Positions 1 through 64,000 of a stretch of 64,000 nt of DNA are shown here, one piece after another; position 1 is the stretch's first letter; each line of letters opens with the position of its first letter. The translations under genes were made by a program, and so were the position numbers. The DNA lies in assembly GCA_024710405.1 (NCBI GenBank), contig JANJUV010000019.1, positions 124,001-188,000 of the forward strand, in the 5' to 3' direction. Source of the stretch: Bacteroidales bacterium. Lineage in GTDB: Bacteria > Bacteroidota > Bacteroidia > Bacteroidales > F082. The notes under the pieces are model-generated. The model was not told the DNA's origin. It searched no databases and was given only the letters and a program-made list of their open reading frames with translations.

Positions 1-1
1 C

Positions 2-1540
2 AACCTGAATTATAATCCTAATGGGTTTGATGTGAGTTCGTTGTATATGGATGATGGTTATCTGTTTTTTACTGCTGATCCTGTTGAAGTTCTGATAGAG
101 AACGATTCCATAGATCTTGAGATTCGCATCCGCGAGGGAAAACAAGCCCGCATCAGTCGCGTTTCGATCAAAGGAAACACAAAAACAAACGATCATGTTG
201 TTATCCGTGAACTCCGCACCCGTCCGGGTCAATTATTCAGCCGCTCCGATATTATCCGCACAACACGTGAACTTGCCAACCTTCGGTATTTTAACCCGGA
301 ATCCATATCGCCAAATGTCCTTCCTAATCCTGCTGACGGATCAGTAGATATAGAATATGCTGTAGAAGAGACTTCTGCCGATCAGATAGAATTATCCGGA
401 GGGTGGGGCTATGGAAGAATCATTGGAACTTTAGGTTTATCGTTCAACAATTTTTCAGTCAGAAATATTTTCAATCGGCAAGCCTACAGGCCAATCCCGA
501 CGGGTGATGGTCAGAAGCTTTCTTTGAGGTTTCAAACCTACGGAAAAGGTTATATGAGTTACAGCGCCTCATTCACCGAGCCCTGGCTCGGAGGACGTAA
601 GCCCACTTCACTCACTGTTTCATTTTACCATTCGCTCTATTCAAATGGTCTTGCACGTTCCGATACCAACAGGGCATCATTTACCATCAACGGATTAACG
701 GTGGGATTGGGCAAAAGGTTAACCTGGCCAGATGACTTCTTTACTCTTTATCAGGGCATTAATCTTCAGCGCTACGATCTGAAAAATTACTCACAGATTT
801 TTTCAGTAGGCACTGGCACAGGGTTTTTTAACGTGTTCAGCTATAATATTGTACTTGGCAGAAGCTCGATCAGCCAACCCATTTACCCACGGTCGGGTAG
901 TGATTTCTCACTTTCGCTCGAGGCTACATTACCCTACTCATTGTTTAGTAATGAGAATTATGCTGAACTAAGTGAAAATGATCGCTACAAATGGGTTGAA
1001 TACCATAAATGGAAATTCAGCTCAAGCGTTTACACGGAAATTGTAAACAAATTTGTTCTGGCAACAAGACTCCGGCTAGGATTTCTGGGATACTACAACA
1101 GCGATATTGGGGTTACCCCTTTCCAAAGGTTTTACCTTGGAGGTGATGGCTTATCGGGTTACAATAATCTTGACGGACGCGAGATCATCGGCATGCGTGG
1201 CTACGGAAATGAAACAATTACACCATTTTACTATGCCAACAAAAACATTGGCGGCAACATATTTGCCAAATACACCATGGAGATTCGCTATCCATTATCA
1301 TTGAATCCAAGTGCAACCATCTACGGACTTGGGTTTGTTGAAGCAGGTAACTCCTGGTTAGGCTTTGATAACTTCAATCCATTCGATATAAAACGTTCGG
1401 CCGGTTTTGGGGTCCGTGTTTTCCTGCCAATGTTTGGCATACTTGGCCTCGACTGGGGCTATGGCTTTGATAAAATCCCGGGTATTCCGGGAGCAAATGG
1501 TAGCCAGTTCCACTTCTCGATCAATCAGTCAATCGATTAA
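2..1540 (+). CDS. bamA: Outer membrane protein assembly factor BamA (5' end cut by window)
   Basis: This is the C-terminal part of the BamA/Omp85 protein that folds and inserts beta-barrel proteins into the outer membrane. The reading frame is open to the first base, so the gene starts outside the window; the GTG at 32 is only an internal codon. About 80 residues from the visible start there is a POTRA repeat (motif RISRVSIKGNTKTND), followed from about residue 130 by the 16-strand barrel domain. The MRGY tetrapeptide at 1193-1204 is the barrel loop 6 signature (VRGF/Y in other BamA). The protein ends in FHFSINQSID, so the last strand has aromatic residues, but the very last residue is Asp rather than Phe. 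Two OmpH/Skp genes follow on the same strand, which is the usual Bacteroidota order and suggests a shared outer-membrane assembly operon. Confidence 0.95.
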   Translation, partial: NLNYNPNGFDVSSLYMDDGYLFFTADPVEVLIENDSIDLEIRIREGKQARISRVSIKGNTKTNDHVVIRELRTRPGQLFSRSDIIRTTRELANLRYFNPESISPNVLPNPADGSVDIEYAVEETSADQIELSGGWGYGRIIGTLGLSFNNFSVRNIFNRQAYRPIPTGDGQKLSLRFQTYGKGYMSYSASFTEPWLGGRKPTSLTVSFYHSLYSNGLARSDTNRASFTINGLTVGLGKRLTWPDDFFTLYQGINLQRYDLKNYSQIFSVGTGTGFFNVFSYNIVLGRSSISQPIYPRSGSDFSLSLEATLPYSLFSNENYAELSENDRYKWVEYHKWKFSSSVYTEIVNKFVLATRLRLGFLGYYNSDIGVTPFQRFYLGGDGLSGYNNLDGREIIGMRGYGNETITPFYYANKNIGGNIFAKYTMEIRYPLSLNPSATIYGLGFVEAGNSWLGFDNFNPFDIKRSAGFGVRVFLPMFGILGLDWGYGFDKIPGIPGANGSQFHFSINQSID

Positions 1541-1592
1541 CTAAAAGTTTGGCAGGTTTTTTGAATAAAACTGAATTATTAAAAACTAATAT

Positions 1593-1598
1593 AGGAGG
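1593..1598 (+). promoter_or_regulatory. Perfect Shine-Dalgarno of the first ompH gene
   Basis: AGGAGG lies 7 bases before the ATG at 1606. Most genes in this window have no purine-rich ribosome binding site, as is typical of Bacteroidota, so this one stands out and also fixes the start codon. Confidence 0.6.
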
Positions 1599-1605
1599 AT
1601 AATTT

Positions 1606-2175
1606 ATGAAATCAATGAAATGGTTTGTCGCTTTCATGGCACTTGTTATCGGTGTTATTATGCCGGACCGGCTTCATGCCCAGAATCAAAAATTTGCCTT
1701 TGTGGACAGTGACTATATCCTGACTAATATACCTGAGTATAATGATGCACAGGAAGAACTGAATACGCTTTCGGCTAAATGGGAAGAGGAGATAAAAAAG
1801 GTATTCACCAGAGTTGAAGAAATGTATAAAGAATACCAGACTGAAGCAGTGCTTCTGCCACAGGATTTGAAAAAGAAAAAGGAAGAAGAAATCCTGAAAA
1901 AGGAGAAGGAAGCAAAAGACTTACAGATGAAATATTTTGGTCCTGCGGGCGACCTGTTTAAGAAAAGAGAAGAATTAGTCAAACCGATTCAGGAGAAAGT
2001 GTACAATGCAATTCAGGAAATAGCTGAAACACGTAACTATGCTTTTATCTTTGACAAAGCAACAGGTGCTACCATGCTTTATGCCAGTCCAAAGCTTGAC
2101 ATCAGTGATGAGGTTTTGGACGAAATTGGAACAGTGATGCAAACAGTCAGACGCGAGGATCGGAAAAAGAATTAG
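1606..2175 (+). CDS. OmpH/Skp family periplasmic chaperone, copy 1
   Basis: This 189-residue protein is a Skp/OmpH-type holdase that would keep unfolded outer-membrane proteins soluble in the periplasm before they reach BamA. It has a signal peptide (about residues 1-26, ending near LHAQ), then the short beta strand typical of the family (KFAFVDSDYILTNIPEY). A long Lys/Glu-rich helical stretch at about 50-130 forms the coiled-coil tentacle. The C-terminal strand ends the body domain (YAFIFDKATGATMLYA). It lies 65 bases after bamA with no terminator between. A second, diverged copy follows at 2339. The start is set by the strong AGGAGG 7 bases upstream. Family assignment is firm; which clients it serves is inferred from context. 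Confidence 0.9.
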   Translation: MKSMKWFVAFMALVIGVIMPDRLHAQNQKFAFVDSDYILTNIPEYNDAQEELNTLSAKWEEEIKKVFTRVEEMYKEYQTEAVLLPQDLKKKKEEEILKKEKEAKDLQMKYFGPAGDLFKKREELVKPIQEKVYNAIQEIAETRNYAFIFDKATGATMLYASPKLDISDEVLDEIGTVMQTVRREDRKKN

Positions 2176-2270
2176 CCTTAGCAATAACCGGTTGACTTTA
2201 GAACTGTTTCCCTGTCTATCAGCTATTAAACCTATATGGTTAATGATTGTTAAGGTAATTGGTTTTTTCT

Positions 2271-2299
2271 TTTGTGTCCGTAAAAAATCACTAAATTTG
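2271..2299 (+). promoter_or_regulatory. Promoter of the second ompH gene (Bacteroidota type)
   Basis: TTTG at 2271-2274 and TAAATTTG at 2292-2299 are 17 bases apart, matching the -33/-7 consensus TTTG and TAnnTTTG known from Bacteroides and Flavobacterium. The start codon at 2339 would lie about 30 bases after the transcription start. This allows the second chaperone to be expressed apart from bamA. Confidence 0.65.
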
Positions 2300-2338
2300 C
2301 CCGAAATTTATTAAACAGTATTATCTATAATTCATAAA

Positions 2339-2854
2339 ATGAAAACATTAACCCGCGCTTTACTTGTTGTTTTCCTGCTTGTTTCAGGAACTGTCCTGTA
2401 TGCTCAGTCTTTGAAAATAGGCTACATCGATTCAAACGAGGTGATGAACCTGATGCCTGAACGCGATTCCATTGAGGTTGCCCTGATGAAATTTGAGCAA
2501 CAGCTCGAAAAAGAATTGAGGACAATGGCCACTGAATATCAGAATAAAATAACTGAATATCAGAACAACATGGCTACCATGTCGAATCTTATCAAACAAT
2601 CCAAAGAGAAAGAAATTACTGATTTGCAAACAAGGATTCAGGATTTTCAGCAAAATGCTGACCTCGAGTTCAATGAAAAACGTAATGAATTACTTAATCC
2701 GCTGATTGCTAAGGTTAAAAAAGCAATAGAAGATGTAGGCAAAGATCAGGGTTATACCTATATTATTGATTCAGCAACAGGAGTCCTCCTTCATATTGGT
2801 GCCAATGCTGAGAATGTGCTTCCACAGGTAAAAGCTAAACTTAAACTGAAGTAG
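2339..2854 (+). CDS. OmpH/Skp family periplasmic chaperone, copy 2
   Basis: This is a 171-residue OmpH/Skp chaperone with a signal peptide (about 1-21, ending LYAQ). The conserved start of the mature protein reads LKIGYIDSNEVMNLMPERD, and a helical coiled coil covers about 45-120. The closing strand has GYTYIIDSATGVLLHIG. It is shorter and clearly diverged from the copy at 1606, although both have the same architecture. It has its own promoter upstream (2271-2299) and no Shine-Dalgarno sequence, unlike copy 1, so the two may be expressed differently. A hairpin terminator follows at 2877-2906. Confidence 0.9.
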   Translation: MKTLTRALLVVFLLVSGTVLYAQSLKIGYIDSNEVMNLMPERDSIEVALMKFEQQLEKELRTMATEYQNKITEYQNNMATMSNLIKQSKEKEITDLQTRIQDFQQNADLEFNEKRNELLNPLIAKVKKAIEDVGKDQGYTYIIDSATGVLLHIGANAENVLPQVKAKLKLK

Positions 2855-2876
2855 ATTTCTTTTCTGACCATAAAGG

Positions 2877-2906
2877 GCCAGCTTGAGTTTTCGGGCTGGC
2901 TTTTTT
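2877..2906 (+). terminator. Rho-independent terminator after ompH copy 2
   Basis: GCCAGC (2877-2882) pairs with GCTGGC (2895-2900) and is followed directly by six T. It ends the chaperone transcript 23 bases after its stop codon. Confidence 0.85.
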
Positions 2907-2925
2907 GTTCAAGACCGAATGTATC

Positions 2926-3285
2926 ATGATGAAGCTGTTGTTCATAATCATTGGCAGCATATCTCTTACTCTGGGGATCATTGGCATCATTGTGCCGGGT
3001 TTACCGACAACAGTTTTTCTATTGATTGCAGCTGCCATGTATGCACGTGGCTCTGAACGATTTTATAATGCCCTGGTTCAAAGTAAGTTCCTTGGAGCCT
3101 ATATACGCAATATTCAGAAAGGCATGAGTATACAGGAGAAAATTCGCGCTAATTCGATGATGTGGACAATGATTTTGGTTTCAACTATATTTTTCATTGA
3201 AGATATGACAGTTCAGGCGATACTCATTGTTGTTGGTTTCATAGGAACAACAGTTATGGGTTTCGTCAGGGTAAGAAGGGAATAA
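2926..3285 (+). CDS. DUF454 (YbaN-type) small inner membrane protein
   Basis: This 119-residue protein belongs to the DUF454/YbaN family, whose function is unknown. It has a hydrophobic hairpin at about 4-42 containing the family signature GIIGIIVPGLPTTVFLLIAA, a short polar stretch with RGSERFYNAL, and a second hydrophobic pair at about 75-112. The N-terminus is MMKLLF, so the start is ATG at 2926 or 2929; the in-frame TTG at 2905 falls within the upstream terminator T-tract and is unlikely. It is probably a separate transcript downstream of that terminator, and it converges on the lipoprotein gene at 3402. Confidence 0.82.
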   Translation: MMKLLFIIIGSISLTLGIIGIIVPGLPTTVFLLIAAAMYARGSERFYNALVQSKFLGAYIRNIQKGMSIQEKIRANSMMWTMILVSTIFFIEDMTVQAILIVVGFIGTTVMGFVRVRRE

Positions 3286-3341
3286 ATATTCCGTATCCTC
3301 TCTATTTGTGGTATTTAAGAGATACTTGAATAGAAACGAAA

Positions 3342-3370
3342 ATGGGTGGCACTTTTAAAGTACCACCCAT
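3342..3370. terminator. Bidirectional terminator between convergent genes
   Basis: ATGGGTGG (3342-3349) pairs with CCACCCAT (3363-3370), and the inner arms ACTTT/AAAGT extend the stem. T-rich sequence follows on both strands. It separates the DUF454 gene (+) from the lipoprotein gene (-). Confidence 0.75.
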
Positions 3371-3401
3371 TTCTGTTTAGATTCAGCTAATATTCTATTG
3401 A

Positions 3402-4274
3402 CTATTCTTCAACAATAACTTCAAACTTCGCAAGGTCGCCCCTCGAGAACAGGTCAACAACTTTAACATAGCCTTTCTTTCCTGTTTGCGTCATGAAATA
3501 AATGATCTGACCATTGCTCAGATTGTTAGCTAATGTTGTTTGAGTGGTTGCATTGAATTCAGGGAATAAATGAAATTCTCCGATGGCATCAAACTCAGCT
3601 GCAGTCATGGCAGTTGTATTGAAGCGGGTCTGATTTTTGGTAGTCCATTCGTTTAACTGAAAATCAGAGATAGTATTCACCTGGCTATCATCGGGTGCAG
3701 CGATAGAATTGGCGTTTGTTACCCCTTTGAAGAAGATGAAATCGATAGCCGCCTGGTTTTCTTTGGCTTCGGCTACTTTATACACCATTTCATTCACGGT
3801 TGAATAAAAACTTCCTTTGGGATCGTTGAAGGAGCCCATTTCAATATTGGTGGTTTTCTTAACTGCTGTACCACCCTGTTCGATGGTGATGTCGAAGGAA
3901 GCTTCTGCTGTGCGCATGTCAGCGTCCTTGATAACAGCGGTAAGTGTAAAAGTGCCAACGGATGCAAAACTTATATTGTAATCAGCATCAAATGAGGCAG
4001 ATGTGAATGTCGAATCCACCAGTGTTTGGTTGCCAAGGGTCAGTTTAAAGTTTGTCAGGTCTTTTTTTGTATCAGGATGCATGGCAGCCATAATGCCTAC
4101 TGTGATTTGATCATTAGTTGTAACTGTTATATTTTCAAAGGTATAGTTAGTCCCTCCTTTGAAGTCGATTGAAGGATCACCAATAATGGGATCTTCATCT
4201 TTACTACAACCTGTAAACACTGTCGCAACTCCCAGAAACAGGGCTATTGCCATGAATGATTTGATTTTTTTCAT
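3402..4274 (-). CDS. Putative surface-exposed lipoprotein with an Ig/PKD-like domain
   Basis: I do not recognise a named function. The 290-residue protein starts at ATG 4274 (MKKIKSF); the longer open frame upstream has no signal features. A lipoprotein signal peptide ends in FTGC, so Cys23 is the lipidation site. The residues after it, SKDED, are acidic and resemble the lipoprotein export signal that sends Bacteroidota lipoproteins to the cell surface. Residues 35-150 look like one beta-sandwich with a PKD-like strand pattern (SVGTFTLTAVIKDADMRT). Residues 155-290 form a second domain seen in many uncharacterised Bacteroidota lipoproteins. It lies 66 bases after the zinc protease gene on the same strand and could be cotranscribed with it. 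Confidence 0.7.
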   Translation of the reverse strand: MKKIKSFMAIALFLGVATVFTGCSKDEDPIIGDPSIDFKGGTNYTFENITVTTNDQITVGIMAAMHPDTKKDLTNFKLTLGNQTLVDSTFTSASFDADYNISFASVGTFTLTAVIKDADMRTAEASFDITIEQGGTAVKKTTNIEMGSFNDPKGSFYSTVNEMVYKVAEAKENQAAIDFIFFKGVTNANSIAAPDDSQVNTISDFQLNEWTTKNQTRFNTTAMTAAEFDAIGEFHLFPEFNATTQTTLANNLSNGQIIYFMTQTGKKGYVKVVDLFSRGDLAKFEVIVEE

Positions 4275-4340
4275 ACTACTGATTGATTTTGTGATAATTA
4301 ATAGATAAATATTTAGGTTAATTTTTTTAGATAGCAAAAA

Positions 4341-5018
4341 CTATTCTCTACGTCCTAAATAGATGGACAAATAATACAAAAGGGTTGCAAGGGACGACAA
4401 TGCAGCAACAATATAGGTATATGCTGCCCACCGAAGCGCTTCCTGTGCTTTGGGATGGGTTGTTTGGGTGGTGATATTGCTTACACTCAACCAGGCAAGA
4501 GCACGGCGGCTGGCATCAATTTCTACCGGAAGTGTTATCAGACTGAACACAGTGGTTGCAGCGAACATAATGATGCCAATCAGAAGCAATTGCGGAAATG
4601 TGTTTATCAGCAAAATCCCTGCCAGCAGCACCCACTGAACCCACTTTGAGCTGAAACTTACAACAGGAACCAAAGTGCTCCTCATTTGCAGCCACGAATA
4701 GGCAGTGGCATGCTGAACGGCATGGCCGCATTCATGGGCAGCAACAGCTGCGGCGGCTACACTGCGGCCATTATAAACATCCGGGCTGAGGTTTACAGTC
4801 TTCTTAAGGGGGTTGTAATGGTCAGTTAGTTCGCCCTCCACTGATTCAACTTTAACATCGTAAATTCCGTTGTCGGAAAGCATCTTTTGTGCGATCTCTC
4901 TGCCGGTCATTCCAAAATTGATCGGTAGTTTGCTGTATTCCCTGAATTTCGATTTCAGTTGCGAACCGATTATCCAACTCAACAGCATAAAAAAGCCAAA
5001 TATGATCCAAATCATCAT
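4341..5018 (-). CDS. Membrane zinc metallopeptidase, YugP family
   Basis: This 225-residue protein matches the YugP-like zinc peptidase family (Zn_protease_2), an integral membrane protease of unknown substrate. A transmembrane helix at about 2-18 is followed by a cytoplasmic loop with the HExxH zinc motif, here HECGH at residues 95-99, inside the family signature AAAAVAAHECGHAVQHA. Further hydrophobic segments lie at about 110-160 and 195-218. The start is MMIW at 5018 or 5015. It is 105 bases after the gamma-carbonic-anhydrase gene on the same strand. All expected catalytic residues visible to me are present. Confidence 0.88.
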   Translation of the reverse strand: MMIWIIFGFFMLLSWIIGSQLKSKFREYSKLPINFGMTGREIAQKMLSDNGIYDVKVESVEGELTDHYNPLKKTVNLSPDVYNGRSVAAAAVAAHECGHAVQHATAYSWLQMRSTLVPVVSFSSKWVQWVLLAGILLINTFPQLLLIGIIMFAATTVFSLITLPVEIDASRRALAWLSVSNITTQTTHPKAQEALRWAAYTYIVAALSSLATLLYYLSIYLGRRE

Positions 5019-5123
5019 TTTCTTTAAGTATTAGTTTTAATTTTTATACAGCAACTTACCTGCCAATTCATGTTTAATGTCAGTAATGGCAGAAATTATT
5101 AACAAAATTTTAGGAAAAAGATT

Positions 5124-5663
5124 TCAAAGCTCGTCAATAGGTTTCACAGATGGATCGTGCCAACTGGCATACATCGTATAGGACCGTGCAATTCGTGACA
5201 CTTCGCCTTCCAGTAAAAGCTGATCCACATCTTTGATTTTACGGGCAGGAACTCCTGCGTAAACACTGCCCGGCTCAATGATTGTGTCTTTAGAAACCAC
5301 TGCACCGGCGGCAATGACGGAATTGCTTCCGACAACAACATGATCCATTATTATGGCACCCATTCCGATAAGTACATTGTCGTATATGGTGCATCCGTGC
5401 ACAATGGCATTGTGGGCAATGGAAACATTATTTCCAATGTTCACCGGTGCTTTTTTATAAGTACAATGTATTACAGCCCCGTCCTGAATGTTAACATTGT
5501 TGCCAATACGAATAAAATGTACATCTCCTCTTACTACAGCATTGTACCATACACTGCAATTATCTCCCAGAACCACATCACCGAGTATAGTTGCGTTTTC
5601 GGCCAGAAAACAATTGCTGCCAAAAACAGGCGAAATGCCTTTGATGGATTTAATCAATGCCAT
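5124..5663 (-). CDS. Gamma-carbonic anhydrase-like hexapeptide-repeat protein (YrdA/PaaY type)
   Basis: This 179-residue protein is a left-handed beta-helix made of hexapeptide repeats. The series from NATILGDVVLGDN through GAVVSKDTIIEPGSVYAGVPARKI is typical of the YrdA/CaiE/PaaY branch of gamma-carbonic anhydrases. Three His residues that would bind the trimer-interface metal are visible (in VIHCTY, SIAHNAIVH). A C-terminal helix with the motif SRIARSYTMYASW packs on the helix. Enzymatic activity in this branch varies, so carbonic anhydrase activity is not certain. Only 3 bases separate it from nadB upstream, so it is almost certainly in the sucA-sucB-nadB transcript. Confidence 0.85.
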   Translation of the reverse strand: MALIKSIKGISPVFGSNCFLAENATILGDVVLGDNCSVWYNAVVRGDVHFIRIGNNVNIQDGAVIHCTYKKAPVNIGNNVSIAHNAIVHGCTIYDNVLIGMGAIIMDHVVVGSNSVIAAGAVVSKDTIIEPGSVYAGVPARKIKDVDQLLLEGEVSRIARSYTMYASWHDPSVKPIDEL

Positions 5664-5666
5664 AGT

Positions 5667-7235
5667 CTATTGTTTTACAGGTGGATAGTCAATAGAGAAA
5701 TGTAGTCCGATACTTTCTTTTCTTTGAGATGCAAATTTGATGATCAGGTAGGCCACTGATATCATATTGCGCAACTCACATATTTCTGTTGAAACAACCG
5801 AGCGTTCATAAAGTTCTTCTGTTTCGCGATGAATGATCGCAAGTCGGTCCAAAGCCCTTTTCAGGCGAAGATTAGACCTGACAATTCCTACATAGTTGCT
5901 CATGATTGACTGAAGTTCTTTGCGCGATTGTGTAATCAGCACCATTTCTTCATTCAGTACAGTGCCTTCGGCATTCCAGTCAGGGATTCCTGATTGAATC
6001 TCGGTGGTTTTATTAAGACGAACTGCATCCAGACTGGCCCGGTGGGAGAATACCACTGATTCGAGTAATGAATTGGAAGCAAGCCGGTTGGCACCATGCA
6101 AGCCTGTAGCAGCGACTTCGCCTGATGCGTATAGGTTATGGATACTTGTGCGACCCCATTCATCTGTTCTGATGCCGCCGCATATGTAGTGTGCAGCAGG
6201 AACAACAGGAATCATCTCTTTCAAAATATTGATTCCCAGTCCAAGACATTTTGCATATATACTTGGAAAATGGTGCATGATTTCGCGTTCCGGAATTGAA
6301 CGGGCATCAAGATAAACATGGTCGGCTCCCGAAAGTTTCATTTCACTGTCGATTGCTCTGGCAACAACATCACGTGGTGCCAGCGATCCCCGTTTGTCAT
6401 AACGTTCCATGAATTCTTTGCCTTTGATATCTTTCAAAATGGCACCTGCTCCTCTGAGTGCTTCCGTAATCAGGAATGAAGGTTTTTCGTGTGGATTGTA
6501 CAGGCTGGTTGGGTGGAACTGAATGAATTCCATGCTATCGACAATGCCTTTAGCACGATAGAACATTGCGATGCCATCACCAGTCGAGATAGTGGGATTA
6601 GTAGTTGTTTGATACACATTTCCTGCTCCTCCGGTGGCAATCAGGGTTGTTCTGGCCAGCACGGTGTCGATTTCACCTGTCTCAGGATTCAATACATAAG
6701 CGCCAAAGCACTGAATGTCTGTGTTGGTCCGTCTGACAATTCTTCCAAGATGGTGCTGTGTGATGATGTCGATTGTGAAATGGTTTTCGAGTATCTCAAT
6801 GTTGGGATGCGATGTCACTTTCTCGGCCAGAGCCCTCTGGATCTCAGCACCTGTTTTGTCCTGATGGTGAAGCACCCTGAATTCTGAGTGACCACCTTCC
6901 CTTGCCAGGGCGTAGCGTCCGGATTCCTCCACGTCAAAATGGGTGCCCCACTCAATAAGTTCTTTTACCCTTTCGGTTGATTCAGTTATGGTTAGTCTGA
7001 CAATCTTCTCGTCATTAAGAAAATTGCCTGCTGCAAGGGTGTCTTTTATATGCTTCTCATACGTGTCAGGATTATACATCACTGCGGCAATCCCACCCTG
7101 AGCGTACCAGGTGGATGTTTCGTTTATGGATGTTTTGCTGACTATGAGTACTTTGCCAAACTCCGCAACCTTAATGGCGTAACTTAATCCGGCAATGCCT
7201 GATCCGATGATCAGGAAATCTACTTGTCTCCTCAT
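5667..7235 (-). CDS. nadB: L-aspartate oxidase
   Basis: This 522-residue flavoprotein oxidises L-aspartate to iminoaspartate, the first step of de novo NAD synthesis. The FAD-binding dinucleotide fold starts at residue 8 with LIIGSGIAGLSYA, and the flavin-proximal motif STWYAQGGIAAV is at about 41-52. The substrate region has QFHPTSLYNP and HYICGGIRTDEWGRTSI, and the helical C-terminal domain has the NadB-specific ending. Length matches the family (about 520-540). nadA and nadC are not in this window. It sits 21 bases after sucB. In anaerobes NadB uses fumarate rather than oxygen as acceptor, which would tie it to the neighbouring citric acid cycle genes, but that is inference. Confidence 0.95.
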   Translation of the reverse strand: MRRQVDFLIIGSGIAGLSYAIKVAEFGKVLIVSKTSINETSTWYAQGGIAAVMYNPDTYEKHIKDTLAAGNFLNDEKIVRLTITESTERVKELIEWGTHFDVEESGRYALAREGGHSEFRVLHHQDKTGAEIQRALAEKVTSHPNIEILENHFTIDIITQHHLGRIVRRTNTDIQCFGAYVLNPETGEIDTVLARTTLIATGGAGNVYQTTTNPTISTGDGIAMFYRAKGIVDSMEFIQFHPTSLYNPHEKPSFLITEALRGAGAILKDIKGKEFMERYDKRGSLAPRDVVARAIDSEMKLSGADHVYLDARSIPEREIMHHFPSIYAKCLGLGINILKEMIPVVPAAHYICGGIRTDEWGRTSIHNLYASGEVAATGLHGANRLASNSLLESVVFSHRASLDAVRLNKTTEIQSGIPDWNAEGTVLNEEMVLITQSRKELQSIMSNYVGIVRSNLRLKRALDRLAIIHRETEELYERSVVSTEICELRNMISVAYLIIKFASQRKESIGLHFSIDYPPVKQ

Positions 7236-7256
7236 GCGTTACTATTCACTTATCTG

Positions 7257-8546
7257 TCAGATTCCCAGTAGCGTTTCAACAGGATCTTTGGCGTTGAACA
7301 GCATGCTCGACGGATTTTCCAGCATCTCTTTCACTTTAACCAGAAAACCAACCGATTCGCGTCCGTCAATAATTCTGTGGTCATAACTCAATGCAACAAA
7401 CATTACCGGATGGATTTCAACCTTTCCTTTCACTGCTATCGGACGTTCAACAATATTGTGCATGCCAAGAATGGCAGATTGTGGAGGATTAATTATAGGT
7501 GTGGAAAGCATCGAACCAAATACACCTCCGTTAGTGATTGTAAATGTTCCGCCCGTCATTTCTTCAAGACTAAGTTTGTTGTCGCGGGCCTTAACGGCCA
7601 GATCTTTTACAGCGAGTTCAATTTCGGCCAGACTAAGTTTTTCTGCGTTTCTGATAACTGGAACAACAAGGCCCTTTGGCCCAGAAACGGCAATGCTGAT
7701 ATCAGCATAATTAAATGTCACTATTTCGTCGCCGGCTATCTGTGCGTTGACTTGTGGAAACAACATCAGTGCCTCGGTAACAGCCTTGGTGAAAAACGAC
7801 ATGAATCCCAGGCCAACTCCATGAGTTTCTTTGAATTTGTCTTTGTATTTATTCCTAATATCCATTATGGCAGTCATATTCACCTCGTTAAACGTGGTCA
7901 ACATGGCTGTTTCATTCTTGACAGATACGAGTCGCTCAGAGAGTCTTTTACGTAGTGTACTCATTTTTTTTCTGTCTTCCGTACGGACTGTCGCACCTGA
8001 ACTTCCAATTGTCTGCTTGATGTTTAATGGAACAACGGATGTTTTTTGTTGCTGGTAAAAATCAAGGTCTTTTCGGCTGATTCTGTAATGTTTAAAGAAA
8101 TTTATCAGTTCTTCCTCATGGATATTTTCGGCTTCCATCATTTTTCGGGCCAATGGAGATAAGGAAAGGTCAAGGGAGGTTTGCTTTTCTTCTTTTTTGG
8201 GTTTTGATGTATCTTTGGAGGAGGCAGCTGCCGGATCGGGATTGGCTTTTTGATCGGCTTTTGTGGTCTTTGGTTCTGTTTTTTCCACAACAGCTTTGGC
8301 ATTGTCTGTGGAAGAACTTTCAATTGTTGCAATAACCGAACCTACGGCAATTGTTTCGCCGGCTGATACTTTCAGACTGATTGTTCCTGAAGCCTCTGCT
8401 GCAATACTCAGGGTAGCCTTGTCCGAGTCGATTTCAGCAATATCCTGATTTTGATCTACGAATGCACCATCTTCAACAAGCCATCCGGCAAGTTGCACCT
8501 CACTGATGGATTCTCCGGGGCTGGGCACTTTTACTTCTATAAGCAT
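7257..8546 (-). CDS. sucB: 2-oxoglutarate dehydrogenase E2, dihydrolipoyllysine succinyltransferase
   Basis: This is the 429-residue E2 core of the 2-oxoglutarate dehydrogenase complex, which passes succinyl groups from lipoyl-lysine to CoA. An N-terminal lipoyl domain (1-75) carries the target lysine K43 in EIDSDKATL. A Lys/Pro/Ala-rich linker covers about 78-125, and the small E1/E3-binding domain is at about 128-165 (LSPLARKMMEAENI). The catalytic domain runs from about 195 to the end, with the active-site motif SYDHRIIDG (H390, D394). The gene lies 17 bases after sucA and 21 bases before nadB. No lpd (E3) or sucCD is present here. Confidence 0.95.
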   Translation of the reverse strand: MLIEVKVPSPGESISEVQLAGWLVEDGAFVDQNQDIAEIDSDKATLSIAAEASGTISLKVSAGETIAVGSVIATIESSSTDNAKAVVEKTEPKTTKADQKANPDPAAASSKDTSKPKKEEKQTSLDLSLSPLARKMMEAENIHEEELINFFKHYRISRKDLDFYQQQKTSVVPLNIKQTIGSSGATVRTEDRKKMSTLRKRLSERLVSVKNETAMLTTFNEVNMTAIMDIRNKYKDKFKETHGVGLGFMSFFTKAVTEALMLFPQVNAQIAGDEIVTFNYADISIAVSGPKGLVVPVIRNAEKLSLAEIELAVKDLAVKARDNKLSLEEMTGGTFTITNGGVFGSMLSTPIINPPQSAILGMHNIVERPIAVKGKVEIHPVMFVALSYDHRIIDGRESVGFLVKVKEMLENPSSMLFNAKDPVETLLGI

Positions 8547-8563
8547 ATTTAAAAGCTATACGT

Positions 8564-11416
8564 TTATTGTAACTGGTTTTCGGCAGAATGATATCTGCTG
8601 TCGATCTGATCAACTTTGAGTGTTTCGAGTTCTTTTTCGAACGACTTCCATTTGTTGCCAATACAGATCATGCCGCATTCTTTTCCAACATGGGGACAAA
8701 CACAATTTTCGAAAGTTTTGTCCAGGATTTTCTGATGTCTGATCTGATGGAATTTGGGGGAGCCTGTGGCAGGGCTTCCGCTTGCCGGCCGGGCAATCAC
8801 CCTTAGCGGGACTTCCTTGAACTCGTGGTGGATAAACCTCCATGGCCCCATGTTTAAAGGTTCTTCCTGAACCCACATGAAGTGTGTTGTATGTGTGTAT
8901 TTTTCAATCAGTTGAAGCATCTGCTTCTTAGGAAGTGGATACAATTGCTCAATCCTGATCAGGGCTGTGTTGTCATTTCCTAATTTGCTTCGTTCTTCCA
9001 GCAGATCATAGTATATTTTACCTGAACAAAATACAACTTTTGTAATTCGCTCTACATTGGCAGTTGAATCATCAATAACTTCTTTAAAACCACCATTACT
9101 CAGATCCTCAAGAGTGGAAACACATGCTGGATGTCGGAGAAGGCTTTTTGGAGTGAACACAATTAAAGGCTTGCGGAATGGTCTGTGCAATTGTCTGCGA
9201 AGGATATGAAAGAAATTGGCAGGTGTGGTGCAATTAGCTACCTGCATGTTCAGTTCTGCACAAAGGGTAAGAAACCGTTCAATTCTGGCACTGCTATGTT
9301 CGGGGCCCTGGCCTTCATAACCATGTGGCAATAGAACAACCAGATCGTTCATCACGTTCCATTTATCTTCGGCGCTTGAAATAAACTGGTCAAAAACTAT
9401 TTGTGCCCCATTATTGAAATCACCAAACTGGGCCTCCCAGATCGTAAGTGTATGTGGGGAAGAAAGGGCATATCCGTATTCAAAACCCAGTACGCCATAT
9501 TCACTCAGCAATGAATTGTAAACCTCAAACTCAGATTGATCAGTTGTAATATGATTGAGTGGAATATATTCTTGTTCTGAATCTTCAACACGCAGCACGG
9601 CATGACGATGCGAAAACGTGCCCCTAGCAACATCTTGTCCGCTAAGCCTAACCCTTTTGTTTTCTATAAGCAGACTGCCATAAGCCAGCAATTCGGCCAT
9701 GGCCCAGTCGAGTTTGTTATCCTTGAAAACCATATCTCGCCTTTGTTCTTGCAAACGTTGCGTTTTTCTGAAGAAGTTCAAATGAGTAGGCAGATCGGTA
9801 ATTTTGCTTGCAATGGTTTTAAGTGTTTCATTACTGAGACCTGTTTGGGGAGATTGCTCAAAGTCATCCTTGGTTGCTTTTCGTATATCTTCCCAGGTTT
9901 CCTGAAGGAAATTTGTAATGGTTGACTTTTTTTTCTCCCTTGCACCGGTCAGACTTTCTTCAAGCTTGGCATTATTGTGGTTTTCAAGGGCATCTATTTC
10001 CTCCTGCGTAACAATTCCTTCAGAAAGCAGTTTCCGGGCATAAATTTCACGCGGATTGGGATGGCTTTCAATGGCTTTGTAGAGCAAAGGTTGTGTAAAT
10101 CGGGGTTCATCTCCTTCATTATGACCGTATTTACGATAGCAAAGTAAATCGATAAACACATCTTTCTGGAATTTTGTCCTGAATACCATTGCAAGCTGTA
10201 TTGCATACACCACCGCTTCAGGATCGTCGCCATTGACGTGGAAAACAGGCGATTGGGTAACTTTGGCCACATCTGTACAGTAAATACTTGATCGAGCATC
10301 AAGATAGTCGGTAGTGAACCCAATCTGATTATTGATTACCAGATGTATGGTTCCACCTGTTTTATATCCTTTCAGCTCCGACATCTGAAGCACCTCATAT
10401 ACAATACCTTGACCAGCAATCGATGCGTCACCATGAATTAAAATAGGGGCGACCTTAGAAAAATCCTTGTTGTAAATAAGATCAGCCTTTGCTCTGACAA
10501 TTCCTTCAACTACGGGATCTACTGCTTCGAGATGTGATGGATTGGGTGTTAGTGTAAGTTTAACTGTTTTTCCATTGGTGGCTCTTCGGGAAGCAGTGTA
10601 TCCGAGGTGATATTTCACATCACCAAGCAACGTTTCGTCTTCATATTCTTTTCCTTCGAATTCGCTGAAAATATCCGAATAGGGTTTGCGCAGAATGTTG
10701 GCCAATGTGTTGAGACGGCCGCGGTGGGCCATCCCGATCACGAATTCTTCAACCCCGAGTTCCGCCCCTTTTTCCATGATGGCATCCAGCGCCGGAATCA
10801 GAGACTCAGCACCTTCGAGTGAAAAACGTTTCTGGCCTGGGAATTTTTTATGGAGAAATTTTTCAAATCCAACAGCCCTGGTAAGCTTTTTAAGGATATA
10901 CTTCTTGTCTTCTACTGTAAGGGGAGGGGAGTTACGGATCGCCTCCATTTTTTTTTGCAGCCACCTGAGTGTTTCTACATTGCGGATATACATATACTCG
11001 GCTCCGACTGACCTACAATAAGTCTGATGCAACATAGCGATGATGTTACGCAGACTTGTCGTTCCAAGGCCCACTTCTGCACCCGCCTCAAACATTTTAT
11101 CGAGGTCTTTTTCGGTCAATCCATAGTTTTCAATGTCGAGCGAAGGGCTGTATGCGCGTCTTTTCCTTACAGGGTTTGTGCTGGTAAAAAGGTGTCCTCT
11201 TTTTCGGTAATCATCAATGAGATTGAGCACTTTAAATTCAACAGGTGTTATTGTTTCCTGCTGTTTTTTTACCGGGAAATGGGCCGTGGCGAAATCAAAG
11301 CCTTCGAAGAACTTTTTCCATCCTGGATCAACCGAATCAGGATCAGCTTTAAAACGCTGATAAAGGTCTTCAATAACGGCAGGATCGTTCGAGTTCAAGA
11401 AGCTGTATTGGTCCAT
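8564..11416 (-). CDS. sucA: 2-oxoglutarate dehydrogenase E1, with a Cys-rich C-terminal extension
   Basis: This 950-residue thiamine-diphosphate enzyme decarboxylates 2-oxoglutarate in the NAD-linked complex. The N-terminal E1 segment SFLNSNDPAVIEDLYQRF binds the E2 core. The ThDP region has GMAHRGRLN, HGDASIAGQGIVYE and VINNQIGFTT, and the transketolase-like pyrimidine domain lies at about 590-790. The usual E1 ending (a PASGSPATG motif followed by a His-rich helix) is reached near residue 890. It is then followed by about 50 extra residues with Cys at 905, 907, 914 and 918 (C-x-C-x6-C-x3-C), which I do not know from E. coli SucA and which could bind a metal or cluster. It is the first gene of the sucA-sucB-nadB-gamma-CA run; a -7 box lies at 11443-11450. 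Confidence 0.95.
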   Translation of the reverse strand: MDQYSFLNSNDPAVIEDLYQRFKADPDSVDPGWKKFFEGFDFATAHFPVKKQQETITPVEFKVLNLIDDYRKRGHLFTSTNPVRKRRAYSPSLDIENYGLTEKDLDKMFEAGAEVGLGTTSLRNIIAMLHQTYCRSVGAEYMYIRNVETLRWLQKKMEAIRNSPPLTVEDKKYILKKLTRAVGFEKFLHKKFPGQKRFSLEGAESLIPALDAIMEKGAELGVEEFVIGMAHRGRLNTLANILRKPYSDIFSEFEGKEYEDETLLGDVKYHLGYTASRRATNGKTVKLTLTPNPSHLEAVDPVVEGIVRAKADLIYNKDFSKVAPILIHGDASIAGQGIVYEVLQMSELKGYKTGGTIHLVINNQIGFTTDYLDARSSIYCTDVAKVTQSPVFHVNGDDPEAVVYAIQLAMVFRTKFQKDVFIDLLCYRKYGHNEGDEPRFTQPLLYKAIESHPNPREIYARKLLSEGIVTQEEIDALENHNNAKLEESLTGAREKKKSTITNFLQETWEDIRKATKDDFEQSPQTGLSNETLKTIASKITDLPTHLNFFRKTQRLQEQRRDMVFKDNKLDWAMAELLAYGSLLIENKRVRLSGQDVARGTFSHRHAVLRVEDSEQEYIPLNHITTDQSEFEVYNSLLSEYGVLGFEYGYALSSPHTLTIWEAQFGDFNNGAQIVFDQFISSAEDKWNVMNDLVVLLPHGYEGQGPEHSSARIERFLTLCAELNMQVANCTTPANFFHILRRQLHRPFRKPLIVFTPKSLLRHPACVSTLEDLSNGGFKEVIDDSTANVERITKVVFCSGKIYYDLLEERSKLGNDNTALIRIEQLYPLPKKQMLQLIEKYTHTTHFMWVQEEPLNMGPWRFIHHEFKEVPLRVIARPASGSPATGSPKFHQIRHQKILDKTFENCVCPHVGKECGMICIGNKWKSFEKELETLKVDQIDSRYHSAENQLQ

Positions 11417-11442
11417 GTAAACAGGAAGTTAGAAACACAGTG

Positions 11443-11450
11443 CAAAAGTA
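11443..11450 (-). promoter_or_regulatory. -7 promoter element of sucA
   Basis: On the minus strand this reads TACTTTTG, matching TAnnTTTG, and lies 26 bases before the sucA start. No clear -33 TTTG is seen at the usual distance. Confidence 0.5.
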
Positions 11451-11513
11451 TGCAAATTATTAAGAATGATTCTACATTTGGGTCGCTTTTTCAATCGGTT
11501 GCATCAAAAGCAA

Positions 11514-11536
11514 AAAGCCTGCTTTCGACAGGCTTT
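11514..11536 (-). terminator. Terminator of the ferredoxin gene
   Basis: AAAGCCTG and CAGGCTTT form an 8-base-pair stem with a 7-base loop. On the minus strand it is followed by a T-rich run. It ends the ferredoxin transcript and insulates sucA. Confidence 0.8.
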
Positions 11537-11561
11537 CCATTATTCGTATCAGTTACCTGAT

Positions 11562-11729
11562 TTATTCGGGGATGATTGCCTCAACCGGGCAGACATCAGC
11601 ACATGAACCACAGTCGGTGCAAACGTCCGGATCGATCACATAGATATCGCCTTCAGCAATAGCATCAACCGGGCACTCATCAATACATGTACCGCAAGCG
11701 GTGCAATCTTCAGTGATTTTGTAAGCCAT
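11562..11729 (-). CDS. 2[4Fe-4S] bacterial-type ferredoxin
   Basis: This is a 55-residue clostridial-type ferredoxin. It has two cluster motifs, CTACGTCIDECP and CTDCGSCADVCP, each with CxxCxxCxxxCP, so eight Cys bind two [4Fe-4S] clusters. The start is ATG at 11729 (MAYKITEDC); the longer open frame upstream adds 24 residues that contain the promoter and do not look like protein. It diverges from korA-korB, whose enzyme reduces ferredoxin, so it is the likely electron acceptor of that enzyme. It has its own promoter (11767-11774) and terminator. Confidence 0.95.
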   Translation of the reverse strand: MAYKITEDCTACGTCIDECPVDAIAEGDIYVIDPDVCTDCGSCADVCPVEAIIPE

Positions 11730-11766
11730 AAAGATAATATTTTGGGGTTGGTAATTAATTTCTGTG

Positions 11767-11774
11767 CAAAGATA
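11767..11774 (-). promoter_or_regulatory. -7 promoter element of the ferredoxin gene
   Basis: The minus strand reads TATCTTTG, a perfect TAnnTTTG box 37 bases before the ferredoxin ATG. A TTG on the same strand lies 24 bases further upstream (11799-11801), slightly beyond the usual spacing. Confidence 0.55.
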
Positions 11775-11803
11775 ACCATATGCAATCAATCTATTCATCA
11801 ATT

Positions 11804-11889
11804 CCCTAATTTATAGATAGTCTAAATTAATATCAGTTGATTCCTGCTGCTTAATTTTATCTTGTATTTAGACTGATTATTAATTAGGG
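11804..11889. repeat. 86-base two-part palindrome in the ferredoxin/korA divergent region
   Basis: The outer arms CCCTAATT (11804-11811) and AATTAGGG (11882-11889) are perfect inverses. So are the inner arms AGTCTAAAT (11819-11827) and ATTTAGACT (11866-11874). Seven non-pairing bases separate outer from inner arm on each side. The centre is AT-rich and unpaired. It may be an operator, a cruciform or the remains of a small inverted-repeat element; no target duplication is visible at its ends. Confidence 0.6.
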
Positions 11890-12030
11890 GTGTGTTTTAT
11901 AGTAATGTCTGTTGAAGCTAAGAAAACAATATTTTGTAAATCAAATAGATGAGCGATACATGATTGTTTTTTTACCTTATCATCGTCTTCTTTTGGATAA
12001 GCCCCAATTAAAGGCAATGACCTAAAAAGC

Positions 12031-12038
12031 TAATTTTG
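12031..12038 (+). promoter_or_regulatory. -7 promoter element of korA
   Basis: TAATTTTG fits TAnnTTTG and lies 22 bases before the korA ATG. I see no good -33 element. Confidence 0.5.
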
Positions 12039-12060
12039 CAGTTTCATTAACCAAAGCACT

Positions 12061-13908
12061 ATGACAACAAAGAAAAGCAAGGTAGTAGGTCTTGAGCAAG
12101 TGGTTGTTAGATTCGCCGGAGACTCGGGCGACGGAATGCAACTTACCGGTAGTCTTTTTTCTGATTCAACGGCCTTTGCGGGGAATGATTTTGCTACTTT
12201 CCCTGATTATCCTGCCGAGATCAGAGCACCGCAGGGAACTGTTGCCGGAGTTTCAGGCTTCCAGATTCACTTCGGGCAGAACACCGTATATACCTCAGGC
12301 GATCTGGCCGACGTGCTGATCGCCATGAACCCGGCTTCGCTCAAAGCCAACATGAAGTGGATCAAAAAGGGTGCTATTATCATCATCGATGCTGACGCAT
12401 TTAACGAAAAGGGATTCGAAAGGGCAGGTTATGCCGCCGACCCACTTTCAGACGGAGCCCTCGACGGGTATAACGTCATCAAAGCTCCGATTACATTGCT
12501 TACAAAAGAAGCAGTTAAGCACCTCGATCTGGACAATAAAACTACCCTGAAAACAAAAAATATGTTTGCCCTGGGCATAATTATGTTTCTGTTTAACAGG
12601 GATTTGAAGCTTATAAATGATTATTTTGAAAGCAAGTTCAAAGCCAACCCACTGGTTGTTGATGCCAATAAAGCCGTGCTTGCAGCAGGTTTTAACTATG
12701 CCGATACGATTGAAGCATTGGGTTCCACCTACAAAGTAGAGCCTGCGCCGCTTGAAAAAGGCCGTTACCGAAATATTACCGGAAATGTGGCCACCGCATG
12801 GGGATTTATTGCCGCAGCCGAACGATCAGGCCGCGAACTTTTTCTTGGTTCTTATCCTATTACCCCTGCAACAGAAATACTGCAGGAACTTTCGAGCCAC
12901 AAGGAATTGAGTGTAAAAGCTTTTCAGGCCGAAGATGAGATTGCCGGAATCGTTTCAGCAATTGGCGCAAGTTATGCCGGATCCCTTGCTATCACTACTA
13001 CAAGTGGTCCGGGTCTATCGCTGAAAAGCGAAGCCATTGGTCTGGCAGTGATGACCGAACTACCGCTTGTTATCGTGGATGTACAGCGTGGCGGACCATC
13101 AACAGGTTTACCCACCAAATCAGAGCAGAGTGACCTGATGCAGGCATTGTATGGACGCAACGGTGAAGCACCTGTAATCATTATTGCTGCCCAAAGTTCA
13201 GTAGATTGTTTCTATGGTGCATTTGATGCTGCCAAACTCAGCCTTGAACACATGACCCCGGCCATTCTGCTCACCGACGGTTCACTGGCTAATGGTTCTG
13301 AAGTCTTCAAAATACCCAGAGTAGCCGACCTGCCCGAGATAAAACCACCGCTTGTTGCCGCTAACGACCCAGATTATAAGCCTTACAGACGTAATCCTGA
13401 AAAACTTAACCGCTATTGGGCAGTTCCGGGAACTGAAGGCCTGCGTCATCGCGTCGGTGGACTCGAAAAGGAGGATGTCTCCGGAAATGTTTCCCACGAT
13501 CCACTCAACCACCAAAAAATGATCATGCTGCGCGAGGAAAAGGTTCAGCGTGTGGCCAATTATATACCTGATCAGGCAATTTTGGGCAACGATACCGGCG
13601 ATCTGCTTATTGTCAGCTGGGGCGGAACTTATGGAGTGATGCGCACCGTTGTTAATAAAATGCAGGAACAAGGTAAGTCAATCAGCCTTGCCCATTTCCG
13701 CTATATCATGCCACTGCCCCGCAATACGGAACAGGTGTTTGCCGGTTTTAAGAGAATTCTGGTCTGCGAAATCAACAATGGTCAGTTTGTCAAGTATCTC
13801 AAGATGAACTTTCCACAGTACCGCTACGAACAGTACAACAAAATTCAGGGTTTGCCTTTTATGATAGCCGAGTTGGAAGACAAGTTCAATTCCATTTTAA
13901 ATCAATAA
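12061..13908 (+). CDS. korA: 2-oxoglutarate:ferredoxin oxidoreductase, fused gamma-alpha subunit
   Basis: This 615-residue subunit works with the beta subunit downstream to convert 2-oxoglutarate and CoA to succinyl-CoA and CO2, reducing ferredoxin. Residues 1-190 are the gamma domain (GDSGDGMQLTGSLFSD near the start). From about 225 the alpha domain follows, with the YPITPATEIL signature near residue 265, TTSGPGLSLKSEAIG, and the C-terminal transketolase-like domain (LIVSWGGTYG). The fused gamma-alpha arrangement is the usual form in Bacteroidota. It is 3 bases upstream of korB. Substrate is inferred from sequence type and two-subunit form; a related 2-oxoacid substrate is possible. Confidence 0.92.
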   Translation: MTTKKSKVVGLEQVVVRFAGDSGDGMQLTGSLFSDSTAFAGNDFATFPDYPAEIRAPQGTVAGVSGFQIHFGQNTVYTSGDLADVLIAMNPASLKANMKWIKKGAIIIIDADAFNEKGFERAGYAADPLSDGALDGYNVIKAPITLLTKEAVKHLDLDNKTTLKTKNMFALGIIMFLFNRDLKLINDYFESKFKANPLVVDANKAVLAAGFNYADTIEALGSTYKVEPAPLEKGRYRNITGNVATAWGFIAAAERSGRELFLGSYPITPATEILQELSSHKELSVKAFQAEDEIAGIVSAIGASYAGSLAITTTSGPGLSLKSEAIGLAVMTELPLVIVDVQRGGPSTGLPTKSEQSDLMQALYGRNGEAPVIIIAAQSSVDCFYGAFDAAKLSLEHMTPAILLTDGSLANGSEVFKIPRVADLPEIKPPLVAANDPDYKPYRRNPEKLNRYWAVPGTEGLRHRVGGLEKEDVSGNVSHDPLNHQKMIMLREEKVQRVANYIPDQAILGNDTGDLLIVSWGGTYGVMRTVVNKMQEQGKSISLAHFRYIMPLPRNTEQVFAGFKRILVCEINNGQFVKYLKMNFPQYRYEQYNKIQGLPFMIAELEDKFNSILNQ

Positions 13909-13911
13909 GTT

Positions 13912-14946
13912 ATGGAGAGTAAATTCATGGAAAATCAGATAATACAGCTTACCAAGGAGGATTTTAGCAGCGACCAAATGGTGAAATGGTGCCCTGGATG
14001 CGGTGATCATGCTATCCTTCACTCCGTCGAAAACGTCTTCCCGAACCTTGGAATTCGAAAAGAGGATTTTGTAGTTGTTTCCGGAATTGGTTGTTCTTCA
14101 CGCTTTCCATATTATATGAACACATATGGGATGCACGGTATCCATGGAAGAGCAGCAGCGCTTGCAACCGGAGTGAAACTGTCGAACCCTTCCCTCAGTG
14201 TCTGGATGATCACCGGTGATGGCGACTGCATGGCTATTGGCGGAAACCATTTCATACACACGGTGCGTCGCAACATTGACATAAACATACTTCTGTTTAA
14301 TAACAAGATATACGGACTCACGAAAGGTCAATACTCACCAACTACACCAAGGGGTTCGAAAACCAAGACAAGCCCTCAGGGAACATTCGAACGTCCTTTC
14401 AATCCCGGAGAACTGGTGATCGGGTCACAGGGCAATTTCTTTGCACGTACACTCGATACCAATCCCAAGCATATGACAGCAGTATTTACAGAGGCTGCCA
14501 GACACAAAGGCACATCAGTGGTGGAAATCCTGCAGAATTGTGTTATTTTCTTCAACAAGGCTCATGAGCTGATAACTTCCAGAGAAACAAAGGATGATAA
14601 TCAATTGATGATCGAACATGGCAAACCCCTGATTTTCGGAAAAGAGAAAAACAAGGGTATTGTATTACGCGGCACTAGTCTTGAAGTAGTTACCATCGGA
14701 GAAAATGGTATTACGGAATCCGATTTGCTGGTACATAATCAATATGATCCTGATCCGGGCATTCATATGATGCTGGCCCGTATGATGCCCCCCGAGTATC
14801 CTGTTGCTCTTGGAATCATTCGTTCGGTTGCTGCAGAGACATTTGAAACCATTATGATGGATTCAATAATCCACGAGAAAGAGCGGTCGAAGATAAAAAC
14901 AGTTGACGATATGCTTAACAGTGGCAATACATGGGTAATAGAATAA
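13912..14946 (+). CDS. korB: 2-oxoglutarate:ferredoxin oxidoreductase, beta subunit
   Basis: This 344-residue subunit carries thiamine diphosphate and a [4Fe-4S] cluster. Cluster Cys are visible in WCPGCGDH (C27, C30), GIGCSSR (C61) and a later QNCVIFF. The ThDP-Mg motif is GDGDCMAIGGNH, followed by NNKIYGLTKGQYSPTT, which is characteristic of KorB-like proteins. The start is ATG 13912, though ATG 13927 (MENQ) is also possible. It is translated 3 bases after korA, so the two are coupled. A strong terminator follows at 14971. Confidence 0.93.
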   Translation: MESKFMENQIIQLTKEDFSSDQMVKWCPGCGDHAILHSVENVFPNLGIRKEDFVVVSGIGCSSRFPYYMNTYGMHGIHGRAAALATGVKLSNPSLSVWMITGDGDCMAIGGNHFIHTVRRNIDINILLFNNKIYGLTKGQYSPTTPRGSKTKTSPQGTFERPFNPGELVIGSQGNFFARTLDTNPKHMTAVFTEAARHKGTSVVEILQNCVIFFNKAHELITSRETKDDNQLMIEHGKPLIFGKEKNKGIVLRGTSLEVVTIGENGITESDLLVHNQYDPDPGIHMMLARMMPPEYPVALGIIRSVAAETFETIMMDSIIHEKERSKIKTVDDMLNSGNTWVIE

Positions 14947-14970
14947 TCTTCGCAAATGATGCAATTGAGA

Positions 14971-15001
14971 AAACCGCTGGTAGTACCGGCGGTTTTTTTT
15001 T
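14971..15001 (+). terminator. Terminator of korAB
   Basis: ACCGC and GCGGT close a stem extended by TGG/CCG around a TAGTA loop, followed by about ten T. Confidence 0.85.
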
Positions 15002-15083
15002 GTATATAATTAATCATAGGTGAAGGTCCATTGTCCGCAGCAACAAACTGATGAATTTCATGAGTCTTGTATGCGTTTTCATT

Positions 15084-15091
15084 TATATTTG
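15084..15091 (+). promoter_or_regulatory. -7 promoter element of tilS
   Basis: TATATTTG matches TAnnTTTG. A TTG at 15067-15069 is 14 bases upstream, shorter than usual. The expected transcript would begin near 15097, which favours ATG 15108 over ATG 15096 for tilS. Confidence 0.4.
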
Positions 15092-15095
15092 TGCT

Positions 15096-16424
15096 ATGAT
15101 CAGACAAATGACAGCATTTCTGAGCGTTCACGGTGTTGAGGCTGAACATTGTTTTTTTGTTGCAGCTGTGAGTGGAGGAGCCGATTCGGTAGTTATGCTC
15201 GATCTTTTGCAACGGACCGGCGCCAGAATTGCAGTTGCACATTGTAATTTTTGTTTGCGCGGACAGGAATCGGACAGTGAGGAATTGTTTGTTCAGCGCA
15301 TGTCGGAAACGCGAGGTATTCCGTTTTATTCCACGAAGTTCAATACGGCTGAATATGCCGGAAGAAATGGTCTATCGGTACAAATGGCAGCACGGGAACT
15401 CAGATATGAATGGTTTGAAAAGCTGCGTGTGCAGTTAAAGGCCGATTTTATTGCCACTGCTCATCATGCCGATGATAATGCCGAAACATTTTTCATCAAC
15501 CTCATCAGAGCAAGCGGTCCTTCAGGACTGAGGGGTATTCCGTTTCAGCGTGGAAAAATAATCCGTCCTCTGTTGTTTGCGCGAAAAAGAGATGTTGAGA
15601 ACTATGCCCTCACACATGGTCTGGATTTCGTAAACGACAGTTCGAATTGGTCAGATAAATATCTGCGTAATACCATCAGACACCATCTGATGCCGGTGTA
15701 CGACACAGTTGATCCAAATGCCATGACGGGTCTGTTAAACAGCATAAGACTGTTGTCCAAATATGAAACAACACTTCACGAAATGTCGGTGCTTTCAAAT
15801 ATTTCTTTCGTCAATCCAGATTCTGATCGCTTAGAAATCGACAAAAACAAACTAATGGCAATAAGTCATCCGGAGGTTATACTACACCTTTTGATCAATA
15901 GGTATGGATTTGGCGGGAATTTGATCAGTCAGATGGCCGATTCTTTGAATCGGACGGGTTCAAAGGAGTTCAGGTCAGCAACACATAGGCTAAGCATTGG
16001 CCGGAAAAAAATAGTTTTGAGCAGGATTGAATCCAATAAAACTCAAGTCATTTATTTGGAAGCGGATTTTCCAGGTTTGGAGCGCCCGATCCGTTTAAAT
16101 GCCAAGCGCATCTCAGCAAAAGATATCAGCGATCTAAAAGTTCCCCCGTCTATGATATTAATTGACGAAGATAAAATCGAATACCCCTTGATTCTGAGAA
16201 AATGGAAACGAGGAGACCGACTCTATCCCTATGGTATGCAGGGGAGCAAACTGCTGAGTGATCTTTTTGCCGAATTACACTTTGAGTATGACGAGAAACA
16301 GGAAACCTTTCTTTTATGCAGCAATTCCGGCGCTATTATCTGGGTTGCCGGGTGCCGCGCAGACAGACGATTTTGTGTAGATGAAAAGACGGAAAGAGTT
16401 TTACGCTTAACAAAATTAGATTAA
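15096..16424 (+). CDS. tilS: tRNA(Ile)-lysidine synthase
   Basis: This enzyme of about 440 residues joins lysine to C34 of the CAU anticodon of a tRNA-Ile, changing it to read AUA. The PP-loop ATP motif SGGADS lies near residue 26, followed by the N-type ATPase core (AHCNFCLRGQESD, ATAHHADDNAETFF, RPLLFARKRD). The C-terminal TilS substrate-binding domain has ILRKWKRGDRLYPYGMQGSKLLSDLF. The start is ATG 15096 (MIRQM) or 15108 (MTAFL); the upstream frame to 15051 overlaps the likely promoter. It is single-copy and essential in most bacteria. Confidence 0.93.
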   Translation: MIRQMTAFLSVHGVEAEHCFFVAAVSGGADSVVMLDLLQRTGARIAVAHCNFCLRGQESDSEELFVQRMSETRGIPFYSTKFNTAEYAGRNGLSVQMAARELRYEWFEKLRVQLKADFIATAHHADDNAETFFINLIRASGPSGLRGIPFQRGKIIRPLLFARKRDVENYALTHGLDFVNDSSNWSDKYLRNTIRHHLMPVYDTVDPNAMTGLLNSIRLLSKYETTLHEMSVLSNISFVNPDSDRLEIDKNKLMAISHPEVILHLLINRYGFGGNLISQMADSLNRTGSKEFRSATHRLSIGRKKIVLSRIESNKTQVIYLEADFPGLERPIRLNAKRISAKDISDLKVPPSMILIDEDKIEYPLILRKWKRGDRLYPYGMQGSKLLSDLFAELHFEYDEKQETFLLCSNSGAIIWVAGCRADRRFCVDEKTERVLRLTKLD

Positions 16425-16606
16425 GCTGATCGAATTGGTGTTGATTGATTGCTCTCATTCTAAGTACGCCTTTTTCCATAAATAGTGCGTGAGTTATTTT
16501 AATCATGTGTGAATGTTAATGCAACCCCATTCGATATTAGGTTGTCAGATGAATGCTAAAAGTTCTTAAACCGGTTTGAATTACAACCCGACATTTCATA
16601 AAATCG

Positions 16607-16614
16607 TAATTTTG
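16607..16614 (+). promoter_or_regulatory. -7 promoter element of dsbD
   Basis: TAATTTTG fits TAnnTTTG and lies 22 bases before the dsbD ATG, the same distance as at korA. No clear -33 is seen at 17-23 bases. Confidence 0.45.
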
Positions 16615-16636
16615 CGACCTTCAACCAAATATAATC

Positions 16637-19093
16637 ATGAAGTATTTATCTTATAGAATCTTTGCTCTGTTTTTTGTTTCAGTCTTTTTGTTGCCATCGG
16701 CTTTCGGGCAGGTGCTGGAACCTGTAAAGTGGAGTTTCAGCAGCGAGAAAAAAGCACCGAATGAGTATGAACTCATTTTTACCGCAGACATTGAACCCAC
16801 CTGGCATCTGTATTCTCAAAACATTCCGATGTCGCCACCGGCTACTACCTTTGTTTTTGAACCTGCAAGCGGGTATGAACTCATCGGAAATGTTGAAGAA
16901 TCGCCTTCAGTAGAGCAGTACGACCCCAATTTTGAAATGACACTCAGATTCTTCTCGGGTAAAGCTATATTTCGTCAGAAAGTCAGGCTCACAGGCGAGC
17001 AGCCTGTTGTTGTAAAGGGTTCGCTTGAGTTTATGTGTTGCGACGATACTCGTTGTTTGCCTCCATCCGAGGTTGATTTTTCTTTTCAACTCAGCCCTGA
17101 AAATACAGCTTCAGGTGTTACCGGCCCAGGAATGGGTACAGGAATCTTGAAACCAGTAACCTGGGAATATGATATTGAAAAAGTGTCCAACGGGTTGTAT
17201 GAACTTATCTTCAAGGCTAATATAGATAAGGGATTTCATCTGTACTCCTTAAAGATTCCTGAAAACGGACCATTGCCAACAGAGTTCACTTTTGAACCCA
17301 ACGAAGCATATGTTCTTGACGGGGATGTTTTTGAAGTTACCATAGGAAAGGAAAAATATGATGAGATCTTCGAAATGAACATCACTTCATTCGAAGGTAT
17401 GGCTGAGTTCAGACAGCGTATATTAACCCGCACCGAATCATTGTTTTCGTTAAAAGGTGAAATCGCATACATGGTATGTAATGATGTTGGCTGTGTAGCC
17501 CTGTATGAAGATATCCTGCTCACTATAGATAATGGCAAACTGGTAACTGGAAATGAGGAAACTGCGGTTGAAGCAACAGGCGGTACGAAAGCCGACATTC
17601 AGGGCACTTCTTCTTCGCTGTGGGGTTTCTTTTTCATTGCATTTCTGGCCGGATTGGCTGCTATTCTGACACCTTGTGTTTTCCCGATGATTCCGATGAC
17701 GGTTTCTTTCTTTATGAACGATAAGGAATCAAAAGTAAAAGGCAAGATAAAGGCTGTGGTTTATGGCCTTTCCATTATCGGAATCTACACACTGATTGGT
17801 TCTATATTGGCTGTGGTGGCAGGCCCTGATATTGCCAACTGGCTGAGTACACACTGGTTACCTAATATTCTGTTCTTTCTCATCTTTGTCATTTTTGCTG
17901 CATCATTTTTTGGTATGTTCGAGATTACGCTACCGCATTGGCTTGTCAATAAATCAGATCAGAAAGCCGATAAGGGAGGGTATCTAGGATCTGTATTTAT
18001 GGCGCTAACCCTTGTGCTTGTATCATTTAGCTGCACAGGTCCAATTGTCGGAACAATTCTGGTGGAATCGGCAGGTGGTCAGGTGTTAAAACCCATTGTG
18101 GGCATGTTTGGTTTTTCCTTAGCGTTTGCCTTGCCGTTTACTATGTTTGCCATATTCCCGAAATGGCTGAGCACACTGCCTAAGTCAGGTGGATGGCTCA
18201 ATTCAGTAAAGGTAGTGCTTGGGTTCCTCGAACTTGCACTGGGTCTTAAATTTTTATCGGTCGCTGACCAGACCTACCACTGGGGTATCCTTGACCGTGA
18301 AATCTATCTGGCATTCTGGATTGTAATTTTCTTTCTGCTGGGGCTTTATTTGTTGGGCAAGATTAAATTCCCGCATGATTCTGAAGTAAAAACGCTTAGT
18401 GTGCCACGCCTGATGCTGTCCATAATCACTTTCACATTTGTGGTGTATCTGATACCCGGCATGTTTGGTGCACCCTTAAAAGCACTATCGGGCTACATGC
18501 CTCCAATGGCCACTCATGATTTTGATTTGAACGACATCATCAGGAAAAATTCGCGGCTTTCGTCCGGGGCAACTGCCAGTTTAACAGATCATCAATTATG
18601 CGAAACCCCAAAGTTTCATGAGAAACTTCACCTTCCTCATGGACTGGAAGGTTATTTTGACTACGAACAGGGTCTGGCATGTGCCAAAGCATTGAACAAG
18701 CCTATTTTCATTGATTTCACAGGACATGGATGTGTCAATTGCCGCGAAATGGAAGCCAATGTATGGAGCGATCCGCGTGTATTAAGTCTGCTTGAAACTG
18801 AATATGTGGTTATTGCACTGTATGTGGACGACAAAACCAGCTTACCTGAGAACGAGTGGGTTGTTTCTGAGTATGACGGAAAGGTGAAGAAAACCATTGG
18901 AAGGAAATATGCGGATTTTCAGATTTCAAAATTTGGGGTAAACGCGCAACCCTATTACGTTCTGATGGGTCATAACGGCGAAGTGCTCAACCAACCAAAA
19001 GCCTATGACCTGAATGTGGATGCTTTCGTTGAGTTTCTGAAAACAGGGGTTGAAAATTTTAAATCCGGAAAATCGGTGTACCGCATACCCTAA
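16637..19093 (+). CDS. dsbD: Thiol:disulfide interchange protein DsbD with two tandem N-terminal alpha domains
   Basis: This 818-residue membrane protein carries electrons from cytoplasmic thioredoxin to periplasmic thiols. After a signal peptide (1-24) come two DsbD-alpha-like domains. The first is about 25-155 with C134/C135 and C140, the same CxxxxxC spacing as the E. coli pair; the second is about 168-310 with C281 and C286. The transmembrane domain (about 325-615) carries the two conserved Cys, C347 in TPCVFPMIP and C466 in FSCTGPIVG. The C-terminal thioredoxin-like gamma domain has C699-V-N-C702. Usual DsbD has one alpha domain, so the tandem copy is unusual. No c-type cytochrome genes are nearby, so its targets are unknown. 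Confidence 0.93.
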   Translation: MKYLSYRIFALFFVSVFLLPSAFGQVLEPVKWSFSSEKKAPNEYELIFTADIEPTWHLYSQNIPMSPPATTFVFEPASGYELIGNVEESPSVEQYDPNFEMTLRFFSGKAIFRQKVRLTGEQPVVVKGSLEFMCCDDTRCLPPSEVDFSFQLSPENTASGVTGPGMGTGILKPVTWEYDIEKVSNGLYELIFKANIDKGFHLYSLKIPENGPLPTEFTFEPNEAYVLDGDVFEVTIGKEKYDEIFEMNITSFEGMAEFRQRILTRTESLFSLKGEIAYMVCNDVGCVALYEDILLTIDNGKLVTGNEETAVEATGGTKADIQGTSSSLWGFFFIAFLAGLAAILTPCVFPMIPMTVSFFMNDKESKVKGKIKAVVYGLSIIGIYTLIGSILAVVAGPDIANWLSTHWLPNILFFLIFVIFAASFFGMFEITLPHWLVNKSDQKADKGGYLGSVFMALTLVLVSFSCTGPIVGTILVESAGGQVLKPIVGMFGFSLAFALPFTMFAIFPKWLSTLPKSGGWLNSVKVVLGFLELALGLKFLSVADQTYHWGILDREIYLAFWIVIFFLLGLYLLGKIKFPHDSEVKTLSVPRLMLSIITFTFVVYLIPGMFGAPLKALSGYMPPMATHDFDLNDIIRKNSRLSSGATASLTDHQLCETPKFHEKLHLPHGLEGYFDYEQGLACAKALNKPIFIDFTGHGCVNCREMEANVWSDPRVLSLLETEYVVIALYVDDKTSLPENEWVVSEYDGKVKKTIGRKYADFQISKFGVNAQPYYVLMGHNGEVLNQPKAYDLNVDAFVEFLKTGVENFKSGKSVYRIP

Positions 19094-19631
19094 GCAAGCT
19101 GAATAGATCAGATAAACACTTAATAAGCATTTAAGTGACTAATTTTCAATGAGGAAACTTTGCGTCATAGCCTTTCTGCGTTGTGGCTGTTGCACAAAGT
19201 TCCGCAATGGAGACACAGAAGTTTTTAAAAGAAACAGAATTGACGATTGCTCTTTGGTTCTCTTTGTCACAGATTTAACTGCCAAAAAGCACAGATGAAT
19301 ATCACTTATTCCATTGTGTTTTCTGATTAGTAATGATCAATTGCCTTTGTAATAATCAGCAATAGCTAATTTTTTTTCAAAAAGTCAATTCAGCTGAGCA
19401 GTTTTCAAATCAGACCATTTTTCTGTTTTTTTTGTCTTAATGATGCGATATTCCTCACAGAAAGGAATAAGTAGTAATTTTATACTCTCTAATGGTTAGG
19501 GATTCTTTGGCATAACGGAGTCATTATTTATTTAAGAAAGATTGAATTGCCGTTGTCAACGAATGTTATGAGAACATCGTCTTCATGATGAATAGTAAAA
19601 ATTGTCATGTTGACCTGAAAAATACAGACAG
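19094..19631. other. Gene-free interval of 538 bases
   Basis: No convincing open frame, RNA gene or promoter box is visible. A hairpin CACTTAA/TTAAGTG lies at 19117-19137, 23 bases after dsbD, but no T-run follows. The stretch 19150-19290 holds several short degenerate phrases built on CTTTG and CACAGA, which resemble decayed intergenic repeat sequence. Nothing else is supported. Confidence 0.5.
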
Positions 19632-22600
19632 ATGAAAAAAATAGTATTGTTCGTTCTGCTTGGTTTATTGATCTGCACAAAACAAGCGATGCCGCAGGCA
19701 GGGCAAACCCTTCGGGTTTTTGAAATGGAGGAGTTGGACGACTACATCGATTATGTACTGAATATTCTGTATGCCGGTGGTGGAATCATCGACACCGCAT
19801 CCATTACCTATCAGGGTCATCCTTTATCCATAGGAAGATTCGAAAACGGAAATGACATTGGATTTGGCAAAGGGGTGATACTTTCCAACGGCAGAGTGAA
19901 GACAGCTGAAGCAGGAGCCAACCGATATGGTGCTTATGGAGACTCATTAGGCTATCCGGGCGATCCTGACCTTGATAGGATGTATCAGTTTATTACACCG
20001 GATGGAAAACCTGATACGACTTCCGACGCTGCAGTACTGAGTTTTAAGTTCAAACCGTTCTACGGTAATATCAACCTCGGATATGTTTTTGCTTCTGAAG
20101 AATATCCATATGCCGGCGAAAGACCCACAGGGCCGGATATTGACCTTACCGGTGAGGATGACTATTTTTATGATGTTTTCGGAATATTTGTGAGTTCTAC
20201 CGGCGGGCAATTCAGTAACCAGTCAAAAAACATGGCTATTATACCTTCTTCAGGAGGAACCGGTGAAGAATGGGTGCTTATAAGGACCATTAATCCAAGA
20301 GTTAACATACCATTATACAGACCCAACCTAGATCCGCCATTTGGCCTCACGACTGAATTTGATGGATTGACGGTTCCGTTTAACATTAATGCAAACCTCG
20401 TTCCCTGTCGTGATTATATTGTAAAAATTGCTGTTGCTGACTTCTGGGATTCGGAGGAAGCACCCTATGACGAATACCCATCAAACTTCAATTCCGGCGT
20501 TTTCCTCGAAGAAAAAAGCCTCATCAGCGGCGAAGGCATCAACTATTCGGTTGACTGGTATTTTGACAACCCTAACATTGATTGTGAAGACTGTGTGGTT
20601 GTCGGCTGCTCAAACCTGATCATACAGTTCACACTAAACAAGCCTGCTCAGGATGACTATAAGTTACCCTATTCTCTACAGGGTTTCACTCATGCTGATA
20701 TTGAGCCTATACCAGATACGATCGTTATACCTGCCGGACAAGTAAGTACAACCATTGAGATCAGGCCGTTGGCTGGAACCATAACCGGTGACTTCGAATA
20801 CTGGAAGTTCCGCTACCCTATCAATCCATGTGATGTTCCTGTGCCGCCATTCTCAGGAGGTTTTACCGGTGTGGTTGACTTCAAAGCATATGATTATCAG
20901 TCTATTCAGGAAGTTACCAAACAAATTACAGCCAGCTGCGGTGAGACCGTAAGCCTTACCTTTCTGGATGATATTGTAGGTGGTTTTCCACCATATAACC
21001 TTGTTTGGTCATACAACGGCAACTTGATCGGGCCAGGACAACCGGTTTCGCATGTAGTGCAGGACAGTCCTGACATGGTTGATGTCAGCATTTCAGATGG
21101 TTGCGGCAACAACAACGTCAGCCATGTCCAGATCAACAACAATCCATTGGTTGTTACCGTATCACCCGGTACTATAGTAGAAATCTGTGAAGGACAAAGC
21201 GAAAACCTGCTGATTACCAACACGAATCCTTTTAATTCTTTTGTTTCAGTGCAGTGGTTCAGAGGCGATTGGGGGACTCCAATTGGTTCGGCAAATCCGC
21301 TGAATGTGCCTTATGACCCGAATCTGGTTGGAACGATCAATTATTATTACAGAGCTACAGACGACTGCGGTAACATTCGCGAAGGCTCAATTCTGGTTAC
21401 ACAGGATCCCATTCTTTCGGCCGGGGACGACCGCTGGATTTGTTTCGGAGACGAAACTACCCTGGTTTCCACTGAAGCTGTCTATTATTGGTGGTATGAT
21501 GGTGTTCCCGGACAGCCGGGCACCAACCTTATTGCTGAGGGCGCCAATGCTCAAAGTGTTGTTGTTTCACCTGCTGTGCAAACCACCTACCACCTCGAAG
21601 TGCGTAGCAAATGTGATGAAACACTTATCCTCAGTACGACAGTTACCGTTTTTGTGGAGTATTTTGATGCCGAAATTGTTTCGCCCGATGAACCCGACTT
21701 TGAAATCTGCCCAGGAGGAACCCTCACACTCGAAGCCAATGGTTTGGGTCCATGGCTATGGAGCACAGGCGAAACTACACAGAGTATTACCATTACACTC
21801 AACCAGCCCGGAACCTTCCAGTATAGCGTTGAAGCAAATACAACCTATTGTACTGATGTAGCCGTTGTGGATATTCTGGTGTATCCGTTTGCTCAGGTTA
21901 CCGCAACTGCAGAATTCAGCACGGTTTGTGTTGGAACCCCTGTAACCCTTACAGCCACAGGTACGGGTAGCTTTACCTGGTCGGCAACACCCAACGATCC
22001 CAGTCTTGCCGGGCAGGAAACATTGGTTAATCCTGTTGTAACACCATCACAATTAACTACATATGAATGTCATATCGTTGACCTGAACCTTTGTGAAGCA
22101 ACCGATGAAGTTACAGTAGGCATCAGGCCTCAACCGACTATTGATTATAACTATACACCTCAGGAAGTGTGTACCGGTCAAAATGTTGACTTTGTGTATT
22201 CAGGCAACGGGCCTGCGTCTGCTCAATATCTTTGGGATTTTGATGGAGGCAGTTTTTCGGGCAGTGGCCCTGGTCCAATCGTTGTTAACTGGGTCAATGC
22301 CGGAACCAAATTAGTTACGCTGCAACTGATTGAGCCAAACTGTATATCTGACGTATATTCCGAAAGTGTGGAAGTGAATCCGCTCCCTGAGCCTGATTTC
22401 ACAGCCGACATCCTCGAAGGCTGCCAGCCATTCGAAGTACAGTTCAGCGACCAAAGCACTGAGGTGTTTGGCAACGCCACATATGAATGGGATTTTGGAG
22501 ATGGCAACACATCAACCTTAAGAAATCCGGTGCACACCTTTACCGAACCGGGTTTCTACACCGTGTCGCTGACAGTGGCCAACACAGAGTTTTGCTTTAA

Positions 22601-23159
22601 AACCAAAACCATAACCAACTATATTGAGGTGTTCCCTAAACCAAACACCGCGTTTACAGCCAATCCACGAATCACAACCTTAGGTGATCCCGAAATCAGT
22701 TTCGAGAACCTTACCACTCCCGAAGGAAGTAATTACACATGGGATTTCGCCGATGGGACTACCTCTGACGAAGAAAACCCTCTGCATACCTACACACAGG
22801 CCGGTACTTTTATTGTGGTGCTGACTGCCGAAACAGACAAGGGTTGTACCGAAGTGTATGAACTCGACATTGTCATCTCCGAAGTAGCGCAGTTGTTTAT
22901 CCCATCGGCCTTCACTCCCAACGGTGATGGATTGAACGATTGCTTCGAGATCAAAGGAACACCCTTCAGCAACTACACCATGAAAATAATCGACCGGTGG
23001 GGTAAAGTGGTACATGTGTCGAAGAATTTTGAAGATTGTTGGGATGGTTCAGCAGAAGGAATTGAGCTTCCCGGCGGATCCTATGTGTACCATATATTCG
23101 GTTCCGATTACCTTGGCCGCACCATCGAATACAAAGGGACTGTGAGTTTGCTGAGGTAA
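19632..23159 (+). CDS. Type IX secretion cargo with choice-of-anchor L, Ig/PKD repeats and type B sorting domain, copy 1
   Basis: This is a 1175-residue secreted surface protein. After a signal peptide (1-23), residues about 30-290 form a choice-of-anchor-L-type domain (FGKGVILSNGRVKTAE, VFASEEYPYAG, GVFLEEKS). Then come Ig-like SprB-type repeats with PNDPSLAGQE. Two PKD domains have YEWDFGDGNTST and YTWDFADGTTSD. The C-terminal 90 residues are the type B (CHU_C) sorting domain: FIPSAFTPNGDGLNDCFEI, IIDRWGKVV, GGSYVYHI. This domain directs export through the type IX system and attachment to the surface. The same architecture is repeated in the gene at 25691. A role in adhesion or gliding is plausible but not shown. 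Confidence 0.88.
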   Translation: MKKIVLFVLLGLLICTKQAMPQAGQTLRVFEMEELDDYIDYVLNILYAGGGIIDTASITYQGHPLSIGRFENGNDIGFGKGVILSNGRVKTAEAGANRYGAYGDSLGYPGDPDLDRMYQFITPDGKPDTTSDAAVLSFKFKPFYGNINLGYVFASEEYPYAGERPTGPDIDLTGEDDYFYDVFGIFVSSTGGQFSNQSKNMAIIPSSGGTGEEWVLIRTINPRVNIPLYRPNLDPPFGLTTEFDGLTVPFNINANLVPCRDYIVKIAVADFWDSEEAPYDEYPSNFNSGVFLEEKSLISGEGINYSVDWYFDNPNIDCEDCVVVGCSNLIIQFTLNKPAQDDYKLPYSLQGFTHADIEPIPDTIVIPAGQVSTTIEIRPLAGTITGDFEYWKFRYPINPCDVPVPPFSGGFTGVVDFKAYDYQSIQEVTKQITASCGETVSLTFLDDIVGGFPPYNLVWSYNGNLIGPGQPVSHVVQDSPDMVDVSISDGCGNNNVSHVQINNNPLVVTVSPGTIVEICEGQSENLLITNTNPFNSFVSVQWFRGDWGTPIGSANPLNVPYDPNLVGTINYYYRATDDCGNIREGSILVTQDPILSAGDDRWICFGDETTLVSTEAVYYWWYDGVPGQPGTNLIAEGANAQSVVVSPAVQTTYHLEVRSKCDETLILSTTVTVFVEYFDAEIVSPDEPDFEICPGGTLTLEANGLGPWLWSTGETTQSITITLNQPGTFQYSVEANTTYCTDVAVVDILVYPFAQVTATAEFSTVCVGTPVTLTATGTGSFTWSATPNDPSLAGQETLVNPVVTPSQLTTYECHIVDLNLCEATDEVTVGIRPQPTIDYNYTPQEVCTGQNVDFVYSGNGPASAQYLWDFDGGSFSGSGPGPIVVNWVNAGTKLVTLQLIEPNCISDVYSESVEVNPLPEPDFTADILEGCQPFEVQFSDQSTEVFGNATYEWDFGDGNTSTLRNPVHTFTEPGFYTVSLTVANTEFCFKTKTITNYIEVFPKPNTAFTANPRITTLGDPEISFENLTTPEGSNYTWDFADGTTSDEENPLHTYTQAGTFIVVLTAETDKGCTEVYELDIVISEVAQLFIPSAFTPNGDGLNDCFEIKGTPFSNYTMKIIDRWGKVVHVSKNFEDCWDGSAEGIELPGGSYVYHIFGSDYLGRTIEYKGTVSLLR

Positions 23160-23180
23160 AAGCACCACTCTAATACTTTT

Positions 23181-23210
23181 TTACAACCCTGCACACCTGT
23201 AGGGTTGTAA
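23181..23210 (+). terminator. Terminator after type IX cargo copy 1
   Basis: TTACAACCCT and AGGGTTGTAA form a perfect 10-base-pair stem with a 10-base loop, followed by TTATTTTA. Confidence 0.75.
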
Positions 23211-23221
23211 TTATTTTATGT

Positions 23222-23259
23222 CAAAATGTAAATAATACTTGACAAAATATAAATAATAC
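23222..23259. repeat. Two direct repeats with 21-base period in a promoter
   Basis: CAAAATGTAAATAATAC (23222-23238) and CAAAATATAAATAATAC (23243-23259) differ at one base and start 21 bases apart, two helical turns. The second copy lies between the -33 and -7 elements of the downstream gene. In addition AAATGTAA (23224-23231) is a perfect inverse of TTACATTT (23261-23268) at the -7 box. This is a good candidate operator for the XRE regulator encoded 500 bases downstream. Confidence 0.65.
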
Positions 23260-23269
23260 ATTACATTTG
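23239..23269 (+). promoter_or_regulatory. Promoter of the membrane protein/XRE pair
   Basis: TTGACA begins at 23239 and TACATTTG is at 23262-23269, with 20 bases between TTG and the -7 box. This fits the TTG-N17-23-TAnnTTTG pattern well. The ATG at 23287 would be about 10 bases after the transcript start. Confidence 0.65.
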
Positions 23270-23286
23270 TAGCAAATATCAATCTT

Positions 23287-23778
23287 ATGAACAGAAATTA
23301 TTTGTTTCCGCATGTGTATCGTTTCATCGGCTGGATCGTATTGGTCCCCGGACTTATTCTTGGTCTGACGCATATACTGGGCGGCTTTGAAGCCACATGG
23401 CTCAACCTGCCTGTTTTTGTTGTTTCCGAACCTGGTTTTCTGGGCGAGGACAAGTGGTTTGGTTTGAGTACGAACAACCTTACTGACGAGCTTGCCGGTG
23501 TGATGCTCATCATCGGTTTGGCTTTTTTAGCTTTTTCTCGCGAAAAGAGCGAAGATGAGTTTATCGCCCGCATAAGGCTTGAGTCATTGCTCAGAGCTAC
23601 TTACCTCAACTACGGCATTTTGCTGTTCACAATAGTATTCATGTATGGCTCTGCATTTTTCTGGGTGCTGGTTTTCAATATGTTTACGATATTGTTGTTT
23701 TTTATTGTGCATTTTAATCTGGCGTTGGCCAAAGCCCGCCGCAACTTCAGACCAGATGAAGAATCATATCAGGGTTGA
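23287..23778 (+). CDS. Small integral membrane protein of unknown function
   Basis: I do not recognise this 163-residue protein. It has four likely transmembrane segments at about 11-31, 68-83, 106-120 and 122-145, with a polar loop at about 84-103 rich in Arg/Glu (SREKSEDEFIARIRLESLLRA). Its last 23 bases overlap the start of the XRE regulator gene in another frame, so the two are translationally coupled. Pairs of a small helix-turn-helix regulator with a multi-pass membrane protein are common in bacteria, but the function is mostly unknown. The promoter with direct repeats upstream suggests self-regulation of the pair. Confidence 0.8.
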   Translation: MNRNYLFPHVYRFIGWIVLVPGLILGLTHILGGFEATWLNLPVFVVSEPGFLGEDKWFGLSTNNLTDELAGVMLIIGLAFLAFSREKSEDEFIARIRLESLLRATYLNYGILLFTIVFMYGSAFFWVLVFNMFTILLFFIVHFNLALAKARRNFRPDEESYQG

Positions 23779-23965
23779 GCGTGCGCGTATGCGCATCACG
23801 CAGGAGGAATTGGCAGCCCGGGTTCAGGTGAGCCGACAGGCCATAAATGCCATTGAAGCAGGTAAGTATAATCTATCTACGATGCTGGCACTGAAGATTG
23901 CACAGGTGTTTGGCACCACCGTGGATGCATTGTTTGAGTTAGAACCTTCGGATTGGAAACCATAG
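23756..23965 (+). CDS. XRE-family helix-turn-helix transcriptional regulator
   Basis: This 69-residue protein is a single Cro/C1-type helix-turn-helix domain of the short YozG-like type. ITQEELAARVQVSRQAINAIEAGK holds the helix-turn-helix (about residues 13-36), and LALKIAQVFGTTVDALFELE closes the domain. The start is ATG 23756 (MKNHIRVERARM), overlapping the membrane protein gene by 23 bases; the in-frame extension further upstream is the other gene read in the wrong frame. The likely target is the direct-repeat promoter at 23222-23269. There is no sensor domain, so the membrane partner or dimer state may carry the signal. Confidence 0.9.
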   Translation: MKNHIRVERARMRITQEELAARVQVSRQAINAIEAGKYNLSTMLALKIAQVFGTTVDALFELEPSDWKP

Positions 23966-24056
23966 GTATGTATTGATTCATTGGCGCTTGTCGGGGTCAC
24001 ATGTGTTTACCTGGATATTGAACATTCAGTGAATAATATTCATAAGGTAGCAAAAT

Positions 24057-24081
24057 AAAACCGGCTTGAGGGCCGGTTTTT
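24057..24081. terminator. Bidirectional terminator between XRE and peptidase genes
   Basis: AAAACCGGC and GCCGGTTTT pair around a TTGAGG loop. T-runs follow on both strands, serving the regulator (+) and the M20 peptidase (-). Confidence 0.85.
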
Positions 24082-24100
24082 GAGGGGGTTGATCTGTTTG

Positions 24101-25483
24101 CTATTTTCTGGCAAATTCCTGATAAAAAGCCACAATGGTTTCGATGCCCTTGTAGAAATTATCCAACGGATAATTCTCGTTTGGTGAGTGTATGGCATCC
24201 GATTCGAGGCCAAAGCCCATTAACAATGATTTGATTCCCAGTATTTGCTCAAATGTTGAGATGATTGGGATGCTGCCTCCGCTGCGCATGGGAACGGGTT
24301 GTTTGCCATAGGTTTGCATATAGGCTTTTTCGGCTGCCTTATAAGCCGGCAGTTCAATCGGGCAAACGTATGCCTGACCCCCATGCAGACTGTCCACCTT
24401 AACTTTAACGGTGTTTGGGGCAATGCTCTCGAAATGAGCCTTGAACATCTCTGCCACTTTCTCGTGATTCTGGTTAGGTACCAGCCTGCAGGATATTTTG
24501 GCGTATGCTTTTGAGGGTAGCACAGTTTTGGCTCCTTCACCGGTGTAGCCTCCCCAGATGCCGCATACATCGAAGGTAGGCCTGATGCCTGTGCGTTCGG
24601 TGGTTGTAAAGCCTTTTTCGCCACGAAGTTCGGCTACATCGAGTGCTTTTTTGTATGCTTCTTCACTGAAGGGCGCTTTGTTGAGCAGCGCACGTTCTTC
24701 GGTGGTGGCTTCGAGCACATCGTCGTAGAATCCCGGAATGGTGATGCGGTTGTTATGGTCGAGCATGCTGCTGATCATCTCGGCAAGCACAATGATGGGG
24801 TTGGCTACGGCACCGCCAAAAAGGCCGGAGTGCAGGTCGCGGTTGGGACCGGTAACTTCCACCTGCCAGTAGGCCAGTCCGCGAAGGCCTGTGGTGATGG
24901 ATGGTATGTCGGGCCCGATCATGCTGGTGTCCGACACCAGAATTAGGTCAGCCTGAAGCATTTCCTTGTGTTCGCTGCACCATTTGCCAAGGTTGGGTGA
25001 ACCTATTTCTTCTTCGCCTTCGATCATGAACTTAACGTTGCAGGGCAGGCTGCCTGTCTTCACCATAGTTTCGAAAGCCTTGGCATGCATAAAGCCTTGT
25101 CCTTTGTCGTCATCGGCTCCGCGGGCATATATTTTGCCATTTCTGACTTCAGGCTCAAAGGGCTGACTGATCCAGAGGTTGAGCGGGTCAACGGGCATCA
25201 CATCGTAGTGGGCATACACCAATACAGTGGGAAGGGTGGGGTCGATAATTTTTTCGCCATATACAACCGGATTGCCTTCAGTGGGCATCACTTCGGCCTT
25301 GTCGGCACCTGCTTTCAGGATGCTGTCCTTCCAGTATTCGGCAGCCCTGAGCATATCGGGCTTGTGGTCGCTGATGCTACTGATAGACGGGATACGGATA
25401 AGTCCGAATAATTCTTCCAGAAACCTGTCTTTGTTGGTTTCGATGTAGTTACGTGCTTTTTCCATGGGTAGGGTTTGATTCAT
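24101..25483 (-). CDS. M20 family dipeptidase/metallopeptidase
   Basis: This protein of about 460 residues belongs to peptidase family M20 (the CNDP/PepV-like dipeptidases that hold two zinc ions). VYAHYDVMPVDP supplies the first metal His and catalytic Asp; ARGADDDKGQ provides the bridging Asp. MIEGEEEIGSP contains the catalytic Glu pair, and a later His lies in SDAIHSPNENYPL. A lid/dimerisation domain is inserted at about 200-365. The start is ATG 25483 (MNQTLPMEKAR) or 25465 (MEKAR). There is no signal peptide, so it acts in the cytoplasm, probably on short peptides taken up by the cell. It sits alone between the two type IX cargo genes. Confidence 0.9.
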   Translation of the reverse strand: MNQTLPMEKARNYIETNKDRFLEELFGLIRIPSISSISDHKPDMLRAAEYWKDSILKAGADKAEVMPTEGNPVVYGEKIIDPTLPTVLVYAHYDVMPVDPLNLWISQPFEPEVRNGKIYARGADDDKGQGFMHAKAFETMVKTGSLPCNVKFMIEGEEEIGSPNLGKWCSEHKEMLQADLILVSDTSMIGPDIPSITTGLRGLAYWQVEVTGPNRDLHSGLFGGAVANPIIVLAEMISSMLDHNNRITIPGFYDDVLEATTEERALLNKAPFSEEAYKKALDVAELRGEKGFTTTERTGIRPTFDVCGIWGGYTGEGAKTVLPSKAYAKISCRLVPNQNHEKVAEMFKAHFESIAPNTVKVKVDSLHGGQAYVCPIELPAYKAAEKAYMQTYGKQPVPMRSGGSIPIISTFEQILGIKSLLMGFGLESDAIHSPNENYPLDNFYKGIETIVAFYQEFARK

Positions 25484-25646
25484 GTTTATTTGCGGGTAAA
25501 GATAACGATTTTCAGGAAATTTTTCAGATGACTTTCTTGACATTTACCCATTGGATATTATATAAAGTTCTGTTTAACAAATTACTATGAGCCGAATGAG
25601 GCTTTAAGTCATCTGTTAAAAATATGTGCCCGTTAAGAATTTTTAA

Positions 25647-25654
25647 TATTTTTG
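25647..25654 (+). promoter_or_regulatory. -7 promoter element of type IX cargo copy 2
   Basis: TATTTTTG fits TAnnTTTG and lies 36 bases before ATG 25691. The -33 region is not convincing. Confidence 0.4.
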
Positions 25655-25690
25655 TTAACCAAATAAGTTGGCCTAATCAAAACCACAAAA

Positions 25691-28600
25691 ATGAAAACAG
25701 TTTTACCCTTCTTTATTAACAGATTATTTATCAGGATTTTTGTTCCCGTTCTGATATTTTTTCTGTCAGGCGTTAGCCTGCCTGCATTGGCTCAGATTGG
25801 TCCGTTGATCATTACCGAGAATACTTCTCAACAGATGGCAGAAGATATGATTCAGGATGTATTCATTAGCGGAGATGTTGAAGTTTATGATATTCAATAT
25901 ACAGGCGTACCTACTGCAAGCGGCAGGTTTATCGGCAACACAGGTCTTGGATTCATTGAAGGGATGATACTGACATCGGGCAGGGCAAGTATTGCAAAAG
26001 GTCCAAACAACTCTGCCAGCGCTGGTAACAGTAACGGAGCTGCAGGCGACACTGATCTGAATCAAATGGCCGGGGGCACATCTTTGGATGCATGCGTATT
26101 GTCATTTAAATTTATTCCCAAAACAAGCAGGGTAAAGTTTAAGTATGTTTTTGCATCTGAAGAGTACCCGGAGTATGCTCCACCAAACAATTCATCTTAC
26201 AACGATAAGTTTGGTTTTTTTCTATCGGGTCCCGGTATTAATGGCACATACAGTAATAATGCAATCAATATTGCAACATTGCCCAATGGATCAGTTGTTT
26301 CCATTAACTCAGTAAATGCAGTCACCAATCAGGAGTATTACGTATCTAATTGGAATCCTGTTAATAATAACAATATCCAATATGATGGTTACACGGTCGT
26401 GCTAACCGCTCAGGCTGATGTAACACCTTGTGAAGAGCATCGCATCAAACTGGCAATTTCAGATGGGGGCGACAGGCTATATGATTCAGGTGTTTTTTTG
26501 GAAGCCAATAGTTTTACTGACGGAAGTGTCAATACATCAATCAATTTTGATAATATCCTCATCGACACCATGGCTGTGGAACAATGTAACAATGCCACCA
26601 TCCGCTTCGACATCATGCAGGAACGCGAAGAAACCTTTACCATGAATCTGGTTGTCGATGGAACAGCTGAGTATGGTGAGGATTATCAGCCATTTCCTCT
26701 GCAGGTAGAGATTCCACCGGGGGAGCGTATTTTTGAAATTCAAATCATACCCTTTCAGGATAATCTGGATGAAGGCATGGAAACGGTAGTGATTAAATTT
26801 CAGCCCGATCCCTGCAATCTTTTTGAGTTTGACTCAGTTGTGGTTAAGATATACGACAAAGGGCCTCATGACTATGCCACAGAGTATTTCTATTCGAACT
26901 GTGGCGATGAAGTTACTTTAAGCTTTGAAGATGTTCTCAACGGAACAGCACCATATACGCATGAATGGCGTCTTACCGACGGAACTTTATTGGGCACCGA
27001 CCCTACATTGCTCTATACGCCTGTGCAGGACAGCATCCTTATTCTCGACATCATTAGAGATGCATGTAACGAAACGCAGGTTGACTCTGCATTTGTTATC
27101 ATCGCACCGGTTGTGGCAGATGCAGGAATTGACCAATCCCTGTGCAACGACCCGTCAGTTACCATTGGCGCCCCTGAATTTCCGGGTTATTATTACGCAT
27201 GGACCAGTAATCCTCCTGATCCTTCACTTGTGGGGCAGGAAAACATTGCCCAACCGGTAGTTTCACCTACACTCACCACACAATATTTCCTTCAGGTGAC
27301 CAACGATTGCGAGGGTTTTGACGAAGATGAAGCCTGGGTGCTGCTCGAAGGGGCTGTTGCTTATGCCGGTGAAGATAATGCCATCTGTATTGGTGAAAGT
27401 TTCTCCTTCACTGCGAATGATGCTGAAACCTGGCTGTGGGTGGCCAACCCGCCGGATGCTTCGTTAATTGGTCAGGAATCAAACCAAACCATTAATGTCA
27501 GCCCGGCAACTACCACTACTTACAGCCTCACTGTTACCAACGATTGTGGTTTTACGGCGGATGATGCAGTTGAACTTACAGTGCACCCGTTGCCTCTGGC
27601 CAGCGCCGGAAACAACGATGCGATATGTCTGGGGGATTCATATACACTGAATGCCAGTGGAGGCGTATCCTATGAATGGTGGTCGGTGCCCAATGATCCA
27701 AGTTTGTTCGTGGGTGATCAGCACCTGACACAGAATCCAACCGTAACTCCTTCCGGAACAGAAATTCAATATTTTGTCCGTGTGATCAGCCAGTTTGGAT
27801 GTGAGGCTGAGGCAGACATGACCCTGACGCTCAATCCTTCACCGGTGATCGAAGCTCAGGCTGATGACCTCATATTATGTAATGGCGGTAGCACAACACT
27901 GCGGGCTATCGGTGATGCCAATTTCACCTGGTCATCCGTACCAGCTGATCCGAGCCTTGTGGGACAAGAGAACAATCCAAATCCGGTGGTTACTCCACCC
28001 GTTGGAACAACCACATACTACTTATTGGGTGAAGCATCAGACTATGATTGCCCTTCCAATACCTCAATACAGGTTACAGTTCGACCCGAAATCACTGCAT
28101 CAGTAAACGCCTTGAATACAAGGGTATGCCAGAATGCCAATTTCTCAGCCAGCTATCAGGGCAACGCAACAGTTGGTTCAACCTTTATCTGGGATTTTGA
28201 TGGAGCGAACGTTACTTTTGGTTCGGGTCCTGGTTTGTATAATATGAATTGGTCAACACCCGGAGTAAAGACGATCACCGTTATTGCCAATGATGCCGGT
28301 TGCGAGAGCGATATGGCATCTTATCAGGTAACGGTTGTTGAAAGCCCTCAAGCCTCTTTTGGTGCCGACATCACTGACGGTTGTTCACCCATAACAGTTC
28401 AGTTCAGCAACAACTCTCAAAATCTGAGTCAGAACTTTGTTTATGAATGGAATCTGGGCAACGGCACAACCTCCGGACAGGCAAACCCTTCTGTAACATA
28501 TGATGTTCCGGGTAATTACACTGTGTCGCTGAAGGTGATCAACGAAGGACTGTGCGAAAGCATTGCACCTGAGTCAGGCATGGTGATCAGCAGCTACGCC

Positions 28601-29122
28601 AACCCAACGGCAGGTTTCGATCCCGATCCGCAATCCACAACTATCCGGTTGCCCGATGTAGCATTTATCAACAGTTCAACAGGCGAAGGCCTTACTTATG
28701 AATGGGATTTCGGCGACGGAACTACCAGCACTGAAGCCCAACCCGTGCACACCTATACTGAAACAGGAACATATGAGGTTATTTTAAGAACGATTACAGC
28801 CAATGGTTGCGAAGACGAAATCATGAAAACCGTGGATATATTCCCTGATTATGCTGTATTCCCGGCCAATGCTTTCAGTCCCAATGGGGATGGACTGAAT
28901 GATGTTTTTGAGGTAAAAACAGTAGCCGTTTCAAAATATAACATCAAGGTTTATAACAGATGGGGTCAGGTGATCTTTGAGTCGGACGATGTGGAAAAAC
29001 ATTGGGACGGCAAGGTTAAGGGAGAACAGGTGCCTGCCGGAAGCTATATCTACCATGTAATCATCACCAATATGGTAGGTGAAACCACCGAAAAACGAGG
29101 AACAGTGAATGTAATGTACTAA
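25691..29122 (+). CDS. Type IX secretion cargo with choice-of-anchor L, Ig/PKD repeats and type B sorting domain, copy 2
   Basis: This is a 1143-residue paralogue of the protein at 19632. A signal peptide (about 1-35) precedes the choice-of-anchor-L-type domain (LGFIEGMILTSGRASIAKG, VFASEEYPEYAPP, DSGVFLEANS) at about 40-275. Then comes a Calx-beta-like segment (about 280-395). At least four Ig-like repeats of about 85 residues follow (about 470-830), each with a variant of PPDPSLVGQEN and a DAGIDQSLC-like opening. PKD domains have FIWDFDGANV, YEWNLGNGTTSG and YEWDFGDGTTST. The C-terminus is a type B sorting domain (NAFSPNGDGLNDVFEV, VYNRWGQVIFES, AGSYIYHV). It should be exported by the type IX machinery and displayed on the surface. 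Confidence 0.88.
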   Translation: MKTVLPFFINRLFIRIFVPVLIFFLSGVSLPALAQIGPLIITENTSQQMAEDMIQDVFISGDVEVYDIQYTGVPTASGRFIGNTGLGFIEGMILTSGRASIAKGPNNSASAGNSNGAAGDTDLNQMAGGTSLDACVLSFKFIPKTSRVKFKYVFASEEYPEYAPPNNSSYNDKFGFFLSGPGINGTYSNNAINIATLPNGSVVSINSVNAVTNQEYYVSNWNPVNNNNIQYDGYTVVLTAQADVTPCEEHRIKLAISDGGDRLYDSGVFLEANSFTDGSVNTSINFDNILIDTMAVEQCNNATIRFDIMQEREETFTMNLVVDGTAEYGEDYQPFPLQVEIPPGERIFEIQIIPFQDNLDEGMETVVIKFQPDPCNLFEFDSVVVKIYDKGPHDYATEYFYSNCGDEVTLSFEDVLNGTAPYTHEWRLTDGTLLGTDPTLLYTPVQDSILILDIIRDACNETQVDSAFVIIAPVVADAGIDQSLCNDPSVTIGAPEFPGYYYAWTSNPPDPSLVGQENIAQPVVSPTLTTQYFLQVTNDCEGFDEDEAWVLLEGAVAYAGEDNAICIGESFSFTANDAETWLWVANPPDASLIGQESNQTINVSPATTTTYSLTVTNDCGFTADDAVELTVHPLPLASAGNNDAICLGDSYTLNASGGVSYEWWSVPNDPSLFVGDQHLTQNPTVTPSGTEIQYFVRVISQFGCEAEADMTLTLNPSPVIEAQADDLILCNGGSTTLRAIGDANFTWSSVPADPSLVGQENNPNPVVTPPVGTTTYYLLGEASDYDCPSNTSIQVTVRPEITASVNALNTRVCQNANFSASYQGNATVGSTFIWDFDGANVTFGSGPGLYNMNWSTPGVKTITVIANDAGCESDMASYQVTVVESPQASFGADITDGCSPITVQFSNNSQNLSQNFVYEWNLGNGTTSGQANPSVTYDVPGNYTVSLKVINEGLCESIAPESGMVISSYANPTAGFDPDPQSTTIRLPDVAFINSSTGEGLTYEWDFGDGTTSTEAQPVHTYTETGTYEVILRTITANGCEDEIMKTVDIFPDYAVFPANAFSPNGDGLNDVFEVKTVAVSKYNIKVYNRWGQVIFESDDVEKHWDGKVKGEQVPAGSYIYHVIITNMVGETTEKRGTVNVMY

Positions 29123-29136
29123 CATAACATAAATAC

Positions 29137-29175
29137 GAAAAACCCCTGTAATGATTAGTAATTGCAGGGGTTTTT
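29137..29175 (+). terminator. Terminator after type IX cargo copy 2
   Basis: AAAAACCCCTGTAAT and ATTGCAGGGGTTTTT form a stem of about 14 base pairs with one mismatch and an 8-base loop. T-rich sequence follows. Confidence 0.85.
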
Positions 29176-29180
29176 CATTT

Positions 29181-29209
29181 TTTGGTGCCGCACGAAAAAG
29201 GTATCTTTG
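29181..29209 (+). promoter_or_regulatory. Promoter of gapA (Bacteroidota type)
   Basis: TTTG (29181-29184) and TATCTTTG (29202-29209) are 17 bases apart, a near-ideal match. The ATG at 29225 lies 15 bases after the -7 box. Confidence 0.7.
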
Positions 29210-29224
29210 CATAAAATTGGAAAC

Positions 29225-30241
29225 ATGAGAAAACCGATCAGGGTAGCCATCAATGGTTTTGGACGTATCGGAAGGATTACTTTTCGTCAGATGCTCAAGA
29301 ACAGCAGTATTGAACTGGTAGCGATTAACGACCTTGCTGATATCGGAAATCTGGCTCATCTGCTGAAATACGATAGTGTCCAGGGTAGTTTCCCTGGAAA
29401 TATTTCTGTGTCCGGAAATCGGATAATTGTCGATGGCAAGCTGGTTGAGGTTCTTTGTGGGCCTGACCCTGCTGCACTACCATGGAAATCTCTTGAAATT
29501 GATGTAGTGATCGAATCAACTGGAAAATTTGTTGATCCAGAGATGGCGATATTGCATGTAAGCCACAGCGGTGCCCGTAAGGTGATCATTTCTGCTCCCG
29601 CCAAAGATGAATCCGAGCATGTTAAATACATCGTACTCGGTGTGAATGACCATTTAATCGACCGAAACGATATTGTAATTTCCAATGCATCCTGCACAAC
29701 AAATAATGTAGCTCCGCTTATCATGATTTTACATGAGCATTGGGGTGTCGAAAAGGGATTTATCACCACAGTACATTCTTACACCAAAGATCAAAATCTG
29801 GTTGACGGGCCCCACAAGGACTGGCGAAGGGGCAGGGCAGCGGCATATTCTATCGTGCCTACCACAACCGGAGCGGCAAAAGCAGCCACAAGAATTTTTC
29901 CGCATCTGAAAGGCAATCTTGGTGGCGCCGGAATCAGGGTGCCCGTTCCGGATGGCTCACTCACCGACCTTACCTGCACACTGAGCAAATCGGCCAGCGT
30001 GGAAGCCATCAACGAGGCATTCAAACTTGCAGCCGAAACCAGACTTAAAGGTATTTTGCAATATACCGAAGATCCGATAGTGTCGGCTGATGTCATCGGC
30101 AACACCCATTCTGCCGTGTTTGATGCCAGGCTAACTGCCGTACTTGGCGACCGTAACAAACTCATCAAGGTTGTGGCCTGGTACGATAACGAAATGGGCT
30201 ATGCCACCCGATTGGTTGAACTCACCGAGCGCTTTGCCTGA
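29225..30241 (+). CDS. gapA: Glyceraldehyde-3-phosphate dehydrogenase, type I
   Basis: This 338-residue enzyme oxidises glyceraldehyde 3-phosphate to 1,3-bisphosphoglycerate in glycolysis. The Rossmann motif INGFGRIGR is at 8-16, and the loop with Asp in INDL suggests NAD rather than NADP. The catalytic Cys157 lies in SNASCTTNN; most relatives have a second Cys where this one has Asn. HSYTKDQNLVDGPHKDWRRGRAA and VPVPDGSLTDL are typical of the catalytic domain, and WYDNEMGYA ends it. The start is ATG 29225, set by the promoter just upstream; the open frame before it covers the preceding terminator. The FAD oxidoreductase gene starts one base after its stop. Confidence 0.95.
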   Translation: MRKPIRVAINGFGRIGRITFRQMLKNSSIELVAINDLADIGNLAHLLKYDSVQGSFPGNISVSGNRIIVDGKLVEVLCGPDPAALPWKSLEIDVVIESTGKFVDPEMAILHVSHSGARKVIISAPAKDESEHVKYIVLGVNDHLIDRNDIVISNASCTTNNVAPLIMILHEHWGVEKGFITTVHSYTKDQNLVDGPHKDWRRGRAAAYSIVPTTTGAAKAATRIFPHLKGNLGGAGIRVPVPDGSLTDLTCTLSKSASVEAINEAFKLAAETRLKGILQYTEDPIVSADVIGNTHSAVFDARLTAVLGDRNKLIKVVAWYDNEMGYATRLVELTERFA

Positions 30242-30242
30242 T

Positions 30243-31304
30243 ATGTTTCCGGATGACAGGCGTGCCGATGTAATTATTGTTGGTTATGGACTTGCCGGGG
30301 CCTGTCTCACTGAAATGTTACTCAGGAAAGGATTACGCATTGCAGTGATTGATAATGAGAAGGCCCAGACCACAAAAGTTGGTGCCGGAATCATCAATCC
30401 GTGGATATTCAGGCACCTGACACTGAGTTGGAGAGTAAGAGAGTTGCTTCCCTTTGCACGTGACTTTTATGCCGCCACAGAACTCAGAACATCTTCAAAG
30501 TTTGTCTATCCATTAAAGATAATGCGGATTTTTGGCCAGGATGAGTCAGAACGGTGGGACAGGGTAGAAACCAACGGTGATGTGCACCGCAGCAAAATGA
30601 TCGACGCTCAGAAAAACTTTCCCTATATTAAAGCCGTTTTTGGTTGTGGAGTTATTGAACAATCTTTCAGGGTGGACACCGCATCGCTCCTCAATAGCCT
30701 ATACGGGTTACATCTGGGTCAGGTACATTTTATTCGTGAAGTATTTCAGGCCGATAAGCTTCTGATTAAAGAATCAGAAGTGGTGTATGATCATATATAT
30801 GCCGACAGCATCGTTTTTTGTGAAGGACACAGAGCCATCGATAATCCCTATTTTAATTTCATTCCGTTCAGGCCTGTGAAAGGGGAGTTAATGACGATCC
30901 TCATGTCCGGAATGCAGGAGGAGTATATAGTGAACAGAGATGTTTTTTTACTTCCATTAGGTAACGGGCTGTTCAGGTTAGGTTCAACTTACTTATGGGA
31001 CGACTTAACCGAAGAACCTACCGAAGCTGCTGCCAGACAGTTGATTGCCGGACTTGAGAAAATCACAGATCTGCCTTACTCTGTCCTCAGTCAGGAAGCC
31101 GGAATAAGGCCCGCTGTTGCCGACCGAAGACCGGTGGCAGGATGTCATCCGGAGTTTAACCGACTTTGGATCCTGAACGGCCTTGGTGCCAGAGGTGCTC
31201 TGATTGCTCCCTGGTTGTCACATTATCTTGCTAATCAGATGACGTATAACAATGATCCAGATCCGGAGGTTGACCCGCTAAGATTTTATCGCAACATCAG
31301 CTAG
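30243..31304 (+). CDS. FAD-dependent oxidoreductase, DAO/MnmC-C-like
   Basis: This 353-residue flavoprotein has the D-amino-acid-oxidase/glycine-oxidase fold. The FAD-binding motif DVIIVGYGLAGACLTEMLL is near residue 9-27, and GAGIINPW follows as in the FAD domain of MnmC. The C-terminal flavin-contact motif is AGIRPAVADRRPVAG and LNGLGARGALIAPW. The tRNA methyltransferase half of MnmC is absent, so it is a stand-alone oxidase of unknown substrate; a tRNA wobble role is possible but unproven. The start ATG 30243 comes 1 base after the gapA stop, so translation is coupled. No glycolytic role is known for this family. Confidence 0.82.
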   Translation: MFPDDRRADVIIVGYGLAGACLTEMLLRKGLRIAVIDNEKAQTTKVGAGIINPWIFRHLTLSWRVRELLPFARDFYAATELRTSSKFVYPLKIMRIFGQDESERWDRVETNGDVHRSKMIDAQKNFPYIKAVFGCGVIEQSFRVDTASLLNSLYGLHLGQVHFIREVFQADKLLIKESEVVYDHIYADSIVFCEGHRAIDNPYFNFIPFRPVKGELMTILMSGMQEEYIVNRDVFLLPLGNGLFRLGSTYLWDDLTEEPTEAAARQLIAGLEKITDLPYSVLSQEAGIRPAVADRRPVAGCHPEFNRLWILNGLGARGALIAPWLSHYLANQMTYNNDPDPEVDPLRFYRNIS

Positions 31305-31373
31305 TAAGCAAATCAGTTTCTGACTTCTCAACGAAGATGATTAATGCATTGTCTTCTATGATAATTGAAGTGA

Positions 31374-32135
31374 TTATTCCTCGAAATGCTTTAGTTCGAG
31401 CTGTTCACCATCAAAGGCAGCATATGTAAAATGAGTAACCCAATCGCCGAGAATTATCATTCTGCTGTGATCGTTGAGTGCTGAGTCAACCGGAACATGC
31501 CTGTGACCAAATACCAGATAAGATATTTCAGGATTATCCCTGAGAACACTCAGGCTGTAATGATACAGCATTTCATTCTCCACCACCAGTTGAAACTCTG
31601 CTTTGTTTTCGCGGGCGATGTTGGCTATCCGGCTTTTTTTACTGAAATATAATCCCATGCGTGTTCCGAGGTCAGGGTGAAGCCAACGAAATAGTAATTG
31701 GTTAAACCTCATTTCAAACACCTTTTTAAGGAATTTATACCCCTTATCACCGGGACCGAGTCCGTCGCCATGTGCCAGATAAAATTTCTTGCCGTTGAAA
31801 ATCCGTATAACCGGTTCACGGTGCAGGATGATTCCAACTTCCTTTGTCAGGTAATCGAAGGCCCAAACGTCATGGTTTCCTCTGAATACATGAACAGGAA
31901 TCCCCTTATCGGTAAGTTGTGCGAGCTTGCCCAGCAGACGCACATAGCCTTTGGGCACCACAGTGCGGTATTCGAACCAGAAGTCAAACACATCGCCCAG
32001 AAGAAATATTTCAGATGCTTCATTTTCAATAGATTCAAGCCAATGAACAATCTTTTTTTCCCTGATCAGACTTTGTTCGTGGTCGGGAACACCCAGATGA
32101 AAGTCCGAAGCAAAAAAGATGTGACCAGAATGCAT
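31374..32135 (-). CDS. lpxH: UDP-2,3-diacylglucosamine diphosphatase, LpxH type
   Basis: This 253-residue calcineurin-like phosphoesterase cleaves UDP-2,3-diacylglucosamine to lipid X in lipid A synthesis. Metal ligands are visible in SDFHLG, LLGDVFDFWFEYR, FRGNHD, LAHGDGLG and FGHRHVP, which is the full LpxH set, and the FDFW segment is typical of this enzyme rather than generic phosphoesterases. The gene lies 9 bases downstream of the purine nucleoside phosphorylase and in the same run as lpxK, which acts later in the same pathway. This supports the lipid A assignment. Confidence 0.9.
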   Translation of the reverse strand: MHSGHIFFASDFHLGVPDHEQSLIREKKIVHWLESIENEASEIFLLGDVFDFWFEYRTVVPKGYVRLLGKLAQLTDKGIPVHVFRGNHDVWAFDYLTKEVGIILHREPVIRIFNGKKFYLAHGDGLGPGDKGYKFLKKVFEMRFNQLLFRWLHPDLGTRMGLYFSKKSRIANIARENKAEFQLVVENEMLYHYSLSVLRDNPEISYLVFGHRHVPVDSALNDHSRMIILGDWVTHFTYAAFDGEQLELKHFEE

Positions 32136-32144
32136 GGGTTAAAT

Positions 32145-32963
32145 TTATGCGAATATAGTTTGTTTGAGCAGTTCTCTTACAATAGCGGTCATTTTTGGCT
32201 GAGCTGAGGCTGCGGCATCAATGACTTCCTCGTGCGAAATTTCGACAATCTTACCTTTTACACCCAGATCGGAAATCACCGAAACCGCAAAAACGGGCAG
32301 TGACATATGCCGGGCAACAATAACCTCAGGAACAGTTGACATACCAACAGCATCGCCTCCGATGGTATGTATGTAATAGTATTCAGCCGGTGTTTCAAAA
32401 GTTGGTCCGGTGACAGCAACATACACCCCTTCATGAACTTTTATCCCCAGACTTCGGGCTACTTTACGGGCCAGACCCAGAATATGCCTGTCGTAGGCCT
32501 CGCTCATATCGGGGAATCTGGGCCCGAGCAGGTCGATGTTTTGTCCGATCAACGGATTGGGCATTAAGTTAATATGGTCTGTGATCAGCATCAGGTCACC
32601 AACTTCAAATTCGGATCTGAGTCCGCCACTGGCATTTGAAACAATCAGTAATTTAATGCCCAACTGCTTGAATACCCTCACAGGAAAGGTAATCTGATCC
32701 ATCGTGTAACCTTCATAAAAATGAAACCGGCCTTGCATGGCAACAACTTGCTTGCCACTCAATGTGCCAAAAATCAGACGCCCATGATGCCCATGTACGG
32801 TAGAAACCGGGAAATTAGGTACATCTTGATAAGGCAATATCTCCTGAATTTCAATCTCTTCAACAAGTCCACCCAAACCGGTACCCAGTATGATGCCTAC
32901 TTCGGGATTTCCTATGGTCTTATTGCGAATAAAATCAGCTGTTTCCTGTATTTTTTCTAACAT
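32145..32963 (-). CDS. Purine nucleoside phosphorylase, trimeric type (PNP/MTAP family)
   Basis: This 272-residue enzyme splits purine nucleosides with phosphate for purine salvage. The start is ATG 32963 (MLEKIQETADFI); the longer frame upstream lies within lpxK. The phosphate loop IILGTGLGGL is near residue 23-32. VHGHHGRL, SNASGGL, TDHINLMPNPLIG, GPTFETPAE, and the base-binding DAVGMSTVPEVIVA all match the trimeric class (guanosine and inosine type). Its start codon overlaps the end of lpxK by 29 bases, and lpxH follows 9 bases on, placing a purine salvage gene inside a lipid A operon. Confidence 0.93.
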   Translation of the reverse strand: MLEKIQETADFIRNKTIGNPEVGIILGTGLGGLVEEIEIQEILPYQDVPNFPVSTVHGHHGRLIFGTLSGKQVVAMQGRFHFYEGYTMDQITFPVRVFKQLGIKLLIVSNASGGLRSEFEVGDLMLITDHINLMPNPLIGQNIDLLGPRFPDMSEAYDRHILGLARKVARSLGIKVHEGVYVAVTGPTFETPAEYYYIHTIGGDAVGMSTVPEVIVARHMSLPVFAVSVISDLGVKGKIVEISHEEVIDAAASAQPKMTAIVRELLKQTIFA

Positions 32964-34002
32964 AATCCATGATAAATTGATCAAACCCTTTTGAACTTTC
33001 GTCGTGAAACCTAACCTCAATAGGTATATAAAACAGGGGAAGGTTTTCAAAGGCGCTAAAATAAGGAGAATCAATCAATCTTTTTACATCTTTTTCAGTT
33101 GTAACCATGATCTTGTTGCGGCCAAGAATACTATCATACTCACGAATTATGCTTTCCACATCACCTTCCGAAAAAGAATGATGGTCAGGAAACAATTTAA
33201 CAATCAATTCATTGCATTTATCCCGAAGATGTTCTTCAAGAGGATAGGGATTGGCAATTCCGCAAAACATCAATATAGTTGAAACAGATCTGGGTATGGG
33301 AATTTTCTGATTGGTGGCTACCGGAAGTAATGAGCCATATTTAATGTAAGAGAAAAAGAGCTTTTGCCCCAGACGAGGTTTGATAATTTCGGTCAGTCGC
33401 TTTTTCGTAAAAGGCGAAAATATTTTTGGGGTTTTGGTAACAACAATGGCATGTGCACGCTTTGCAGCCAGATTCAGATCACGAAGCCTTCCGGTTGGAA
33501 AGAGATAATCTTTCGGATAGAGATTATGATAATCTGTAAGCAGAATATTTAGCCCGGCATTCACCCTTCGGTGTTGAAAAGCGTCGTCAAGCAGGATAAT
33601 CTGAGGTCTGGGATTGAGGTTCAACAAGGTATTAATACCGTTTGCACGTTTTTCGTCCACTGCAACCACAACATCATTAAATTTTGTGAGGAATTGCCGG
33701 GGTTCATCTCCTATTTCCCTGTACGTCATATTTGGTTCAGCCAAAAGAAAACCTTTTGTTTTACGACCATAACCCCGACTCAATACCGCCACACTATAGT
33801 TGTTCCGCAACAATCTGATGAGGTATTCTATCTGAGGTGTTTTTCCTGTTCCTCCGAGCGAAAGATTACCGACACATATGACAGGACCATCAAAGGATTG
33901 TGACGACAGTATCTTCAAATCAAACAAAAGATGTCTGAACCTAAGAACGATGTAGATTACCCATGATATAGGTAACAATATAATTCTTAATCCCATTGCC
34001 AT
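32935..34002 (-). CDS. lpxK: Tetraacyldisaccharide 4'-kinase
   Basis: This inner-membrane kinase phosphorylates the 4' position of the lipid A disaccharide. An N-terminal hydrophobic helix (LRIILLPISWVIYIVL) anchors it, and the P-loop follows in CVGNLSLGGTGKTPQ. Typical features are VLSRGYGRKTKGF, ILLDDAFQHRRV, and the C-terminal half with FPDHHSF and VTTEKDVKRL. I prefer ATG 34002 (MAMGLR), which gives 355 residues and the usual distance to the P-loop; ATG 34047 would add 15 residues. The end overlaps the purine nucleoside phosphorylase start by 29 bases. lpxH lies two genes downstream. Confidence 0.93.
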   Translation of the reverse strand: MAMGLRIILLPISWVIYIVLRFRHLLFDLKILSSQSFDGPVICVGNLSLGGTGKTPQIEYLIRLLRNNYSVAVLSRGYGRKTKGFLLAEPNMTYREIGDEPRQFLTKFNDVVVAVDEKRANGINTLLNLNPRPQIILLDDAFQHRRVNAGLNILLTDYHNLYPKDYLFPTGRLRDLNLAAKRAHAIVVTKTPKIFSPFTKKRLTEIIKPRLGQKLFFSYIKYGSLLPVATNQKIPIPRSVSTILMFCGIANPYPLEEHLRDKCNELIVKLFPDHHSFSEGDVESIIREYDSILGRNKIMVTTEKDVKRLIDSPYFSAFENLPLFYIPIEVRFHDESSKGFDQFIMDYVRKNTGNS

Positions 34003-34085
34003 AGGATATTCGTGGTTTTGGCTGTACAAATGTTTTCGGGCTATCATTCCCGAATGGCTTCCTTTTTCCTGATTATCAATTTTTC

Positions 34086-34105
34086 ATGCTGTTTCATGCA
34101 GCATA
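34086..34105. other. Small hairpin between lpxK and the Nif3 gene
   Basis: ATGCTG and CAGCAT pair across a loop of about 7 bases. It lies in the divergent spacer; no clear T-run follows, so a terminator role is doubtful. Confidence 0.3.
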
Positions 34106-34144
34106 ACAAATTACCACAATGATACGTTATTTTTTTTAAATGGT

Positions 34145-34152
34145 TACTTTTG
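34145..34152 (+). promoter_or_regulatory. -7 promoter element before the Nif3-like gene
   Basis: TACTTTTG fits TAnnTTTG and lies 71 bases before the ATG at 34224. No -33 box is evident. Confidence 0.4.
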
Positions 34153-34223
34153 TATGTGATTATTAGGTTAATCGAATGCTAATAAATTCTGAAGATACTT
34201 TTTGTGACTAACACATTATTCAT

Positions 34224-35336
34224 ATGGAGATAAGAATTTCGGACGTCATGCAATCGCTGGCAGACATTGCTCCCTGGGAACTGCAGGAGAATTATGATAA
34301 TAGCGGGCTTTTGATTGGCGATCCGGGTCAGGTGGTTTCGGGAATACTCATATCTGTTGATGTCACAGAATCGATTGTTAGTGAAGCGATCGAAAAGAGT
34401 TGTAATTTAATTATTTCACATCATCCGCTTATTTTCAGGGGGTTGAAAAGGCTTATTCCTGTATCGTATGTTGAGCGGTCAGTAATAAAGGCTATAAGCA
34501 ACAACATTGCCATTGCTGCCGTGCATACAAACCTTGATAACGTTCAAAATGGTGTAAACAGCATGCTGGCCCAAAAACTTGGCCTGATCGATACAGCTAT
34601 ATTGTCGCCAAAAATACATCAACTGCGCAAACTTGTCACTTATTGCCCGCTTTCCCATGCCGATCAGGTTCGTGCCGCTCTATTTGATGCCGGAGCAGGA
34701 CAGATTGGAAATTATGACAGCTGCAGTTACAACAGCGAAGGATATGGAACGTTCAGAGCAGGTTCGGGAGCACAGCCTTTTGTGGGTGAAGCAGGCAAAC
34801 TGCACCACGAAAACGAAACCAAGATCGAAACCATTGTCCCTGTATTCAGGCTGCAGCATGCCATAAAGGCGATGAAAGAGGCTCATCCCTATGAAGAAGT
34901 TGCTTATGATGTGTATATGCTTGAAAACTTGTCTATACAAACTGGTTCAGGACTGATAGGAACTCTCGCAAAACCTCTTTCTGAGATTGATTTTCTGGCA
35001 CTTTGCAACAAAGCTTTTGGAACCCCCTGCATACGCCATACGGCACTAATGGGAAAAGCGGTACAAAAAATTGCTGTATGTGGGGGTTCAGGTGCATTTC
35101 TGATTGATGAAGCCGAGCGCAATCGTGCCGATGCATACGTTACTTCCGATATAAAATATCATGACTTCTTTGATGCCTCAGGGCGATTACTGCTGATTGA
35201 TGCAGGGCATTATGAAACAGAACAATACACGAAAGAATTAATACGGGATATCATTGTGAAAAAAATTCCTACCTTTGCACCCTCAATTTCGGAGGTAAAT
35301 ACCAATCCCGTAAATTATTATCACGCAAATCAATAA
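34224..35336 (+). CDS. Nif3-like dinuclear metal-centre protein (YqfO type)
   Basis: This 370-residue protein belongs to the NIF3/YqfO family, often labelled GTP cyclohydrolase 1 type 2 homologue although its true reaction is unclear. Metal ligands are visible in ISHHPLIF near residue 65, VHTNLDNVQNGVN near 100, and DAGHYETEQ near the C-terminus. Between the two Nif3 halves, about residues 130-235, lies the inserted PII/CutA-like domain (VTYCPLSHADQVRAALFDAGAGQIGNY read in parts), as in Bacillus YqfO. The zinc-ribbon gene follows 9 bases downstream, the conserved Nif3/COG1579 pair. Confidence 0.92.
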   Translation: MEIRISDVMQSLADIAPWELQENYDNSGLLIGDPGQVVSGILISVDVTESIVSEAIEKSCNLIISHHPLIFRGLKRLIPVSYVERSVIKAISNNIAIAAVHTNLDNVQNGVNSMLAQKLGLIDTAILSPKIHQLRKLVTYCPLSHADQVRAALFDAGAGQIGNYDSCSYNSEGYGTFRAGSGAQPFVGEAGKLHHENETKIETIVPVFRLQHAIKAMKEAHPYEEVAYDVYMLENLSIQTGSGLIGTLAKPLSEIDFLALCNKAFGTPCIRHTALMGKAVQKIAVCGGSGAFLIDEAERNRADAYVTSDIKYHDFFDASGRLLLIDAGHYETEQYTKELIRDIIVKKIPTFAPSISEVNTNPVNYYHANQ

Positions 35337-35345
35337 TATTTTCAT

Positions 35346-36149
35346 ATGGTTGCTGAAAGTAACACAGAGAACAGAAAAGCCATGGTTCAGGCTGAAGAAC
35401 CCCAGGAAATTAGTGTTGAAAGGAAATTGGTTGCCCTTTATACCTTACAGCAGATAGATTCTCAGATTGATAAGATCAGAATTATTCGCGGTGAGCTTCC
35501 ACTGGAGGTTCAAGATCTGGAGGATGAGATTGCCGGATTGGAAACCAGGATTGAGAAATATAACAACGAAACTGCCGGCTTAAAACAGCAGATTGCAGAA
35601 AAAAATCTCGCCATTAAAGACAGCCAGACCCTCATCAAAAGATATGAGGAGCAACAACAGAATGTGCGTAACAACCGTGAGTATGATTCATTGTCGAAGG
35701 AAATCGAGTTTCAAACCCTCGAAATTCAGCTGAGCGAGAAGAGAATCAGAGAGTACAACGCAAAAATTGAAGATTTTTCAAGAGAAATCGCTGACGCCGA
35801 CCGAAGACTCGAAGAGCGTCGTGGTGATTTATCGGTTAAAAAGGCTGAATTACAGTCCATTGTTGAAGAAACGGAAAAGGAAGAGCAAGACCTTCTGGAA
35901 AAGTCAAAGACCAGCGAAGAAGTTGTCGAGGACCGTTTAGTTATGGCGTACAAAAGGATCAGGAATAATGCCCGCAACGGACTTGCAGTTGTCCAGATCG
36001 AAAGGGACGCTTGTGGCGGTTGCTTCAATAAAATTCCACCACAACATCAGCTCGACATCAGGATGCACAAGAAAGTTATTGTGTGCGAATACTGTGGACG
36101 CATTCTTATAGATCAGGATATAGTCGCAAAATATCATTCGGAAGCCTGA
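35346..36149 (+). CDS. Coiled-coil protein with C4 zinc ribbon (COG1579 type)
   Basis: This 267-residue protein has a long antiparallel coiled coil from about 30 to 205, rich in Glu, Gln and Lys, including the hinge motif VRNNREYDSLSKEIE that marks the family. A C-terminal zinc ribbon follows with CGGCF near residue 222 and CEYCGRIL near 248, so four Cys for one zinc. The family is conserved next to Nif3-like genes, as here (9-base gap). Its function is not settled; nucleic-acid or flagellar-chaperone-like roles have been proposed for relatives. There is no signal peptide. Confidence 0.9.
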   Translation: MVAESNTENRKAMVQAEEPQEISVERKLVALYTLQQIDSQIDKIRIIRGELPLEVQDLEDEIAGLETRIEKYNNETAGLKQQIAEKNLAIKDSQTLIKRYEEQQQNVRNNREYDSLSKEIEFQTLEIQLSEKRIREYNAKIEDFSREIADADRRLEERRGDLSVKKAELQSIVEETEKEEQDLLEKSKTSEEVVEDRLVMAYKRIRNNARNGLAVVQIERDACGGCFNKIPPQHQLDIRMHKKVIVCEYCGRILIDQDIVAKYHSEA

Positions 36150-36172
36150 TATTAAATAGCTTATTTGATATA

Positions 36173-36204
36173 AGGGATTGTGTTTGATCGCAGTCCCTTT
36201 TTGT
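36173..36204 (+). terminator. Terminator of the Nif3/zinc-ribbon pair
   Basis: AAGGGATTGTG and CGCAGTCCCTT pair over about 11 positions with two G-U pairs and a TTTGAT loop. TTTG follows. It ends 13 bases before the TPR gene. Confidence 0.7.
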
Positions 36205-36216
36205 ATTTTTACTGGC

Positions 36217-37713
36217 ATGAAATATTTCAGGTTTTTGATTCTGCTTTTTATGCTTGGCTCACCGTCAATAGGTATTGCTCAGTTTCAATTCACCGAAGGC
36301 TGCAGTCATGCCTACAGGCTTGTGTTTGACCTTCAGTTTAAACAGGCATCAGATGCTTTGAATCGGGAGAAACAAAGGATGCCTGTAAACCACATGATTC
36401 CGCTAATTGAAAATTATATTGATTTTCTGAAGGTGTTTATCTCAGAAGACGAGGCTTTGTTCAGGAGCTTGTATCCAAACAGGCAAAGCCGGCTTAAGGT
36501 TCTTTCGCAGGCTTCAGATGAAGATCCAATGAAAAGGTTAGCGTTAGCGGTCATACAATTGCAATGGGCAATGGTAAAACTGAAATTCGGGCAGCAACTC
36601 AGCGCTGCTTGGGAGATTCGAAGTTCGTTCCAGCTTATTGCCGAAAACATAAGTCTTTTTCCGGACCATTTGCCCAACCGCATCGCAATGGGTGTTCTTT
36701 ACTCAATCATCGGAAGTATACCTCCAAATTATCAATGGATTATACGTTTAGCCTCAATGCATGGCACTGTTGATGGCGGGTCCCAGATGCTAATTCAGGT
36801 TTTTGAGGATTGTAGAAAGCAGGTTCAGTGGCAACCCATGCAGGCCGAGGTGCTGTTTTATCTGACTTATATCGAGATTAACCTGAGGCCCGACAAAACA
36901 AACGCAAAGAGGTTGATCCCGCTTTTCGAAACATACGACACACTGCCCTATCTGCTTCTTTATGCGAAGGCAAATCTCAAGATGCACCTCGGAGAGAATG
37001 ATGCTGCGCTCAATATCCTGAATGGAAGAGACAGAAGTGTCAGCCGTTTTCCATTTGCCTTTCTTGAGTACCTGACAGCTGAGTGCTATCTGAGAAAATT
37101 GCAGACACAGAAGGCGGAAGTTCATTACAGACGTTTTCTCCGTGAATCAACCGGAAAAAACTATTTGGCGGATGCACAGCGTAAGATTGCCTGGAGCAGA
37201 TTATTGCAAGGTTCTGAGGATGATTATACACATGAGATTAGCTTGATTTTGGCAAATCATGCAGACGAGGTTGATGCCGATAAGCAGGCTTTACGAGAGA
37301 GATATCACGGGTTGATTCCGGACATAAAATTACTTCAAGCAAGATTATTGTTTGATGGCGGATATTATGACGATGCTGCTGAAGCGTTGTTAGCTGTTGA
37401 CAATACCAACAAACTTACGGCCAGCCGAAAGGTTGAGTATTATTACAGGCTGGCACGAATCAGGCATGAGCAAAATATATTGTCGGAAGCAAAGGATCTG
37501 TATCGGATAACGGTGCTTGAAGGAAGAAACCTCCCTGAATTTTATGCTGCCAATGCAGCACTGAAACTCGGGGAGATTTTTGAATCAATGGGTAATATGG
37601 TTCTTTCTGAACAGTATTACACAACCTGCCTGACAATTTCACCGGAAGAATATCGGACAAGTATTCATCTTAAAGCCAAAGCCGGATTAAGCAGATTAAG
37701 GTCAATGCAATAA
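36217..37713 (+). CDS. Secreted or periplasmic TPR-repeat protein of unknown function
   Basis: This is a 498-residue protein with a signal peptide (about 1-22, ending GIAQ), then helical repeats throughout. Tetratricopeptide-like helix pairs are clearest in the last third (EYLTAECYLRKLQTQKAEVHYRRFL and, near the end, AALKLGEIFESMGNMVLSEQYY read in parts). The start is ATG 36217 (MKYFRFL), just after the terminator hairpin. Many Bacteroidota genomes have such a protein; I do not know a function. It converges on the FadL-like gene with an 18-base gap and no obvious terminator between. Confidence 0.8.
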   Translation: MKYFRFLILLFMLGSPSIGIAQFQFTEGCSHAYRLVFDLQFKQASDALNREKQRMPVNHMIPLIENYIDFLKVFISEDEALFRSLYPNRQSRLKVLSQASDEDPMKRLALAVIQLQWAMVKLKFGQQLSAAWEIRSSFQLIAENISLFPDHLPNRIAMGVLYSIIGSIPPNYQWIIRLASMHGTVDGGSQMLIQVFEDCRKQVQWQPMQAEVLFYLTYIEINLRPDKTNAKRLIPLFETYDTLPYLLLYAKANLKMHLGENDAALNILNGRDRSVSRFPFAFLEYLTAECYLRKLQTQKAEVHYRRFLRESTGKNYLADAQRKIAWSRLLQGSEDDYTHEISLILANHADEVDADKQALRERYHGLIPDIKLLQARLLFDGGYYDDAAEALLAVDNTNKLTASRKVEYYYRLARIRHEQNILSEAKDLYRITVLEGRNLPEFYAANAALKLGEIFESMGNMVLSEQYYTTCLTISPEEYRTSIHLKAKAGLSRLRSMQ

Positions 37714-37731
37714 TCAAAGCAAACAAGGTGA

Positions 37732-39198
37732 TCAGAATCTTGCCCTGAGTGTCAGTGCAAAGTGATTTCCATTGATGTTTTGATTTACAGCATTGGTAGT
37801 GAAATTTTCAGAAGCGTATAGATAATAATCCTTGTCGGCAGAGTTGTGCACCCAGGCCAGATCGAGTCCAAGCTTGCCTTCCGTGTAACCAACACCAAGA
37901 GAATAGGATGTTAGTTGCTCATCATTAAGGTTGTTGGCATATGGACTGCCATAGATAGCATAGCCACCTCGCACACTGAAAGCCGAATACCTCCATTCGG
38001 TTCCAAATCTTAGGTTGTAGGTCGATTGAAATGACTTTCTGATCTGGGAATTTTCTTCCGAAAAAGTGTAATCCGGTGCCCGCAGCCTTGTTTTGGAGTA
38101 ATCCACAAATTCATAGTCTCCGGAGATAAGGCCGTACTTCCCTATAATAAATCCAACACTACCGATTGCTTTGAGGGGTGTATTCAGTTGGTAGGTATAC
38201 TCACCGTTGGGGGATGTTTTTGCGTTGTAATCAGGTCCCAGTTTAGCTTCTGTTGTGGTCTTGTAATAGTCGGTTAATTCATAAAATGCTGTTGGAGTGT
38301 GGAATGCAGCACCCACCCTGAGCCAGTCGAGCGGCCATGCTATAATGCCGAGTTTCAGGTTTATTCCCCATCCTTTGGTAGTTAGACTTTCCTTATACGT
38401 CCAGTAATCAAAGCCTGGAATGGTATCGGCTACATCTGTTTCGGTGTAGATTGATTCACGAAAATATCTGATGTAGGGCATTCCAAGGGTTGCGCCAAAA
38501 AATACCTTATCGTTTAAATTCGCTGCACCCGAGAACAACCATTCGTTCACAGAGCCCCATGTTTCGATCATTTCCTGTTGTCTGATGCCTCCTTGCGGAA
38601 CAGGACTGGTGTACCAGTCTCTGTAACCCGGAATTGTATCTATCAGATACACATACCAGGCAGGGTACAGATCGAAGGGATAACGGCCGTTTTCATCTCC
38701 GATTATTTGATAATCAATACCATCTGCTTTATCCAGATAGACATCGATTTTCGAATGTTCCATATTATCACCTTCAACAAAAACTCTGTTGTTGAAGTTG
38801 TTCATTCGGTTCATGCCAAACGCATACTGATAATACTTCCATGGAACGGATGTTGCATCACTATTTGCCTTGTTGGTGAAAACGAATCCAAGATTCGACA
38901 ACCCGAAATTTGCACGGCCATCATCATTCAGGAAACCATTGTACGATGATTCGGTTGACCTGCTGAACAACTCAGGTGTGATCGAGAATTCGGAACTGCG
39001 ATACAGTCCAAGTCCTGCCGGGTTGGTACTCAGAGATGAAAAATCGGCTCCAAGTGCACCAAACGCATTGCCCATTGCCATGCTTCGGGCAGTACCCTGA
39101 TAGTAAAACTGAGAATAACGGAGGGCGTCATCAACTCCCTGGGCAAAAACTGCAGGGATGAACAACATCATTCCCAATATAAAACTTAACCTTTTCAT
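37732..39198 (-). CDS. FadL/OmpP1-like outer-membrane beta-barrel protein
   Basis: This 488-residue protein has a signal peptide (1-19, ending VFAQ) and then the FadL/TodX-type opening TARSMAMGNAFGALGADFSSLSTNPAGLGLYR (split here as family motif NPAGLGLYRSSEF). The rest is alternating beta strands, and the last residues LTLRARF end in Phe as in other barrel proteins folded by BamA. FadL-like barrels carry hydrophobic compounds across the outer membrane, but the substrate here is unknown. The gene follows the Tyr/Trp-rich lipoprotein gene on the same strand after a 108-base spacer that holds a large hairpin. Confidence 0.85.
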   Translation of the reverse strand: MKRLSFILGMMLFIPAVFAQGVDDALRYSQFYYQGTARSMAMGNAFGALGADFSSLSTNPAGLGLYRSSEFSITPELFSRSTESSYNGFLNDDGRANFGLSNLGFVFTNKANSDATSVPWKYYQYAFGMNRMNNFNNRVFVEGDNMEHSKIDVYLDKADGIDYQIIGDENGRYPFDLYPAWYVYLIDTIPGYRDWYTSPVPQGGIRQQEMIETWGSVNEWLFSGAANLNDKVFFGATLGMPYIRYFRESIYTETDVADTIPGFDYWTYKESLTTKGWGINLKLGIIAWPLDWLRVGAAFHTPTAFYELTDYYKTTTEAKLGPDYNAKTSPNGEYTYQLNTPLKAIGSVGFIIGKYGLISGDYEFVDYSKTRLRAPDYTFSEENSQIRKSFQSTYNLRFGTEWRYSAFSVRGGYAIYGSPYANNLNDEQLTSYSLGVGYTEGKLGLDLAWVHNSADKDYYLYASENFTTNAVNQNINGNHFALTLRARF

Positions 39199-39228
39199 TT
39201 ATCGATGTGTATTTGTGGTTTATGAGAT

Positions 39229-39280
39229 AAGCAAAACCTACATATCTGACAGATGCTGAATATTGATGCAGGTTTTGCTT
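39229..39280. other. Large hairpin between the Tyr/Trp-rich lipoprotein and FadL-like genes
   Basis: AAGCAAAACCT (39229-39239) and AGGTTTTGCTT (39270-39280) are perfect inverses. The stem continues after one mismatch with CAT/ATG. The loop contains a second small palindrome, ATCTGACAGAT (39244-39254). It could be a terminator or a processing site on the minus-strand transcript; a strong T-run is lacking on that strand. Confidence 0.5.
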
Positions 39281-39306
39281 TTGTTTTGATGGTCGTCTGG
39301 TATTGT

Positions 39307-40776
39307 TTATCTGCGTCCTCCACGGGATGAGGAACTGCTTCCGGATGACGAACCTGAACTGCCTGACGAGCTGCTACGGCTTGGGCTGCTGACGTTTCCT
39401 GATCCGGAGGAACTGCTTCTTGATGGAGTGCTGTAAGATCCTGAAGATCTGGTAGAATTGTTTCGTTCAGGAGTGCTGACTGTTCCTGAAGAACGACTTG
39501 GCTGTGACTGCCGGACTGCCGGACTGGGGTTGCGGTTTTCGTTTCTGATTGCCGGTCTGGTGTTTGCAGGTGCACTGCTTCTGCCTGGTTCATTATTTTG
39601 TGGCCTGACATACTCATTACTTGACTTGGGTTGTCTTTCGGAAGGAGTATTGTAGGTTTTAGGTTGTGCTGACCTTTGCTCGTTTGCACGGGCAGGTTCA
39701 GCAGCCTGAGGTCTTTGGTAACGCTGACGTGATTGTTCAATGCGTTGCGAAGCAGAGGGCCTTGATTCACGGGCTCTTTCACCTGAAGCAGACCTTGTTT
39801 CAGCGGAGGGTCTTTCCAATTTTGGTCGTGTTTCGTTGGCAGGTCTTTCCATCGCAGGACGAGACTCTGAAACAGGCTTTTCCTGTCTGACAGATTGATT
39901 CTCGCCTCTGTTGTTGCTTATTGCTTCGCGGCTGGTACGGTCGTTGGCTCCTGATGTGACTGCTGCCCGTTTATCGGTCGTTCTTACACCTCTGGCTGTG
40001 GTTTGAGTTCCATCCGTCGAACCACTTTTAAGTCCTCTTGACAGGTTGCCTCCTGGTATTGAAGAACCACCACCAAGTCCTGATCGATGGCCATAGTAAT
40101 GATTGCTTCTGCCCGGACGGTAAGAATCACCATAATATCCGTCATAATAACCATTCCAATAACCGTGGTTGTATCCTGACCAGTAATTACCGCCCCATCC
40201 CCAACCATAGTTGTAATACCACGGATCGTAGAAAAAGGGATCCCATCCCCAATAGTAAGGCCTGTAGGAGTAATAGGGCCAGCGACTATAGTAGTGTGGC
40301 CATCCGTAACCGTATCCTACTGACCAGCCATAATATGGTGCTCCAAACCCAAGGTAAATGCTTGTTGAGGGACTACAATCAAAACAGCCGGAATAGAAAC
40401 CATCATAGTAGCTGAAGCTGCTTGAGCTGTTGCTGCCAAACCGGCGAAATCTTTGAGCGTATTCAGAATCATAATATGTTTCTGTTGTGGTATATGTTGT
40501 TCCGTCAGGTTCAACTACTGTTTCTGTGGTTGAATAGACAGCATCCGGCTGTGCACTGACTGAATTATCAACACCTTCATCGTAATATGATTCGTAGCTA
40601 TAATCCACATTTACCTTTTCGGTAGTGTAGCTTTTGGTTGGTGCCGAGGCAATTTTCTGGTCATCCTGCGAACTGCCTTTTCTTGAATAATATACATCAT
40701 CTGCAACGTAGCTTGTTCCGGAGCAGGCTGTGGCCGCTGCTGCTGCGATAAGGATGAAGGCGTTGATGGTTTTCAT
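39307..40776 (-). CDS. Tyr/Trp/Gly-rich low-complexity lipoprotein with RS/SG-rich tail
   Basis: I do not recognise a named family. The 489-residue protein has a lipoprotein signal ending in ATAC (Cys18). An acidic N-terminal region (about 20-130) follows, then a segment at about 135-235 extremely rich in Tyr, Trp and Gly. After that comes a disordered Arg/Pro/Glu/Ser-rich stretch, and a Ser/Gly tail ending in RGGRR. Such composition suggests an envelope-attached, disordered or amyloid-like protein. It has a perfect Shine-Dalgarno upstream. Proteins like this are common in Bacteroidota and usually left hypothetical. A 195-codon frame overlapping its 3' end on the same strand (39195-39782) is a by-product of the biased composition. 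Confidence 0.75.
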   Translation of the reverse strand: MKTINAFILIAAAAATACSGTSYVADDVYYSRKGSSQDDQKIASAPTKSYTTEKVNVDYSYESYYDEGVDNSVSAQPDAVYSTTETVVEPDGTTYTTTETYYDSEYAQRFRRFGSNSSSSFSYYDGFYSGCFDCSPSTSIYLGFGAPYYGWSVGYGYGWPHYYSRWPYYSYRPYYWGWDPFFYDPWYYNYGWGWGGNYWSGYNHGYWNGYYDGYYGDSYRPGRSNHYYGHRSGLGGGSSIPGGNLSRGLKSGSTDGTQTTARGVRTTDKRAAVTSGANDRTSREAISNNRGENQSVRQEKPVSESRPAMERPANETRPKLERPSAETRSASGERARESRPSASQRIEQSRQRYQRPQAAEPARANEQRSAQPKTYNTPSERQPKSSNEYVRPQNNEPGRSSAPANTRPAIRNENRNPSPAVRQSQPSRSSGTVSTPERNNSTRSSGSYSTPSRSSSSGSGNVSSPSRSSSSGSSGSSSGSSSSSRGGRR

Positions 40777-40783
40777 TTTTTTT

Positions 40784-40789
40784 CCTCCT
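40784..40789 (-). promoter_or_regulatory. Perfect Shine-Dalgarno of the Tyr/Trp-rich lipoprotein gene
   Basis: The minus strand reads AGGAGG with 7 bases to the ATG at 40776, identical in spacing to the site at 1593. It is one of only two such perfect sites I noticed in the window. Confidence 0.6.
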
Positions 40790-40825
40790 AAGTTGATTAT
40801 ACTCTTAACCCCTTTTGGTTTTTTT

Positions 40826-40833
40826 TAATTTTG
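40826..40833 (+). promoter_or_regulatory. -7 promoter element of proS
   Basis: TAATTTTG fits TAnnTTTG and abuts an ATG at 40835. Transcription would start near 40840, after that ATG, so translation must begin at the ATG 40874. Confidence 0.5.
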
Positions 40834-40873
40834 CATGTTATCTGAAAAAATACAAATACTATACCAAAAATTC

Positions 40874-42346
40874 ATGGCGAAAGAATTAAGTGCACGCGAA
40901 GATAATTATTCTCAGTGGTACACCGATCTGGTGACGAAAGCTGATCTTGCTGAAAACTCTGCGGTGCGTGGATGTATGGTGATCAAACCTTACGGATATG
41001 CTATCTGGGAACGTATGCAGGCGGCATTGGACAAAATGTTTAAAGATACGGGGCATCAAAATGCTTATTTCCCGCTTTTCATTCCAAAATCTTTTTTCAG
41101 CAAGGAAGCCAGTCATGTTGAAGGCTTTGCAAAAGAATGTGCAGTAGTAACTCACTACCGACTAAAGACCGGACCTGACGGAAAAGGCGTTGTGGTTGAT
41201 GAAGACGCTCGACTTGAAGAGGAACTTATTGTCAGACCCACCTCTGAAACCATCATCTGGGACACATACAGAAACTGGATTCAGTCATACCGCGATCTGC
41301 CGCTTTTAATCAATCAATGGGCCAATGTAGTCAGATGGGAGATGCGAACCCGGCTGTTTTTGCGCACAGCTGAATTTCTTTGGCAGGAAGGCCACACCGC
41401 ACACGCTACCATGCAGGAAGCAGTTGATGAAGCCGAACAGATGCTGAGGGTTTATGCCGAGTTTGCTGAGGAATGGATGGCTTTGCCGGTACTTAAAGGG
41501 GTGAAATCACCTAATGAGCGTTTTGCCGGTGCAGTTGAAACATATTGTATTGAGGCCCTTATGCAGGATGGTAAAGCTCTTCAGGCAGGTACTTCACATT
41601 TTCTTGGCCAGAATTTTGCTAAGGCATTTGATGTTAAGTTCTTGTCGAAGGAAAACAAGCAAGAGTATGTTTGGGCTACATCCTGGGGGGTATCAACTCG
41701 ACTGATGGGTGCCCTTGTAATGTCTCATTCTGACAATAATGGACTTGTGCTTCCGCCAAAACTTGCACCAATACAGGTTGTTATAGTGCCGATTTACCGC
41801 AATGACGAGCAAATGAAGGCCATATCGGCGAAAGCATTGGAAATAAAAAAAATGCTGGAGTTACGAAACATCCGAGTTAAATATGATGACCGTGATACGC
41901 AGAAACCCGGTTTCAAATTTACTGAATGGGAATTCAAAGGAGTCCCATTGCGGATTGCTATTGGGCCACGCGATCTGGAAAACGGAACAGTTGAAGTTGC
42001 CAGACGTGATACCCTTGAGAAAGAGGTGCTGCAAATGACCGGAATAGATCAGAAGGCAGAGAATCTTTTGGAACAAATTCAAAAGAATCTGTTTCAAAAA
42101 GCATTGGATTTCAGAAATCTGAATACTTTTAAGGTTGAAACCTGGAGTGAGTTTCTGGAACAGATAGAAAAAGGAGGTTTTGTGGTTGCTCACTGGGATG
42201 GCACAGCTGAAACAGAGCAGAAAATTAAGGAAGAAACCAAAGCCACCATCCGACTGATCCCTATCGAAGGCGAGCAAAAGGAAGGAACGTGCGTTTATTC
42301 TGGTAAACCTTCAAAACAAAGGGTTTATTTTGCACGTGCTTATTAA
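40874..42346 (+). CDS. proS: Prolyl-tRNA synthetase, archaeal/eukaryotic type (type 3)
   Basis: This class II aminoacyl-tRNA synthetase charges tRNA-Pro. The 490 residues start with [16 protein letters not shown], the usual N-terminus of the short ProRS type found in Bacteroidota. Motif 1 and 2 regions contain [33 protein letters not shown], and [18 protein letters not shown]. Motif 3 is in [18 protein letters not shown]. The anticodon-binding domain has [16 protein letters not shown], and a C-terminal domain ends in YFARAY. The editing insertion of the bacterial type is absent. An in-frame ATG at 40835 is rejected because it would lie before the transcript start. Confidence 0.95.
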
Positions 42347-42391
42347 TATAAAAGCGATTTGAAAAAGTAACGAGGGTTTTTTTGCCAGTAG

Positions 42392-43141
42392 TTATTGTTC
42401 AATGCGGATCAGATTTCCGCTGCCTGTTTTAATCAGATTTATTGATGGATTTCCGGCATAGAACACGTCGCCCTGGCCTGAAATCGTTACCCCGAGCTCA
42501 ATTTCGGCATGAACCCTGCACTGATTGGTACTCAGGTTTTCGAGATAGTTAAACTTTGTCCGTAAGCTGTCGGCAAGCACCGGGCCGAAACTGGCCTGAT
42601 AAATATAATTTACCTCCGACAGTCCTAAAAGGTGAACATCAGCTGTTCCATATTCATGGTTGATAAAACTTTTTTTGGTGTTCAGCAGCAGCCTTACCGT
42701 ACCGCCACCTTCCTTAACACTCAGATACAGGCTGTCGGCACTTAAAGTATCCGCGCAGCTTAATATTCCCGAGCCCCTGAATTCGATGCTGTCAAGCTGT
42801 TGATAATAAAGCTTAATGGTTATCGGTTGATCATAGCTTCTGACCCAGTTGCACGAGTGATTGTTATTCAGCCTCAACGTATTATTCCCGATGCTGCTGA
42901 CAATGCCTGGAAGCAGATTTTTGCCGGCACTTATAATTATATATGGATTATGAGGGCTGTGATATAGTTCAACATCAATATTATCACTTATGATAAGATT
43001 GGTAAATGTATCCAGAGTCCGGGTTTCGGTTTTTTGATTTCCGGTGGAGCGAAAGCAATCAGCCGGATTCTTTTTGCACGAATGGAAAGCGATGAGTGTA
43101 AAAACCAACAGATTAATCAGTAATAATTTGTTTCTTCCCAT
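42392..43141 (-). CDS. Head-GIN domain (DUF2807) lipoprotein
   Basis: This 249-residue protein carries a lipoprotein signal (MGRNKLLL to AFHSC, Cys22) and a putative auto-transporter adhesin head-GIN domain (DUF2807). The latter is a right-handed beta-solenoid with repeats such as FTNLIISDNIDVELYHS, LDSIEFRGSGIL and EIELGVTISGQGDVFYAG. The start is ATG 43141, one base after the PagL-like gene ends, so the two are coupled. Function of the GIN domain is unknown; adhesion is an old guess. No lipoprotein export signal follows the Cys (KKNP), so it probably faces the periplasm. Confidence 0.85.
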   Translation of the reverse strand: MGRNKLLLINLLVFTLIAFHSCKKNPADCFRSTGNQKTETRTLDTFTNLIISDNIDVELYHSPHNPYIIISAGKNLLPGIVSSIGNNTLRLNNNHSCNWVRSYDQPITIKLYYQQLDSIEFRGSGILSCADTLSADSLYLSVKEGGGTVRLLLNTKKSFINHEYGTADVHLLGLSEVNYIYQASFGPVLADSLRTKFNYLENLSTNQCRVHAEIELGVTISGQGDVFYAGNPSINLIKTGSGNLIRIEQ

Positions 43142-43142
43142 T

Positions 43143-44285
43143 TCAGTAATATTTAAAATCCAACCTGTAACCGATACCAAAACCAATGTATTCAGCTTTG
43201 CCAAAATGTGCTGTCAGCGTAATCATGGCAAAAAGCTGATCGTTGAGCAAATGTTTCAATGCTAATTTCTGATATACATCTCCTTCGGTTTTTTCCAGAC
43301 TTCCCAGATGCATTCCTGCCTGCAGCAGGAAAGAAGTGCGCTGCATCAGAAGCTCATAGGCCAGTGTTGCTCCTGGTTTAAGAAGTTGCCATTGATGTTC
43401 GTAAAGGATTTGTTTACGGTCGAGGATCCTTTTGTCAGAAGCATCATAGGTTGCATCAAGTCCGAATCCTATCTTGCTCTTTGGAGAAACCTGCTTCATT
43501 ATATTAGTTGAAATGCTGTAAACCAAGAACCTCTCTCCAAGCTGGTTTGTCATGTCCTTAAATCCTGTTGAAAATGCTGCCTCAATGCTAAACCACTTCT
43601 TTCCGTCGAACTCAAAGGGATATAATTCAGGGCGTATCAGTCTGTCTAGATATGGATTAGGCTGTTTAATAAACCATGAAAATCCTGCACTGATTGTTGG
43701 GATATTAAGTCCGAAGTTGGGTGTTTTCATCGACCCGTTGCTGAAGTGCGTTAAACCTGCTGAAGCGATGGCAGTCAATCGGGGGGTTACACGCAATCTG
43801 TAATCAATGTATAAACTTACCGCTGCATTCAGGTTTGAGCCGATGGCAAAATGCTTGTAGTTGTCAACCGGATGAAATTTATTGGTCAAATAACCTAATC
43901 CAAGGCCAAGTCTGAAATACAACGCATGGGTGTGGTTGTGATTAATCGGATAGTTGATAAATGGATATACTGCATAGGCTTGTCCGATTTCTTCAAAGCC
44001 ACCTAAAGGGGAATGCCATAGAGCAATGCCAACCAAAGGATATCTGTACAATGCTTCCCAGCGTTCTTTGCCAAAAGTAGATCGTTGGACTGCCAATTCA
44101 CCGGATACGAAATGTGCATTGAATACCTCCATCTCGCGGTGGTGGTGCAGAAAGAAACCACCATGTCCTCTGACCTCTAGCTGAAGGTTGTTCCTGCTCA
44201 TAGGTGCTCTTGCCTGTGCATGAACAATCAATGATAAAACAAGGAGCAGTAAAATCAGTACGGTCGTTTTTCGCAGGAATTTCAT
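43143..44285 (-). CDS. Acyloxyacyl hydrolase / lipid A deacylase, PagL-like outer-membrane protein
   Basis: This 380-residue barrel protein has a signal peptide (about 1-23, ending VHAQ) and a segment ASAGLTHFSNGSMKTPNFG that matches the catalytic His-Ser region of PagL-type lipid A 3-O-deacylases (HxSN and a following PN). Relatives in Bacteroidota are annotated as acyloxyacyl hydrolase. It is about twice the length of Pseudomonas PagL (about 170 residues), with extra strands at the C-terminal side, so activity on lipid A is likely but not certain. It has its own promoter (44293-44320) and is followed after one base by the GIN lipoprotein. Confidence 0.8.
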   Translation of the reverse strand: MKFLRKTTVLILLLLVLSLIVHAQARAPMSRNNLQLEVRGHGGFFLHHHREMEVFNAHFVSGELAVQRSTFGKERWEALYRYPLVGIALWHSPLGGFEEIGQAYAVYPFINYPINHNHTHALYFRLGLGLGYLTNKFHPVDNYKHFAIGSNLNAAVSLYIDYRLRVTPRLTAIASAGLTHFSNGSMKTPNFGLNIPTISAGFSWFIKQPNPYLDRLIRPELYPFEFDGKKWFSIEAAFSTGFKDMTNQLGERFLVYSISTNIMKQVSPKSKIGFGLDATYDASDKRILDRKQILYEHQWQLLKPGATLAYELLMQRTSFLLQAGMHLGSLEKTEGDVYQKLALKHLLNDQLFAMITLTAHFGKAEYIGFGIGYRLDFKYY

Positions 44286-44292
44286 AGGTGTG

Positions 44293-44320
44293 CAAAAGTA
44301 TAGAATTTGTCAGCGACAAA
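44293..44320 (-). promoter_or_regulatory. Promoter of the PagL-like/GIN operon
   Basis: The minus strand reads TTTG (44317-44320), 16 bases, then TACTTTTG (44293-44300), close to the TTTG-N17-TAnnTTTG ideal. The start codon at 44285 is 7 bases beyond the -7 box. Confidence 0.6.
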
Positions 44321-44416
44321 AGCCCAAAAATGGGATGATAACATGCACCTTATATCATAGTAAGTATAATTTACTATTTTTACCAGCATAAAAAACGAAA
44401 AACAAACCTGCCTTTG

Positions 44417-47194
44417 ATGAAACGGGTAATCTCATTGCTTTTTTTAGGATGGCTGTTTTTTCTTCCATGTTGCTCAGTATCGGCTTCAAATGAGGCAGAT
44501 AGCCTTGAGCGTGTTCTACCGGGGTTAAGCCGCTATGAGAAGCTAAATGCTCTTGAAAGACTTTCGGTCATTTACGGCAGAAGCAATCCGGCAAAAGCAT
44601 TAAAATATGACTCGCTAGCCCTCAGTATACATTTGGAAGAGAATAATGTGCGGGGGATTTCCAATGCCTACAACAACATAGGTTTAGGACTTTATGCTTT
44701 AGGGGATTACGTAAGCGCATTGAATTTTTTTAAAGAAAGCTTTCTGTTAAAAGAAAAAATCGGAGATACCGTTGAAATTGTTAAATCGCTTAACAATATG
44801 GGTGTTGTGTATCAACTAGTGGGCGATTATGATGAAGCCGCGAACGTACTCATGCGGTCATTGCAGATCAGACGGAAGTTGCAAGATACTTTGGGTATAG
44901 CCAGAACACTTAATAACCTGAGCGTATTGCAAAAACAGTCGGGTAGAACAGCAGAATCAATTGAACTACTCAAAGAGGCTGAAGAAATTTATGGCCTGAT
45001 GAACGACTCAGCCGGACTTGCTTCGGTCTTTAATAATTATGGTACAGTGTATCAGTTGCTGCAAGACTGGGATCTCGCCCTGAAATATTTCAACTTATCC
45101 ATTGCTTATAAATCTGGCCGAAAGGACGACAGGACACTGGCCAACACATTGAATAATATTGGAATGGTACTTCAAAGTACAGGCAAATATAATGAAGCCA
45201 GAAGTTATTACCAAAAGGTTGTCAGTATGCGGCAGGTAGTGGCTGATCGTCATGGTTTGGTATCTGTGTATATTAACCTCGGGTCGTTACTGAGTGAATT
45301 GCGCCATTATGACAGTGCACATTATTTTTATGCTGAAGCCATTGCTATTGCCACACATGAGAAGCTGTATCCAATGTTGCAAAGGGTCTGGTATCTGCAG
45401 TCGGAGCTCTTCATGCAGCAAAATAACTATCAGGAAGCATACAATAGTCTTCAATTTTCCTATGGCTTTAGAGACAGTGTATTCGATACTCAGTATGCTT
45501 CGAAAATGGCCGAGATGGAAGCCAGACTAAGACTGGACAAAACCATGAAAGAAAATACAATCCTGAAACTACAGCAACAGGTCGATAAGCTTAGGATTCA
45601 GAGGGGAATGATCTGGATTGCAGTTATTTCTTTCATTTTTGTTTCAGCAATGATTTTTGCGTTTGTATTGTATAGGCAACTGAAAACAAAAAAGAGTATA
45701 AACCTGAAGCTCTCGGAAGCCAATAAATTACTTGAGGAGAGCGAAGAAAAATACAAGGCAGTTGTCGAACAAAGCAACGAGGCTGTTTTTATTCACTGGA
45801 ACAGGACAGTTTTGTTTGTGAATACGTATTTGGAACAAATGATGGCTTATCCTAAGGATAAGCTTTACATGATGCATCCTGAGGACATGTTTTATGGTCC
45901 GGACAAGAACAGGTTTATAACTATTGAAGAAGAAGACCCGGAATTGCAGGAGCGGCATGAGCTAAGGCTTGTGACTGCTCAGGGTCGGATATCATGGGTT
46001 AGTCTGGGACAAAAAAAGATATTACTGTTTGGAGAACCTGCCTGGTTGTGTGTGGCTCAAGACATCACTGACCGGAAGGAGACAGCCTCGCTGGTAAGAA
46101 AACTAGAGCTTGCTGTGCGGCAAAGTCCGGTCTCCATTACTATAACTGATTCAGATGGTCATATTGAATTTGTTAATCAACAATTTACCCGTTTGTCGGG
46201 CTATAGTCAGGAGGAGGTCATTGGGCGAAAACCTTCAATTCTAAAATCAGGCAAGACAAACCCTGAGCTATACCGGAAAATGTGGGAGACAATAAGTTCA
46301 GGTAACATATGGTACGGCGAATTGTTGAATAAAGCAAAAGATGGAAGTTATTACTGGATTTCGGCCTCAATATCCCCCATTCTGGACGAGAATCAGATTA
46401 TCACACATTACCTTTCTGTCAAGGAGGATATAACACACCGGAAAGCGGCCGAGCAGCAATTACTGGAGAATCAGGCAAAACTGCATGAAGCAAACGCAAC
46501 AAAAGACAAGTTTTTTTCCATCATTGCCCATGACCTTAAGAATCCGTTTAACGCAATCATCGGATTCAGTCAATTGCTTCTGTCTGAGGAGGAAAATCTT
46601 GACAAAGAAGAAAAACTTGAATACATAAGAAATATTTTCACAGCCTCTCATAATACATACCGCTTGCTTGAGAACCTGCTTGAATGGGCACGAACCCAAA
46701 CCGGTGCCATTAGTTTCAGCCCGGATTATTTTGATATCAGCATGGCCATTGGTCAGGTGATGGAAACAATTGCCATAAATGCAGCGCGCAAGCGTATTGA
46801 ACTTGTTTCCGATGTTCCTTTTAACACAACTGTGTTTGCTGATTTTCAGATGATCATGGGTGTTTTACGAAACCTGATTTCCAACGCAGTCAAGTTTACT
46901 CCCGGAGGTGGCTCAGTCAGAGTTTCGCACAGATCCGAAAATAACAAAGTTATTGTAACCGTCACCGACACAGGTATAGGTATCCCCGCTAACAAGATTG
47001 ATGGATTATTCAGAGTTGACCATCAATTCCGTCGCGAGGGAACTGATTCAGAGCCGGGTACCGGCCTTGGTTTGATTCTGTGTCAGGAATTTGTGACAAA
47101 AAACGGCGGTGAGATATGGGTTGAAAGTAAGACGGAATCAGAATCGTCGGGTAGTATATTTTATTTCAGTTTGCCTGTTGGACCAAATATGTAG
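44417..47194 (+). CDS. TPR-PAS-PAS sensor histidine kinase
   Basis: This 925-residue kinase has a signal peptide (about 1-24). A periplasmic tetratricopeptide region follows (about 40-385; repeats such as ANTLNNIGMVLQSTGKYNEAR and SLNNMGVVYQLVGDYDEAA). A transmembrane helix at about 393-418 comes next, then a coiled coil and two PAS domains (about 440-555 and 565-690, the second with FVNQQFTRLSGYSQEEVIG). The HisKA domain has phospho-acceptor H705 in IIAHDLKNPFNAIIG. The HATPase domain has NLISNAVKFTP, DTGIGIP and GTGLGLILCQ. The start is ATG 44417. It has no receiver domain of its own, but a single receiver protein is encoded 17 bases downstream and is the likely partner. Confidence 0.92.
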   Translation: MKRVISLLFLGWLFFLPCCSVSASNEADSLERVLPGLSRYEKLNALERLSVIYGRSNPAKALKYDSLALSIHLEENNVRGISNAYNNIGLGLYALGDYVSALNFFKESFLLKEKIGDTVEIVKSLNNMGVVYQLVGDYDEAANVLMRSLQIRRKLQDTLGIARTLNNLSVLQKQSGRTAESIELLKEAEEIYGLMNDSAGLASVFNNYGTVYQLLQDWDLALKYFNLSIAYKSGRKDDRTLANTLNNIGMVLQSTGKYNEARSYYQKVVSMRQVVADRHGLVSVYINLGSLLSELRHYDSAHYFYAEAIAIATHEKLYPMLQRVWYLQSELFMQQNNYQEAYNSLQFSYGFRDSVFDTQYASKMAEMEARLRLDKTMKENTILKLQQQVDKLRIQRGMIWIAVISFIFVSAMIFAFVLYRQLKTKKSINLKLSEANKLLEESEEKYKAVVEQSNEAVFIHWNRTVLFVNTYLEQMMAYPKDKLYMMHPEDMFYGPDKNRFITIEEEDPELQERHELRLVTAQGRISWVSLGQKKILLFGEPAWLCVAQDITDRKETASLVRKLELAVRQSPVSITITDSDGHIEFVNQQFTRLSGYSQEEVIGRKPSILKSGKTNPELYRKMWETISSGNIWYGELLNKAKDGSYYWISASISPILDENQIITHYLSVKEDITHRKAAEQQLLENQAKLHEANATKDKFFSIIAHDLKNPFNAIIGFSQLLLSEEENLDKEEKLEYIRNIFTASHNTYRLLENLLEWARTQTGAISFSPDYFDISMAIGQVMETIAINAARKRIELVSDVPFNTTVFADFQMIMGVLRNLISNAVKFTPGGGSVRVSHRSENNKVIVTVTDTGIGIPANKIDGLFRVDHQFRREGTDSEPGTGLGLILCQEFVTKNGGEIWVESKTESESSGSIFYFSLPVGPNM

Positions 47195-47211
47195 AAACAA
47201 ACAAATATGCC

Positions 47212-47583
47212 ATGAAAGTGCTATTGGTAGAAGATAACCTGTTGAATCAGAAATTTGCCGAAACTATACTTAAAAAGGTTGGTTATGAGATTGATATAGC
47301 CGAGAATGGTCTCATTGGCTTTGAGATGTATTGTAAAAAACGATACGATATTGTGCTCATGGACATTCAGATGCCTGTTATGGATGGCGTTGAATCAACC
47401 CTCAAGATCAGGAAATGGGAGCAGCAAAAAAGGCTCAAGCCTGTACCAGTTGTTGCAGTAACAGCCTATGCACTTGAAAATGATGTTGAACGTTATCTCG
47501 GTGCAGGTATCAATGCCTACCTTCGCAAGCCATACCAGCCTAAAGATTTAGTAGAACTGGTGCAGCAATTTACCTCAGGTTGA
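47212..47583 (+). CDS. Single-domain response regulator (receiver only)
   Basis: This 123-residue protein is a CheY-like receiver. Acidic residues E7 and D8, phospho-acceptor D51 (VLMDIQMPVMDG), T84 and K106 are all in place. There is no output domain. It lies 17 bases after the histidine kinase and probably receives its phosphate. The sequence resembles receivers of hybrid kinases, so it may be a split part of such a kinase and pass phosphate on to another protein or act by protein binding. Confidence 0.93.
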   Translation: MKVLLVEDNLLNQKFAETILKKVGYEIDIAENGLIGFEMYCKKRYDIVLMDIQMPVMDGVESTLKIRKWEQQKRLKPVPVVAVTAYALENDVERYLGAGINAYLRKPYQPKDLVELVQQFTSG

Positions 47584-47656
47584 GGATAAAGCCTGACCAC
47601 GTGCATTAATCCCCTGCTTTCGTCAGGAGTTCCCTGTCCGGGCATAAAAATTCATG

Positions 47657-47664
47657 TACTTTTG
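47657..47664 (+). promoter_or_regulatory. -7 promoter element of mazG
   Basis: TACTTTTG fits TAnnTTTG and lies 24 bases before ATG 47689. It overlaps an in-frame TTG, which therefore cannot be the start codon. Confidence 0.5.
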
Positions 47665-47688
47665 TCCGTTTTAAAGAATGGTCTAATT

Positions 47689-48462
47689 ATGGAAGAGAAA
47701 CTTAAGGCTTTCGGAAGGCTTCTGCAAATTATGGATGAATTGAGGGCCGGTTGTCCCTGGGATCGTGAACAAACCTTTGAAAGTCTCAGACACCTGACCA
47801 TTGAAGAGACTTATGAGTTAAGTGATTCAATTTTGGCCAAGGATTATCAAGGTTTGGGAAAGGAACTTGGCGACATCATGTTACATCTTGTGTTTTATGC
47901 AAAAATTGCAGAGGAAAAAGGCCTTTTCGATATCAGGGATGTGGCAGAAGGAATTTGCGAAAAGCTTGTCAGGCGCCATCCACATATATACGGAGATGTT
48001 CACGTGAGCGATCAGGAGGAGGTGAAAAGCAATTGGGAGAAAATAAAACTGGGTGAAGGCAAGAAATCGGTTCTTGAAGGAGTGCCAAATTCATTGCCTG
48101 CCTTACTTAAAGCTTATCGGATGCAGGAAAAAGCAGGAGGTGTTGGGTTTGAATGGGAAAGAAGAGAAGATGTATGGAAGAAAGTAAGGGAAGAACTGAA
48201 CGAACTGAATTCCGAAGTTGAAGCGGATTCAGGTGCCGAAAGAATTGAAGATGAGTTTGGTGATGTGTTATTTGCTCTTGTAAATTATGCCAGGTATATA
48301 GGCGTGAACCCGGAGGATGCTTTGGAACGAACCAACCGTAAGTTTCTTTCTCGTTTTCGTTACATTGAAGATCAAGCTCAAGCGAAAGGTAAAAGCCTGC
48401 ACGATATGAGTCTTGATGAAATGGATCTCTTGTGGAATGAAGCAAAAAAGTCAGGGATATAA
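47689..48462 (+). CDS. mazG: Nucleoside triphosphate pyrophosphohydrolase MazG
   Basis: This 257-residue protein hydrolyses nucleoside triphosphates to monophosphates and pyrophosphate, cleaning the nucleotide pool. It has two MazG domains. The first has GCPWDREQTFESLRHLTIEE and the metal motif ExxELGDIMLHLVFYAKIAEE; the second has ERIEDEFGDVLFALVNYARYIG. The length and tandem layout match E. coli MazG (263 residues). The PAP2 phosphatase gene starts 9 bases downstream, so both probably share the promoter at 47657. Confidence 0.93.
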   Translation: MEEKLKAFGRLLQIMDELRAGCPWDREQTFESLRHLTIEETYELSDSILAKDYQGLGKELGDIMLHLVFYAKIAEEKGLFDIRDVAEGICEKLVRRHPHIYGDVHVSDQEEVKSNWEKIKLGEGKKSVLEGVPNSLPALLKAYRMQEKAGGVGFEWERREDVWKKVREELNELNSEVEADSGAERIEDEFGDVLFALVNYARYIGVNPEDALERTNRKFLSRFRYIEDQAQAKGKSLHDMSLDEMDLLWNEAKKSGI

Positions 48463-48471
48463 GCCGGCGCT

Positions 48472-49290
48472 ATGCAATTCAGCGTATTGATATTGGGTTT
48501 ATTGTTAGTCTCCGCCCGGTTGGCTGCTCAACCTCCACAGGATTCAACCTGTTTTCTGATTAACGGGCAATATGTTATAGATTTTGGCAGGGCAACCATT
48601 TTTACGGCCGCTCAACCCCTACATTTTGGTGTGCGTCAATGGGCTACAGTGGCATTTATTGGTGGCGCAGGTTATGTTGCTTACCGATATGACTTGGAGA
48701 TCAATGACTTTCTGCACAAGAATATTACAGATGAGCAATCCAGAATTATAAAGCACGCAGGCGGGCCAATTGGTAACGGATTAATAATTTTGCCATTGTT
48801 AGGAGCCTTGTATGTTCATGGAATAAAGGCAGATAACGATCAGTCACGACGAGCTGCATTACATGGTATGCAGGCATTTGTGCTTGGTGCCGGTGCTACT
48901 ATCGTTCTGAAGCAGTTAACAAAACGAGCCAGGCCTGATCAGCTGTTAATTTCTAATCCTGATGCGTGGTATGGTCCTTCGGGATATGGAGGATATGATG
49001 CTTTTCCTTCGGGACACAGTCTGAGATCATTTGCAGTGGCAACAGTTTTGGCAGGAGTATATGAAGATAAGCCCTGGGTCGGAATAGCCGCCTATTCACT
49101 TGCTGGATTTGCTTCGTTGAGCCGCTTAGCATACGGTGAACACTGGTTGTCAGATGTGGTTGCAGGTGCCGCATTGGGATATTTTGTAGGTAGGGGAGTA
49201 TTGTTGTTCAACAGAAGCCGATATGCCGGCTGTATACAACCCCATATTGGCACACATGGAATTGGTTTTCAGGTCTCGATAGGCAAATAA
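48472..49290 (+). CDS. PAP2-family membrane phosphatase
   Basis: This 272-residue protein has a signal peptide-like N-terminus (about 1-19) and several hydrophobic segments. The PAP2/acid phosphatase triad is complete: KRARPDQ (K-x6-RP type), YDAFPSGHSLRSF and SRLAYGEHWLSDVVAGAALG. PAP2 enzymes of this type dephosphorylate undecaprenyl pyrophosphate, phosphatidate or lipid A. The last would fit the other lipid A genes in the window, but substrate cannot be read from sequence. It is 9 bases after mazG and ends at a bidirectional terminator. Confidence 0.88.
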   Translation: MQFSVLILGLLLVSARLAAQPPQDSTCFLINGQYVIDFGRATIFTAAQPLHFGVRQWATVAFIGGAGYVAYRYDLEINDFLHKNITDEQSRIIKHAGGPIGNGLIILPLLGALYVHGIKADNDQSRRAALHGMQAFVLGAGATIVLKQLTKRARPDQLLISNPDAWYGPSGYGGYDAFPSGHSLRSFAVATVLAGVYEDKPWVGIAAYSLAGFASLSRLAYGEHWLSDVVAGAALGYFVGRGVLLFNRSRYAGCIQPHIGTHGIGFQVSIGK

Positions 49291-49292
49291 AA

Positions 49293-49321
49293 ACGCCCTG
49301 CTTTAGCATGAAGCAGGGCGT
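49293..49321. terminator. Bidirectional terminator between PAP2 and peroxiredoxin genes
   Basis: ACGCCCTGCTT and AAGCAGGGCGT form a perfect 11-base-pair stem with a 7-base loop between two convergent genes. Confidence 0.85.
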
Positions 49322-49344
49322 CCGAAATGTTATTTCAATGAAAA

Positions 49345-49977
49345 TTAATGTTTTGCGAGATAGCCGGAAACACCTTCGTGGGTAGCCTGCATGGCATCTT
49401 CGCCCGGTTTCCAGTTGGCTGGACAAACTTCGCCGTGTTCTTCAAAATACTGTAGTGCATCTACCATGCGGATAGCTTCGTCGATGCTGCGGCCAAGTGG
49501 AAGGTCGTTCACCACCTGATGGCGGACAACACCTTGTTTGTCGATCAGGAACAAACCACGATAGGCAACAGGAGCACCGTTGAATTCCATTTCACCGTCT
49601 TCGTTGTAGTCAAACTCGCCGGCAAGCACATCAAAATTGGCTGAAATGGTTTTGCTCAGATCTGAAACAAGCGGATATGTAACTCCTTCAATACCACCTT
49701 TATCTTTAGGTGTATTGAGCCATGCCCAATGTGAAAACTTTGAATCGATGGAACATCCTACCACAGCAACATCCCTGTTTTCGAACTCTTCCATTTTTTC
49801 CTGAAATGCAAGGATTTCGGTAGGGCATACAAAGGTAAAATCGAGGGGATAGAAGAAGAAGATTACATGTTTTTTGCCAATGTATTGCTCGAGAGAGAAT
49901 TTTTCAACGAATTCGCCTCCGTCAACAACGGCATCTGCTTCAAATAAAGGTGCTTTTTTTCCTACTAATACGGCCAT
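49345..49977 (-). CDS. Typical 2-Cys peroxiredoxin (AhpC/Prx1 type)
   Basis: This 210-residue enzyme reduces hydrogen peroxide and alkyl hydroperoxides. The peroxidatic Cys51 is in FYPLDFTFVCPTEIL, and the resolving Cys185 in GEVCPANWKPG. The C-terminal tail reads GVSGYLAKH. The length and motifs place it in the Prx1/AhpC subfamily. There is no ahpF next to it, so its reductant is probably thioredoxin. It has a good -7 box upstream and is transcribed alone, away from the TolC gene. Confidence 0.94.
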   Translation of the reverse strand: MAVLVGKKAPLFEADAVVDGGEFVEKFSLEQYIGKKHVIFFFYPLDFTFVCPTEILAFQEKMEEFENRDVAVVGCSIDSKFSHWAWLNTPKDKGGIEGVTYPLVSDLSKTISANFDVLAGEFDYNEDGEMEFNGAPVAYRGLFLIDKQGVVRHQVVNDLPLGRSIDEAIRMVDALQYFEEHGEVCPANWKPGEDAMQATHEGVSGYLAKH

Positions 49978-50023
49978 TTTAAAATGATTTTTTAGGGTTA
50001 ATTAATTGTCTTTTATGTTGCTG

Positions 50024-50031
50024 CAAAGGTA
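50024..50031 (-). promoter_or_regulatory. -7 promoter element of the peroxiredoxin gene
   Basis: The minus strand reads TACCTTTG, fitting TAnnTTTG, 46 bases before the ATG. CAAA at 50042-50045 (TTTG on the minus strand) is too close to serve as a normal -33. Confidence 0.5.
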
Positions 50032-50112
50032 CGGATTTAGGCAAAGCCTTATCATTATTACAAAAATTTAACCTGAGTTTTTCGACGAATATTATCCTAA
50101 CAACTCCTTGTA

Positions 50113-51627
50113 TTATTTTAGAAGCTCTTCGGGTGTCACATTTAGTTTTCTGTTGGCAGTGAAATCGAAAAGGGTGAGTCTTCTCAACTCGTAAAAACTG
50201 GTCCAGTAGGTTTTCAGTGCGCTGTAATAGCCTATTTTGGCATTGTCGTTGTCAATCTGGGCGTTTTTTAGCTCAAGCACATCGTTCACTTTACCGATCA
50301 TGTAGCGTTTTTGAGTAACATCAAAACGTTTCTGTGCCACTGTATCTGCTTTGGCAGCGATTAAAAGCTGGTTTTTCTGCATCATGAACTGAGTGACCTG
50401 TAAAAAGACATTTTGCTCAAAATCAAGCCGTTCCTGTTCGATTGATGTGCGTACCAGATCAAGTCCCGACTCGGCCATTTTGATCCGTCCGCGGGCTTGC
50501 CCCCAATCGAGTATGGGTATAGTCAAACCTACCGAAACACGTTGTTCATCAAGAGGATTATTATACACCTGATCAAACAGGTCAGAAGATTGTGTAAGAC
50601 CATAAGTAGCAAAAATTTCAGCGTCGAATCGGCCATCGAGCTTAGCCATGCTGAGTTGGCTTTCTGCTTCCAATAATCTGCGTTCGAATGCCATTCCGGT
50701 AGATGTGTTCGATTGGGCTTCTGCAACGGCTCTTGGAATATCCACGTCGAAGTGGAAGGTTTCGGCCGGGGGAAGTAACACCAATGGATTATTGGTTTTC
50801 AGCCTCAGGTAGGATTTAAATGTGAACAACATGTTCTGATAGTTGAGGTCAGCATTCTCCATTGCTGCATTTGCCCTAAGCAGATTGAGTTCCAGCTGAA
50901 GAAGTTCGTTTTCGGCTATCTTGCCCAGAGTATAACGTCCACGCGCTATATTATACAAGGTGTCGTAATTGGCTTGATTCTTTACGGCGATTGAAACTTC
51001 AACCTGTGCCATGAGCAGATTGAAAAAATGGTTTACGGCAGTGAATGCAATTTTTTCCCGTGACTCAAGATATTCCCTTCGGGCTTCTTCATACACCATT
51101 GGTTCGATCTTTTTCTCCCATTTGTAGGAGTTGTAGCTGAAAATCGGCTGCCTGAAACCGATACTCACAGGTGTTGACAGGAATTGTTTCGTTGTTGTGT
51201 CCGTGTAATAATTGTCAATTCTTTGTAAGCCGGAATTTAAAAAAACCTCACCTCCGGTTAGTCCGATTCTCTGACTCAGGGATAAGTTTGCGGTATATCG
51301 GGCCAGTTGTCTTTCGCGATACTCTTCGGTGCCGTCCGATTGTGTGATGGCATCTATTGTGCGGTTGTAGTTTGGGAGGGTGGCATCAAGTTTCAGGTTG
51401 GGCAGGTAACCTGCTTTGAAACTACGGTAGTCCCAGTAGCTCCTGCGAAAACGGTGCTTGGCAATCAATGCATCAGGCGATTGCTCCTGTGCCAGCCGAA
51501 TCACTTCGCTGAGGGAAAAATACTGTGTGTTGTCTTGCCCCATCAATACAATGGGAAATAATGCCACCAGCGTTATCAGATTCAATCCTTGCCGCCATTT
51601 TTGAACGAAACCCATAATAATCATCAC
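50113..51627 (-). CDS. TolC-family outer-membrane efflux protein
   Basis: This 504-residue protein has a signal peptide (about 1-31, ending VLMGQ) and two OEP repeats of long helices with barrel strands between. Typical phrases are LAQEQSPDALIAKHRFRRSYWDY, LGKIAENELLQLELNLLRANAAMENA, and VGLTIPILDWGQARGRIKMAESGL. It forms the outer-membrane duct of a tripartite exporter with the adaptor and permease encoded upstream. The start is ATG 51627, or ATG 51615, which has an AAAGGTG sequence at a better distance. It is the last gene of the guaB-to-TolC run. Confidence 0.9.
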   Translation of the reverse strand: MMIIMGFVQKWRQGLNLITLVALFPIVLMGQDNTQYFSLSEVIRLAQEQSPDALIAKHRFRRSYWDYRSFKAGYLPNLKLDATLPNYNRTIDAITQSDGTEEYRERQLARYTANLSLSQRIGLTGGEVFLNSGLQRIDNYYTDTTTKQFLSTPVSIGFRQPIFSYNSYKWEKKIEPMVYEEARREYLESREKIAFTAVNHFFNLLMAQVEVSIAVKNQANYDTLYNIARGRYTLGKIAENELLQLELNLLRANAAMENADLNYQNMLFTFKSYLRLKTNNPLVLLPPAETFHFDVDIPRAVAEAQSNTSTGMAFERRLLEAESQLSMAKLDGRFDAEIFATYGLTQSSDLFDQVYNNPLDEQRVSVGLTIPILDWGQARGRIKMAESGLDLVRTSIEQERLDFEQNVFLQVTQFMMQKNQLLIAAKADTVAQKRFDVTQKRYMIGKVNDVLELKNAQIDNDNAKIGYYSALKTYWTSFYELRRLTLFDFTANRKLNVTPEELLK

Positions 51628-51639
51628 CTTTGGCTAAGT

Positions 51640-51888
51640 TTACAATTCAGATTCTAATCCGTTTCTGATATTAAATTCCCTGATAATCGGGAGTGCAATA
51701 TCCATATAAGATTCTTCGATCAGCACATGTACCGAAAACTGTATTGATCCTATTCCAAGGAAATTGCCTGTTTGCTGATCGTTTCGTATCATGTTCGGAA
51801 CTCCGGCTTGCTCCAGTTCGGCACTCAGCGACCAGGCCTGAAACTCGTTGCCTGAAAAGATGATAGTAAGGTGGTTTTCGCTATTCAT
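51640..51888 (-). CDS. DUF2007-domain small protein
   Basis: This 82-residue protein has the DUF2007 fold, labelled putative signal-transducing protein: an alpha/beta ferredoxin-like domain with the opening TIIFSGNEFQAWSLSAELEQAGVP and a later VHVLIEESYMDIALPIIREF. It is cytoplasmic, with no signal peptide or membrane segment. Its function is unknown. Its place between an ABC-type permease and TolC (26 and 12 base gaps) suggests co-expression with the exporter, which is not a usual partner for this family as far as I know. Confidence 0.85.
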   Translation of the reverse strand: MNSENHLTIIFSGNEFQAWSLSAELEQAGVPNMIRNDQQTGNFLGIGSIQFSVHVLIEESYMDIALPIIREFNIRNGLESEL

Positions 51889-51914
51889 AATCGAATCTGC
51901 TTATGTGGATTTTA

Positions 51915-53279
51915 TTAATCATGTCGGAGTGAAGTCACCGGATCCTGATCGGCAGCCCTTCGCGCAGGAAGGTAGCCGAAGGCAATGCCAACTGTGGCCG
52001 ACACTCCGAAGGAAAGTGCGATGGACCATACGGAAATAATGGTTAGAATATCAGTGGATTCTGTAATTACTCTTGCCATTATCACCCCAAGAAGTATGCC
52101 GATCATGCCACCACTGATGCTGATCATGGTTGCTTCGGCAAGAAACTGGAAAATGATGTCTTTACGGGTGGCTCCTACGGATCGCCGCACTCCTATTTCG
52201 CGAATGCGTTCCATCACAGAGGCCAGCATTATATTCATAATACCTATGCCTCCGACCAGAAGAGAAATTCCGGCGATGGCTCCAAGGACGATATTGAAGA
52301 TGTCTTTGGTACGCTGTTCCTGTTTTAAGAGCAGTTCAGGTACGGTTATTTCGAAATCTTCAACACCCAGATGTCTGCGTCTGAGCATTTGATTAAGTGC
52401 TTTGGTGGTTTCGGCCAGTTGTTCACTTTGCTGAACCTGCACAACTATTTTATCCAGCTGGTGATAATTGGCTTCGTCATCAGCAATGCCACCACCATTA
52501 AAAGTAGTTACACTATTGCCTGAATAAATTACTGTTGTTTCACCTCCTCCAAGTGCCGATGCTGAAATATGCGAACGATCCTTGAACCTGAGCAATACGG
52601 TTTGCAGTGGAGCGTATATATTATTGTTGAAGTCAGTGATTCCCAAGTCTTCGGTTGATTTCGTTGTTACATTTCTGCTTTCGAGAACACCTATTATCTG
52701 GAGCCAGATATTACCACATTTGATTTGCTTCCCGACCGGATCCTCCAATGCGAAAAACCTTGATTTAATTGCAGGGCCTATGATACACACTGGACTTGCG
52801 TTTTCGAGCTGAAAATCGCTGAACATATTACCGGATTGGAGATTCAGATTAAACACCTCGAAAAAATCGGGCGTAACTCCATTGAGTTTGGCCTGCATGC
52901 GATTGCCTTCACTGATAATAGCCGTTTCGTAGGAGACCTCAGGACTAATTCTTTCAATAGTAGGAATAATACTTCTGATGCTTTCGGCATCTTTGAGCGT
53001 CAGGCCGGGAGAGAACTGTTTGCGTTCGGATTTGCCGGTTCCATTTTCTTCGTCTTCCTGTGTTTTTTTTGATTCATAGCGGGCAGTAACCACTATGTTG
53101 TTCACCCCGACAAGCTTGATCTGTTCCAGAATCTCCTGTCTGGCTCCATTACCGATGGCCATCATAGCAATTACAGCTGCCACACCGAAGATAATTCCAA
53201 GCGCGGTTAATACCGATCGGGCCCGATTGGCAAACACGGCATCAATGGCAACCTGAATAATTTCCCAATAGCGTTCCAT
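51915..53279 (-). CDS. MacB-type ABC transporter permease
   Basis: This 454-residue membrane protein has the MacB/FtsX topology. One transmembrane helix near residues 15-40 (RSVLTALGIIFGVAAVIAMM) is followed by a large periplasmic domain (about 45-320, MacB core). Three C-terminal helices make the FtsX domain, with GIGIMNIMLASVMERIREIGVRRSVGATRKDI spanning the conserved coupling loop. The start is ATG 53279 (MERYWEI), one base after the adaptor gene. It lacks an ATP-binding domain, and no ABC ATPase gene is in the window, so the ATPase must be encoded elsewhere. Substrates could be lipoproteins, peptides or drugs. Confidence 0.9.
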   Translation of the reverse strand: MERYWEIIQVAIDAVFANRARSVLTALGIIFGVAAVIAMMAIGNGARQEILEQIKLVGVNNIVVTARYESKKTQEDEENGTGKSERKQFSPGLTLKDAESIRSIIPTIERISPEVSYETAIISEGNRMQAKLNGVTPDFFEVFNLNLQSGNMFSDFQLENASPVCIIGPAIKSRFFALEDPVGKQIKCGNIWLQIIGVLESRNVTTKSTEDLGITDFNNNIYAPLQTVLLRFKDRSHISASALGGGETTVIYSGNSVTTFNGGGIADDEANYHQLDKIVVQVQQSEQLAETTKALNQMLRRRHLGVEDFEITVPELLLKQEQRTKDIFNIVLGAIAGISLLVGGIGIMNIMLASVMERIREIGVRRSVGATRKDIIFQFLAEATMISISGGMIGILLGVIMARVITESTDILTIISVWSIALSFGVSATVGIAFGYLPARRAADQDPVTSLRHD

Positions 53280-53280
53280 A

Positions 53281-54681
53281 TTATTGTTTTGCCGGCCTAT
53301 TGCCTTTTCGCCTGCCCTGATTTCCCCCTTGCTGTGGTTTTTGATCAGTTTGTTCCACATCAATTGACTTTTCGGCAGAAACGGGTGTTACTGATTGATT
53401 AAGGTCTTCTGCTGCGATCTTTGCGAGAACTTCATCCGGAATTAGAGTAAGCCTGACCGACTCAGGTTGTTCAGGAGGCGTGAGCCTTACCATGTCGCCT
53501 TCGTTGAGTCCGTATCGGATAATGATTTCATTTTCATTAGCTTTTCCGGGTATTACTTGCTGTCTCCGGTTACCGGTGAAAACATATTGAATGCTGTCGA
53601 GGATGTTTATGGTTTCAAGCGGCACATAAACCACATCTTCAATCACTTCGGTGATGATAGTGTTTTTGGTCGTCATGGCTGGCCTGATGATCGAATCGTA
53701 TTCGTTGACCTCAATTTTTACCTCAAACACACGCGCATTACTATTGCGCAGCTGTTCACCAATATTGGCCACCTCGATTACCTGACCGGTGAATTTCTTT
53801 TCGGGGAAAGCGTCGACACCAATTTCAACGGGCTGCCCCACTTTTACTTTCGAAATATCTATTTCGTTGATATAAGTTTTGGTGATCATCTCCTTCAGGT
53901 TGGGGAGTGTGGCCACAACATTTTCCCATGAAGAAATAGATGAGCCGATCCCGCGTTTTTTTCCATCCCAGTCGCGCTGGTAAATCACCATTCCTGATTT
54001 TGGGGCACGGATGGTAAACTCCTGGCTAAGTTCGATGAATTTTGTGTATTCGATCTGTTTTTTTCTGAGTGCAGTTGCTACTTCCGACATGTTGGCCACG
54101 GCCTTTTCGTATTTCAGGGAGTAGTTTCTTTCTGCCTGATCAAGTGATCTCATGGCTCTGTCGTATTCGATCTGAACCTGACGTTGAGAAGCCGGGGGCT
54201 CATAAATCGATTGGTCAACTGCTATCTGAGCCTCCTCAAGCGCATAGCGCAGATTGATCAGTTCGTTGCGGGCAGCCCTGAGTTCCATTGTGGTGTCGAG
54301 CTGTGTTTTTGTAAAATTATTCTGATATTGTTCGATGTCGATTTCCTGATCTTTGAGTTTATTGGTGAGTTCGGTACGGTCAAGTTGTGCAACGTAATCG
54401 CCTGAATCTACAATGGTTCCATCAGGAATGATGTCATCTATCTTCAATTGCCATATTCTGGCTTCACGCAACAAGGTAGGGGAGGGCCCGAAAATTTTTT
54501 CAGAACTTCTGGCCTCTAGTTCACCGGTTGTTGTAACTGCGATATTGAAGGTGCCTTTTTTCGCCGGTACCTCAACCGAGGTGGCTGCGTTCTTGTCAGG
54601 ACGTGCAATGAACCAGACTATCATGATCACTGCGAATAAGGCAATGAAAACCACAGTGAACTGTTTTTGGTTTTTATTCAT
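53281..54681 (-). CDS. HlyD/MacA-type periplasmic adaptor
   Basis: This 466-residue protein is the membrane fusion protein of a tripartite exporter. An N-terminal transmembrane helix (about 9-26) is followed by the barrel-sandwich segment TTTGELEARSSEKIFGP. A helical hairpin at about 110-215 has alternating Gln/Glu/Arg. A second lipoyl half follows (IRAPKSGMVIYQRD), then the beta-barrel (GQPVEIGVDAFPEKKFTGQV). A Gln/Gly/Lys-rich tail ends it. It is 21 bases after the MoxR gene and 1 base before the permease, so it is made together with both. Confidence 0.9.
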   Translation of the reverse strand: MNKNQKQFTVVFIALFAVIMIVWFIARPDKNAATSVEVPAKKGTFNIAVTTTGELEARSSEKIFGPSPTLLREARIWQLKIDDIIPDGTIVDSGDYVAQLDRTELTNKLKDQEIDIEQYQNNFTKTQLDTTMELRAARNELINLRYALEEAQIAVDQSIYEPPASQRQVQIEYDRAMRSLDQAERNYSLKYEKAVANMSEVATALRKKQIEYTKFIELSQEFTIRAPKSGMVIYQRDWDGKKRGIGSSISSWENVVATLPNLKEMITKTYINEIDISKVKVGQPVEIGVDAFPEKKFTGQVIEVANIGEQLRNSNARVFEVKIEVNEYDSIIRPAMTTKNTIITEVIEDVVYVPLETINILDSIQYVFTGNRRQQVIPGKANENEIIIRYGLNEGDMVRLTPPEQPESVRLTLIPDEVLAKIAAEDLNQSVTPVSAEKSIDVEQTDQKPQQGGNQGRRKGNRPAKQ

Positions 54682-54702
54682 TGATATTCAATTTTTATTT
54701 AA

Positions 54703-55668
54703 TCAAATCAATCTTGAAATGATATCCGACATTTTGATGCCTTCGGCTTCGGCTGCATAGTTTCTAACGATCCTGTGTCTGAGGACAGGCAGAGCAATGG
54801 CTTTAACATCCTCGATGTCAGGGGCATACTTGCCACTTATCAGGGCATGGCATTTGGCACCAAGAATAAGGTATTGAGAGGCTCTGGGCCCAGCACCCCA
54901 GCTGATGAATTTATTGGTCCATTCGTGGCTGAGGTCTGTGTTGGGGCGCGTTTTCGATACGAGACTGACTGCATATTCGAACACGTTATCGGGAACAGGT
55001 ACCTTACGCACCAGATGCTGAAATAATTTGATTTCGTCTCCGGACATAACAGGTCCGGCATTGCCCTGACTTTCACTGGTAGTGTTTTTTACCACCCTGA
55101 TCTCTTCTTCATATGAAGGATAATCAAGCCATAGGTTGAACATGAACCGGTCGAGCTGTGCTTCCGGCAACGGATATGTACCTTCCTGCTCAATCGGGTT
55201 TTGAGTGGCCAGCACAAAGAAAGGCTCTTGCAGGTGGTGTGATTGTCCGGCAACTGTGATGGTTTTTTCCTGCATGGCTTCGAGCAGTGCCGATTGTGTT
55301 TTTGGAGGAGTTCTGTTGATTTCGTCGGCCAGAATAATATTGGCAAAAACAGGCCCCGGGATAAATCTGAATTGTCTGTTTTCGCCAAGAATCTCGGTGC
55401 CAATGATGTCCGAAGGCATCAGGTCAGGTGTAAACTGGATCCGGTTATAGGTTAAACCAAGGGTCTTACTTATGGTGTTTACCAGCAAGGTTTTGGCAAG
55501 GCCCGGAACTCCGACCAACAATACATGACCTTTGCAAAATATTGAGATCAGACAGTTTTTAATGACATCATCTTGTCCGACAATTACTTTTGCAATTTCC
55601 CGGCGAAGCACTCCATATTTCTCTCTAAGGGCATCTGCGGCTTCAACATCTGATTTATAAATATTCAT
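54703..55668 (-). CDS. MoxR-family AAA+ ATPase
   Basis: This 321-residue AAA+ ATPase has Walker A GVPGLAKT near residue 53-60, Walker B ILADEINR, sensor 1 in FFVLATQNPIEQEGTYPLPEAQLDRF, and the C-terminal AAA lid with WGAGPRASQYLILGAKCHAL, the MoxR hallmark. MoxR proteins act as chaperones that mature or insert metal into partner proteins, usually together with DUF58 and von Willebrand factor genes. None of those partners is present here; instead the gene sits 2 bases after surA and 21 before the adaptor gene. Family is firm, role open. Confidence 0.93.
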   Translation of the reverse strand: MNIYKSDVEAADALREKYGVLRREIAKVIVGQDDVIKNCLISIFCKGHVLLVGVPGLAKTLLVNTISKTLGLTYNRIQFTPDLMPSDIIGTEILGENRQFRFIPGPVFANIILADEINRTPPKTQSALLEAMQEKTITVAGQSHHLQEPFFVLATQNPIEQEGTYPLPEAQLDRFMFNLWLDYPSYEEEIRVVKNTTSESQGNAGPVMSGDEIKLFQHLVRKVPVPDNVFEYAVSLVSKTRPNTDLSHEWTNKFISWGAGPRASQYLILGAKCHALISGKYAPDIEDVKAIALPVLRHRIVRNYAAEAEGIKMSDIISRLI

Positions 55669-55670
55669 AA

Positions 55671-57044
55671 TTAATTGGCTTGATCAGCATTTGATTGATT
55701 CAGACTTTTCCAGTCGAATTCGAATGTACAGGCACGGTAATCACTGATAATTGAAACGAATGCATTTTTCGACTTACTTCTGATCCATTGTTCGACGGCT
55801 TTTTGTTTTTTCTCTTGCAGTGCCCATTCCTGAATGCGGTTATAGTCGTCTTTCAGGTTGGCCATATGTGGATCTGTTTTCGTTTTCAACATCAGCAATC
55901 TGAATGCATCTTTCCCGTCTTCTGTTTTCATAGGGACGGGGTCGCTTAGTTCGCCAACGGCCATTTTCTCAGCCAGAAAAGATACCTGAGGGTCTAGTTG
56001 GCTGGCTTCAAATTTAGTACCACCGGTGTATGGATTTATAAGCAGTCCGCCAGCAATTTTGGCAGGCAGTTCCGAATATTGTTCAACGGCCTTGTCGAAA
56101 GTGATTTCTCCTGACCTTATCAAACGTGCTATTGAGTCAAGTTCAGCACTGGCTTTCATCAACGACTCAGGAGAAACCTTAGGTGTAAGCAGCAAATGGC
56201 GCACATTCACATACTCGCCACGTCGTTCGATCATTTGAATAATATGGAATCCTGCTTCGGTTTCAACAATCTCGCTCACTTCTCCATCTTTTAACTTGAA
56301 AGCAACAGCTTCAAATTCAGGGTAAAGTTCACCCCGGCCATAGAATCCGAGTTCACCCCCTTTTCGTGCTGATCCGGGATCTTCCGAATAAAGCACAGCC
56401 ATAGTAGAAAACCTTTCGCCATTGAGTATGCGCTGTCTGAATTCATGCAGCCGGGCTTTCACACGCAACTTCTCGTCAATTTCTATCGGTGGCATTTTCA
56501 CAATTTGTGCTACTTCAAATTCAGTAGTGATCATTGGGATGCTGTCCTTCGGAATTGATCTGAAAAACTGCTTGACTTCCGAAGGCGTGATCACCACTGT
56601 CGACATAATCCCGTTTTGCACCTGCTCTACCAACATTTGATCATTGACCAATACCCGAAGCTCATTCTTGATTTCACTAATGGTTTTGTTGTAGTATTGT
56701 TCCAGTTTTTCTTGTGAACCAAGTTCGCTGATGAAATACTTCAGTCTTCGTTCCATTTCCTGCTCAACCTGCTCCTGAGTAACGGTAATACTATCGAGTT
56801 CAGCCTGATTAAGCATCAGTTTCTGAAAAAGAAGGTCTTCGAGTATGCGGCACCTTATGGATGATGCGCTGCCACTGATACCGCGCTGAAGCCTGTATTG
56901 CACATACTGGTTTTCGATATCGGATTGCAGGATAACGTTTTTTCCGACAACCGCAACCACCTGGTCAATCACCTGAGTCTGTGCAGTTGTAACAAAACTA
57001 AGTGAAGTAAAAATGATAAATATAGCTCTGATTGCATTCATCAT
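55671..57044 (-). CDS. surA: SurA-type periplasmic chaperone/peptidylprolyl isomerase
   Basis: This 457-residue protein has a signal peptide (about 1-22, ending TTAQ) and the SurA N-terminal chaperone domain (VIDQVVAVVGKNVILQSDIE). Two parvulin domains follow, at about 165-270 (SEDPGSARKGGELGFYGRGELYPEFE) and about 275-380 (the second diverged: NVRHLLLTPKVSPES). A C-terminal helix closes it. It would guard outer-membrane proteins on their way to BamA. The start is ATG 57044 (MMNAIRAIF). It follows the SurA-like lipoprotein by 62 bases and precedes the MoxR gene by 2. Confidence 0.92.
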   Translation of the reverse strand: MMNAIRAIFIIFTSLSFVTTAQTQVIDQVVAVVGKNVILQSDIENQYVQYRLQRGISGSASSIRCRILEDLLFQKLMLNQAELDSITVTQEQVEQEMERRLKYFISELGSQEKLEQYYNKTISEIKNELRVLVNDQMLVEQVQNGIMSTVVITPSEVKQFFRSIPKDSIPMITTEFEVAQIVKMPPIEIDEKLRVKARLHEFRQRILNGERFSTMAVLYSEDPGSARKGGELGFYGRGELYPEFEAVAFKLKDGEVSEIVETEAGFHIIQMIERRGEYVNVRHLLLTPKVSPESLMKASAELDSIARLIRSGEITFDKAVEQYSELPAKIAGGLLINPYTGGTKFEASQLDPQVSFLAEKMAVGELSDPVPMKTEDGKDAFRLLMLKTKTDPHMANLKDDYNRIQEWALQEKKQKAVEQWIRSKSKNAFVSIISDYRACTFEFDWKSLNQSNADQAN

Positions 57045-57106
57045 GTGTTCACGGGGATTATATAAGTTATAACTATTGTTTAAACCGCTTATTGGAGCAT
57101 TATATT

Positions 57107-57955
57107 TCAAAAGGTTTCAATTTCGTTGTTTCTCAGTGCTTTTTCATAAACTTCCTGATGCATTTCCTTTAATAATTCAATTTTTCTCCTGTTAAGGATA
57201 ATGTTTCGGATGTTGTCGTATTCAAACTCAAGAGGCGACAGACTTTCGCGTATCATGAAATCCCGGAACAGTACCAGATAGACGAAAGGTTCGTCGACAA
57301 ACTCAACAAAATGGTTATTGTTCAGAAAGACCTCCTGATTGTAAGCTACTAGCGGAATCTGAAGCAGCAGATCATCAAATTTAATCCAGCTGTCTTCATC
57401 AAGATAGTATGCGATGGCATGTCTTTGTGCCAGATTGTTCAATGAGTCGAGGTTAAGTGTTCTGCGGTTGTTCAGCAACTTTCTGAAACGGCTGATCTCA
57501 CGGGAGTCAGAAGGTAAGACAGCATAAACCACTTTCACAATGTTGTATTTGAGTTCGAAGTTCGGTTTGTTTTCTTCGTAGTAATGCTCAATTTCACGAT
57601 CGGTGACAATGGTATCAAGTTTTTGACGGATCAGTTCAGTCTCGTAGGTATAAACAATCAGCGAATTCCGGTAATCTTCTAGTTTTTTGCTGAAATCAGT
57701 TTGTGCCGGTGTGAGGTTTCTTTCTGCCTGACGTACCAGTATTCTCTTTCTTAACCAATTGTCTATGAAGTTATTGACAAGCATAATGCTGTCGTTGACA
57801 GATGTTCCATCTGGAACAACTCCGTCGAGGTCCGACTCATATAGATAGTTGCCATAAGCTTTGGCAAGCACAGCTCCTTTTTCTTTGTCTGGTGCTGTGT
57901 TGCAGGCTGCAAACAGAAACGAAATAGCCAGCAGACCGGTAAAAAAGCGGTTCAT
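57107..57955 (-). CDS. SurA-like lipoprotein lacking a recognisable parvulin domain
   Basis: This 282-residue lipoprotein has a signal ending in FAAC (Cys18). Residues about 25-130 resemble the SurA/PpiD N-terminal chaperone module (a short strand with a YLYESDLDG motif, then SIMLVNNFIDNWLRKRILVRQAERNL). The central part, where a parvulin domain would be, has no parvulin signature. The C-terminal helix (RNIILNRRKIELLKEMHQEVYEKAL) resembles the closing helix of SurA. It seems to be a chaperone without isomerase activity, tethered to a membrane. It overlaps the PPIase gene upstream by four bases (ATGA), so translation is coupled. Confidence 0.78.
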   Translation of the reverse strand: MNRFFTGLLAISFLFAACNTAPDKEKGAVLAKAYGNYLYESDLDGVVPDGTSVNDSIMLVNNFIDNWLRKRILVRQAERNLTPAQTDFSKKLEDYRNSLIVYTYETELIRQKLDTIVTDREIEHYYEENKPNFELKYNIVKVVYAVLPSDSREISRFRKLLNNRRTLNLDSLNNLAQRHAIAYYLDEDSWIKFDDLLLQIPLVAYNQEVFLNNNHFVEFVDEPFVYLVLFRDFMIRESLSPLEFEYDNIRNIILNRRKIELLKEMHQEVYEKALRNNEIETF

Positions 57956-59982
57956 TGTTTGCTTTGGCTTATCTGATCAAGTAATTCATGTCTTACGTTA
58001 ACCGGATATTTTTTGCGCAATTCTTCTACCCAGATTTTTTCAAGATAGGTTTGGTAATCCGACGTGATCATTCCCCTTGCTTCATCCAATTCTTTTGGCT
58101 GCGGAGGATGAATTTCCTTAATTTTGATGATCACGGTCTGGTTGTCAACATCGGAGTACATTTGGTGAATACTGTTTGCTTTCCATTCGGCCTGATCGAG
58201 AAAACGGTTGTCGCCGCGCTCAAATTTTCCGGGTTGTATTCTGACAGAGCGGATTGAATCGGCATCGAATGCCTGGGCAATTGCACCATCATCGGGTAAA
58301 CTTTCAACCAATTGAAGTGTTTTGGCAACTTCGGAGGTATTAGTCACTGTGAAAAGGGTCGCAGTTGCTCTTTCGCTCCACATATAGTTGTTTCTGTTCT
58401 TATTGAAAAACTCTTTAAGTCCTGCTGTATCTTTCACTGCATATGACCAGACTTTTTTGTCCATGAGGTCAAACAGCAGGATGCCATCGCGGTATTCGTT
58501 CATGAGTGCCCCGAACTCTGGGTATTTTTTTTCGAGTCTTGCATCTTCAAAAGCAATACTCCTTTCATGAACAAATTCGTTCAGAAGCTTGTAACCGTAA
58601 GCCTCGGGTGATATTCCTTCCTGTTTCTTTTGGTTTTTGCCAACAAATGAGGCAAAGTCTGCAACTGAGTATGCTTTTTTGCCAAGTTTGAACAAAGTCT
58701 TTTTATTACCCATGTCTGCCTTTGGGTCATAAGTAGCCTGAAGCAATGTGCTGTCGAAACTGTTGATGAATAGTTGGGCGTTTTTGCTGTTAAGAGAGAA
58801 ACCCGCCTCACGTTTAATTTGTGCGATAACAGCTTCTTCGCTTTTCTTGGCTCTGCCGTCTTTAGCTATCCTATCCTTCAAAGCGGTTTTTTCTGTCTCA
58901 AATGATCCTGGAGCTTCATTTCCGATAAATTTGATTATATGGAAGCCATAGATGGTTTTAATGGGCGCTGAAACTTCTCCCGGTTTCATTTTTTTGATGG
59001 TTTCAACGAATTCGGGAACGATTCGGTTGACTGTAAATTTGGCAAGCTTTCCTTCACGTGATGCTGATCCTCTGTCTTCAGAATACTGGACTACTGCATC
59101 TTCAAAAGAAGTGCCTTCCTGAATTTTAGCGTATATTTTTTCAATTTTTGCTTTTTTCTCAGTTATTTCCGTCTCATCAGCACCTGGGTTAACGGCAACG
59201 TATATGTGGGCGGCTTCAATGCTACCTATGGCATCAGTTATTTCAGAAACTTTTATAAGATGGTATCCGAAATCACTTCTTACAGGCATAGAAAGGCTGC
59301 CAACAGGTGTTGTGTAGGCTCCGTTTTCGAAGGGATACACCATGTCGAAAACCGAAAAATAACCCAGATCGCCTTTGTTTCCGGGTCTGAACGGACGCTG
59401 ATTAGGTATGGCCTCGCGGTCTTTGGCCGAAGGATCGTCAGATTCAGTGGCGGCAATTTCAGCAAAAGATTCTCCGCCAATTATTCGCTGTCTGATGTCC
59501 ATGATCTTTTTATAAGCAGCCAAAGTATCTTTTGGTGAAGCATCTTTGTTGAGGCTGATCAGAATATGACTCGCCCTTATATCTTTTAGTTTGCGTTGAT
59601 ATGCTTCCACTATCAGCTGTTCGGTGACCTTTTCATCATTGAAATAGGGTTTCGATAATTGTGTGCGGTAACCGGCAAGTTCATTGATAAACACTTTGTT
59701 GGTATCCATTTTCAAGGATTTCGCTTCCGCAACTTTCAGTCGAAAGTTGATATACAACTCCAGATACTCTTCAAGAGATTTTTTGTCAATGACTTCGTTG
59801 TTCAGGTTGTTCTTTTTAAACACATCCATGAACTCTTTGACCGTAATGTCTTCGTTACCAATAGTGATCAGCGGTTTGTTGTCTACATTTTTTTGGGCAA
59901 TTAATCCCGAATTCATGGACAACATTAAGAAACCGCAAATAAAAAATAGCCTGCTGAAAAAATGATTATTCATTTGGTTCAT
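57952..59982 (-). CDS. Periplasmic peptidylprolyl isomerase with two parvulin domains (PpiD/SurA-like)
   Basis: This 676-residue protein has a signal peptide (about 1-30, ending LIAQ) and an N-terminal SurA/PpiD-like region (ITVKEFMDVFKKNNLN). Then come two parvulin domains, at about 130-245 (ASHILISLNKDASPKDTLA, NKGDLGYFSVFDMVYPFE) and about 250-350 (YSEDRGSASREGKLAKF, KTIYGFHIIKF). A long C-terminal part of about 320 residues has no clear domain. The start is ATG 59982 (MNQMNNHFF) or 59973. It lies 35 bases after guaB and overlaps the next gene by 4 bases. It is a folding factor of the same group as the neighbouring SurA. Confidence 0.88.
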   Translation of the reverse strand: MNQMNNHFFSRLFFICGFLMLSMNSGLIAQKNVDNKPLITIGNEDITVKEFMDVFKKNNLNNEVIDKKSLEEYLELYINFRLKVAEAKSLKMDTNKVFINELAGYRTQLSKPYFNDEKVTEQLIVEAYQRKLKDIRASHILISLNKDASPKDTLAAYKKIMDIRQRIIGGESFAEIAATESDDPSAKDREAIPNQRPFRPGNKGDLGYFSVFDMVYPFENGAYTTPVGSLSMPVRSDFGYHLIKVSEITDAIGSIEAAHIYVAVNPGADETEITEKKAKIEKIYAKIQEGTSFEDAVVQYSEDRGSASREGKLAKFTVNRIVPEFVETIKKMKPGEVSAPIKTIYGFHIIKFIGNEAPGSFETEKTALKDRIAKDGRAKKSEEAVIAQIKREAGFSLNSKNAQLFINSFDSTLLQATYDPKADMGNKKTLFKLGKKAYSVADFASFVGKNQKKQEGISPEAYGYKLLNEFVHERSIAFEDARLEKKYPEFGALMNEYRDGILLFDLMDKKVWSYAVKDTAGLKEFFNKNRNNYMWSERATATLFTVTNTSEVAKTLQLVESLPDDGAIAQAFDADSIRSVRIQPGKFERGDNRFLDQAEWKANSIHQMYSDVDNQTVIIKIKEIHPPQPKELDEARGMITSDYQTYLEKIWVEELRKKYPVNVRHELLDQISQSKQ

Positions 59983-60017
59983 ATCGTTAGTTTTACAATT
60001 TGTTTTTCTGAAATAGA

Positions 60018-61951
<1,934 letters not shown>

Positions 61952-63595
61952 ATGAGCAGGAAATCCTATGTTTGGTTTTTTGTGGCGGCTGTAATGGTTC
62001 AGCTTTTGGGGATGCTCATGATCGATTTAATGGAACACGATGCCACTCAATACGCTACTATAGCCATGCAGATGATCCGCGATGGTTCATGGCTTCAGGT
62101 TTTTTGGCGCGATGTTTCATATCTTGATAAACCTCCGCTCGTTTTCTGGACATCTTCGGTTTCTTATATGCTTTTCGGAGTCAACCATTTCGCCTATCGT
62201 TTGCCATCCTATCTTGTTTTGTTGCTAGGGGTGTACAGCACTTTCAGACTTGCACGTCAGTTTTACGGAATGCCAGAGAGCGTTCTTGCTGCATTAGTAC
62301 TGATCACGTCTCAGGGAATCTTTCTTATATCACATGATGTCAGAACAGACACTATGTTAATGGGTTGGGTAACATTTTCGTTGTGGCAGTTCTCTGAGTT
62401 TTTTGACAGACGGAAGTGGCCGGCATTTTTTTGGGCATTCACCGGTGTCGGTTTGGCTATGTTGACAAAAGGTCCTCTTGGATTGATGATCCCCATACTG
62501 TCATTTGGGCCTTATATTTTGCTTCGAAAGAAATGGAAGGATATGATTCAACCTTACTACCTTTTAGGATTGGCATGGGTTGTTGTGGTATTGTCACCTA
62601 TGTTGGTCGGGCTTTGGCAACAACACGGTTTCGAAGGTATTGGTTTCTATTTCTGGAAACAGAGCTTTGGAAGGATTACCGGTGAGAATGTCTGGCGCGA
62701 CGATAGCGGACCCTTGTTTTTTGTGCATTCTTTTGCATGGGCTTTTCTGCCATGGACACTACCGGCAATCTTCGGAATCTATCTCATGACAGTGAAAGTG
62801 CTCAGAAGACCTGCAGCAAATGATTCGTTTATCCTATGGGGTGCCATACTCGTTTTTGTAGCCATGTCATTTGCTACTTATAAACTCCCACATTATATTT
62901 TTGTGGTATTTCCGCTTTTCGCAATAATGGCTGCTATGGGAATTATGGGAATCAGCAGAATGAATCTCAGAATGTGGATTTGGGGTCAATGGCTGACGTT
63001 ATTCCTTATCAGTTCAGGGATGATTTTCCTGACTATTGTTGATTTCTCTGTTGTCAGCCTGTTTGTACTTTTGGCATCAGTCTCAGTAATAACTTTGAGT
63101 GTCAGGTATCTCAAAAGCACATCGGATTGGGGTGTGCATCGTGTTTTTGTGTTTAGTTACGTTGTCATTGTTGGAGCAAATGCTATGTTGCATCTTGATT
63201 TTTATCCAAAACTGCTTCAATATCAGTCTGGTAGTGTTGCTGGCAGCTTAGTAAAACAGCAGGGTGTTTCAGAAGAAAACGTCTGTTTTTTTGTACAGCA
63301 CAGTCCTTCATTTGATTTTTATGCCCAAATGACCCCGCCTTATTACAGAACACTTTCTCAACTTGATTCTGTGCTCAGACAAAGGGAAAAGATTATTGTT
63401 TTTACCAATGAAACAGGCTATAATATGCTGACAGACGCAGGATACACCATAAGTGAACTAAAACAATTCAGAGAGTTTAAGGCTACAAAACTATCATTTC
63501 AGTTCATCATTCCTGATAGCAGAAATAGGGTTGTTTCGAAGAACTATCTGGTTTCTGTTGGTAATAAAATGTCTAAGGCTCAAACTGTAGAGTGA
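61952..63595 (+). CDS. GT39-family glycosyltransferase, ArnT/PMT-like membrane protein
   Basis: This 547-residue integral membrane protein belongs to the dolichyl/undecaprenyl-phosphate mannosyltransferase-like family that includes ArnT. The first transmembrane helix is followed by EHDATQYATIAMQMIRDGSW, with an acidic active-site residue, and DKPPLVFW, the family hallmark. About ten further helices extend to residue 440. Then comes a soluble C-terminal periplasmic domain (about 440-547). ArnT adds aminoarabinose to lipid A; relatives add sugars to proteins or lipids. Substrate here is unknown. The end overlaps the convergent phosphoesterase gene by 23 bases. Confidence 0.88.
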   Translation: MSRKSYVWFFVAAVMVQLLGMLMIDLMEHDATQYATIAMQMIRDGSWLQVFWRDVSYLDKPPLVFWTSSVSYMLFGVNHFAYRLPSYLVLLLGVYSTFRLARQFYGMPESVLAALVLITSQGIFLISHDVRTDTMLMGWVTFSLWQFSEFFDRRKWPAFFWAFTGVGLAMLTKGPLGLMIPILSFGPYILLRKKWKDMIQPYYLLGLAWVVVVLSPMLVGLWQQHGFEGIGFYFWKQSFGRITGENVWRDDSGPLFFVHSFAWAFLPWTLPAIFGIYLMTVKVLRRPAANDSFILWGAILVFVAMSFATYKLPHYIFVVFPLFAIMAAMGIMGISRMNLRMWIWGQWLTLFLISSGMIFLTIVDFSVVSLFVLLASVSVITLSVRYLKSTSDWGVHRVFVFSYVVIVGANAMLHLDFYPKLLQYQSGSVAGSLVKQQGVSEENVCFFVQHSPSFDFYAQMTPPYYRTLSQLDSVLRQREKIIVFTNETGYNMLTDAGYTISELKQFREFKATKLSFQFIIPDSRNRVVSKNYLVSVGNKMSKAQTVE

Positions 63596-63998
63596 TTTTT
63601 ACAATTTCCGGTCTGTTTCCAATTCTAACGGGAGGCCCCCAGCTTCCGACTCCGTTCGACACATATACCAATGTTCTCCCGAATTGACGAAGTCCATAAC
63701 TGTTGAGAAAAACAGCATCGGTGACATAATTCAGCGGCCATAGCTGTCCATGATGCGTGTGCCCGCAAAGCAACAGCCCGACTCCTGCTTCAGAGGCTTC
63801 GGTGATGGCAACCGGCTGGTGATCCATCATGATCGTAAACGAACCATCCGAAACATGCTGAAGTATAGATTGAATGCTCTTACGCTTGATTCCGTCAAAG
63901 CGTCTGCTTTCAAAGTCTTCACGACCGGCAAGGTAAATATTGTCGAAGAGTTTAATTGCTGTGTCGCTGAGTATATTGATGCCATGGTTTGTAAGATA
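63573..63998 (-). CDS. Calcineurin-like metallophosphoesterase (5' end cut by window)
   Basis: The C-terminal 141 residues of a metallophosphoesterase are visible. The frame stays open upstream of the ATG at 63830 to the window edge, reading through GINILSDTAIKL, IYLAGREDFESRRFDGIKR and TIMMDHQP. The metal motif LLLCGHTHHGQLWP is near the visible middle, and the protein ends with SNGVGSWGPPVRIGNRPEIVKITL. These features fit the YkuE-type membrane-associated phosphoesterases that act on lipid or nucleotide substrates. It converges on, and overlaps by 23 bases, the GT39 gene. Confidence 0.88.
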   Translation of the reverse strand, partial: YLTNHGINILSDTAIKLFDNIYLAGREDFESRRFDGIKRKSIQSILQHVSDGSFTIMMDHQPVAITEASEAGVGLLLCGHTHHGQLWPLNYVTDAVFLNSYGLRQFGRTLVYVSNGVGSWGPPVRIGNRPEIVKITLQFEP

Positions 63999-64000
63999 GG

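Follow-up and report, generated by a model that had tools for sequence, protein, structure and literature searches.

The E1 component of 2-oxoglutarate dehydrogenase (OGDH), SucA or E1o, is a classic, well-studied enzyme. In related heterotetrameric E1s, the C-terminal domain docks the small domain of E2. To our knowledge, no E1o has been reported with a metal site apart from that of thiamin Mg2+. The described Cys-based sites closest to the one reported below belong to other proteins: (i) SecA ends in a metal site, CXCX8C(H/C), that is thought to contain zinc and is required for SecB binding (excerpt of PMC6620043); (ii) the CDGSH pattern, C-x-C-x2-(S/T)-x3-P-x-C-D-G-(S/T/A)-H, holds a [2Fe-2S] cluster through CxC-x8-CxxxH, and its S/T, P, D, G and H are universal according to the excerpted account (PMC3174974); and (iii) the Zn2/Cys6 cluster of HOIL-1 RING2, C-x19-C-x-C-x6-C-x3-C-x2-C, binds zinc (excerpt of PMC9834252).

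We analysed a stretch of 64,000 nucleotides (hereafter the window) from a Bacteroidales bacterium, in which sucA occupies positions 8564..11416 of the (-) strand and encodes a 950-aa E1o, as identified by translation, phmmer, Pfam, NCBIfam and Foldseek. The NCBIfam equivalog NF006914 (2-oxoglutarate dehydrogenase E1) covers residues 3–903 with 1261.5 bits against a cut-off of 764, and TIGR00239 scores 1105.9 bits against a cut-off of 770. The best Foldseek matches of the predicted model are to SucA 6kma, with 6km9 and 2jgd also among the matches, which identifies the body fold as E1o. Directly downstream lies sucB (7257..8546, (-) strand), which encodes the E2 succinyltransferase and has no E3_binding Pfam match. 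The scores over the cut-offs, the E1o fold and the partner sucB thus place this protein among the 2-oxoglutarate dehydrogenase E1 enzymes. The usual E1o body closes with a helix region at residues 887–902 (8711..8758, (-) strand), with an AF2 helix at 887–901; H890 and K900 are conserved there, and F902 is almost so.

Beyond this helix the protein continues. Fifteen E1o-like solved sequences align to SucA only up to residues 899–904 (phmmer), which leaves about 46–50 extra residues, and the Pfam family OxoGdeHyase_C stops at residue 902. The preliminary description, which had placed about 50 residues past the usual SucA end, is borne out by phmmer, Pfam and NCBIfam alike. This C-terminal extension, residues 903–950 (8567..8710, (-) strand), contains four Cys only, arranged as C905-x-C907-x6-C914-x3-C918 in a core of 14 residues (C-V-C-PHVGKE-C-GMI-C) that exactly fills 8663..8704 on the (-) strand and is evident in both the translation and the relatives' alignments. 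The codons lie at 8702–8704 (Cys905), 8696–8698 (Cys907), 8675–8677 (Cys914) and 8663–8665 (Cys918), all on the (-) strand; translation confirms the residues, spacing and position first read for this core.

Searched at E 10, the isolated last 70 residues of SucA have no match among Pfam and NCBIfam families, and a profile built from 60 tails finds no related PDB chain; at this threshold, no protein of the same genome besides SucA carries the tail. A further helix is predicted by AF2 after the core, at residues 923–933 (8618..8650, (-) strand), and is present in the own and near families, not order-wide. Among 130 distinct motif-bearing tails, 31 end 3–20 residues past the last Cys and five end 3–5 residues past it, so that the conserved unit consists of the last body helix and the 14-residue Cys core. 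The charged helix that had been noted after the Cys is therefore supported by AF2 in this protein and lies outside the conserved unit.

The four Cys are widely kept among the Bacteroidales. A first search of the own genome and 40 relatives found a SucA match in 27 of 41, and the motif CxCx6CxxxC is present in 25 of the 26 complete SucA 3' ends, one (L025) being without it. Across the order, exact spacing is found in 52 of 59 SucA 3' ends, mostly one per family. Of the remaining seven, one (L169) reads CxxC-x6-C-x3-C, and six (L149, L156–L159 and L185) are without the set. The former belongs to family f154, in which CxxC replaces CxC in all three genomes (L169 and two sisters) while all four Cys are kept. 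The six others hold 0, 0, 0, 0, 1 and 2 Cys, which indicates that the four-Cys set was lost as a whole. No Cys-to-His exchange occurs among the 59 order-wide ends. A fifth Cys was seen within the core in three order members (L133, L136 and L184; CxCx3Cx2CxxxC).

The larger order sample comprises 393 genomes, 165 of which have a SucA match. The 60-tail profile matches 157 of the 393, including 154 of these 165; the 11 others comprise three truncated genes (G501, G578 and G730) and eight genuinely tail-less genomes (G039, G489, G590, G681, G747, G719, G512 and G644). The tail-less members fall in families f16, f75, f127 and f150, with a single genome in f13. Three genomes of the order that lack a SucA match also give marginal matches to the tail profile (E 8.6e-4 to 0.0092). 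In a scan of named genomes, the best 80 of 259 relatives, a set selected on tail similarity, all carry the motif (80/80); seven of these 80 are labelled Chlorobiota, and the others Bacteroidales, Bacteroidetes or a group within. The alignment of relatives called for in the preliminary description thus finds the Cys conserved (25/26 and 52/59 with exact spacing; 154/165 genomes). Judged from these sequences, the four Cys are not there by chance. The tail is real and is kept in most SucA of the order, and a literature search restricted to open-licence papers found no account of SucA with a Cys tail.

Outside the order the picture changes. The phylum sample holds 395 genomes, 323 of them with a SucA-profile match, and the only strong tail-profile match is that of the own genome. 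Eight other phylum genomes give short, marginal matches (E 2e-4 to 0.0064); in a six-frame scan, exact Cys spacing was seen in three of these eight loci. The Cys set is absent from all 19 same-class SucA ends read. The tail is thus not common to all SucA and, within the order, phylum and same-class samples and the named-genome scan, appears to be a feature of the order.

Several observations bear on selection and history. In sets gathered by a pattern that requires four Cys, (i) the Cys codons are mixed, with TGC/TGT counts of 69/61, 70/60, 69/61 and 52/78 for the four positions in 130 distinct tails; (ii) the other ten core positions have a mean pairwise identity of 28% in 47 order-level cores; and (iii) the only invariant positions in an alignment of 60 tails (A4) are H890, K900 and the four Cys, with F902 in at least 90%; the selection-free figures are the 25/26, 52/59 and 154/165 given above. 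Mixed synonymous codons together with low identity elsewhere in the core point to purifying selection on the four Cys.

For a tree, 57 SucA proteins were trimmed at the SPxxG region, ahead of the tails; it was built by a quick method with a midpoint root and five outgroup rows, without the tail-less G512 and G644. A branch with support 94 separates the 52 order members from the outgroup. The tail-less families f127 and f16 group together (support 92) inside a fork with tail-bearing families (support 96), and the tail-less L204 (f13) stands beside the tail-bearing L207 (support 90). The tail label requires four changes on this tree, one of which is an artefact: L007 is tail-less by a contig break only, and L028, the other contig end of the same gene, has the tail. 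With that change discounted, one gain and two losses would account for the rest, and from these sequences the tail seems to date from the ancestor of the order and to have been lost later in some members.

Next to sucA, the window contains a gene for a 55-aa ferredoxin upstream (11562..11729, (-) strand; two CxxCxxCxxxCP motifs by reading) and the divergent korA and korB, encoding 2-oxoacid:acceptor oxidoreductase subunits (12061..14946, (+) strand). Among the best 80 of 259 relatives, a SucB match lies downstream of sucA in 79 loci, within 400 bp in 75; of the 69 tail-bearing loci whose upstream DNA extends for 500 bp or more, 49 have a ferredoxin within 700 bp upstream and the other 20 gave none there; and of the 61 whose upstream DNA reaches 2 kb or more, 46 have a divergent korA. 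The arrangement of korB-korA divergent from ferredoxin-sucA-sucB (11562–14946 with 5667–8546 in the window) is common in this set, often with nadB after it (53/80), and makes neighbours of the NAD-linked and the ferredoxin-linked oxidation of 2-oxoacids.

It had been suggested that this ferredoxin/KOR neighbourhood gives the tail a redox link. This is not supported, because the tail occurs without the arrangement: besides the 20 of 69 loci above, tblastn with the window's ferredoxin finds none at nine of ten tail-bearing order representatives (L205–L214). All 30 genomes examined match a KOR-type alpha subunit (TIGR03710), 29 of them over the cut-off, and six of these 30 are tail-less; COX1 exceeds its cut-off in 17 of the 24 tail-bearing and in four of the six tail-less genomes. 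With only six tail-less genomes among the 30 this is a weak test, and it reveals no association of the tail with COX1 or KOR presence. The E3 component (TIGR01350) is over the cut-off once, elsewhere in the own genome.

The E2 was considered as well. Of six E2s from the order, including two of tail-less genomes, none reaches the E3_binding Pfam cut-off (best E 4.3e-4), and the usual GTGxxGRI loop of E2 looks shortened in the order stretches inspected. By eye, E2 has a short form of this peripheral-domain loop whether or not the member bears the tail, so a link of the tail to E2 was rejected, and no E1–E2 co-variation was found in the E2 stretches compared. In brief, none of SucB, ferredoxin, KOR, COX1 and E3 explains the tail.

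The AF2 model of full-length SucA, made with 62 alignment rows, has a mean pLDDT of 81.4, and the ten-residue blocks from 901 to 950 have values of 85, 78, 81, 82 and 78. At the end of the protein it comprises a helix (887–901), a turn (908–911), bridge residues (913–914) and the helix 923–933; no strand of at least three residues is predicted in the tail. The C-terminal 75-aa fragment alone reaches a mean pLDDT of 54.8, and this poor fold suggests that the tail may need the body or a metal.

What, then, might the tail do? Four Cys within 14 residues, their fixed spacing, the f154 variant that keeps all four, as expected of a chelating set, and loss of the whole set together argue for one metal held by four thiolates. 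On this conservation pattern the tail very probably binds metal, and the initial proposal of a metal or iron–sulphur site is well supported. Zinc would be modestly favoured over an iron–sulphur cluster by the spacing of HOIL-1 (excerpt of PMC9834252) and by the CxC site at the SecA C-terminus (excerpt of PMC6620043), and by analogy we put its claim to be the bound metal at about even or slightly better. Since the tail emerges from the C-terminal domain, where E2 docks in related E1s, we infer a structural or docking role, most likely the stabilization of the dimer or of an E1 contact. In the reading that we prefer, with somewhat better than even confidence, the tail would be a small metal-binding C-terminal cap. 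The four thiolates of CxC and CxxxC would surround one metal ion, most probably one structural Zn2+, and so pin the chain after the last body helix (887–902); the compact knob thus formed on the E1o C-terminal domain would stabilize the E1o dimer or a contact inside the OGDH complex. In the full-length model the ten-residue blocks of the tail reach pLDDT values of 78–85, which counts for this cap, while the low pLDDT of the isolated 75-residue fragment (55) and the lack of a PDB relative at E 10 count against it. Zinc sites often tolerate Cys-to-His exchange, and its absence among the 59 ends counts against zinc.

That same absence of His favours the leading alternative, in which the four Cys would hold an iron–sulphur cluster ([2Fe-2S] or [4Fe-4S]) with a structural or an oxygen- or iron-sensing role. 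The succession of CxC and CxxxC also resembles the CxC-x8-CxxxH of CDGSH proteins, which binds [2Fe-2S] (excerpt of PMC3174974), and hhalign of the tail against the CDGSH protein of the own genome brings the first three Cys into register. However, that match has a probability of only 0.5% (E 0.12), the S/T, P, D, G and H described as universal in the excerpted CDGSH account are missing, f154 changes CxC to CxxC, and the tail does not track haem-copper oxidases, as the COX1 counts reveal. We regard such a cluster as possible but unlikely.

A sensor function is improbable. Here an oxygen- or iron-labile Fe-S or zinc-thiolate site in the cap would throttle the NAD-linked OGDH upon a change in oxygen or iron, while a ferredoxin-linked KOR-type enzyme, for which every one of the 30 genomes has a match, took over the step. 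The tail might instead be a metal-free thiol/disulfide switch that tunes OGDH to the redox state, an idea suggested by the sequence-close Cys pairs (CxC and CxxxC) on an enzyme at an NADH-producing step; it is very doubtful, since the order-wide fixed spacing and joint loss are better explained by a site with four ligands than by a single switch pair, and neither the ferredoxin neighbourhood nor KOR was found linked to the tail. A non-functional inherited extension, with which the free variation of the rest of the tail and its absence from some families would agree, is scarcely credible when all four Cys are conserved across the order while their synonymous codons vary.

If true, the order-wide four-Cys cap would add to the TCA cycle of Bacteroidales a structural or regulatory element that is new, and it would sit on the enzyme of a node at which these bacteria appear to have both NAD-linked and ferredoxin-linked 2-oxoglutarate oxidation.

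Compared with known systems, residues 3–903 of this SucA are like other E1o in equivalog match and fold, while the solved sequences and family models end at 899–904 and the tail is extra. With the SEC-C site of SecA the tail shares a very short, CxC-based, C-terminal location on a large enzyme, but SecA has x8 and C(H/C) (excerpt of PMC6620043) where SucA has x6 and CxxxC; given this spacing, and because the last 70 residues match no Pfam family at E 10, we do not assign the tail to the SecA metal-binding domain. With CDGSH/NEET proteins it shares CxC, the third Cys and a fourth ligand four residues further on, but differs in having x6 rather than x8, Cys rather than His as the fourth ligand and none of the S/T, P, D and G of the excerpted pattern (PMC3174974), and in being predicted without strands of at least three residues. 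CDGSH homology was rejected on the spacing, the fourth ligand and the non-significant hhalign match. A zf-CDGSH scan of the own genome finds one protein, other than SucA; it has 144 aa (L190:1222-1656) and, by reading, is encoded between genes for an acyl-CoA dehydrogenase and a CoA-transferase pair. HOIL-1 RING2 includes the exact C-x-C-x6-C-x3-C spacing of the tail, but it has two additional Cys and a two-zinc cluster in a eukaryotic ubiquitin-ligase domain (excerpt of PMC9834252), and the relation is one of spacing only; with four Cys in residues 903–950, the tail is not of the Zn2/Cys6 type. With its conserved putative ligand Cys at fixed spacing, varied once in f154, the tail is in keeping with a general four-thiolate metal site.
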